This document shows, one piece after another, positions 1 through 64,000 of a stretch of DNA of 64,000 nt (positions within the stretch are counted from its first letter, which is position 1; each line of letters opens with the position of its first letter). The DNA is from Plasmodium relictum (Eukaryota; Apicomplexa; Aconoidasida; Haemosporida; Plasmodiidae), in NCBI RefSeq assembly GCF_900005765.1, contig NC_041687.1, positions 1,364,001 to 1,428,000 on the forward strand, given 5' to 3'. The notes below the pieces were generated by a model, which worked only from the letters and a program-made list of their open reading frames with translations, ran no database searches and was not told the origin of the DNA. The position numbers and the translations under genes are program-made.

Positions 1-201
1 AATAGGTTTTTTTTTTTTTTTTTATACTATATGAAACTTATAAAAACAAATATTAATACTTAAAAATATAGAAAAAAACATATATAAATGTAAGCATATG
101 TATTTATATATATATATATATTATATCTATAAAATTTAATGTTTTTGATTACTAAAAACAAATGTGTACCTATTTATATATTTAATATATTGTAATTTAA
201 A
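1..201. other. AT-rich upstream region of the carbonic anhydrase gene
   Basis: The stretch is almost pure A/T with poly-T and TA runs and holds no ORF. It is probably the proximal promoter and 5' UTR of the gene starting at 202. No specific element can be named. Confidence 0.5.
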
Positions 202-2320
202 ATGAAGAATATAATTTTTTTCATAATAATATTACATTTTTATAGTTTAGAAATATTAAATTATGTTAAAACTAGGAGAATGCTAGAAATTCTAAAGAAC
301 TCTACATATGAGTTAGATAATTCTCTTAAATTTGAAAATACTAGTCGTAAGTCTAAGGAAGATAATATAAAAAAAAAAGAGAAAATCAGCTCACTGAGAA
401 ATTCAAGAGATTTTAATACAGATGATATGAGAACAAACAATGATAACTTATTAAGTTTAAAGACAAATAAAAGGAATAAAAGGAATTATGATATAAAAGA
501 TTATCAATTATTTGATAATATATATGAACAAGAAAATGCACAAAATTTAAATAGGATGGGAAATGAATTAAACCAATTAAAAGACATAAAAAAGTATAAG
601 GAAAGTAATAAATCAATGAAAAATATAAAAGATAGCAATTATAAAGATGTATCATATGATGGAGACTTAAAAGAGGAAAATTCAAATGAAGAATACTCTA
701 ATGAAGAAAATTCAAGTGAAGAATATTCAAATGAAAAAAATTCAAATGAAGAATACTCGAATAAAGAAAATTCAAGTGAGGAACATTCAAATGAAAAAAA
801 TTCAAATGAAGAATATTTGAATAAAAAAGGTTTAAATGAACATAAATCAAATAAAAATAGCTCACACAAGGATATTTCACCTGATAAAAAATATAATACT
901 AATAATAAGAATCAAAATTATAAAAGAGAAATGAACAATATTAAAAGCAATTTCAACAAAAATTTTTTGTATAGCGAATTAAAAGATATAGATTATTCTC
1001 AGCATGGCAATAATTGGGGTATAGGGAAATGCAAAAATGGGAAGTATCAATCACCAGTTGATTTACATTTGCAAGGATTAAAGGAAAGAGATTTAAAGAA
1101 TATAGCAGATGTTTACTTAAATTTATTTTACGATGATGATTATGCTTGGAACAATTATAATAAACCTTGGATGAAAGGTGATATTTTTTATTATTATGAA
1201 TATTTAATAAAGAAATTAGTTATTAATAGAAAAGATAATATTTTTCAAATTAAAGCAGCTAATAACGGTGTAATACCTTTTGGTGTTTTATTTACTACTG
1301 ATAATCCAACTATGTTTTATGCAGATCAAATTCATTTCCATTCTCCAAGTGAGCATACATTTCAAGGGTCTGGTAATAGAAGAGAAATAGAAATGCAAAT
1401 TTTTCATTATACAAATGATATATACGAATACGATGAAGAAAAATGGAAAAACTCCAAAACAAAAGTTAATTTAAATAATAAATTCAAAAATGATACAAAT
1501 AAAAAGGAGAACAATTATCATTCCTATCTTGTCTCTTTTTTAATGAATAGTTTATCTAATTCACAATTGGAGAAAAAATATATCAAAAGACTTAAAAGTG
1601 GTAAAATAAAAAATCAATATCAAGTTTTATCCATCACATTTACTAGTGCAGAAATTAACAAATCTACCATTGATCACTTTAAGAGATTACCATCGGAAAA
1701 ATTTTTAAGAACTATTTTAAATGCATCATATAAAGTTCCTGTTGGATCAGGTACAAAATGATTCTTATTATTATAAACATAATAATGCATATTCGAATGT
1801 GAACATATATACTTATATTTCCATATACGATTTTTTTTTTTTTTTAGAACCTACATTAGTAGATTTAGATGAAGTTTTAAATTTAGATTCTCTAATGATG
1901 ATGCTAAATATTGAGAATATGGAATTTTTATCTTATCATGGATCATCAACTTTACCTTTATGTGAAGAAAATGTTCACTGGAAAGTTGCTAAACAACCAT
2001 TACCTGTATCAACTGAATTAATATTAGATTTTTATAAAATGCTAAAAAAATATACATCTGATTATAAAGGTAGTGATAATGATAACTACAGAGTTTTACA
2101 AAATGTAGAAGATAATTCCAAAAATTATGGAAAAGTTTATTTAATTCAAGGTTTCCCAGTTCAAGTGTTAATATCTTCAGCATTGTCTACATTGGAAGAT
2201 AGAGAAGTTATTAATATTATTAAAGATGCATCAACTAAATCTTTTTCTAGTTATCAATATTTTAATTATTTTTTATTTTACCTTTTTTTTATAGCGTTAA
2301 AATATTTATATAATAATTAA
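202..2320 (+). CDS. eta-class carbonic anhydrase, secreted, two exons
   Basis: Zinc enzyme that interconverts CO2 and bicarbonate. I read exons 202-1750 and 1848-2320. The 97-bp intron (donor GTACAA, acceptor TTTTTTAG) splits codon 517, giving 673 residues. The N-terminus (residues 1-18) is a hydrophobic signal peptide. Residues about 157-219 are a degenerate 5-residue Ser/Asn/Glu repeat, and the catalytic domain follows from about 260. Visible active-site residues are H378 and H380 in HFHSPSEH, E384 (matching Glu106 of human CA II), and T551 in the GSSTLP segment (matching Thr199). The third zinc ligand is Q399 (EMQIFHY) where alpha enzymes have His; this is the signature reported for the Plasmodium eta class. 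The last ~20 residues are hydrophobic and could be a membrane anchor. It converges on the minus-strand genes downstream. The family call is strong; the subcellular site is inferred. Confidence 0.93.
669..860 (+). repeat. 15-bp coding repeat (Ser/Asn-Glu-Glu) in the carbonic anhydrase
   Basis: A degenerate tandem array with a 15-bp period encodes units of the type NSNEE / YSNEE / NSSEE. It lies in the spacer between signal peptide and catalytic domain. It is acidic, low complexity and probably disordered, and its copy number is likely to differ between strains. Confidence 0.8.
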
Positions 2321-2796
2321 AAAAAAAATTTTTTTTATAGGATTTAATATATTTTTTTTGTGTACATAAAATACTATATTTAAGTATTATTCATTTTTTC
2401 ATAATAATTTTTTTATTTCTATATTTTAATCTATTATTAATTATTAAAAAAATTTTTATTTACCTTAATTATGATATATATAATTTATCTTATTTTATTG
2501 TACTTTTACGGTTTAGTATTGTTTTTCCTATTTTTGAATTATTTTATATGTTGCTATAATTTTTTTTCTAAATAAAACAGTTTCTTAAAGTATATACTAT
2601 TTTTCTAATATTTGTTTTATAATATATATATATATATCAATTTTTCTTATTTTTGTACAATTTTTAAAAGTATATAAATAATATATAATTATTATTTTCA
2701 TTATTATTCTTTTTATTTTTATTAATTTATTATTTTATTTTTTTTTATTATTTTTTTTTTAAATAACTATTTGATATTAATATAAAAATTTAGTTT
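2321..2796. other. Intergenic region between convergent genes
   Basis: The region lies between the carbonic anhydrase stop and the stop of the minus-strand DPM2-like gene. It is T-rich with no ORF or RNA signal that I can see, and presumably carries both 3' UTRs. Confidence 0.5.
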
Positions 2797-3024
2797 TTAT
2801 GTTTGACAATTCAGTAATACAAGTCCGATATAACAAAGGATAAATGATAAAAAAAAAACGAATAAATAATTAATTAAAAATGCTAGTTTCCACGGGTCTA
2901 CAAAAAAAATTGAAATCAAATGATCTGAAATAATAAATGGCTGAATAAAAAGGTTCACCATTACATAAATATATACAAAAATCAAAATACATAAAAGTAT
3001 TCTTCCCTTTACCTTCACATCCAT
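2797..3024 (-). CDS. DPM2-like subunit of dolichol-phosphate-mannose synthase
   Basis: A single-exon, 75-residue protein with ATG at 3024 and TAA at 2797. It is two hydrophobic helices (about residues 8-28 and 45-70) joined by a short loop. The loop motif QPFIISDHLISIFF follows a Tyr-rich first helix. This matches the DPM2 family layout (PF[IV].S.H..h..F between two membrane helices, about 80 residues). DPM2 holds the catalytic DPM1 in the ER membrane, making Dol-P-Man for GPI anchors. The later family motif (P-R-x-Y-A...I-P) is not clear here; DPWKLAFLIN takes its place. Another small two-helix ER protein is the main alternative. Its ATG is only 86 bp past the V-ATPase F stop on the same strand. 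Confidence 0.55.
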   Translation of the reverse strand: MDVKVKGRILLCILIFVYIYVMVNLFIQPFIISDHLISIFFVDPWKLAFLINYLFVFFLSFILCYIGLVLLNCQT

Positions 3025-3052
3025 TGTAATTTTAAAAAAATATATTTTTACA

Positions 3053-3083
<31 letters not shown>

Positions 3084-3110
3084 GAAATTAAAATTAAAAT
3101 TAAAAGTTCA

Positions 3111-3939
3111 TTATAAATGTGAAATATCTCCTCCAAAAAAAAGTTTAACTCTTTGTATAATTGAATCTTTATTGGGATCAAATGGTTTATCTTTTGATGG
3201 TATTTCTAAAATTGTTGGTAAAATTTTATCATGTAAATCAACCAAATATCTAATTTCATCAGCTATCTATCAAAAAAAAAAAAAAGAAAAATTTTTATTT
3301 TTAATTATTTTTTATATTTACACATTGTACATATATATATTATACAAACATATTTTAGATTATTAGGTTTTATGTATTGATAATTTGTTATATTACAAAA
3401 TACTAAATAATTATTCTATTTTTTTTTTTTTTTTTTTAATTTACTTGTTGATTCATTAAAATTACACCACAGTCATGTTTTGAAGTATATTCTTTGAAAA
3501 CATCTTCAATTTCTGTTTTATTTGTTTCTTAAATAAAAAAAAAAATAATGAAATAAAAATATGTTTATCTCAAAATAAAAATAACATTAAAAGGAAATAA
3601 AATAAGGACAAATGAATTTTTTTATTTTTGTAATTTCACAAAGTAATAAAAAAAAAAAAATGATCATATAATATTTATTATTTTTGGAATATACAAAGAT
3701 ATTTATGTAACATTATTTTTATTTATTACTTGAATTTACTATAAAAAAATTTTTTTTCCCTAATCCATCACGAAACCCAATTCCTGCCAATAAAAAACCT
3801 ACTACAGAATCCTAAAAAAAAATAATTTTTTTTGATATAAATTGTTTCCAATTTTTTTTTTTTTTTTTCTAACTTCATCTCCTATGATATATATTTTTAA
3901 ATCTGTTTCATTAAAAAATTTATGTCTTCTTGATGCCAT
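3111..3939 (-). CDS. V-type proton ATPase subunit F (V1 sector), four exons
   Basis: Subunit of the V1 central stalk, part of the proton pump that acidifies the food vacuole and other organelles. I read four exons on the minus strand: 3874-3939, 3730-3811, 3445-3527 and 3111-3266. They total 387 nt and give 128 residues, the normal family size. The N-terminus starts MASRRHKF. Family landmarks are IYIIGDEDSVVGFLLAGIG, KHDCGVILMNQQIADEIR and the end RVKLFFGGDISHL. The first two are the Rossmann-like core shared by all subunit F proteins. Introns are 62, 202 and 178 bp, and the first donor (GTTAGA) is weak. The frame is kept at all three junctions, which strongly supports the model. Confidence 0.95.
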
Positions 3940-4989
3940 AATAAATAATATTTCTCCTTTTTTATTTTACACAATATATTTTTTTAAAAATTAAAATTTT
4001 ATTACGAAGGTGTAAATTGAAAATATTAAAAAAAAAGAAAATTTAAAGATGTTTTATGGAAGCATATTTGTTACTTTCTTTTTTTTTTCCCTTTTTAATG
4101 AGAATTAAACAGTTATTCTGAATATATGGAATTAAAATAAAAATAAAACTTATTTTTTTAAGTAATATAACTTTATTTTTTAATTTTTAATTTAAAATTT
4201 TTTTTTTTTTTTTTTTTTTATATTAAACCAGAAACCTTATTTTTCATTAAAAAAAGCTAAAAAAAAAAAAATTAATGCATAAAAAAAGAATAGGTATCTA
4301 TGAGAATTTTTTATTTATTTTATTATATTCATTGAAAAAAAAATTAAAATTTATGTTAATTTTATGAAACTTGTTTATGTTTCAGTAATTTGAGACAAAT
4401 CATTTAGTATAATATTTGAAATTTTTTTCATTATATATTAATAATACAAAAAAAATTAAAAAGAAAAAAAATGTTTGAACATTTAAAAATTTTAATTAGA
4501 AAAAAAGGATATTATTAAAAAAATTATAAATATGTAAATATATTATACACTTAAATTTGATAAAACATGCTTAAAAATTTTCCATTTTAAATAACCTTTA
4601 ATCCATATAAATATATGTAGTGTATATAATGACATAAAATGTAGCCTTTTTTTTCTTTTAAAAAATTATGGAAGAAAAAAAGAAAAAATTTTCAATGTAT
4701 TTTTATATATTTTATTCATTTATAAAAAAATAGAGAGCATTTAATGCATATTTATATGTACTTTTTAAAGGTATGTATTATTATAATTTTAAAATAATAA
4801 AAGAGAATAATAGAAAATAAAAAAAAAAAAATTAAAATGAAATAAATAAAAAAGTATTTATAAAAAATTAAAAATGATGAAAATATTTATATACTTAAAA
4901 CAATATTATAAAAAAATTACTTTTTTTTTTTAATTTTATATTCTGTTATTCCTTTTTATTTTCCCTATATATTATTAATCATCTTCATC
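3940..4989. other. Intergenic, 5' side of V-ATPase F
   Basis: About 1 kb of A/T-rich DNA with poly-A/T runs, between the V-ATPase F start (3939) and the stop of the next minus-strand gene. No ORF or structured RNA was seen. It probably holds the V-ATPase F promoter and the 3' UTR of the HIRIP3-like gene. Confidence 0.5.
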
Positions 4990-6425
4990 TCATTCCTCTT
5001 CTTCTTCTTCATCTTCTTCCTCTTCTTCTTCATCTTCTTCATCTTCTTCCTCCTCTTCTTCCTCTTCATCTTCTTCCTCTTCCTCTTCATCTTCTTCATC
5101 TTCTTCTTCTTCCATCTCATCTTCTTCATCTATATCATCTTCATTTTTCATTTTCTTTTTGTCTTTTTTTTTTAATCCTTTTCCTTTTTTAATTGTATCT
5201 TCATCTACAACTTCATCTCCTTCTTCACTTTCAACTACAGATTCATCATTATCATTTTCTTCTTCATCATCTTCATCTTCATCACTTTCTGAATACTTTT
5301 GACTTATATATAAATTGGGGTTTCTTCTTCTTGGCCTTGTACTAGAATCTATAATATTAGATGGATCAATACCATCTAATTCCTCTTTTAATTTTTGTTT
5401 TTTTCTATATTCTTGTATTTCATTTGGATTTGGCAATCTCTTTTGTTCTGAACATATTTGCTTTTTTTCACAAAACTCAATTATTCGTTGTTCAAGCTTT
5501 TTATTATATTCATCTTCATTTTCTTTGTTTAAGTCTTTAAAAATAGTGGGACCTATTTTTAATTCTAATACAATTTTTCTTAACTTCTCCTTTTTAGTCA
5601 TGTGAGTATTTTTTTGCTTACTATTATTATTGATACTTCTTTTTTTCTTTTTTTTTGTTGAATCATCATCAGAATCTATTTTTTCTTTTTTTTTTTTTTT
5701 TGGAGGATTATCATCATCAGAATTTATTTCTCTTTTTTTCTTTTTTTTTGATTTTAACGAACTATCACTTTCTAAACCATCAGCATAAACTTCTTCAGAA
5801 TCTCCTGAATCTCCTTTATCTTCATCAAAATTTTCTTCATCACGTTCAATAACTTTTTTTTTTTTTGTATTATTCTTTGATGTAGATTTTTTTATTTCTT
5901 CTTTTTTATATTTTTTTTTTTCTTCTTCTACTTCTTCATTTTTTTGTTCGTTATATAATTTAAAAATTTTTTCTTTTAAAATTCTTTTTAGTAAGTCTTT
6001 TTTTTCTTTATTTTCTGAAAAATATGATTCATCTACGTTTAAATGATCAGCTACATCTTTCCTAACACTTTTTAAAGTTACTAAATTTAAATCTTTTTCT
6101 GGTAATATCTTATCTAATATGCTTTCTATTTTAAAGACTTCATTTGCTGTATCTATAAATTTTTAATTTATGTAAATATAAATATAAATATATATATATA
6201 TATGTAAATTGTACTATTTTTAAATTTTTTATAGTAATTATTTAGTTATATTTTTTTGTTTAGAGATCATATTATTGTGAAATTATGTAAATTTTAAATA
6301 ATAAAAAATTATAATTCATATATAAATAAAATTTTCAATCAATAAGTGTTATGTTCCATTTGAACATTAAAAAATACAAACACATACATTTTAATTTTTT
6401 TATAATTATATATATATTTACCCAT
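4990..6425 (-). CDS. HIRIP3-like histone chaperone (DEK-C-like plus CHZ-type motif, acidic tail)
   Basis: I read a 4-nt first coding exon (6422-6425, ATG+G), a 269-bp intron, and exon 2 at 4990-6152, giving 388 residues. Residues about 14-75 look like a DEK C-terminal/HIRIP3 N-terminal helical domain (LVTLKSVRKDVADHLNVDE...). Lys- and Asp-rich linkers follow. Residues about 186-280 contain a helical segment ending in EELDGIDPSNIID and RPRRR. This is the pattern of the CHZ motif of HIRIP3/Chz1 chaperones, which bind H2A-H2B, including H2A.Z-H2B. The last ~100 residues are almost all Glu/Asp, typical of histone-binding tails. Expected site is the nucleus. The first exon is inferred from splice sites and frame; a longer N-terminus from further upstream exons is possible. 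Exon 2 has no Met before residue 186. Confidence 0.7.
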
Positions 6426-8512
6426 TAGTTCAAATATAATTTTTTTAAAGATATATTTTTTTTTTCCTTGAAATTACAAATAAGCAGGAAATATATATTT
6501 AAAAATAATAAATAAGAAAATAAAAAGTTTAATAGTATCTTTGCTATATTTATAAAATTTTATGGATTCTTAAAAATGAAGCTTAATAATATTCTAAAAG
6601 AAAAAATGTATCTGAACTTTTACAGTTCCACATAAGAACAAAAAAAAGAAAAAAATAGATAGTAAAAAAAAAAAAAAATAAAGTAAATTTACACTTTTAT
6701 TAAAAAATTTACAATTTAATCATTATCAATTTAAAAACAATATTAAATTTGAAATAGAGAAAATTTTTTTTTTTTTTTTTTTTTTTGTCATGCACGCTTC
6801 ACTTTAATTCTTATTTGAAATTTTTACTTAAGAGCCATTTTTAAGAAAAAATATTTTCTTTTTTTCAATATACTTAGATTTTAGTTTTGTATTTTAAAAG
6901 ATATTCTCGTTTATATTATTTTGTGCTTTTATATTTTTTCTTATATGCATTCGCATGGATTATTACCTTTTTTTCACATCTATTTTTGTATTTTTTATAT
7001 ATATATTAATATTATTTTTATATTGATTATTTTAAAGTATTAAATGTCTTCATACATTTTTTTTTTCTTTTTTTTTCATATATATTTTTTTTTCGTTTTA
7101 TTTGTATTTTTTTTTTATGAGATATATTTACATATTAAAAAATATTATTTAAATGTATAAAAATTTTTAAATAATTTTTTAAAAAGTTTCATAAATTTAA
7201 TATTTATTCTAAAAATATACGTAGTTTAATAAACATTTTAGTTCTAAATAAATAATTAATCCTCTTTTTTTATTTAAAATTAAAATTGCTTTATGATACT
7301 TGATAAAAACGGAAATAAAGACAATGAAATTTTATTTTATTAGAAAAAATTGTCGAAAAAAAAAAAAAAATATATAATACTTAACTGTAAATATTAGTAT
7401 ATTTTTTTTAAATTTCTATTTTCAATGAAAATGTATTTTTTTTTTTTCTTTTATGCTAAGTCAAAAATTATTTTAATTTTTAAAAAGATATTTCATTTTA
7501 TAAATAAAAAAATAAATTTAAAGTACATTTATAAAAAAAAAAAAAAAATATTCTTTTAAAAATAAATGAAACTTAATATTTATTTATTGGAATTTTATTT
7601 TCAAATTCAATTTTTATTTCTCTTAATATACTAAGTTAATATCATATAGAAAAAAGAATTGTCTTTAAATTTTTTGTTTAATAAAGCTTTATAAATAGAA
7701 GTATATATTAAAAAAAATTATGTAGAAATATTTAATAAATGAATACATTTTTGCACAATTATTTTTTTTTTAAGCAATTATAATTTTTTAAAAACGCAAC
7801 AAACATAAAAAAAAAGAAATTATGTATATGAAATTTGCATTTTTTTTTTTAAGTCATAAAATGTTTTACAGTCATTCATAAAATATTTAATAAAAAGATC
7901 AAAATAAAAATTTCATATTTAATGAAAATATGTTTTTTTTACAATTTTTCATTTGTTCATTAATAGTTAAATATAAAGAGAGCATAAATGTAAATAAAAT
8001 ATTTAAATTTATAGAACATATAAAAATTTCAAAAAAAATTATTTTATTACAAATAAAAAAATTAATTCAAATAAATTTATATAAAAACTTGTATATCAGT
8101 TATGATAAACATATTATAAAAAAGAAATTATTGTAAAAGTAATTCTATAAAAACAAAGAGACAGTTTAAATTTTTTTTTAATTTTATTTGAAATAATGTC
8201 ACAATATTACAAAAAATAGGTTTCTTCTAAAGTTCATTAAATTTCATTTGCATTCTTCTTTATACCCATACTGCTAAAGAAAAAAATTTTGCTATCTTTT
8301 AAAGACATACAAAATAGAAAGGAGTAATTTTTTTTGAAAATAGTAGTTGCATAGATTTGCATTTACAAGATAAAAATGTTATTAAAAAGAATAGCACTAA
8401 TATATACAAAAGACATATCTATATGAGGTTAATAAGAATTATAAAATTATATTTATAAGAGCATAAGCATTATTTTCTTTTTATATGAGTAAAATTTTTG
8501 CATAAAATTTGC
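6426..8512. other. Divergent intergenic region (2.1 kb)
   Basis: Lies between the start of the minus-strand HIRIP3-like gene and the start of the plus-strand RAD51-like gene, so it should carry both promoters and 5' UTRs. It is poly-A/T-rich. A 68-codon ATG ORF at 7930-8136 is Lys/Ile-rich and has no recognisable features. I do not call it a gene. Confidence 0.5.
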
Positions 8513-9601
8513 ATGGCAAATAAAAATACGGAAAATTTTGAAATAGATTGTACATGCTTGGATTTATATGAAAAAGTTACAAAAAGATATTACTTTAATG
8601 ATTGCTCAATAATAAAAAAGTGTATAAAAAATGGAATCTTAAAAGAATCTGATAGTGTATGTATATATGGAAAAGAAAATTGTGGAAAAACATTATTATT
8701 AACAGAGATACTAGTTGACCTTACAGCCGTAAAAGAATTAAGAGGAATGAATTGCAAAGTTGTTTACTTAGATTGTGATTTATCCTTTAACTATCAAAAT
8801 TATGAAAATATAATAAATAATAAATTTCTTAAATATATAAGTAATTGCAGCACTGTTAATACCGATGAATATAAAAATATTAATCTAAAAAAAGAATATT
8901 TAGATAATTCTTTTTCTAATATTTACTATATTCCAATATTTAATCCAGGTCATCTTTTAGTTATTTTAAATACATTAAAAAATTTATTAGAAAAGAAGAT
9001 TCTTGTTGAAGCGTTGATTATTGACTCTTTATCTTTTTGGAACTTCTGTAAATATGATAAAGTAAATTTTTTTTCAGATAATAGTTATGTAAAAAGAAAT
9101 ACTTCAGATTTATTAGATTATGCTTTTACTCTCATTTTAAATTTAAAGAAAAAATTTAGATTTCTATTTTTTTATACAAAATTAAGCAGTGAGGATAAAT
9201 TTATTGAATATACCATTAATTTGTCTGTTAATGAGAAATTAAATGAACAAATGAATGATGTTGAAATATGTGAGAATAAAAATACTAATAATTTTTCTAT
9301 AAATAAATCAAGTGATTTAAAGCAAGTATTTTTAATACCACAAAATTTTAATGATATATTAAAAACTCATATATTTCGCAAAAAAGATTTTATAACTAAT
9401 AATTTTTTAATAGAAAAACCTTTTTTAATTTTTTTAATATCGAATGAAAAAAGTAAATTTACACATATCAAAAATAGGAATGATTTGAAGAGTTTGAACT
9501 TCTTATTGTGTTTGTCTTCTGAAATGAAAGATTTGGACAAAACACACTACTCAAAGTTTTTCTTTATGATAATTAATTCTCACACAATTGTACCATTATA
9601 A
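8513..9601 (+). CDS. RecA/RAD51-paralogue ATPase, XRCC2-like
   Basis: A single-exon, 362-residue protein. The first true ATG in the frame is 8513 (MANKNTENFE); the frame is open a little upstream but only with TTG. The Walker A motif GKENCGKT is at residues 53-60. A RecA-type strand follows (KVVYLDCDLSF, about 82-92), then Walker B in ALIIDSLSF with the acidic residue at D171. The order and the LDSLS-type Walker B resemble XRCC2, a RAD51 paralogue in homologous recombination that helps load RAD51 on single-stranded DNA. The C-terminal half has Asn/Lys-rich insertions and is poorly conserved. Other RAD51 paralogues or a SWSAP1-type protein are alternatives. The ATPase fold is clear; the subfamily is inferred. 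Confidence 0.72.
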   Translation: MANKNTENFEIDCTCLDLYEKVTKRYYFNDCSIIKKCIKNGILKESDSVCIYGKENCGKTLLLTEILVDLTAVKELRGMNCKVVYLDCDLSFNYQNYENIINNKFLKYISNCSTVNTDEYKNINLKKEYLDNSFSNIYYIPIFNPGHLLVILNTLKNLLEKKILVEALIIDSLSFWNFCKYDKVNFFSDNSYVKRNTSDLLDYAFTLILNLKKKFRFLFFYTKLSSEDKFIEYTINLSVNEKLNEQMNDVEICENKNTNNFSINKSSDLKQVFLIPQNFNDILKTHIFRKKDFITNNFLIEKPFLIFLISNEKSKFTHIKNRNDLKSLNFLLCLSSEMKDLDKTHYSKFFFMIINSHTIVPL

Positions 9602-9607
9602 AAATAC

Positions 9608-9659
<52 letters not shown>

Positions 9660-11723
9660 AATTACTAATAATATGTAATATAAAATAATAATTATTTAAG
9701 TTAATAAAAATAGTTCTATAAATAAAAAAAAAATTTACTTGGAAAAATAAATTTTTAATTTAAACTGCATATAAAATGGAAAATATGAATTTGGATAAAA
9801 AAAAAAAAAATTTATAAACATAAGTACGTGTTTTATAAATATTTAATTTTTATTAAAATATTTATGCTTCAATTATCTAAAACATTTAATCATATTCTTA
9901 ATATATTTTAGATATGTAACTTTATTAAGTACTTAATCCAAAATTATGCCGACTTCCTAATGACTTGTAAAAAAAATAAACCGAATAGAAATTTAATAAA
10001 AATATCTTATCATTTTAAAAAGAGACTTCAAAATTTTAATTTTCTATTAATAATTCATCAAATAGTATTACTTTTTAATCTTCTACGTGACAATTAAGGA
10101 GATACTACGGTATAATAATAATTTTTTTTTTTAATTTAAAAATTTATTTAGCAAATATGGAAAAAATAAAAAAAGAAATGTAAAGAGATAATTTTCTACA
10201 GGAAATTGTAAATTTAAAATGAAGTTTTTTTTAACTTCATAGATAAGAAAATAAAAAAAAGTAATTCACCTATTTTAATTCTTCATATAAAATATTCTTA
10301 AGAAAATAATTTATTTGTATGCCTTAAAAATACGATTTTATGAATAAATTATGTTAGTTTAAATAACAACGTGGGAACACAATTGTGTAGATAAAATATA
10401 AGTTTTTGAGAGAATAAAAATATATATAGAAGCAAAAAATTCCTATAATTCCATTTTTTACAATAAAAAAAGAATTAGAATTAATTTTTTAGAAGATATC
10501 TTTAAGTTATATATGTATTAAAATAATTAAAGTATTCCGTATTACTACAATTGAGTTTGTTTTTAATGGTTATTTTATAACTTACAATTTGTATTTAGTA
10601 AACAGAACTTGAACATAAAATTTATGTTTATAAATAAAAGTAAAGAAAATAATTAACTTTATTTTGTTCATATGCACTTATTTTGCACACAAAAATAAAA
10701 TAATTTTTTTCATGTATTCTTATGGTACGTAATAATTAAAATCTTAATTTTAACTAATTCCTTCAATAAAAAGAAAAAAATGCTTTTTATATGGAAAATA
10801 AAATTATATAAAATCTTATGATATAAAAAATTATTTTTACATGCAAAAACTTATAAGCAACAAACATATAAAGGAGAAATTTTAAATAAAATGTGCAAAT
10901 TATGAAAATCTCAATGTATTTACTATATTTCGTAAAAAATTATGAAAGATGCTAAGTATACAAAATTTTGAAGTAATATTTCATAAGAAAACAATGTTTT
11001 AAAATAACTAACAATTTTTAATATTAATATATATAAACAAATTCGCCTAATAAGACCTACATATTAAAAGAAAAACTCATAAGAATTTATAGAATTGTTG
11101 CAAAATTTTACAGATTGATGCACCATTTATAAAAAATATTTTTGGTTTTTATTTTTAATTTTTACCTTAACATAAATTTAATGTTTAATTTTTTATTTTA
11201 TGTCATTAAAAGTGCATGAACTTATTTAAATATTTATTTCATTTTTTTTTTTTAATAAAAGATTTAATTGTAAATACAAGACTAAGGAGTTAACAATTAA
11301 GATTTTTATGAAATATTCACGAAAAGGGAATAGTCTCTCGTAAAACCATCTTACACTTTTTATTCATTTTATTTACTTTTTATTCGTTGCTGTTGTAATT
11401 CTTAATTTACAGAAATAAAAGCTTACTTCTTCAAAATTTTTTTTTTTCTAATACATATACGTTAAGAAAAAATTTTTAATTTTTTAACAAAAATAACTGT
11501 ACTGTTCAGGAAAACCTGTGGATTATTTCATGGTATCATGTTCTGAAAACAAAATTTTATTTTTATTTCTGTTTTACTAATTATTTTTTTTTTTATATAA
11601 AATATAGTGTTTTTTTTTGTTTTTTTCGAAAATTTAAATATATTATTTCTAAATATTTCCACATAAAATTTCTTTTTTATTTTCTGATTCTTAAAAAAAT
11701 TTTAAATTTATTTTAAGGAAAAA
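9602..11723. other. Intergenic region (2.1 kb)
   Basis: Apart from the TA repeat at its start, this is unstructured A/T-rich DNA between two plus-strand genes. It contains a perfect 12-bp palindrome, ACACAATTGTGT, at 10377-10388, and a slightly more GC-rich stretch around 11490-11555. No ORF was seen. It should include the 3' UTR of the RAD51-like gene and the promoter and 5' UTR of the next gene. Confidence 0.5.
9608..9656. repeat. (TA)n microsatellite
   Basis: About 48 bp of uninterrupted TA dinucleotides directly after the stop of the RAD51-like gene, in its 3' UTR. A likely length-polymorphic site. Confidence 0.9.
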
Positions 11724-12373
11724 ATGCAATATACTGAAACGCAAAATATAAAAGCTACACCAAATAATGGAAATGAAGAAAATGTGTACGAAAAAGACAC
11801 ACACAATAACTCATCACAAGATAATAATTATGATGAATCTACACAAAATTTAGGAAAAACAAATAATGTAGGAGGATATTATACAGTTACGCATGAAAAT
11901 AATCCATCACTTGATGCAAATAATATTCAATATACTGCACCTGGTATTAATGAGTCAGGAATACAAGTAGATCCAACAACTATGCAAGCAGCTGCAGCTA
12001 TAAATCAAAGTTTAATGTTTCAAAATAATGGAGCCCCCATAGATTATCCTGTAAATTTTTATTCAAAATAAATGAGATTTTTCTAATTTAATTTATATTT
12101 TTTTTTTTATTTATTTATTTTTAAATAATCTAGAATTCTCAATAAAATGTTTCTAAAATACTTTAATTATCAAAATTTTTTTTTTTTTGATAGAACTATC
12201 ATATGTTTAATGGGATGAACACAATGTATGGAGGGATACCTCAGTATTACGGGGGTATGCATATGCCAATGAATCCGTATTATGATCCATATGGAATTAT
12301 AAATCCTTTATCTTGTGCTCCTCTTAATATAGAAAAGACAAAGAAAAAAACAAAAAAATTTTATTGTTGCTAA
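11724..12373 (+). CDS. Small two-exon protein with C-terminal Cys-Cys; function unknown
   Basis: Exons 11724-12050 and 12194-12373 are joined in phase 0 by a 143-bp intron (donor GTAAAT, acceptor TTTTGATAG), giving 168 residues. Residues 1-75 are Asn/Thr/Glu-rich and polar. The middle has a short Ala-rich stretch (MQAAAAINQS). Exon 2 is rich in Met, Gly, Tyr and Pro (MYGGIPQYYGGMHMPMNP). The C-terminus is a Lys-rich run followed by FYCC and stop, with another Cys about 20 residues earlier (PLSCAP). There is no signal peptide or membrane helix. Terminal cysteines beside a basic patch suggest S-palmitoylation and membrane attachment, as in inner-membrane-complex proteins of these parasites; that is inference only. 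I do not recognise the family. The well-formed splice and clean reading frame support a real gene. Confidence 0.75.
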
Positions 12374-14969
12374 TATTTCAAAGTATAGAAATATTTTTTT
12401 TATTATATAATCAAAAATATTTTTTCTTATGAAAATTGGTTTTTTATGTTTTTTAAAATATATTTTATATGGTAGATTTTTTCTATTCTATTTTTTAATC
12501 ATTCTATATGTGAATTTTATATTAACAATAAAATTTATCTTATAGTTGAATACCATTAACCTTGATCGCAAAAAATTAGCAAAAAAAATAAAAAAATATT
12601 ATACATATAATATTTTATACAGATTTTTACTAGAGATGCACTCTTATAAGGGATAAATTTTCATATAAATGGTGGGTTTTGTTAAAAAAAAAATCATAAA
12701 TTTTACCTTTATAATCGTTTTCTTCGAAAGTTTATAAAATAAGCAATTTTATAAAGTTGTGAAAATTTTTCTTTTTAATAAATTTATTAAATGATTATCT
12801 TTTCATATTACCTTTTTTAATGTTTTAGTTTTCATAAAATAAAAATTTATTTATACATATTTTTTTTTTTTTTTTTTTTTTATTTTTTACAATTACATAC
12901 TAATTCACTTAAAAACAAATATCATACATTAGTTTTCTACTATATCTGGTGAAAAAAAGAAAGAAAATATATAACATATAAAATTAAATGTAAATTTACT
13001 TAATTTAAATTTTTAATTTATGTAAAAAATAAGTATAAATTTTACATGTAAAAGAACATACCAAAAATTTAGGTAAAATTAATTTTTTCTTTTTTTTTAT
13101 TATCATTAAAATTTATTTGAATAAAATTGTCTGTTTTAGAAGTTCATATATATTAATATACTTTTTTTTATTAAAGTAATTCATAACTTATATTTATTAA
13201 TCTTAGCTGTTAAAAGTAAAATGTGGAATAACCATTATATTTATATGAGCATAAAATAAGTTAATTCAAAAAAAATATTTTCATAGACAAAAAAAATTTA
13301 TAGAATTAAAATAAAAATATTATATTTAAATATAATTTTTTTTTATATATGTTATAAATGAACATTCCAAAAAATTAATATATTAAATTAAATAATAAAC
13401 TTTCTATTCTAAAATAACTGAATTTATTAAAATTTATTGATTTAATCAGGAATTACTTTTTAAAATTAAAATATTAATCTCAATTTTAATTTGTCTACTT
13501 AAAATATATTGTATTAATATATTTATATTATATTAACGTTTTAAATTATTTAATCCTTACTATTTTTTTTTTATATAATGTACTCATAAATATAAAGTTA
13601 TAAAGTTTTTTTGAAAACTAAGGTATAGCATATAAGTTAAATCCTTTTGAAATGTATAGTATAATATTAATAAAAAAGTGAAATAAAAAATTTATTTAAA
13701 TAACAATATATACATATATATATATTTAAGATATATTTTCTTTTTCTCTTCTTAATATTTTTCTTCTATTAAAATAAACAAATATTTTTATATTAAATTT
13801 TTTGAGAATAATGAAAAATAATAAATTATTTCTTTTTTGTTTTTGTTTCAAAACATCATGTTCTTTTAGCTCTATACAAAATTAAAAATATATTGATTAA
13901 ATTTTAAGGAAATTAAAAATAATATAATAAAGTTAGTTTCAAGAATAAGAAAAATTTAAATATTGAAATAATTCAATTTTCCTTAGAGATTTGTGCATAG
14001 GTTCTTTTTAACACAAACTTTTCATAAAATCCCAAAAAGTGTTTCTTTTTTTTCATAATCTCAGAATGTTTGATACCTTTATAAGATCTACTTCTTTAAA
14101 ATGTGATTATTATTTAAAATTAATGTTTCAGAAAATAAAATTTAAAAAAATTAATTTTTTTTTAATTTTTTGTATCATAAATATTTTTAAATTAAAATAC
14201 CTTTGAATTCCTTAATGAAATCTCTTTTTCTTTAATTATTATTTATGAATATCATTTGGAAACTTGGAAATATAAGATAATTTCTTTTTCTTTTTTCTTT
14301 TTTTTACACATATAATAGTAATTATTTTATGTTATATAGAAAAATATAAAAACTAAAATAGTAGAAATATAATTTTATCCATTACTAATGAAAAATAATT
14401 AAAATTTTCTCTGATATTATATTTTATTCTTTTAAAGATTCTTTATATATATATATAATAATATACATTTGTTTTGTTATTTTTTTTCATTTTGAAAATT
14501 CATTAAAAAATTTAGTGTGTGTTCAAATTTTTTTTTTGTATTTTATACCTTAGACATTGTAATATTGAAAATAAAAATTAAAAATGTAGAAGAAACATAT
14601 TTATATAATTTATATAGAAAATTTTTACGTTTTTGTAATTTTAATTATTATTATAGAAAAAAGAAAAATAAAGAATTTTATTTTATATTCCTACATAGGA
14701 AATACAAAACTTCTATTTTTTCTTCTTAATAAATTTAAAAAAATATGTCTTTTTCTGAATTTTTTTGTACAAGTATAAAAAATATGAAAGTTTTATTTTA
14801 TTATAATTTTGTAATAAATATTTAATAAAAACATAATAAATAAAAATAATTTCGAAATTATATAAAAATCATAAGAATAATTTTTTTTCAGAATTTTTCC
14901 TTATTTTTTTGTTATATCTTTTATATAAATATATAATTAGAGTAATATTTATTTAAAATAAGATTAGAA
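12374..14969. other. Intergenic region upstream of myosin K (2.6 kb)
   Basis: A/T-rich with long poly-T runs. The longest ORF (around 14517-14729) has no ATG start and is Phe/Lys-rich, so I reject it. The region presumably holds the myosin promoter and 5' UTR. No RNA gene was seen. Confidence 0.5.
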
Positions 14970-17900
14970 ATGTTTAAGCAAAAATCTTTAGAATTAAGAG
15001 ATATAAATTATATTTATGAGAATTCATTGGTATGGGTAAATATAAATTCAATTAAAAAGAAAAATATACCGTTATATAGAGAAATTTTTGACTATTATAA
15101 AAATAAAAATACAATATTTTGTTTTTTTAAAGGAAAAGTAAAAAAATTCGTTTCTAAAAATGAAGTAGAGATTCATATATATATAGACGATGATTATAAT
15201 TCTTCAAAAAATAATATAAATTATAGCATAACAGAAAATGTGAAATATTTATTACCAATGGATACGAATTTTGGTTGTAGTGATAATACTGAATTAATTT
15301 ATCTTAATCCTCCTAATTTATTAGAAAACATTTATCAAAGATATAATAAAGCTTACTTAAATAAAGAAAATAGAAATTGCATTTATACATACATTGGATA
15401 TATATTGTTGTCTATAAATCCTTACGAAAATTTTGGAATATATGATGAAAATTATATGAATAGGATAAAAGAAGAGAATAATTTATTTGCTATACCTCAT
15501 CCATTTTCAATAGCTAATGATGCTTACAATTGCTTAATTAAGGAAAAAATAAGTCAATCAATAATTATAAGTGGAGAGAGTGGTGCTGGTAAAACAGAAT
15601 CATCAAAACAAGTTTTAAAATATCTTACCTATTTAAGTTTTTGTCATAAAGAAAAAAAAAAAAATAAAAAAAATTTTAATAAAATAGAAAATAATAATAT
15701 TAGTAATAATAATGATTTTAATAAATACAATTTACATATTAAGAATGATGAATGTGATGAGTATACTTTAAGTGATATAAACTATGATTATAGTAATGGC
15801 ATAGATAAAAAAAAGGAAAAATTGAATAAATTTAATAATCCAAATAGTAACAAAAATTCTTTGCAAAAAAGGATACCTTCATATGAAGAAAAAATACAGA
15901 ACAGTAATCCACTATTAGAATCCTTTGGAAATGCTAAAACAATAAAAAATGATAACAGTAGTAGATTTGGTAAATTAATGAAACTGAATTATAATGAAAA
16001 AGGAATGCTATGTTCTGCATCTATTGAAACATATTTACTGGCAAAATCGAGAGTTGTTGATGTTCCATATGGGGAAAGTAATTATCATATTTTTTATTCA
16101 TTATGTCAAAATGAAAAATTAAGAAGTGAATTCAATTTATTACCATGGTATAAATACAATTATTTAAAAGCAAAAAGTAAAATAAAAAAATTTGAAGAAG
16201 AAAGTGAAAATGAAAAAGAAGATGAAATAGAAAATGAAGAGGAAGAAGAGAAAGATAATATGGAAAATAAAAAAAAGAAAAAAACAAAAGAAAAAATAAA
16301 AACAAAAAATATCGAAAAAGAAAAAGAAAAAATAGAAAACCAAAAAAACAAAAAAAATAAAAACAAAAGTAAGTTAAATTATGAAGAATATATAAATGAG
16401 AATAATAAAAATTACAAATGCCTATATGATTTAGATGTAATTATAAAATGTTTCAATAGTATAGGGGTATTTGAAAATGAGCAAAAAGAAATTTATAAAA
16501 CATTAATTTGCATTTTGCTATTAGGAAATATTGATTTCATTGAGAATGAAAATGAGGAAGGAACGTTAGAAATAAAAAATATGGAAGTATGCGAAAATTT
16601 AAATAAATTATTAGAAATAAAAAATGAAAATTCTGATATAAATAAGATTGTAGAAATATTGACAATAAAAAAAGTTAGAGAAACACAAAAAAACTATACA
16701 TATCAGCAAGCAATTTACAATCGTGACGTGATATCAAAAGCACTATATCATTTGCTATTTGAATATATAATCTCACGTGTAAACGATTCATTGAACACAA
16801 ACGAAAACGAAGAATACTTTGAAAATAATACTGAATATAATTTTGAAAGTGAGGCAAATATAACAAATGATGAAGATTTCAATGAAGTCAAAAAAAAAAA
16901 TGAAAATAAAAAAAAAAGAAAAAGAAAATCATATAAAAACAAAAGAAATAGTTCAAATTATGAGGATAATGAAGAAGAAAATAGTAATTTTAATGATAAA
17001 AATTATTTTATAGGTATACTAGATATATATGGATTTGAAAATTTTTCTCAAGAAGGAATAAATGGTTTTGAACAACTGTGTATTAATTATGCAAATGAAA
17101 TATTACACTCTTTTTTTTTGAAGCAAATAATATATAATGAACAAAAAATTCATTATGAAGAAAACTTATGCATTGAAAAGCTGCATTATAATGATAATAG
17201 TAATGTTATTTCATTAATAGGAGATTCAAGAGATGTTAGCATATATAGAATACTAGAAGATTTAGCTTTGCTAATATCATCAAATAAATCTGATGAGAAA
17301 AATAAAAATGATTTATTTTTTGAAAAACTAAATAAAAGCATTATTAATTCAGCTAAATATAAATGTATAGTAAGAAATTATAAACTTTCAAATAATTCTT
17401 TTATAATTTCTCATTATGCGGGTGATGTATTATATGATTCAAATGATTTTTTTAATAAAAATGTTGATATACTTACAAATGATATTGAAAACTTTCTATC
17501 CAGCTGTAATTCATTTATTAGTGTAAATTTATTAAAGAGAAAAAAATATGAAAGTAAAAAAATTAAAATTAAAAAGGAATCAAAAGCAATAGAATTAAAA
17601 ATTGAAGAAACAAAACTAAATAAAAGAAAACTTTCTGTTAAAGAAATGATATCTAATCATGAAATTGAATTAAAAAATACTTATTGTAATAATGCAAATA
17701 ATGTTTATAAAAATAAAGTAAAATCCATATTCTCCTACTTTAAAAAACAATTAGAAATGTTAACAAATAAATTAGATAAAACATCGTCTAAATTCATCAG
17801 GTGTATTAAACCAAATCAACAAAAGCAAGCAAGATTTTTTAATAAAAATTTAGTTCTTAATCAACTAGTTATGAGCGGAATGGTGGACATTTTGAATCTA

Positions 17901-20276
17901 ATGAAAAATGGATTTCCCTGTCGCGTTTTATACGATGATGTTTGGATAAATTATAGTCATATTTTACAAGATGAAATGAAAGAATTTTTAACACCGAAAA
18001 TGTTTTGTGAAATAGTATTAAAGTTCTTAGAGATTAATACTAGTGAATATACCTTTGGAAAAACTAAAGTTTTTTTTCGTTTTGGGGTTTTATCTATTAT
18101 AAATGAAATTTTGAATAAAAATGAAGAAAAAAAAAATAAATTTATAGAATGTGTTTATAAATTCTGGTTGTATAAAAGAAAAAGAAGGTTATTAAATTTT
18201 GTTTTATATGGTTGCAGACTTAAAATATTATTTAAAAAACAAAGAGCAAAAAAACTAATTGAATCCGGCTTAAATTTATATAATAATTATTTATTTAAGA
18301 AAAAACTACACAATATAGAAAAAGTTATTTTATATTATTTTAATGTATATAAACAAAGAATATATTTTTTAAAGTTAAGAAATAGTTCGCTTATTATACA
18401 AAAAAATTTTAGAAAATACATTTTAAGAAAAAAATATTTATATATGAAAAGACAAATTCTTTTTATTCAAGATTATTATTTATTTCAAAAATATTTTAAA
18501 AAAAGGGTTAATGCTTCTAATATTATTAGGAAAAATTGGATAATGTATATTACTAAATCTGATTATAAATATGTTTTAAAAAATATAGTAAAAATACAGA
18601 GAGCATTTAAAAAATACATGAAAAAAAAATATATTAATTATTGTCTAAAAATTGCTAATATAGATCATCAAAAAAAAACTAATAATACACTTATTAAAAA
18701 TGAAATAAAAGAAGAAGAAAAAAAAAAAAATTACTTCACTAGTTTAAGTAAGAAATTTAACGAAAATGATCGTGTAGGATCTTTTATATATATAGAAACA
18801 AAGAAACATAGACATTCTTTTGCTGTAAGCTAAAAATGAAAAATATATATATTCATGTTTTTGATACAAATTAATATATATATATATAAATTTTTTTTAA
18901 ATAAATGATTATAAATCATTTATAGATGGGAGAAAAATTAAATAATTTTTCAAAGACTAAAAACAACTTTAAAAGAAGGAAAACATGGGATACAAGTGAA
19001 AGCGCTTTAAAATATAAATATGACACAATTCATACATTTAAATATAAACATCAAACTAATATTAAAAATGAAAATGAAGATTTCAGGAATTGTATAACTA
19101 ATGAAAAAAATACGTTAAAAGAAGAAAATAGAAATTCTTATGTTGAAGATAAGCCATTTATTAGTGTTGGTAATATAATAAAGAGTGAAAAAAGTAAAAT
19201 AAAGGGACCTACCAATTCAATTTTTAACAATAAAAATGTCAATAAAACAAATATAAAAAATAAGTTTCGATTCAGTAATTTAAGCATTTGTAGTGGCAAT
19301 AGTCACAGTCATTTAAAGAACAGTAATTGTAGAAATGATACATTGAAATTTCATAAAACAAGTAGATATTTATTCTTTTATTTTTATATTATTATTTTGA
19401 ATTTTTTTTTTATGTGCAATCTTAAACTTATTAAAAATATTTTAAATACTGAATGTGCAATATTATTTAATCATTTCTCTTAATAATTGGGTTATTTATG
19501 ACTAATTGTGTATTTTTTCTAATAATTTTATTATTTCTATTAGATTATTTATAACTACATTTTATAATTTATTTATTTTTATTTTGTTATTTATAAGATT
19601 GAATACTTATATTAGATCATCAATTTTTATTTTTAGATAAAAATCAAATGAAAAGAAAAACTTATAATCATGCTAATATGAAAGTTGACTTTATTTCAAG
19701 TTATAAGAGAGAAAAAAAGAAAGTTTCCAATTTTATAAAAAATACTATATATGATAGATATATAGATAAATATAAGCAAAATCATATTGACAAACAAAAG
19801 GGGAAAAAGAAAAAATCAATGTATATAAAAAGTAATTATAGTAACATCAGTAATATTTACAGTGTTTACAAACCTACAAAAACTGAAAAATTAAAAGAAC
19901 AATACAATTTTGATCTAACAGACGAGGTAAGCCTATTGATTAAAAAACCAAAAAAAATAAAAAATTAAAAATAAGTTTATGGTTATTTTTAAGTTAATGA
20001 ATAATGATTTTATTTGTATCTTTAGCTTATTATACCTGAGGATTTTTATGTTTGCGAGTCATACATACCTGAACCAAATATTGAACAAGAAAATAATGTA
20101 AAATTATATGTTTTCATTTAATATATATTTATATTTAATTTTCATTGAATTAAATATTAGAAAATTTTAAAATGTGTATATTTTTGTAGGAAAACTACTT
20201 ATTATTATGTAATTATTTAGATAATAATTTGGATTCTAAAATACCGTTAATAGAATTAAATGTTTTCAAGTGCTAG
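14970..20276 (+). CDS. Unconventional myosin, probably myosin K, five exons
   Basis: Actin-based motor. I read exons 14970-18824, 18926-19361, 19637-19926, 20026-20097 and 20190-20276. All are in frame, total 4740 nt, and give 1579 residues. Motor-domain landmarks are the P-loop GESGAGKT (202-209), switch I NDNSSRFGK (from N327) and switch II DIYGFENF (from D685). An actin-site segment KFIRCIKPNQQKQ, the GFPCR element and KTKVFFRFG before the lever arm follow. After the converter come IQ-like basic helices (e.g. IIQKNFRKYILRKKY and KIQRAFKKYMKKKY), then a basic, Ser/Asn-rich tail from exons 2-5. Three charged low-complexity insertions interrupt the motor (about 225-310, 405-470, 610-675). At the TEDS position R570/E571 is seen. 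Gene order and domain layout suggest myosin K; the letter is from memory. The single long exon alone would stop at 1287 residues. Confidence 0.88.
18825..18925 (+). other. Myosin intron 1 with hairpin at the 3' splice site
   Basis: The intron starts GTAAGC right after Phe-Ala and ends TATAG before ATG GGA GAA. Bases 901-909 and 915-923 of the 18-kb block (18901-18909, 18915-18923) are perfect inverted repeats, ATAAATGAT / ATCATTTAT, with a 5-nt loop ending one base before the acceptor AG. If the intron is kept, translation stops two codons later. Confidence 0.7.
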
Positions 20277-20735
20277 TAATAAAAAAGGTGATAAAATTTT
20301 TTAAATGAATTTTGTTTTTAAATTTTTTATTTATTAAATTAAAATTCTATTTTTTTTAATTTTCAGATTTTTTTTTTTTAATATTATGAAATTAAAAATT
20401 TGTTTTAAATTTTTAGAAAAAATTTTGCATTTGAAATTTTTATGTATTTCATATATCTTTTTTTATAAAAAAACAAAAAAATAAAAAGGAAATAGAAAAT
20501 AGACAGAGAATTATGAAAATTTTTAACGAAAAAAAAAAAAAGTATACTAAAAATTCATAAGCTAATATATTAATATCATAGAAAACAAAAAAAAAAAAAA
20601 AAATTAAAATTAGAAAAATAAATATAAATAATATAAGCATATAAATTTTAAAACATTGGTATAAAGTATAAATTTAGAGAAAATTTTATTAATAATACTT
20701 TTAATAAAATATATTTTAGAATTATTAAAATATTA
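20277..20735. other. Intergenic region between convergent genes
   Basis: Separates the myosin stop from the stop of the large minus-strand gene. It has A-rich and T-rich runs only. The 63-codon minus-strand ORF here is Phe/Ile-rich and looks like a composition artefact. It is expected to hold two 3' UTRs. Confidence 0.5.
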
Positions 20736-23700
20736 TCATTTGGGATTTTTATTGCTTAACAAAACGTATCCATCTCTAAAAATTTCCTTATTTATTGTAT
20801 GATCATTTTTTTTTTTTTCTAATTCTTCAATAATATTTATTTTTTTAATTTTACTTCCTATATTTTTAATATTTTTCATAGATCTATCAATTTTTTTTTC
20901 TGAAGCTAAAGTTCTAAGCTCTTTAGCATATTTATCAATGTTTTGTCTTCTTTTTACTGATTCATTTGTTTTATATGTACTACATATAAGAAAAGGCTCC
21001 GGTAAAAACTTTTTTTTAATATGAGAATTTCTATCGCTTTGGAAATTTATTAATTTTGCATTTTGAATTTTTGATGAATTTATATTTAGCTGGAGTTGTT
21101 GGCCTAGTTCGTAATTGAGTTTATCTTTAGAAAGATTATCACAATTTTCAATTTTTTTATTTCTTTTTGTTTTCTCTTCCATATATGGGATAATTTTTTT
21201 TTCTGTTTTAAAGAATTTTTGAAATATGTTTTTTTCTTGATTCTCATAAATATTTTTTAACTCACAATATTTTTTCGATAATTTCATTTTTCCAGGAGTT
21301 ATATTATTTAAACAATTAGAATCTTTTAATTTTTTGTAATTTTCTGATTTTAGTATCATCATATTTTTAATGTAATCATTATTTGTCTGGTTATCTAAGT
21401 AATCTGCATTTTCTTTATTATCTGAAAATTTATTATTTTTGATTTCTTTTAGATGCATAGAATAGTCAGATAACTTATATTTTATGTTATGTGAAGTGAA
21501 ATTTTTTGTTTTTAAAAAAAGTGATGTATTACCATTTTCATTAGAATATTTGATGCCAGATATAAATGATTCATCAGAATCCTTTGATTGAAATACTTTT
21601 TTGTCAAAATTCAAATCATGAACATTCTCTTCATTTTCTTCATTTTTTTTCATATCATGAATGATATTCTTATCTAAAGTATTAGCATCATCTTTTTCTA
21701 AATTAGTGTTTTCTTTTTCTTCTATAGTAATTTTATTATTAATATTTAGTTTGTATAATTCTTCACATTCATTTTTCTTAGTTGATTTCTTTCCTAAATT
21801 ATTAAAATGGTTATTAAGAATGTTATTTTTACTTGAACCATTTATGTTTCTTCTATTGGAAATACCAAATTCATCTAATTGCAAATATAGAAATTTATCA
21901 TCATCATTGTTATTAAGTATATTTATTTCGTTTATATCCCTAGAAGATACATTTATATAGTCAATATTTGCATATGAATTACTTCTGTTATCCTTATCAA
22001 AAATGTTTTCAAGTTTTTTTTTGTTTATTAAATAAAATCCACTTTTGAAATCATTATGCCTTTCCTGCTGCTTATCAACAAAAGTTTTTTGATTTTTCCT
22101 ATTTTGTGATTCATAATACCCATCATTATTTATTTTAAATTTTATTATAGTATTAAATCCGTTAATATCTTTTTTAACCAAAGATGTACAAAATTCTCTT
22201 TTTGTTTTTAATGCTCTATTTTTTAATATATTCATGTTATTTTTTTTTGTTATTTTTTTTAGTTTTAATTCATGTAATGTCTTTTTAAGTTTCTCTTTTC
22301 TTTCGATATCTTTTAATCTTTTGTATTTTTTTTCAATTTCTTTTATATTTTCGATGTTTTCAATGATTTTCATTTTTTTTTTTTGACAGTTATTTTTTTC
22401 TAATTTTAATTTTCCATTAATATCACTTAAACAAGATTGATTCCTATGTTCTTCATATACTCCGATATTACTTTTATTAGTTTTTGAATCTTGTAAGAAT
22501 TCACTATAATTTTTTGTTTTTAGATTTTTATGATTTATATAATTTTTTTTTGAAATATTTTCTTTTAAGTTACAAATAGATAAATTACATGGTTTTTGAT
22601 AATTATCATTAAAGCTATCAAAATAAAATTTATTTACATTTTCTTCAAAAATTATTTTTTTTGTATTATTTTTTTTGTTGTTTTTATTCTTTATTTCTGT
22701 TTCTGCTTCTAATTCATAATTTTTGAAAATATTTTTTAAACTATTTATTTCATTTTTTAAAGATTTCTTTTTTTTTAATGAATTTAACATAATGAAATTT
22801 TTTGAGGCATCATATTTTGTATTCATGTTTTTGTGCTCTACATTGGGTAAGGAGTTCATAATTTTCTTTTCTTCTATCAGTTTTTCTTTTTCTTCTGAAG
22901 AATCATTAGATTTACAATGACTGTTTATATTTAAAGATTTTCTAATATTTTTCACTAATGATAATGTGTTGTTAGTTTTTAAAATTTGATCTAGATTTTC
23001 TAAATATTTCATATTTTCATAATTATTCATTGAAGAGCATGTAGATAAATTATTAGTTGTAACATTAGATAGAAAACTATCATTTTTTTTTATCCTTCCT
23101 TTTTTTTCTTTTATAGACTTTTTTTTTTTATTATCTTTTTGATCCTCTCTTAGTTCATTTTTTTTCTTTAAATTGATTTTATTAACTTCAAAACAACTAA
23201 TTAAACATTCGTTATAAAATTCTCCTTGAGAATTATTTTCATAATTTCTATTTAATTTATTTTCTTCTTCAGTTTTTATACTTAAAGATTTATTCATGAG
23301 TCTATTAAGTTGTTTATAAAAAAGGATTTTTTTTAACTCAGTATATACATCGGCACTTACTATTTTTTTAATTTTCTTTAGAAAGGTATTTTTTATTTTT
23401 CTATTTAAAAAAAGAAAGTAAAAATTTTTTTCTTTTTGAAAATTATTAAAATCAAAATTGTTACATATATTTCTTATACTTATTTCACATAAATTTTTAC
23501 ACTGAATTATTATTGAAAAAATTAAAAGATCATATGGGCATTTTGAGCTAATTAAAATATTTACTTTATTAAATATATATTGTTTTTGATATTTTTTAAA
23601 GTTTTTCAATTCTATTAAATATATATCTAAAATTTTTTTAAAAATTAATATTTTTTCATAATTATTTTTTAGGTGATCAGTTAGCTTGTTATAAATATTT

Positions 23701-26700
23701 CTATAAAAAACTTTTTGTTCGTTGCTTAAATATACTCCTTTTATATTGCTGTTTACATTTTTTATTTTATTGTAATAGTTTTGTATTTCTAGGGCACTAT
23801 ATGATATATAGTTTGAAAATTTCTTGATAAAAAGTAAATAATTGTTAATTATTTCATGGTTAAACTTAATAAATGCAAAAACAGAACTTTGTGTTTTTAC
23901 TTTGTTACAAATATCACTATATATAGTTGTTATATTTAAAAAAAAATTCATAAATTTTTTTATTATTATAAATTTTGAAGAATTTTTTCTGTTTTTAATA
24001 CCTTCAAAATTAGACATGATATTAGGAATTTCTAATAATTTTCTATCAATATAGACAATTAAATTATTTATTTCTTGTATAATGCTACTGATTTCATTTA
24101 GAAATACATTCATTTTATTTTTAATTTTTATAAGAGTAAAAAAGGTTAAAAAATTTTCTATACTAAAAGAGTCACTAATAATTTTACAAATTTTCTCATT
24201 TTTTCCATTTATACATAAATTCTTGTAATAATTTTTTGTTATATCATCTCTTTTAATTGCTAATTTTTTTTTTTCACTTAAATTTAATTTTTGAAATAAT
24301 TTACAATTTTCTTCTAGTGTTTGAAGATCTAAGCAAAATTCACCAAATTTTAAATTTTTATACCCATATAAATATATAAAAGCATTTTCTTTATTTTTTT
24401 TTAGCTTTACTTTTTCTACTAATTTTTTTTTCGTTTCTATAACATTTATTTTATTGTTTTCATTTTTATGAATATTAAGGTTTAAGCATAACACTTTATT
24501 ATGATCACTGTTGTATGCTGTTTTTATATTTTCATTTTTAGTAGTATTATTTACTTTTTTGGAATTGTATGTATTAAGAAATACTTCACAATTGTTTTTG
24601 TTACTTTTAATCATAAATTCATCAGATTTTGTATTTTTTTTGTTTAAGCTCATGATATTGTTTATCATTTTTTCCATTCTAATATATTCAGAATTATAAC
24701 TTTTTTCATTTTTGTTCAATTTTTTTTGAAAGCTTGAGTCTCTTAAATGTTCATTTTCATTAAAGAATTTTAATATAATATTACAATTTTTATTATAATT
24801 TTTACTATCTTTGTTATAATTATTATGCATATCGCTTATATTACTTTCAAATGTTTTATTATATATAGTTTCATTTATTTCATAATTTTTATTAATTTCA
24901 TTTTCACTATTACGAATATTATTTTTATCATTATTATTATCACTACTTTTTTCGTAACTAATATTTTTTTTATTAACATTATTATTACAATTATTATTAT
25001 TTATATAATTGTCTTTATTTATGTAACAGTTACTTATTCTCATTTTACAATATTTTAAATTATGTTCATCTTTTTTATTCTGAAAATTATAATCATCACT
25101 ATTATATTTTATATTATGCACATAATTGTTTTTATTGGTAATACATTTATCATTATTGCCATTAATTTCCTTTTTTTTATCACAAATATTATGTTTAGTG
25201 GAACATTTTTGTTGTAAGAAATTTTTAGAAGATGATATATGATTTAGTTTTTCATACATGCTATCAGTGTTGTAATGTTCATTGGTTCTAATGATATTGG
25301 TAATATTTTTAATGAATTTTTTTTTCTTCTTTTTTTCTATATTTTTTTTATTTAATAAATTATTACTTTTTTTTTTTAATTTATTGTTGTTTATAGTATC
25401 TTTTTTTTCTTTTTGAAAATTTATTAATTGCTTCAATTCAGTTTTTTTTTTTTTTTTCCTCTTTAAAATAGAAATTTTCTTTTTGATTTTAGGAATACGT
25501 AAATAAATAATGGTTTCATTTTTAATTTTCTTTTTTTTTAATTTTATATCGCATTTTTTGTATATATCACATAAGCTATTTGAAGTTACTAACTTTGTAA
25601 AAGATAAATTATAATTGAAGAGATTTTTACATTTCTCTTTTTTTTTTTTTTTTTTTATATATAAATTTTTTACAGTATTTTGATTTTTTAAATCTTGATA
25701 ATTTTCCGTCATATTTAAATAATGCTTATTCTGCTCATTATCAGAATATTTATATAAATTAATTTCCTTATATATTTCATTATTTAAACATATATCTGAT
25801 TCGTACTTAACTTTTAATAAATCAACATTTTCTTTACAAAAGGTATCAGAATTATTACTTACTAATTTGTTTAAAGATGTTAAAGTGTCATATTTATTAA
25901 TAAAACTTTCTTTATCTAATAAACAGGTTCTTGTATTACAAATATTTTGAATATTGTTATCTGAATTCTGGAAAGAATTACTCTTTATTGAATCATTCTC
26001 TTTAATAGTACATTCTTCTTTATTTGAAGAATTATTTTGAACTAAATATTGTTTTTTTATAAATTCATTTTTCTCATTTAAAAAGTTATTTTCTTTTAAA
26101 TTATTTATTTCTACTAAATCATTTTTTTCTTTTAAAACATCATTTACCTTTAAGTTATTTATTTTACTTAAATAATTATGCTCATTTAAATTATGAATGA
26201 TATCTAATTCACAATTACTATCCATACGAACATTACTTTCACTAAAATTACTTAACAAATCACTTTCTCTGTTATTTTTAAGAATATTATCGCAATTTTT
26301 TATCAAAGTTTGAATAGAATCATTAACATAAAAATTATCAAAATCAGAAATTTTATAATTTTCTGTCGCAAAATTCTCAGAATTATTATTTAAGTATGAA
26401 TCAATTATATAATCATTAATAGAGTTTTCCATCATACCTAATTGATTATTTTCTTTATCATCTATACATTTATCATTTAAATGATTTTCATTTAAATTTT
26501 TTATATTCAAATCTATATTCAGATTATCACTTAGCTGCATATTTTTATTTTCACTCAACCTTTTAATATCAAGTGTTGCATCTTCATTTTTACTTTCAAT
26601 GTTTAATTTATTTATACACTTGTCATGTTTATTTAAAATAGATGATTCTTTGTCTTTTTCATTAGGATAAACATAACTTGATTCCTTATAATCTTTTGAA

Positions 26701-28103
26701 TTAAATGATAATATAAAATTATCACCATTATTTAGATTCACTTGACTATTAATTTTTCTATTATTTTCTTTAAGAGTTGGGCCACTTTTAGTATGGTCAA
26801 AATCAATAACTTGTTCACTTTTATTTTCTATTCCTGGTTCATCAACAGCTGAACTGTCCTCTAAAAATAATGAATAATTTATGTTATTTCTACATTTTTT
26901 TAATGATGCTTTATAGTCATTCATTTCTTGTTTTTCTTCATTTGCTTCGTAATTGTACTTTACATCATTTAAATTTTTTTCTTTTATAACTTTTATGAAA
27001 GCACTTTTCCCTTCTTCACTTTTTTGCTTTTCTTCTACCTCTCTTTTTTCTGTAACTCCATTTTCTCCTTCAAAATTTTTATCTTCTAAATTCAACATTT
27101 TTTTTTTTCTCTCAAAAAGACTTTGCTTATTTTTATTTATTATATTTCCGAACATTTTGGAGTTTCTTTTTCCTTTTTTTTGAAGCTTCAACAGTTTACT
27201 AATTCTTATTGGGGTTTTCTTTCTTCTAATAAATCCTGAATAATTTCCATTTATAAATTTAAAACTATATAAATAATTTTTTCTGTAAACTCTTAATGTG
27301 CTTAAGGGATCATCTATTTTTTTGTTGACGATTTTATTTATTTTAAGGTTTCCGCCAAAAGGAGAATAATTTAGATTCCTGCAATTTTCTGTGTCTTTTT
27401 TTGATTTATTTTTTATTTTTGTATTTTTTCTTTTTTTCTTATCTATAATTATTTTATTTTTCTGTAAATTTCTTATTCTATATTTGTCAATTTTTTTTCT
27501 ATAATTATTATTCAAAAATGATAAATAGCATAGCTTATGAGAAATCATTTTTTTTCTTCGAAATATATCAATAAATTTTGAAGAATTCAAATAGTTCAAT
27601 GAATTTTTAGGAAAATCATTTAAATAAATTTCATTTTTATAGGAACTTTTTATATCTTTATTCTTTGTTTCATAATTTTTATATGTATTATGAAAATAAT
27701 TTTGTGAGTTGATTAGATTATTCTTTTCTACTAAAAGTTTATCTTTTGTAAATTTTGTTTTTTTGTTATTTTTTAAGTTTTCAAATATATAATAAGGTTC
27801 ATTATCCAAAAAATGTTCTAGATAATTATGTTTTTCATTACTATCATATTTTTCAATATGCTCTAGCATCTCAAAATTTCCAATTTCAATTTCATTATTA
27901 CCCAGTTTAAACATATTTTTATTTGAAGAAACATTATTGGAATTAGGAACTGAATTATAATATGATTTTTCAGAATTTTTAATTCTTGCATTATTTCTTC
28001 TTAATGCATAAGAATTTTCAGAAGAATTAAGACACCCTTTCTCATTTTCATTTTTATTTTCATCTTTTTTGTAGTTACTATATATTTTTTTAAGAATAGG
28101 CAT
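20736..28103 (-). CDS. Large conserved-type Plasmodium protein, function unknown (2455 aa)
   Basis: A single open exon of 2455 codons from ATG at 28103 to TAG/TAA at 20736. Such length in this base composition cannot be chance. I recognise no domain. Much of it is Asn/Lys/Glu low complexity, with basic blocks around residues 860-960. Residues about 1238-1610 stand out: fewer Asn, more Leu/Ile/Phe/Tyr, and long amphipathic helices starting at a YLYGYKNLKFGEF segment. This is the best candidate for a folded core. Around residues 1915-1965 a charged helix (Lys/Glu/Leu heptads) suggests coiled coil. There is no signal peptide or clear membrane span. Neighbours (myosin convergent on one side, a secreted protein divergent on the other) give no functional hint. 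A scaffold role is possible but unsupported. Confidence 0.85.
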   Translation of the reverse strand: MPILKKIYSNYKKDENKNENEKGCLNSSENSYALRRNNARIKNSEKSYYNSVPNSNNVSSNKNMFKLGNNEIEIGNFEMLEHIEKYDSNEKHNYLEHFLDNEPYYIFENLKNNKKTKFTKDKLLVEKNNLINSQNYFHNTYKNYETKNKDIKSSYKNEIYLNDFPKNSLNYLNSSKFIDIFRRKKMISHKLCYLSFLNNNYRKKIDKYRIRNLQKNKIIIDKKKRKNTKIKNKSKKDTENCRNLNYSPFGGNLKINKIVNKKIDDPLSTLRVYRKNYLYSFKFINGNYSGFIRRKKTPIRISKLLKLQKKGKRNSKMFGNIINKNKQSLFERKKKMLNLEDKNFEGENGVTEKREVEEKQKSEEGKSAFIKVIKEKNLNDVKYNYEANEEKQEMNDYKASLKKCRNNINYSLFLEDSSAVDEPGIENKSEQVIDFDHTKSGPTLKENNRKINSQVNLNNGDNFILSFNSKDYKESSYVYPNEKDKESSILNKHDKCINKLNIESKNEDATLDIKRLSENKNMQLSDNLNIDLNIKNLNENHLNDKCIDDKENNQLGMMENSINDYIIDSYLNNNSENFATENYKISDFDNFYVNDSIQTLIKNCDNILKNNRESDLLSNFSESNVRMDSNCELDIIHNLNEHNYLSKINNLKVNDVLKEKNDLVEINNLKENNFLNEKNEFIKKQYLVQNNSSNKEECTIKENDSIKSNSFQNSDNNIQNICNTRTCLLDKESFINKYDTLTSLNKLVSNNSDTFCKENVDLLKVKYESDICLNNEIYKEINLYKYSDNEQNKHYLNMTENYQDLKNQNTVKNLYIKKKKKKEKCKNLFNYNLSFTKLVTSNSLCDIYKKCDIKLKKKKIKNETIIYLRIPKIKKKISILKRKKKKKTELKQLINFQKEKKDTINNNKLKKKSNNLLNKKNIEKKKKKKFIKNITNIIRTNEHYNTDSMYEKLNHISSSKNFLQQKCSTKHNICDKKKEINGNNDKCITNKNNYVHNIKYNSDDYNFQNKKDEHNLKYCKMRISNCYINKDNYINNNNCNNNVNKKNISYEKSSDNNNDKNNIRNSENEINKNYEINETIYNKTFESNISDMHNNYNKDSKNYNKNCNIILKFFNENEHLRDSSFQKKLNKNEKSYNSEYIRMEKMINNIMSLNKKNTKSDEFMIKSNKNNCEVFLNTYNSKKVNNTTKNENIKTAYNSDHNKVLCLNLNIHKNENNKINVIETKKKLVEKVKLKKNKENAFIYLYGYKNLKFGEFCLDLQTLEENCKLFQKLNLSEKKKLAIKRDDITKNYYKNLCINGKNEKICKIISDSFSIENFLTFFTLIKIKNKMNVFLNEISSIIQEINNLIVYIDRKLLEIPNIMSNFEGIKNRKNSSKFIIIKKFMNFFLNITTIYSDICNKVKTQSSVFAFIKFNHEIINNYLLFIKKFSNYISYSALEIQNYYNKIKNVNSNIKGVYLSNEQKVFYRNIYNKLTDHLKNNYEKILIFKKILDIYLIELKNFKKYQKQYIFNKVNILISSKCPYDLLIFSIIIQCKNLCEISIRNICNNFDFNNFQKEKNFYFLFLNRKIKNTFLKKIKKIVSADVYTELKKILFYKQLNRLMNKSLSIKTEEENKLNRNYENNSQGEFYNECLISCFEVNKINLKKKNELREDQKDNKKKKSIKEKKGRIKKNDSFLSNVTTNNLSTCSSMNNYENMKYLENLDQILKTNNTLSLVKNIRKSLNINSHCKSNDSSEEKEKLIEEKKIMNSLPNVEHKNMNTKYDASKNFIMLNSLKKKKSLKNEINSLKNIFKNYELEAETEIKNKNNKKNNTKKIIFEENVNKFYFDSFNDNYQKPCNLSICNLKENISKKNYINHKNLKTKNYSEFLQDSKTNKSNIGVYEEHRNQSCLSDINGKLKLEKNNCQKKKMKIIENIENIKEIEKKYKRLKDIERKEKLKKTLHELKLKKITKKNNMNILKNRALKTKREFCTSLVKKDINGFNTIIKFKINNDGYYESQNRKNQKTFVDKQQERHNDFKSGFYLINKKKLENIFDKDNRSNSYANIDYINVSSRDINEINILNNNDDDKFLYLQLDEFGISNRRNINGSSKNNILNNHFNNLGKKSTKKNECEELYKLNINNKITIEEKENTNLEKDDANTLDKNIIHDMKKNEENEENVHDLNFDKKVFQSKDSDESFISGIKYSNENGNTSLFLKTKNFTSHNIKYKLSDYSMHLKEIKNNKFSDNKENADYLDNQTNNDYIKNMMILKSENYKKLKDSNCLNNITPGKMKLSKKYCELKNIYENQEKNIFQKFFKTEKKIIPYMEEKTKRNKKIENCDNLSKDKLNYELGQQLQLNINSSKIQNAKLINFQSDRNSHIKKKFLPEPFLICSTYKTNESVKRRQNIDKYAKELRTLASEKKIDRSMKNIKNIGSKIKKINIIEELEKKKNDHTINKEIFRDGYVLLSNKNPK

Positions 28104-30213
28104 TTAATATAAAAGGGAAAATTTTTTTTAAATAAAATTATTTTAGGGTAAATGTTTCTTAACTATTAGAGTTTTTTTATAATAAAAAATAATGCATATA
28201 TATATATAATGGTTAATTTCAAATTTCCTTTAACCAACTTTTTAATTTATTTCATTAAGTTAATTAAAAAGTATACTTAAAAAAACTCAAACCTTTTTAC
28301 AAAAAATACTAAAAAATAATCGTATTTAAAAATACTGGATCAAAATATTAAAAAAGTTAAAAACAAATTAATTTTTTATTTTTATTTAAAATATTATAGT
28401 TTAAATTGTAATTTTTGAAATTAATGAATTTAAACATTTTCAATTAATGTGCACAACCAAAAAAAAAAAAAAAATAAAATAAAAATAATAAAAAAAATAA
28501 GAAATAAAAAAAAAAAAAATGGAAAAAATAAAAGTAAAAAATAAACGTAAGAATATAAAATAAAAACAAAAACAAAATAGTAAAAAAACAAAATAAATAT
28601 ATAAGCAAAAGTAAAAATAAAATAATAAAATAATAAAAAAACGAAAAAAAAAAAAAAATTAAAATTAAAAATAAAAAAAAAAAAAAAATTAAAAAAAAAA
28701 AAATTAAAAATGTAAAATTAAAATAGAAATTAAAATAAGAATGTAAATTAAAATAAAATAAATATAAATATAAATATAAAATATAAATATAAAATATAAA
28801 TATAAAATATATATAAAAAAAAAGAAAGAAACAGCATATATTGAAAATATCAGATACATAAAAATTATCATTTATCTCAGCAGAATAAGTTTAAAAAAAA
28901 ATACAATAAAAAAAATAATAGGTATTCACATAATATATACTATATATTTTTTTCTGCATTTGCATTTGTTACATAAAGATACGATACAAAATATATTATA
29001 TAAATTTTGTTTTAAAGAATATATTTTTCATATTTAAAATTATTGATAATTTTATCAGTTAATATAATATAAATGAGAAATTTTTAATTTCATAAAATAA
29101 TTAAAAATTTTGTAAAATTATTATATAAAATTTTGAGTTAATGAATGCAATTTCATTGATTTAATCTAGTTGAAAAAAATTTTTTTTTTACATACTAAAT
29201 CTACAATTTTGTAGATAAAAAAAAAAAAACTTTTTTTTTTATTATATTACATAAATAAAACATCTGAAAAATTAGTAATTTTTTTTATTGGTTTATATAA
29301 ATATTACATTTATTAATTGAAATGTAAATTTAGTAATTAAATATTCATTTTTTAAATAGTTTGAATGTTTTTAAATATAAAAAAAAGGTGGTTTTTAATT
29401 AAACCATTTTGTAAATATTTTTAAAAAGTATTCAACATGCATAAAAAAGAAATTCACGTCTTTTTATTTTTAACAAAGATAATTTTATTTTTTAATATCC
29501 TATATTAATTAAAAATATAAAAAAGAAATACAGTATAAAATTAAATAATATAAAAATTTTATGAATTTTTTTTTCTTTATATGAAAATATTTTTTTGATC
29601 CAAGAGTATACAGATGTTTTCTAATATAAAACTAATTTTTTAATTTTGTTTTATATTAATATTTCAATATATTTATTATATATATATAGGATACATATAA
29701 TTAATAAAATATTATTTTAATACATTTAACTCCAGATTATTGTTACTAAAAAATTAATTCATTTTAAAATCATGCAATTCATGTAAAGTAGAAAAACACC
29801 ATTAATAGTGGTATATATTTATATATAATATAATTTCATGTTTGTAATTTTTTTTATATAAATAAAAAAAAAAAAAATATATGTGTTAATTTTTTAAATT
29901 AAACTATTTTTAAACTAATCCAAGAATTATAATAGAATATTTTTATGTTTTATGTTTATTTATAAAGAAAAAAATAAGTTTTATAATTTAGAAATTTCAT
30001 TTTGAAAAATAAATTTAATACTTATATGTGGTTTTCTTCATATTTTATCAAAAAATCAAATTATATTTAATATATAAATTATTATAATTCCATTGAATAT
30101 ATATATAAAAAAAAAAAAATATAGAATTGTTGAATTTTATAAAAGATCTAATTCATTATATTCTCAGAATTGCTTTAAAGGAAGAATATACCTATTTCTA
30201 CTTAAATAAAAAA
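28104..30213. other. Divergent intergenic region with A-rich tract
   Basis: 2.1 kb between the start of the large minus-strand gene and the start of the plus-strand secreted protein. It should contain both promoters. Its centre (about 28455-28830) is an extremely A-rich tract on the plus strand. No ORF or RNA gene was seen. Confidence 0.55.
28740..28820. repeat. Short tandem repeat of (A)AATATA units
   Basis: Tandem AAATATA/AAATAAATATA units form the end of an A-rich tract that begins near 28455. It is low complexity and non-coding. Confidence 0.75.
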
Positions 30214-30813
30214 ATGAAAATAATATTAATTTTATCACTAATTTTATCTACTATAGTTGTAAACAGTTCTAAATTAATAGTTATAAGAGGTAACTTTGAA
30301 AAATGGAGCTTTTTTCAGTATTCATACTTGATAAAAAATAGTGATTTAGACCCGAATGACAAGGTTCATACCCATGTTGTAAACAAAATGATTACTGATT
30401 CTTACGAATCTCTTCCTTCGTTGTACAGAATTTATACAAGTTTGAATTATGATGTTACCCACATGCAAATTGATTTTGATGAGAGAATGATAATTAATGA
30501 TAAAATAACAATAGTGGGAACAGTCATAAGAAGAGAACATAATGTTGATACACTTGCAATATATGGATTAAGAGCTACAAATAACTTAATACCAAGTTAT
30601 ACATCTAGAGATGGAAATAAAATAGAATATTCAGTTAATAGTATTTCATTGGGTTATCCACAGCAAATCGCACAAAGTTGCAAAATTCATTTTAAATCTA
30701 TAGTCAAAATAAAGAATCGTAGAAATTACGGGATAAACTTTCTTATTGAAAATGACCCAACGTACGCACAACGTAAATTAGAAAATTTCATTTATTCTAT
30801 ATGTGGTTTGTAA
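30214..30813 (+). CDS. Small secreted protein of unknown function
   Basis: 199 residues from the first ATG in the frame (30214); the frame is open 29 codons upstream but begins with TTG, so that part is probably 5' UTR. Residues 1-20 (MKIILILSLILSTIVVNSS) are a textbook signal peptide. The remaining ~180 residues have normal complexity, with little Asn/Lys bias. They alternate hydrophobic and polar residues in a way that suggests beta strands (e.g. DKITIVGTVIRREHNVDTLAIYG). Only two cysteines follow the signal peptide, one in QSCKIHF and one four residues from the end. There is no membrane helix or GPI signal. I do not recognise a family. It could be a soluble secreted or vacuolar protein of an invasive or mosquito stage. 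It borders the 22 kb gene-free region. Whether another exon follows the stop is unknown. Confidence 0.75.
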   Translation: MKIILILSLILSTIVVNSSKLIVIRGNFEKWSFFQYSYLIKNSDLDPNDKVHTHVVNKMITDSYESLPSLYRIYTSLNYDVTHMQIDFDERMIINDKITIVGTVIRREHNVDTLAIYGLRATNNLIPSYTSRDGNKIEYSVNSISLGYPQQIAQSCKIHFKSIVKIKNRRNYGINFLIENDPTYAQRKLENFIYSICGL

Positions 30814-31559
30814 TTTTAAAAACAGTAAAAATGCTCAAATATATATATTATTAATAATTTTACAATATATAGATAATTCTATTACGTGTTGTAGATAATT
30901 GTAACTAAATATTAATTTAATTTATAAAATTTACAAAAATCAGAAATACAAATGCTCTTATAATGAAAATGGGAGAAAAAAAAATAGTAAGAACAATAAA
31001 ATAAATGAAGTGTTTTATAAAATAATATATTTAGTACTTTTATTATGACTCTCTTTTTTTTACTATTTTTACTGATTTATTAAAAATAGTTCTAAAATGC
31101 TACTGCTATTATTTAACTATCCAAATTAAATAAAAATTCCTTTTTAATATTATGCATATATTTTCTTAATTTTTTAAGAATAATTCTAAATAATTATTGT
31201 AAATACATTTCTTAATTACTCTAATGCATTAAGAATATTTTTTAAATACTTATTTATTAACTATTTTAGTTAGTAATTTTGAAGAACTGTTGAATATAAT
31301 ATTTTTAATCATTTTATTTAATGTATTGTTAATAATTTTTATGTATTATTATAATATTTTAGTTATCTTAAAGTTTTATCTAAGGAATAACTCATTTTAT
31401 TTTAATTTTTTCATCTATGGATATTTTTTTAATGTATGAAATGACTAAATATAAAACGTTGAATATTTAATATTTTAGATATTTAATATAGTGAGCAGAC
31501 AACATTTATAAAGTTTATATTTAGAAAATAGCTAATTTAAAATTGATTTCTTTTATAAA

Positions 31560-32018
31560 ATGAATATATTATCAGAGAAACTAGTTAGAAGATATCAAAA
31601 AGTACGAATGCCTTAATTTTCATTGAAAATTGTTTTTGTTTTCTATGTTTTCTCTTTTTAGTTGAAATGTTGGCATATCACCAATGTTTTTCAATACATC
31701 GGTAAATTCATTATCATATATATTTTATGTTTAAAACAAAGGAAACAATATTAAATAGTTATTAAACAATTTCTCCTTAATGCACGCGTATACACACACA
31801 TATATATTATATATATATGAGGTTCTAAAAGGTAAAAATAATATACAATTTAGCAATCATTAATGAACAAATGTTACAACTATTATTCCAATAAATTTTA
31901 TATATTAAATGTTCTTTCACAAAAATCAATCAAAAATAAAAATAATATTTCAGAGTCAATTTTTAGCCTTAAAATGAGAAAAACAAATTTCATACTTACT
32001 TTTTATAAACACATATAA
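31560..32018 (+). CDS. Possible small spliced gene (uncertain)
   Basis: Exon 1 at 31560-31601 (ATG AAT ATA TTA ...) ends at a GTACGA donor. After 60 bp with a strong pyrimidine tract and TTTTTAG comes exon 2 at 31662-31701, ending at GTAAAT. Together they encode MNILSEKLVRRYQKLKCW followed by HITNVFQYI. Two possible third exons keep the frame: from 31854 (ending NEQMLQLLFQ, stop 31892-31894) or from 31954 (ending TFYKHI, stop 32016-32018). The product would be 40-50 residues. The splice signals are better than average for this region and the peptide is less Asn-biased than random ORFs. I recognise no family, and exon 3 is undecided. It could be a small protein gene, a remnant, or chance. Confidence 0.28.
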
Positions 32019-33072
32019 AAAATTTACAAACTTATTTAAGTGAAATTTTCACATAAAACTAAAAATTTTTACCTTTAAAAAAAAAATTTTTTTTAAATGT
32101 GCTCGTACAAGAAAAAAAAAATTTGATGCGTCGAATGTAGCTCAAGAATTTTGAAGTGCATACGAAAATTTCAAAAAAGATTAAATTTATAAAAATATTC
32201 ATGGCATAAAAAAAATATATTTTTTTTAAATTAAATTACATTTTTTAAATGCATTTTTTTTTAAGCTTTTCATTACTCAGAAAAATAAAAATATAATTGT
32301 TAAAATAGAGAAGATATACTTATTAAATAATACTCACTTTTCTTAAATTGTTTTTTGCACATGTAAATTTTTTAATTTAAAAATAGTAACTCCAAAATGA
32401 AATAGAAATATAATAAAAATAAAATATATAAAAATATATATTTATTAAATTTAATCATTTTATATTGATCTTTTTTTTTTTTCTCGAAACATTTACTGAT
32501 TTTTTTTACTTTACTCCACATGAAAATAAATAAATAAATAATAATTTTTTTAATAATTCAAAACAAAAAACTGCATGAACCAATAAAAAAATATATTTTT
32601 TTGATAATTTTGCATTATTTACTCATACTTGAATATTTTGTATAATGAAATTTATAAGAAATAATGAATTAAAAAAACGATATATTTAATATGCATATGA
32701 TACATTATAAAATATGCATTTTCATCTTCTTATTTCAATATATATGTAACTTTTTTTTTTATGTAAAATAAAAGAATAAAATAATACTAAGGTTGAATAA
32801 ATTAATATCATTAAACATTAAATAAAAAAATATTAGTTAATTTTAAATGAAGTTTTAAACTTATTCAGAAGAATACACATATTTTACCTTTTATTCTTTT
32901 AAAAAAAAGGCATGTTAATTAGAATAAACAACTTTAAACGAATTAATATTCTTAACATTTAAAAGTATTTAATAACTATGTAAATACGTATGCAAAAAAA
33001 GAAAAACTGTAAAATATATTATTTTAATATTATACATAAAATATTTGTTTTGTATTTACATAATCTATTTTA

Positions 33073-33106
<34 letters not shown>

Positions 33107-33541
33107 GACTACTTTTTTGAGCATTTCTGTGAGACATCAAATTATCTAAATGCATTTTTCTAAAAAATGAAATGAAAACATAAAGAAAATTGAAATAGAT
33201 ATGATTCTATTATAAAAAGAATAGAACATTTTAATCAAAATCATCATTTAAAAAGAATTTATGTATATGCCATAAAAATATAATTTGGTGCATTTTTAAA
33301 AATTATATTGTATATTTAGTACTATTTATATTTTATTTATTTTTTTTTATTCTTTTCACTCCAGCATTTAAATGATTTTATCTATTCTCTATAAAAAAAA
33401 AATATATCTCAATAATTAATTTATATATTTTAAAAAAGGAAATACATGTTCATTAGAAACGAAATATATTAATATAATAAAAAAGCCCAATTTTTTTTTT
33501 TTTTTTTTTTTGTAGTGCTATTTATGTTCTTTTGAAATATA

Positions 33542-33560
33542 TTTCTCGATCTTCGAGAAA
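33542..33560. repeat. Perfect 8-bp hairpin
   Basis: TTTCTCGA and TCGAGAAA are perfect reverse complements separated by TCT. The element sits within the gene-free region and contains more G/C than its surroundings. Confidence 0.85.
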
Positions 33561-33839
33561 AAGTTATATTAAGATGCATTTTATCAAGAACCATAAAATA
33601 AAAAAAAAAAATATATGCATATATAATGAGAAGAGTTTTTTTTAAATATTTATAGAAAATAATAATAAAATGAAATAGTGTGTGCACAAAAAAAATTATT
33701 TTAAGCTTACGAAAGTAAAGCAAAAATTAAGAATAAAGAATAAAAAATGTAAATTATAAAATATTGAGAAAAATAATAAAAAACTTAAGAATATATAAAA
33801 GAGTACAATAATTTATAAGTAAATGAGTGAAATACTAAA

Positions 33840-34420
33840 AAAAAAAAAAAAAAGCAAATAATAAAAAGAAGAGTAAAATAATAAAAGAATAAAATTTTAT
33901 AAAAGAATAAGATAATAAAAGTGTAAACTATTATAAGAAAAAAATAATTAAAAAAAAATAATAAATATGTGAAAAAATAATAATAAAAATAAAATTGTAA
34001 AAGGTACAATAAAAGAATAAAATAAAAAAAGAAAAAATAAAATAATAAAAGATTATATAAAAGTATAAAAAAATGAAAAAAATAAAGAATATATATTAAA
34101 AGTAATAAAAATATAAAAGTATCAGAGAATAAAATAATAAAAGTATTAAACATTACAAAAAATAATAAGAATACTAAAGGAACAGAATAATAAAATAATA
34201 AAAAATTAAAAATAATAAAAGAATAAAACAATAAAGACTAATAAATTAATAAAAATATTAAAAAAATAAAGCAATAAAAGTGTTAAAATAATGTCAAAAT
34301 GTAAAATAGAAAAGTGTAAAATAGTAAAAGTATTTAAAAAAATTATAAAATAATAAAAATGTTAAAATTAATGTGAAATAATTATAAGTATTAAAATATT
34401 GAAATATTAAAAGGTAAAAA
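33840..34420. repeat. Degenerate AATAATAAAAG-type A-rich tract
   Basis: The plus strand is almost only A, T and scattered G, built from variants of TAATAAAAG/AATAAAATA. The minus strand of the same tract produces a 148-codon artefact ORF of Phe, Tyr and Leu. The repeat period is irregular. Confidence 0.65.
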
Positions 34421-37400
34421 TTTAAAAAGAACCATAGGTCTTTTCTGTCTTTATTTTTTTTTTTTATTATTTTTTATCCACATATGTTGCTATTAATAAA
34501 TATATATTTTATATAAAGCAAACTCTTTTTAATAATAAAAAAAATAAATTAATAAAATTTAATAATGCTAAAATAAATAATAATACTAATACATATAAAA
34601 TTCACATAAGATGGTATGTGATGATACATTATATTAATAATGAAAATATATATATTAATAAATAAAAGAATATATGTATAATGATATTAAACATGTTAAA
34701 AAAATTAATAAAAATAGAAAATATATATAATAATAAACAACAAAAAACAAACATACAACTGTGGTAAAAATATGTGGAGTTATAACGATAATAATAAAAA
34801 ATAAATAGGTGCATTATAATAAACAAAATTACATAATGCATGATAATAAATAGCTAAAATAAGTATTGGGAGATAAATAAAAATAAGATCAATTAAATAA
34901 AAATGTAATATATAATATTTTTAATAATGTAGAAATAAAAAAAAAAAAAAAAAAAAAGAAAAGTTACAAAACTGAAAGTACTAATAATAAAGAAGGAAAA
35001 TACTTTCTAAAATAGAAATAATAGTATTTAAAATGGGTATGACTATACCAAGTGCAACTACATATTAAGCTTAAGTATCATAGATAAGCATGCTGACATA
35101 AATAAAAGGTAATTATAAATTTTGTACCTATCTAAATATATGTAATCAAAAAAAAAGTAAATTTTAAATATTAAGGAAATTCAAGAAATATTCATCTCAC
35201 TAATAAATATTTTTTTACATATAAATTTTATGTAATTAGGATACTAAAAAAATATGAAAAAATGAAAAATAATTCATAATGATAAAATATCTCATTAATC
35301 AAATGTTATCTTTCTCTTAAGATGTCCCATATTGAATACCAAATTCTATTTTGCATAAATTTGTATTTTTATACTTGTATTCTTTGTTTAATTCAAATAA
35401 AGTTTCGTCAATGCTCGTATGTTTCGAGTATTTCTTTTCCAGGTACATATTTTATGTATATAATATCCTTTGCCATTAAATACCTTTTGATAAAATATTT
35501 TTTGCATTGATATTAATATAAATTTTATAAATTATATTTTTTTTCAAATTACGTGCAATTTCTTTTTTATTTTTACCCGTTAATATTTTTTTTGGTTCTA
35601 AATAGTCTTTTTAGTGTTTCTATTTAAATATATTCGCACGTGTTTGCATGATGCTTAATGTAATTTATTAATAGTTCTTCATTTAAGTTGTATGCTTTTT
35701 TTTTTTTTTTTAATACTATTATTATTAAATTATTTTTTTAATTCTTCGGATCTTCTTTTATTCTACTAGATATATTAATACTTTTTTTCAATAAAAAAAT
35801 TATTAAGAAATTGTTCTTTATTTTACCACTGATAATTTATTTATAACATAATTAGTTAAAATATTATACAACTTGCACTTTTACTAGTAACGTTACCTCA
35901 TTTTTTTTTTTAAGTTTAAAGCTTTTATGCAACTAATATTTATAAAAAATATCTTATAGTTAAATATAAAGTTAAAATAATCCCTAGTATTTATACTATT
36001 TATGTTAAAATTAAATAGAAAATTTTAATTAGAAATACAAATAAACATTCTTTTGAAAAATATTAATGGTAATGCAAAAAAATTGCGTTTTTATATTTAT
36101 ATAAAAATATTAAATGGAAGAAAGTTTAAAATAATTCTTTTTTGAAAAATTTTCCATAAGACTAAAAGATTTTGTTAATAATCATATTTTTATAACGATA
36201 ACAAATTATTTTTAAATTATAAATTTTACATATTGGTATAAACTAGCCTATGAATTATTTAATATTTAAAAAAAATTTTAATTTTAAAATATGCTAAATT
36301 AACTTTGCCTTCATCGTATGAATTAATAATTTATTCTAATGGAAATGATTTAAAATAATATTCTTTTAATTTATTGCTTAAATTTTAAGTTACAACGTAA
36401 TAAGAATGGGTATAGTTTATATTTTTAAAAAAATAAATACATAAAAACTATATAAAGTATTCTGTAATTTTATACAGTTTTATTGAATTGAAATATATAT
36501 ATAAGGTAAATGAACTCTTAATATAAAATAATATATATTAATTACATAGAAAATTAAATTTCAATAAATACAATTCTTTTTTGTATATTTATATTTAAGT
36601 TTCACTGTAAGAATTCTAATCTCTCATTATTCTTTTTTATATATCTATGAATTTCTCGAAAATTTTATTGCAATAGAAATAAGACTCCTATAATATTTAT
36701 TTATTTTGAAAAAAAAAATTTAAAGAAAGAAATATTAAAATAGATTAATATCGAGTAAAAATATGTTAAAAAAATATAAATTATGTATGTCTAAATTTAT
36801 TCCTGAAAAAAATTACAATTAAAAGAAATATACTATAGTTAAGAATAAAAAAAGCCAAGTTAATGGTTAAAATTAATATATTTATGTATTATATATGAGC
36901 ATTTATAAAAATGCTTAAGAAAAAATATATAAAGATAGAAAATATAACTAAATATAAAATTTACTACTATATATATAAATACAAAAAAGAATAAAAAACT
37001 TAAACAGTTAGAATATGAACTATATAACAAGTTAAAGAATCGAAGAATTAAAAAAAGATTGTATAAATATAAAGTATGAAAGTAAGTGCATGAATCTTTA
37101 AGAATTAAAAGTTGCTTATTTGTCAAATAATTTTTGTTTTTTTTAAGAAAATAGGTATAATTAAAAACTTTTTTGTAAATAAAAAAAAAAGCATATAATA
37201 ATTTTTTTGCGACAATAAAAATGTTCACTTTATAATGATTTAATTCTACAATAATTTAATTTTTATTTTATCATTTTTATTTTTATTTTATTTTTTTTTT
37301 GTCTTATAGTATTTAAACTTTTTATTTCTTTTTGTTGTTTACTTTCTTTTTATTTTGATTTACTTAAATATATTATTTTTTATTAAAATTATTATTATTT

Positions 37401-40400
37401 TCTTTTTTTTTCTTTTTAAATTTCACTACTTTTTAATTTATACTCTCCATGATGAATACTTACATTTCTTAAATTATTAAGATTCATATTAGTAATTTTT
37501 TTTATTTAGTGAATATTAGAGCTTTAATTAATAAAGAATATTATGAACTTTATGAAATTTTAGTAGAATAAAAAATAATATATGGTTTATCTGCGCACGC
37601 AGTATATTTTAGAAATTGTGTATAATAAATAGTATACACTAAAAAAAATATACTAAATGAATAATCTAAAAAAAAAATACGTAAACTAAAAAATACAATA
37701 CATTATTTTTATTTTGGTGGCATTTTTAGTAGTTTTGTAATTTTTTATTAATGAATGTGATAAAAAAATTTTTTATAGTATATGTATACATAAACGAGAA
37801 AGGTGATAATTTTTTTCAGAAAATAATTTTAATAAAAAAAAGTGAAAATTTTTCGTAAACTGTAATTAATTTCTATAAATTAATTATTGTATTCAAAATA
37901 AATAAAATATGGAATCAAAATATTTGATTTAAAAGGATTTTAATATTTATATAACTTAAATTTTTTATTTCATATTATTTAATATGAATATAAAGGTATC
38001 ATACATTATTTATAATAATTAATTTATAATAATGTTAGCAGAGATTATTTTATATATATTTTGTTACTTTATTTGCTCAATAATATATTAAAAAAAACCA
38101 ATAAACAGGTAAATTAATAAGCCAACTACTATATAATTAAGAATCTATTTGAAACTAATTTCTTTTCATATATATATTGGTTGTAGCTCATTTTTTTTTT
38201 AACTCTTATTATATGTTTTCATTATTTTAACATTTAAAAACTTTTTAATTCCTTACTAATATAACAAGACTAATTGTTTTTATCTTATTTTTTTTTTTTT
38301 GGATTTTTTTATGAATTTTTTTGAGTTTTTTTTTTTTTCTTATATCTAATTTTTTACCCTCGTTTTTTTTTAATCTTCATCTTTATGTATTATTAATTTA
38401 CAAATAATTTGGTGCATTTTTTTATACTTTTTTATATCTTTTTCCATAAGTAGTATATTGAGAAAGTTAGATATTTTATTATTCTTTACCTATTTTTTAA
38501 AGAAATCGGTATTTGTTAAAAAGCGAATCATATTGACTCTTAAAATGTAATATAATAGAGTTTTTATAAAATTATAAATAATTTAAACTTTTTTTCAAGA
38601 ATGAATTCACAATATATGAAAATCATGTATTTATATTTTGCTTCTTTATAATTGTACTATATACACATTTATATAATTATTTTTATATGTTTATACTTAC
38701 TAGTTTAATTCTAATATTTTTAATAATTCATAACATATATAATTATAAAAGTGTATTTTTAAATAAATATAAAATTTTTTTGATATATTTTTACTTCTTA
38801 TTTATATAATTAAGAATAAGCAACTATTATTATGTTAGGATTAATTATAAACTATTATTCTATTATATTTTTATTTTAGAAGAAAAATTCTAAGAATTTT
38901 CTAAAGCTTTCAATTTATGTAAAGATAGAGAAACTGAATATAGATAAAAAAAAAAAAATATATCATAATTAATATCTTTTTTTTATACTTATTAAAACCA
39001 TAAGGTGAAAAATAAGATCAAATAATTTATTTATGATAAAAAGTATATTCTATTTTCTTAAAATATTAATGATAAATACAAGAAATAAGAAATATAGAAA
39101 AAAGTGACTATACGTATATTTTCTAGTTTAAAAATAAAATATTACTTAATTTTAATAGGTTATTAACTGTTTGTTTAGATTTTGATTCTTAACTTTTTTT
39201 AAAGTAATAATCTTCATATTTACGTTAATAATTGTTTTATATTTTCTTTTCTTTCATGAAGAATTTACTTAAATAAAAAAAAATGGAAAAATTTTGCATT
39301 AAATACTTATATACTAGTTATTGTTAACTTAAGATTTTTATATAATGTATAAATTAATAGGAACTCGTTTACATAATTCTATGATATATTATAAAAAAAA
39401 TAAATACATATCTACTATAATTTTATTTTTTTTTATTTCTTTAATATTAAATTTTATTTGAATTTTCTGCATATTTCTTATTTATCAACTATTAGTATTT
39501 TATTATTGATATAATATTAGAATTTTTGCTACTATTCTCTGCAATTATTAAATTTATAAAATTCTTGTTTAATAAAAAATATATAAGATGATAAATTATT
39601 AATCCAAGATAAACTTTTAACTAAAATAATTATCGGTAGAATAGATATATCAAATTTTAATTTTTATTCTAATTAATCTTAAAATACAATTAGTTTTCTA
39701 AAATTGAAATAAAAGTCTTAATGTAGTTCTAGGATTATGACAATGCATGTATTCATCGGTATTTTGTTAATATTTTAGTTTTAATTAATTTTAGCATTTT
39801 AAGTAAATATATTACATAAAAATTCACAACAAAAAAATTAAATAAGGAGAATAACTTTTTTTCCCCTTCTATTTGAAACTTAATCAAATATTTAGCTTCT
39901 AATGTAAGAATTAATTATATTTTTAAAATATAGTTTTTTTTTCTATATTTTCTTTCATACTCAAATGTTCTTATGAAAATCTTTTATTACTATCATATGC
40001 AATATCCCTTCTAAAAATTTTCCATATTATGATTTGTATTGCAAAAATTTATTTTTTTCTAAAAAATAATAAGAGTGTAATTTCAGTTATATGATAAAGA
40101 TTAAAACAATTAAGAAAAAATATATTTCACTATTATCTTATCTTATATAAATATAATTATTTTGTTTTCTTTTTGAGTTCGTTATATACTTAAACATTAA
40201 AAAAAAATTAGTTATCGAATCAATGAAATGGAATGTAAAGGAATATTTCATTATTACAAATGCCTTAAAATATTATTCTTTTTTAAAAGTATTTCTTTAA
40301 AAATTATATAAATTTTTATATTTTTATTTCTTGTTAGAGAGTCAAAGCAATATTAATTATGTGTATTATAATTTTTCATTAATTATTTTTTCTCATATAA

Positions 40401-43400
40401 TTTCAAATATATTTTTTGATTACTACTTTAAATAATATTATTATATCTTTTTTCTTTCTGTTCTCATATAATTAGTTGTAATTATGCTTTTAATTCCTTT
40501 TTACATAAAATAGTGAATACTAATCATTTAATCATTATTTTTTATACATTTCTGCGTATTCTTACAAGTACATTTAATAAATTAAGACATTTTAATATGT
40601 AAAAAATTTTTTAAGCAATTTCCATTATATCTATAAAGAATTAAAAATATTTTTAACAAGTGAAAAAATCTGCGTACATATGTTCATGTCCTTGTACATT
40701 TAAAGTAAACTGTGTTTCGATATGTGGAAATATATTAAAAAAACAAAGATACACCTTTGTTTCATTTTATGTATTGTAATATATATAATTTACTATTAAT
40801 TATAAATGTATTAAATGCAAATTTCAGAATTATAAAAAAAAAATTAAACTTTCACATTTTATGTTAATTTTGTATATAAAAGATTATTTTAAAAAATTTT
40901 TTCATTTTAAATGAGTATCCATAATATATTTAAAATTATACAATATATTGTTCCTATAAACTTGTTTTAATTTTTTTTTTTATTCCTCATATTAATAATA
41001 ATAAATATTTTTCTTTATGCATTATAAAAATAATTGGATGAGTTATAATTGAATATACATTAAAAATTTTTAAATATAATGAATGAATAGAAAATTTGTA
41101 TACTTTTATATTATTTTTTTTTTTTTTTTACTCATTTAAAATAATGTAAATACATAAATATTCAAGTTAATTTTTAAAAAAATTTATAAATTTTATCCCT
41201 TTTATAATTTTACGCTAGAATTTCTATTTCGAGATATATAAAATGCCATGTCTTTTATACTTTTATTTTAAATAATAGTTATATATGTATAAAGAAATAA
41301 TCAATCAAGTTTTTAATTTATTTATTTATATATAAACATATAGAATGAAAAAAGAAAGAAAAGTATATCCTCTTTTTCATATGTATATATATATTTATAA
41401 TGAATTTGTCATGTACATTTTTTTTAATACGTGAATATAAATTTAATATAAATTTTTTTTATACAATTAAGGAAAGTGTTATATTAAAGTGAAAATTAAT
41501 AAAAAAAGATTGCAAAATAGAAAGTGAAAATTTTTTAATTTTATTTTTACCCTTTTTAATTTTAAGGATATTAATATAATTTAAAATTTATATATTAAAA
41601 AAGCAATAATCTCTTTGTAACATAATATGTGGTTGTTTATAATTCATTCAGTTATATATTAGAATATTTTTTGTTTTTTTATTTATAAAATGTCATTATA
41701 TATTTTAATTTATTTTTCACTTACATAACTTTTTTTAATTGTTTTGAAAGAGTTCTATTCTTAAATTTGTAATTTTTTTAAGATCTATATTATTCTATTC
41801 AAAAAACATTATGAATGAAATACTTTTGGATATTTCTTATGAAAACTATTAAATTTTATAACTCATAGAATATTTTTATTTTTTTTTTTTTTTGAATATG
41901 AAAATAATATTATAAGAGATAATTCTTATATATATTTAATCTATATTAATGAAAAACTCATAAGCATATATATATATATAGATGCTACTTTTTTATTTTT
42001 TTTTTCTATATATTTTTTAAATGAATTTATTTGATTTAATTGCAAGATTAATGCCATAAAACCTTAAAAAAATATTTTTTATAGTATTATATTTAAAATT
42101 ATTATTTTTGAATCAATGATAATTTAATAAAGAGTAGAACTTTTATTTTGGATATAAGACACTAATAGACATAAAATAAAAGTTAGAAGAAATTAAAAAT
42201 ATAATTGTAGAAAATTATTAGATAATATATTTTCTTTAAATTTTGTATTATATGAAACAATCATTTATATTATAAAAAAGCAGTATAAAGAATTTTTATT
42301 TTAACAGTCTTGGAACAATACATGGTATCTGAGCATATGAAATAAAAATAAAGCAACAATTATCTTTTGAATTGCCATAATGAGCTAATAGTCAAATAAA
42401 TATTAAATACCATGGAATACATATTAAAAAAAAAATAAAAAGACAAATATTAAGTGGAAAGAAATTTTTAATTTTTTCTCAGAAAATACACGAAATTGTA
42501 CACTTAAGAGTTTAATATGAATTATTATATACATAAAAACATATTTCTCTAAATAATTAAATAATTCTATAATTATATCTTCTATTTTTCGTACTATATA
42601 TTTTAATTTTTTATTGTCATTTATCCACATAACAAAAGGAATTGTAACAACAGTTGCTTAATGCTTTAAATAGAAATGTTCTATAAGAATAGTATTGGAA
42701 ATGATTTTGTAAATATATAAATATAGAGTTATATCACAATTGTACATATAGCTTAATTTATAAGCCTTAATTGAAAAAAAATATTTTTATGTAGTGAATT
42801 ATGAAATTGGGATTTTGGTCAATGTATGATACTGCAGACTTATTTTTATTAATATTAATAAAGAATATTACATAAATAAATTATAACTTGTTCATGTATG
42901 CACAGAAGATATAACACTATAGTTTGTATACAATAGAATATACAAAAAAAAAAAAAAGGTTTTCTATAAATTTTTTTTGTACATTACTTAATAACGCGTG
43001 TATAATAACTTTGAAGTATAAGTATATTAACTAAGAAGATATATAAATAATAATATTATTATTGAGTATACTTTATAAATGATTAAAAATCTTCGTAACA
43101 TATAATATATCAAGTAGCAAAATAAGTATAAATCTATGTAACACTTTTTATTAATTTTACTATATAAAATACTATAGAAGTGCTAGAACGATCAATTAAT
43201 GAATCATATTTTGAACTGAAATTTTATTAAACAAAAAGATAATCATTTATTAAATTATATTTTTAATATATATGCTTACCATTTTTATTATATATAACTT
43301 TTTTATTTAATTTAAAACAAATGGTGAAGTTCAATATTATAAAATATATATTAAAAAATATGTATCTAAAATATATGTTAAAGGATTCAAAAAATAATGG

Positions 43401-46400
43401 CATTGTTTAGTTCAATTCCATGCTTTTATATAGAAGATATTTCTGTTTTAAAAATACAATGTAAGAACTTTGTGAGTAAAAGTTATTTTATTTTATTTTT
43501 TTTGATACTTTGGAACAAAAATAAAAAAAAGTTCTAAAGAATTCCATTTCTTGTATCTGTAATATTGTAATTTATTACCAAGTAAATGAAATTATAAGAA
43601 AAAATATATTATAAACTAAAAGGAATAAAAAAAAGGAGATAATTATAGCTAAAAAGTATTAAATATAATATAAAAGAATAAAATTTTACCTTTTTATATA
43701 ATTTTAGATAAAATAGAATTTGCTATCAATTATTATCTATTACATTCGTAGTCAAAAAAAAAAATAAAAGAATAAAAGAATAACTTGAAAATTTTATATA
43801 TTTATATTTTTTTAATTCTTTTAAATTATTCTATATTGCTGTTTTTATTTTAATGAATTTATAGTAACAAAAAATCAGGATAACAGAAAATTCTGTTCAA
43901 AACTTTTTTTTCATTCTTTCTTGTTAATACTATTTTATATAAAATAATTTTTCCTTTATTTACAAATATTTTTTTTTTTTACAATTTTTTTTAATTTTAC
44001 TCTTTTACTAACATTTTATGCTTTTTCTTATTATATTCCTTTAATTACTATAACATACATTTTAGTCAACTTGTTATAGTTGAAAAAACTTTCGCAAATA
44101 TCAAAGAATATATTTGAATCGTTTGTATGCAACAAATTTTACAAAATATAACCTTAAATAAATCAGAATTTTTTAAAATATAATATTTATTTCATTAAAA
44201 GAGAATGATTATTATTTAATGCATTTTTCATAAATCTTAATGTTTCAGATTAACAAAAAATTGAAAATTAAAGAGATAATTACTTTGATACAATAGGATA
44301 AAAAGCATGCAGTTTTTGTAAATGTATAACAATACTACTTAAAAATCTTTAAATTGTATTTATTCATTATTGCTATTAAAATTTTAGTGTATTTAAAAAA
44401 AAAAATTTAATTATATAAACATTATTCAGCATAAAATGTAAATAACCTAGTGAAAAATAACATTCTTGTTTGAAAATGAATTTTACGAATTTCTGAATGT
44501 TAGATATATTCATGTAAAAATATGTTAAACACATCTATATCATAATATTTAAATATTTTTTTGCTTATTTATTTCAATATAAAAAGTTTTGAAAAAAATA
44601 TAATATAACGAAAGGGAGATACAATATTTAATTTAAATGAAAATTTTTTATTTTATTAATATAATTTCGCATTATGTTTTTCTTTTTAAAAATTTTGAAT
44701 ATATGCTTTATCCCTATAATTATCTTCATTTAAAAATGCTAAATTTATTTTTTTCTTTTTTCATTTTTCTTCTCTAAATTTTTTCTCTTTTTCTTTTCAT
44801 ATTTTTCTCTTTTTTTTTTATAAATTTTTTTGCAATACATAACTTATTAACCTTTATCTTAATTGTAATTTTATTTTATTCTAAGGATCAAACAAAAATA
44901 TGTATGAGGAAAACAAAGATAAATGTGTATTATTAAAAATAATTAAATTTTTATAGAAAATTATATTAAGTTACAGATTATAAGCATGTATGAAGTATCT
45001 TATATATATAAATTATGGTTATATAAAAGACTATTGTAGTATTTTAATTAATATTATTACAACATTCTAGTATATTTAAATTTTGAATAATTACAACCTT
45101 AAAAAAAAAATTAATATAAGAATAAAAGTAAGCCATACGAATATTAGTTATTGAACTGTGATTAAAATGTAAGATTTTCATTATTGCTATGATAATTTTA
45201 AATAATAAACTTAATAATTTTAATAAAAAATAAAAAAAATTTATAAAAAAAATGGTTAACTAGTGTGTTATTATAATTACATAAGGAATACTAGTACATA
45301 CACATGGCATATTTTTACATAATCCTTTGTGTAAAAAAAGAGAAAAAAAATTATTTAGATTAAAAACATATATGAATAATCAGATGCTACATATAATCAA
45401 AAGGAGAAAATCATACATAAGGTATTTATTTAATACACTGATGTTAAATTACAAATCACAAAAATTTAATTTTTAATCATTATACATTTCTAAAAAAGTT
45501 ACATTTTTCATATGCAACTCTAGCGTTGTATCATATTAAGCTTAATTAAATTTTTACATATTAAAAATTTGCATTATGCAAATTTTAAAATTATGTCATT
45601 TATTATAAGTATTTTTATTTGATAAAATGATTTGGTTCATATCAATAAATAGCATATATATAATACATTTTAGTAAAATAAATTATGTAACTAAGAAAGA
45701 TAAATACATTTCTTTATAAAAAAAATTAGATTGATAAAATATTTTAAACACTGAATAATTCCTTCTCACTTTAAATATTCAAAATTTTAAATATTAAGAA
45801 ATATATATATACTTTTACTTCTACTTAATATAATTACATTTGAATCAGGAAATACAGTTTAATATCCATCCTTAAGTTGTGTTTGTAATCAGCCATGATA
45901 ATAATAAGTTAAAACAATTATTTAATAAATATATCAGAAACATAAATTATTTGCATATAAATTTTTCTTTTCATGAAATTGTGATATTAGATAATAAATT
46001 TTTAGCCCTTATTTTAATGAATTTTTTACGCGTAAAATCTAAAGAAAGAAATAAAAAAAATTTTAATAGAATAAATATGTAGCTAGCATATTATAATTAC
46101 ATAAGTAAATATTTATAAATGTGTTTTTAATATTTTCATTTATATAATTAAGGATTTGGAAGCATTTTTTTTTTTTTTTTTGTTCCAAATACTTTTAATT
46201 CACAATTCAGCAGAGAACATTATAATATATGTAAAAGTAATATAATCTAACTCAAATACCCAAAATCCAATTAAAAAACGAAATATATCTAGTATTGATG
46301 TATTTGATTATTTACTAACCTATAATATGTTTAATTTTCATTATGTTTTATTAGAAAGTATCTTCTTTTTTTATTAGTTCATTTACTTTTTCATAATTTT

Positions 46401-49400
46401 TAGTAAAAATTTAATTATATCTTTTTTTTCAAAATAATGCTATATATATATTTTAAAAGAATTATGAATTTATAATAATAATTATTTCTTAGCTTTTAAA
46501 TAATTGAACAATATAAAATTATGAAATGTTTAAACAGATATAATAACTTATAGTTTGCTCAATATAACAACTCTCTATATAAATATAATATGATAAACAT
46601 TTATAATTTCATGTAAAAGGAAATTCTATAATGCCATAAAGTGTATTTTCTTCTTGGATTTATTTATATTTTTATTTAAATAAATGATATTCTATTTTGA
46701 TAAAAATTATATAATGTTTGCATATCAACCGCATATAAAAATGGAATGATAGAAAAAAATATATAATATATTTTAATTCTTCCATTTCATTTCGTTGATA
46801 TCTGCAATTTTTCTCTAACACTTACTTTTCCATATATTGTCATTACATATTGTATATGGGATATATTTTTATTAAAATTTTATTCAAATAATTTGTTAGA
46901 TTAAAGTACGGGATAATTACAACCCATTTTTTTTTTTTTTATGGATAACTTTAAAATGTTGAAGAATAAATTTTTATGTATAAGAAATATAAAAATTACT
47001 AATAAGAAAAAACAAATATCTACTTTAAGTCCTAATAAATTTAAATAATTAATAATTTATGATAATTCCCTAATATTAAAAAAAAAGAAACTTTATTATA
47101 TGGAATTTATGTTTTAAATATAGAGAATTAAAAATTATAATTTAAACTATGTAAATAAGAAAATAAATTATTGTATTTGGTATCAATGAAAATAAATTTT
47201 AGATATTTATGTCATGTTTTCTTTATCTTATATCTTCAATATATAGTATTGTTATAAAATAATTAATGCAATGATAATTAATGATTAAATAATTTATATT
47301 GTCTTCATTTTCTTAATTATAATTAGTCCTTTATATATTATTAATTTTTGATAAAATATTAATTAAATTAATTTCCAAATTTTAATGAAAAAAATACTAA
47401 AATTTATCAATATAAAATATAACCTATTTCAAAACATTTTTAATATATATATTTTAACAATTAGCATATGTAATAACCTCATACGTACTATATTTTATTT
47501 CTAAATTATAGACACTTTTTGAATTTAATTTGTTACTTCATGATTGTGAATAATTTTTATAATTAAAATAGATATGTATTTTTCCTGAAATTTACGAAGT
47601 CTTTTTTTTTAAGTTAAAAATTAACATAGTTAATATTTATTAAGATAAAGATATTTTATATACATATGTTTATTTACCATACTAAAAAATAAAAGAATTA
47701 TTGGAATAAAAACCTAATAATAGAATATTAAATATGAGAAGTAAAATAGAAATTTTTTTTTAATTGCTTATTTATAAAATATACGAAATATTAAATAACC
47801 TTTATATTTAGTTAAAAATAAATTTATCCCATGAAATATCTTATGTTATTTAAATTAAATGAGATATATTTTTATATTTATTATTGCATATATTAAATGT
47901 ATAAACTCATTATGATTAAATTCTTTTTTAGAATATGAATATATTTGAAAAATAATTTTATTTTACGAATTATATATATATATATATATATGTAATTTAT
48001 TTTAGTTTAATATTTATTCTATATATTCATTTTTTTTATAAATTTATTTCTTTTAATATTATATCCACAACTGATAAAAAAGTTTATTTAATGCTAATTT
48101 ATAAATTTCAAGGAATATATGAGAATTAAAAAAAAATTTCACTTTATGTAAACCTTTTTTTTTCCTATAATGTTATTATTTTACTAGATTCTTCTGTATA
48201 TTAAAAGAAAGACAAATATATATATATATATGTGCATTCATTAAAATATATAAAATTTTTATTTAATATGATTACTTTCTTCTATATGAATGAATCAAAA
48301 ATCATTTTTTTTTTTTATTATTTTTAAAAATAGAAGATTATATATCAGTTATACAATAGCAAAATTTGTAAAATATGAAAGATATAATTTTAAAACTATC
48401 AAAATTAAATGATGCCAATATTCTTTCAAAATTTTATATAAATATTTTTATTTATTTCTTTACTATGTTTTTTCTAAACATTTAATTAGAAAATTTAAAT
48501 ATATTAAATTTTCTTGTTATTGAAAATTTTCCATTGTTACAAAGAAAAAAATGGTTCTTTTTGGAATAACAACTTGTACATATTAATATTTATATTAAAT
48601 AATTTTGCAAAAATTTAATTTTTTCAATTGATTACATACAATAGTTTGTAATTACTTAAATATCATTATCCATTAAATATTTTTTTTAAATATTTCTTTT
48701 GTTTATATAGTCATCCTGCCTTTTGAATAACAGAAAAATATATAAATATTCGTAAAAATTAAAAATTTATAAATTTTCATATTTCTATGATAAACATTTT
48801 AAATATATCAAGAATAATTTAAAAATTAGTTCTCTCTAAATTCCTCATAAAAACAATTGATTTTTCAATGGTCTATGAATTAGACATTAAATACAATATA
48901 GTTTATACTAAAAATACAAAATTAACAATTTTTCATATTAGAAAATTTATTAATCTTAAATTAATTTCAATTTTTCTTTATAAAGGAAAATAAATTTTTT
49001 TTTCGGTATTCTATCTATTAAGTATATTAATAAAATATATTCACTATGCATTATAAATTGTTAATTTTATAAATATTTATTTAAGAAAATTATTTACATT
49101 ATTTTGGAATATATATACATATATAAATTTTACTAAGTTATGAAAGAAATATCTATATGTAAAAGTAAAAGAGTTATTCTAATTTAACAATTAAATAACA
49201 AATCTTAAAAAACTTTATAAAAAATTCTACATTTTACCATTACAATTATTAAATGTATACGAAAAAGTTCATTGTCCAATAATACCTGTATTAATTTCCA
49301 ATATAAAATATGAATAAATATAAAAATTATTTTGTATTAAGTGTGCATTAACATATTTTATTGTTGTAAATTTATCCAGAAGAAATTAAAAGAGCAGCAA

Positions 49401-49618
49401 ATAAAATACACCTATTTCACGAACAATTTTTTAAGTATTAGAATTTACATATATTTCAATTTTTATTAATACACATATGTATATAATGCTTTTCATTTTA
49501 CTTATACATTGAATAAATAAACGTTGAAACATATTTAAAATTATACAGTTGTTAAAGGTATATTATATGTTGTAAACAATTAAAACTGTTAAAATTTTTA
49601 AAAAACTACATTTTACGT

Positions 49619-49630
49619 TGCATGCATGCA
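49619..49630. promoter_or_regulatory. Overlapping TGCATGCA motifs
   Basis: TGCATGCATGCA contains two overlapping copies of the palindrome TGCATGCA. In P. falciparum this is the known DNA target of an ApiAP2 domain (PF14_0633, AP2-EXP). It is about 4 kb from the end of the chromodomain gene and far from any gene start, so use as a promoter site is unproven. Confidence 0.4.
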
Positions 49631-50429
49631 AATAGCAATTGTTGAATTAGTTGAAGAATTTATTTTTACTACAAATGAAATTTTCAGAGTCATTAAATTA
49701 AATATTTGAAAATAATGATATACTTAGAAATAAATATTTATCATATTCCACATTTCTCTAGTACGTTATTATTTTAAGATAAACACATATATATATATAT
49801 GTATGTATATATCACCTTTTTCTGATATATTTCCTTTTTATTAAAAAAAACATCTTTTTGAAAGTTTTGAAAAATTTGTTAAAAAAAACGTTTTCTCTAA
49901 TGAAGGAATACAAAAAAAAAAAAAAAAAGTGTAAAAAATAACATGTTAAAATTAATTTTTTGTAAATTTTATTTTGAAAATTTTCATAATTTTATTATTT
50001 ATTAGTTCTAATTATTTATGAGTTGTAACCACTAAAATAAACCAAATCAAAAATACGTGACTAAAATTATCATTCAATTTTTTTTTAATTTTTTATATAC
50101 TAAAGTATAGATGACTACCAAAATGGTCCTTTGGTATATTAAAAATATAATTCATTTGCATTTTATAGCATATTATTATTTTTATTAAATTAATCTCTAT
50201 TATATAAAAAAATGTTTCATTCACCAAATATATTTGCATTTTAATAATATTTTAATATATTAAATATATTTTTAGAGTACTAATATGTACGTTTATAGAA
50301 TATCTGAAGGTAAATAACATCATATCAAATTAAGATTTTTCGTATGCATAATGTACTTAAAACATTATTAATTCTAAATCTTTTTTATTCTAAATTTTAT
50401 GTGATTTTAACTTCAATGAAACTATAAGT

Positions 50430-52140
50430 TTTTTTTTATCAAAAAAATTACAAAAAAAAAAAAAATATATAATATAAATAATTATGCTCCATAAAAACAA
50501 TGAAAATTCGTCAAGGATTTACACAAAAAAAAAAAAAAATACACTGCATTCATTTTTTTTGAATTATTCCTACGAATAAAAAAGTACAAAATTATAATAA
50601 AAACAGAAAATTAAAATATATTTCATTATAAATATTTATATATATAATTTACAAAATCATGTTAAATAAATGTACATTAGTACATAAAATATACAAAAAA
50701 AAAAATGTCTCATTTGTAAAATTTTTTTTTATAAAATCTGATAAATTTTTTTTCTTGATTAAAAAGTAAAAATACAAATAAAAAAAATAAAAACAAAACA
50801 ATACGAAAAAATTATAATAAAATGTAATAAGAAACAATAATCAATACAGTAAAACAAAATGAACTTATAAAACCTCTTAAAAACATAAAATAAAAATAAA
50901 AATATATAAAATATATCAAAACAAAAATACTATAAAAAGGTTCATTCATCTACTTTTCTATTAAAAACATTGTTTTTAGATAGTAGAAATACTATTATAA
51001 CAAAGTAAAATAAATCACAACTATAATATGATACAAAAATGAAGAGAATACAGAATAAAGTTCAAAATTTTAAAAAATAGTAAAAAATAAAAAAAATATT
51101 AAAAAATGTAGTAAAATTGAAATTAATATAAAACATAAAATTATGAAAAATGTTTATTATTATGAAAAAAAAATTCAATAAATTAAAAATAACATAAAAT
51201 AAAAAAGCATGTGGATGCAATTTATTTTATGTCTTCTTGTTTATATATCAACAACATTTAAAAATGTATGAAATACATAAAAAAGAATAAAAAAAATTAA
51301 AAGATACAATTAAAAAAAAAAAATTAAATATGTTATAAAATATATATTATAAAATGAAATAAAATGAAAAATGACAGAAAATGTAGAATTCATTAAAATT
51401 AAAATTTATGAAATAAAATATATAAAAATGCACTGAAATAAAACGATCACATGATGTTATTTATGCCATATCTCCATGTAATTTTAATGTAAATACCTAA
51501 CATTAATGTAATAAAATAAAAGAATAACATGAAATATAACAAAAAATAGTAAAATAATTGTATGAAATAATAAATTAAAAATAAAAAAAAAAAATATATA
51601 TATATTATTAAATACCATAAAATGTGTAGGAAAATCATTCATAATATTAAAAAAATAATAAAAATATAAAATATTCAGAAAATGTATAAAAAACCAATAT
51701 AATAATGAAATATAATGAAGTTATATAAAGAATATTAAAAAATAATATGAAAAAATTTAATATATTCTATACAATATGAAAAGTAGATACATGAATTTTT
51801 TTATTCAATCACCAACTTATATACCACATTATATGAATAAAATCATAAAAAAAAACAAAATCATTGGTTAAAATATCAGTAAAAAAATGAATATTATATT
51901 ATAAAATGTAGTAAATAAAGTAAAAAATATGTTAAAAAAAACAATAAGAAATGTGCACGTGGCCTGATATATTTTATTTATAGAATATGCAACCGTATAA
52001 ATATATTTATATTAATATATTAAAAATATCATAAAATAAATAAATGTTAATAAAAAAAAAAAAATGAAATTTATAAAATACAATAGAAATAATAATAAAT
52101 ATATTAAAATACAAGAAAAAAATAAAAAAAACATATGTAT
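50430..52140. repeat. A-rich degenerate tract (1.7 kb)
   Basis: Plus-strand A-rich DNA with frequent AAAATATAAAAT, AAAAATAA and TATAAAAT variants, strongly asymmetric between strands. It produces only Phe/Tyr/Leu artefact ORFs on the minus strand. There is no clear fixed period. Confidence 0.5.
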
Positions 52141-53193
52141 ATAACATCATTTATTATATATTCACAATAGCATTTTTGTATAAATAAATTTGCAGTAATG
52201 TAATAAAATAACAAAATTAAAAATTTGTAATATTATAAAATAAGTATGTAAAATGTAATTTTTATTTTATTACCAAAATATAAAATATATATATAATCTG
52301 CATTTTATATTTTTATGTATGAATCATTTTATTCTTTTATCATAAAATATTTCTTTTTTAAAAAATTTTCTTCTTACCACTATTCTGGTTATAATAATAA
52401 ATGAAATAATTCCATCTTGATAAGAATGGTATATTTTTATCAGTAATATTTTTAATAAAACTTTAAAAATATGTTACTATTTATAAAATACTCCTTTTTC
52501 ATTACAAAAATTAAATTAAATAGAATTATTCTTTTATGAAGAAATTTTGTATATATTTCATTGAAATAAAAATAACAAATATATTTTTCTTTCTCACTAC
52601 TTAAAAGTTATTTTAGAAAAATATAATCTTTTTTAATTTAAGATATTTAATATTGTAAAGGTATAATCTTCTAAGGTATATACATAATTTGTGAATTTCA
52701 TAATAATGTAAATATAAAAATTAACTATATTAAGCTTTTATCACTGTATCATAACACTCTTTTTATGGCAAAATTTTATATTTTTCTTTTTAAAAAATAA
52801 TAAATTTTTTATAAAAAAAATATTTTTAATTTTGCCAACATGCGATGCCATTTATGCATTTGATTAATAATACAGTTTCCAAATATCTTTTATAATTTTA
52901 TTAATCTTTGTAATTTTTATGAGTATTATTTTTTTTTATACTTTTTTTTTTTTTTTTTTTTTTTTGTAAAATATTCCTTTAAAAAAATTAACGTCTACAT
53001 AATATTAGTTATTATGTCGTATTATAATCATCTTAAAACGTTATTCAAAATAAAAAAAAATAAAAGATTTTAAGAATTCTTTAGCTCTTATTTACTCCTG
53101 ATAAAGTATTATGTTCAAATTATAGGAAAAGTTCAAAAAAAATTTTAAATGATATAATTTCATTAAAATATGGTTAGAAGAAGAAATGTTTTA

Positions 53194-62248
<9,055 letters not shown>

Positions 62249-62344
62249 TTTTTTAAATAATATTTTTTATTGATATTTTTATAAGATATAAAAACAAATA
62301 TGTTATATATATATATTTATATATATACAATATGTGCATAAATG

Positions 62345-62375
<31 letters not shown>

Positions 62376-62551
62376 TATGTGCATGTGCATATTTTTATAT
62401 ATATAAAAAAAAATATATTCCTTTTTTCATTTTAAAACTTATATGAAAAAATATATATTTTTTATGTAAAGAAAAACAAGCTAATTAATAATATTGTAGA
62501 ATAAGTAAAAATTAGTTTAAAAAGTGCATTATTTGATGTACATGTATTTTC

Positions 62552-62582
<31 letters not shown>

Positions 62583-64000
62583 CAAGTATCACTATTATGA
62601 TAATATAAAATGAATCACAAAAAATACGTAAAATACCAGTAAATAAAAAAAAAATTATTGGTATACTTATCAATTAAATATTAAAAAAAAAATACATATA
62701 TTTTTTTTTAACTATATAAATTTTGTACCCTTATTTTTCATATATTAATAATTAATTTTAAAAAATACACAAAGCTGTAGATATTAATCAAGGAAATTTT
62801 TTTTTTTTTTTTTAAAAAGATAAATGATTATTTATTTTTTTTTTTTTTAAATATATACAATAGTATTCCAAGTTCAATTTTATAGCAATTTTTATAAATA
62901 AATATAGATGCAAATATTTGATATACAATCCCTAAATACTTTTTAATACAACTTGTTCTGATTATTATTAAATCTTGCTAGAAATGAAAAATTAAGTTAT
63001 TGTATAAATTTCATCAATGTGTATATATATATATATAAATATTTATTAAAAAATATAATTCTTTATAAATAATTATTTTATAAAATTAAAGTTCTCTATT
63101 AAAAAATTATCATCTATAATGAATTATTTAAATATAAAACCATATTAATTTTTTTTAACAGTAAAAAATATATTTTAAATGATTTATAAATATTTTATAT
63201 TTCTAAATATTTCCTAAAGCACACAATAAGAAGTTTTTTAAAAGTATTCAAAAATTGTAAAATTAAAATAATAGAATAAAATTTTTTTTCTTAAAGTTTT
63301 CCTTTTCCTACTCGTATGAATAATTTTTTTAAATTAAGAAAAATTTTTAAATTTATATTTTCATAAAAATACACATAAATATATGAAATTTTATTTAAAA
63401 AAGAAGTGTCATAAAAAAAAAGTATTAAAAATATAATAAATAAAATAATACGTCATCTTTAAACCAATAAAGAAAAATAGAGATAAATGAAAATGATGCA
63501 CCATCTTTATTATTATCATGAAAAAAAAAAAAATTTATATTTTATATATTACAAAGATGTTCTTAGTTAAGCACACATAGATATGAACAAATCATTTTTC
63601 ATTTTAAAAAGGTAAATATTCATATTTAAATATAAACTTTTTTCTTTTAATGTTATTTTGTGATACATATATCTAAATAATTTTTTGTTATAAAATTTAA
63701 TAAATATATAAATAATCTCTATTTATTTTTCTGTTATCATTTTCCTAAATATATAATGCAGTAAAATATAATATGAAATACTAAAAAAAATATATATAAC
63801 AAACTGCAATAGTAAAAGTTTGTCCTCCTCTTAAATATAAGTATAGAAAATATTAAAAAAAAATTGTCCATTTAATTTTTAAGACTTTAAAAATGTAAAA
63901 TTTTTAAATACTAAAAATTTAAATTCGAAAGCATTACGTAAATATCATTTTTGTCTTAAACTTTAATTATAAATATATATATATATTTATGAAATTAATA
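62249..64000. other. Upstream region of the chromodomain gene to the window end
   Basis: It begins with TA-rich microsatellites (about 62298-62400) and contains a 30-bp poly-T near 62558-62582 and other T/A runs. No ORF or RNA gene was recognised. It probably holds the 5' UTR and promoter of the chromodomain gene. Confidence 0.5.

What the first reader, a model, noticed from the sequence alone, without database searches (positions are those of the whole stretch)
30814..53193. A 22 kb gene desert inside an otherwise compact gene block
All other gaps in the window are at most 2.6 kb, but here about 22 kb lack any ORF with protein-like composition on either strand. Base composition is like ordinary intergenic DNA, without a single dominant tandem repeat. 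Possible explanations are a long non-coding RNA locus, a lineage-specific insertion or relic of an old rearrangement breakpoint, a (peri)centromeric region, or many tiny exons. From memory the two flanking large genes lie close together in P. falciparum, which would make this an insertion; I am not certain of that.
Basis: partly seen in the sequence, partly recalled or inferred. Interest (0 to 1): 0.75.

Follow-up and report, generated by a model that had tools for sequence, protein, structure and literature searches.

The report
Gene-free stretch inside parasite chromosome
A 22,000-letter stretch in the middle of a bird-malaria parasite chromosome carries no recognisable genes and looks most like the worn-down remains of DNA of the kind normally found near chromosome ends; whether it does anything is unknown.

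Summary
Window 30814-53193 (22.4 kb, no N) lies between the 3' ends of two convergent genes and has no coding signal beyond chance; the next largest gap in 84 kb is 2.9 kb. The genome fits Plasmodium relictum. The stretch is not centromere-like, gives no credible Rfam match and no apicoplast-type ORF, and no reverse-transcriptase or RBP-end match lies in it. It holds two degenerate copies of dispersed non-coding repeats, E1 (37524-38120) and E2 (42802-43206), whose other copies sit mainly on small contigs, 7 of 13 of which carry reverse-transcriptase or RBP matches. Following them led to two other chromosome-internal gene-poor stretches, on C12 and C14, with far more repeats of this kind (21%, 40%; 3.2% here; 0.34% in core control, 0.79% of its non-coding part). 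Best reading: an old, eroded internal island of subtelomere-type DNA, now inert. Rivals: a long intergenic stretch that merely caught two repeats; a non-coding RNA locus; an assembly fault. Synteny, RNA and chromatin could not be tested here.

The parts
30814..53193 (.). gene-free stretch between the 3' ends of two convergent genes
   Evidence: no coding signal above chance, no N; where searched apart it gave only weak AT-rich matches outside E1/E2
30214..30813 (+). left flanking gene: 199 aa, N terminus looks like a signal peptide (by eye), single copy, no match in the databases tried
   Evidence: coding score 82.7; only itself in the genome; no hits
53193..62266 (-). right flanking gene: chromodomain near the N terminus, SP-RING/MIZ-like stretch at the end of the long exon, last small exons down to about 53193
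   Evidence: Chromo 42.9 bits over cut-off 25.1; zf-MIZ 24.8 bits, under its cut-off 33.5; 3' exons read by eye from the sequence, coding scores 15.0 and 12.7
37524..38120 (+). E1: degenerate copy of a dispersed non-coding repeat
   Evidence: 68% over 647 columns to C12:1729298-1728672 (212 bits), 75% over 290 to C349 (185-191 bits), 9 non-self matches in all; found again by profiles from C14/C12/small-contig copies at up to 44.1 bits, none in the reversed desert
42802..43206 (+). E2: degenerate copy of a second dispersed non-coding repeat
   Evidence: 79% over 207 columns to C4:33353-33148 (165 bits), 12 non-self matches in all; its tail found again by four C14 repeat profiles at 9.8-16.1 bits
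33590..34430 (+). A-rich low-complexity tract, the most AT-rich part of the desert (GC 10.4% over 500 bp from 33914)
   Evidence: its many matches on other chromosomes look low-complexity

Best explanation
The stretch is most likely an old chromosome-internal island of subtelomere-type DNA in the avian-malaria parasite Plasmodium relictum. At some time repeat-bearing DNA of the kind found on the small, chromosome-end-type contigs was placed, or piled up, between two convergent core genes. It has since decayed so far that only two dispersed repeats (E1, E2) can still be recognised and any gene or retrotransposon it carried is gone. It is probably inert now and tolerated because it lies between two gene ends, so its length interrupts no promoter of either flanking gene. 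Shown: the gene-free stretch, the two repeats, the graded series C14 > C12 > C9 in repeat content. Inferred: common origin of the three stretches, direction of decay, lack of function, that the small contigs are subtelomeric, the species name.
For: E1 and E2 are the only non-simple repeats found; 6 of 9 non-self matches for E1 and 9 of 12 for E2 lie on small contigs. Of those 13 different contigs 6 carry RVT_1 matches (C349, C70, C250, C284, C292, C300) and 3 RBP matches (C309, C250, C284), together 7 of 13; one more ORF there matches SICA_C just over its cut-off. Repeat cover at >=65 bits against a 90-kb library of such loci: C14 39.7%, C12 21.2%, C9 desert 3.2%, 14 core control sequences 311 of 91,642 bp (0.79% of their non-coding part, none over 71 bits), reversed desert 0. 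Of 13 profiles made from C14 and C12 repeats, 6 find E1 or E2 again and nothing else in the desert. The held C14 stretch leads into an open RBP gene, and an RT relic lies 16 kb before it. Composition lies between core gaps and small-contig non-coding DNA (GC 0.157 vs 0.133-0.138 and 0.169). Both flanking genes point into the desert.
Against: About 97% of the stretch has no detectable similarity to the library. No RT, RBP or other family relic was found in it: none of 90 RVT_1 and none of 24 RBP-end matches lie there, and 49 protein fragments gave no tblastn hit. The library was partly chosen because its loci match E1/E2, so the 3.2% is biased upwards; reversed C14 gave one match (87 bp, 78.8 bits), so the 65-bit cut is not perfectly clean. 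The direct C9-C14 match (55 bits) lies within the shuffle null of up to 59.9. E1 and E2 could not be shown to be one family. The k-mer classifier is undecided (mean p 0.51; core 0.33, small contigs 0.72). Two repeats could have landed independently in long non-coding DNA.
Confidence: 0.42

Rival explanations
1. A long intergenic stretch of other origin (ancestral, or grown by small insertions) that received two dispersed repeats independently because nothing selects against insertion there.
For: The parts searched apart, 38141-42779, 43301-47900 and 34450-37499, gave only weak AT-rich matches, at most 73, 73 and 91 bits; only two repeats in 22 kb.
Against: Other gaps in 84 kb are under 3 kb; composition differs from the window's other gaps; no such repeat above 71 bits in 92 kb of core control.
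Confidence: 0.25
2. A locus for one or more long non-coding RNAs kept by selection.
For: Length and place do not exclude it; telomere-associated lncRNAs are reported in P. falciparum (PMC3218844, search listing only).
Against: No Rfam match at the gathering score and only one at chance level, E 1.3; fold z-scores like those of other gaps (z < -3 in 1.2% of 742 windows against 1.7% of 344); no GC-rich island.
Confidence: 0.14
3. An assembly fault: non-coding DNA from elsewhere joined in, or a wrong join between two contigs.
For: The published P. relictum genome is an Illumina draft of 498 scaffolds (PMC5880244, section 2 part 1); reads could not be examined.
Against: No N; parasite-like composition; no longer second copy among the matches scored; the repeat-rich comparison stretches score far higher in repeat cover.
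Confidence: 0.12
4. An undetected gene of many tiny exons, or a fast-evolving gene.
For: Two short segments just pass score 12 (31629-31715 and 37422-37493, minus strand).
Against: Counts are close to simulation, and exons of 33 and 36 aa in the same window were detected; 10 of the longer ORFs have no Pfam match over a cut-off.
Confidence: 0.05
5. A centromere or pericentromere.
For: Long gene-free AT-rich DNA.
Against: Lowest GC 13.7% per 2 kb and 10.4% per 500 bp, while C2:160.3-163.0 kb falls to 2-10% over 2.7 kb; centromeres are positionally conserved (PMC5880244, passages) and, from memory, the P. falciparum chromosome 11 centromere lies far from this block.
Confidence: 0.02

Closest known systems
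Chromosome-internal heterochromatic / gene-family islands of Plasmodium (P. falciparum, P. knowlesi; PMC5853956, passages)
   Same: chromosome-internal place; repeats shared with chromosome-end-type contigs
   Different: no family gene found in it; HP1 occupancy unknown
Ty3/Gypsy LTR-retrotransposon fragments of P. relictum and P. gallinaceum (PMC5880244, passages; PMC9141347, passages)
   Same: 6 of the 13 small contigs with E1/E2 relatives also carry RVT_1 matches
   Different: no RVT_1 match in the desert; E1/E2 are not shown to be LTRs (the P. relictum LTRs given are 253 and 257 bp)
Plasmodium telomere-associated lncRNA loci (PMC3218844, search listing only)
   Same: long non-coding DNA in a Plasmodium genome
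   Different: not at a chromosome end; only short AT-rich tandem arrays seen; transcription unknown

Membership tests
chromosome-internal subtelomere-type island | repeats shared with chromosome-end-type contigs | tested here: met
   E1 and E2 only; 709 bp = 3.2% at >=65 bits
chromosome-internal subtelomere-type island | members of subtelomeric gene families | tested here: not met
   none of 24 RBP-end matches in the desert; no tblastn hit from 49 fragments. pir, surf and fam families were not searched genome-wide. Hence 'relic of', not 'member of'
chromosome-internal subtelomere-type island | HP1 / H3K9me3 coating | not testable with these tools
   needs ChIP
Plasmodium centromere | about 2-4 kb of extremely AT-rich DNA (97% or more, recalled) | tested here: not met
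   lowest GC 13.7% per 2 kb; contrast L005 on C2
LTR retrotransposon | reverse transcriptase domain | tested here: not met
   90 RVT_1 matches in the genome, none on C9
long non-coding RNA locus | stable transcript | not testable with these tools
   no RNA data held
long non-coding RNA locus | known structured RNA | tested here: not met
   Rfam, fold z-scores
apicoplast-DNA insertion | organelle tRNA/rRNA or long ORFs with TGA=W | tested here: not met
   no tRNA, no Rfam match at the gathering score, longest code-4 ORF 150 aa and low-complexity

The most novel reading that the evidence does not exclude
P. relictum keeps a set of chromosome-internal, nearly gene-free domains (C9, C12, C14) of common origin that serve as chromatin or non-coding RNA loci, the C9 one being under selection although its sequence has lost all gene content.
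Probability: 0.1. Interest if true: 0.75.

Novelty: new variant of a known kind. Interest (0 to 1): 0.38.

Why it matters
Plasmodium core chromosomes are compact and syntenic; a 22-kb gene-free stretch inside one is a clear exception. If it is an eroded island, then with the repeat-rich C14 locus beside an RBP gene and the intermediate C12 stretch it would give a graded series showing how subtelomere-type DNA enters the chromosome interior and decays. If it is transcribed or heterochromatic it would be a new kind of internal domain in avian malaria parasites. E1 and E2 give a handle for finding other such places.

Tried and rejected
Coding-potential models, ORF counts under codes 1 and 4, Pfam on 10 desert ORFs, Rfam in two modes, a tRNA scan, fold z-scores, GC islands and tandem repeats gave no gene or known RNA. 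Repeats inside the desert, of which one search shows the 20 largest of 41 direct families and 25 of 255 inverted pairs, are short AT-rich matches. E1 against E2 gave alignments of 56-74% on both strands, no sign of one family. Protein search with the left gene found nothing, and the database may lack Plasmodium.

Literature: I found no coordinates or synteny for the block in searches for PF3D7_1140600/700/800 (3 papers, passages of one read), PF3D7_11403 to 11409 except 11407 (1 paper, not read) and PRELSG_09 / PGAL8A tags (19 papers, 10 listed, passages and one section part of one read). None of the 13 titles (Plasmodium, 'gene desert') names such a stretch; passages of one were read. Searches were other listings.

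Considered: that the P. relictum-only core gene PRELSG_0909800 (PMC5880244, passage) might be the left gene. The number suggests a place nearer the chromosome start, but no annotation is held, so it stays open.
Full report
What is there. The window is C9:1364001-1428000 of a 22.6-Mb genome in 514 contigs. Size (22.6 Mb published), many reverse-transcriptase fragments, an uninterrupted RVT_1 match at C6:520026 (the paper puts the most complete P. relictum element in the core of chromosome 6) and many RBP matches fit Plasmodium relictum SGS1 (PMC5880244, passages and section 2 part 1; PMC9141347, passages). The species name is an inference; the published draft has 498 scaffolds, not 514.

The desert. 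Between the stop of a 199-aa gene with a signal-peptide-like N terminus (30214-30813, +) and the 3' end of a chromodomain gene (about 53193-62266, -) lie 22.4 kb without coding signal. In the 84 kb around it the next gap is 2.9 kb. At a looser threshold two segments of 24 and 29 aa break it up, but simulated sequence yields such segments too (0.7 on average, at most 2). ORF counts equal simulation. The model has some sensitivity to small exons: it finds two of 33 and 36 aa in the window at score 12 or more, outside its training set. Both flanking genes end at the desert, so it is not an upstream control region of either.

Not these. Lowest GC is 10.4% per 500 bp and 13.7% per 2 kb, unlike the 2-10% GC stretch on C2 that looks like a centromere. 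No Rfam family reaches its cut-off, the fold signal equals that of other gaps, there is no tRNA, no organelle-type ORF, no RVT_1 match and no RBP-end match in it.

Two repeats. Whole-genome searches with the two halves gave many matches (131 and 107 reported; 39 of 787 and 39 of 374 candidates scored), by my reading mostly AT-rich low-complexity. Two stretches stand out. E1 (37524-38120) has 9 non-self matches: 6 on small contigs, one within 2.6 kb of the end of C10, two inside C12. E2 (42802-43206) has 12: 9 on small contigs, one 33 kb from the start of C4, one in C13, one in C14. Stretches 38141-42779 (33 of 33 candidates scored), 43301-47900 (40 of 46) and 34450-37499 (40 of 198) gave only weak matches, at most 73, 73 and 91 bits. 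The remaining parts were searched only within.

The company they keep. Of the 13 different small contigs with E1 or E2 matches, 6 carry RVT_1 matches and 3 RBP matches, together 7 of 13. Held stretches also carry fragments that look, by my reading, like integrase, retropepsin and RNase H and an ORF with a SICA_C match of 23.0 bits against a cut-off of 22. The strong E1 partner on C12 lies in about 8.7 kb without coding signal of 12 or more, 300 bases of it N, next to a tubulin-family gene; from 1734001 the sequence held reads N. A weak E2 match and an RT relic pointed to C14, where 1706.1-1719.8 kb is free of coding signal of 12 or more and leads into a gene with a 2,579-aa open frame that I call RBP on a weak TIGR01612 match (19.9 bits, far under its cut-off) and its transmembrane end. 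That C14 lead was chance-level as a direct match (55 bits against a shuffle null up to 59.9), but the stretch proved full of repeats shared with the small contigs (up to 550 bits); one unit gave 139 matches at the 40 places scored of 1350 candidates. The two other internal weak matches (C12:1301072, C13:1057570) lie in gene-bearing DNA. So 2 of 4 internal matches lead to gene-poor stretches.

Graded series. Against a 90-kb library of 15 chromosome-end-type loci, repeat cover at 65 bits or more is 39.7% in 13.7 kb of C14, 21.2% in 8.6 kb of C12, 3.2% in the C9 desert, 0.34% in 92 kb of core control (0.79% of its 39 kb of non-coding DNA; best match 71 bits), and 0 in the reversed desert and in 10 simulations; reversed C14 gave one match of 87 bp. 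Several of the core controls had themselves been fetched through AT-rich matches. Of 13 profiles built from C14, C12 and library copies, none from C9, 6 find E1 (up to 44.1 bits) or the tail of E2 (9.8-16.1 bits) and nothing else in the desert; there was nothing in the reversed desert and one core match at 8.6 bits. The library was partly chosen by its match to E1/E2, which favours the C9 figure. A k-mer classifier (cross-validated AUC 0.87) puts the desert midway between core gaps and small-contig non-coding DNA (0.51; 0.33; 0.72); its core set included the centromere-like C2 locus.

Reading. The best-supported account is an old internal island of subtelomere-type DNA, eroded to two recognisable repeats and now inert. 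The main rival is a long non-coding stretch that caught two repeats. The present data cannot separate these well: about 97% of the stretch is of unknown origin. Non-coding RNA function and an assembly fault stay open for lack of RNA, ChIP and read data.

What it resembles. Chromosome-internal HP1 domains exist in P. falciparum and, in number, in P. knowlesi (PMC5853956, passages). This stretch shares place and repeats with such islands, but no family gene was found in it and HP1 is untested; it is filed as a possible relic, not a member.

Noticed in passing
G000:C14:1706100-1721700 (L056, L040, L057): Chromosome-internal stretch of 13.7 kb without coding signal of 12 or more, 40% covered by repeats shared with small contigs, leading into an open RBP-like gene; an RT relic lies at C14:1689478-1689948.
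   Followed up: partly
G000:C12:1725300-1734000 (L013): About 8.7 kb without coding signal of 12 or more beside a tubulin-family gene, 21% covered by the same kinds of repeats; the sequence held beyond reads N.
   Followed up: partly
L057:1180-1830 and many small contigs: A dispersed repeat of about 600 bp: 139 matches at the 40 places scored of 1350 candidates, often in adjacent inverted copies; its nature is unknown.
   Followed up: partly
window 53193-62266 (-): One gene appears to join an N-terminal chromodomain with an SP-RING/MIZ-like stretch (under the Pfam cut-off, cut at an exon end) and long asparagine runs. P. falciparum PF3D7_1140700, a chromodomain protein seen in H3K9me3 pull-downs (PMC7145593, passages), may be the orthologue (recalled, not tested).
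   Followed up: partly
L005 (C2:159760-163302): 2.7 kb at 2-10% GC, probably the centromere of that chromosome.
   Followed up: no
window 46714-46833: A stretch that folds well on both strands (z -4.4 and -3.5), overlapping the chance-level Rfam match.
   Followed up: no
window 30214-30813 (+): Small gene with a signal-peptide-like start, single copy in the genome, no relatives in the databases tried.
   Followed up: partly
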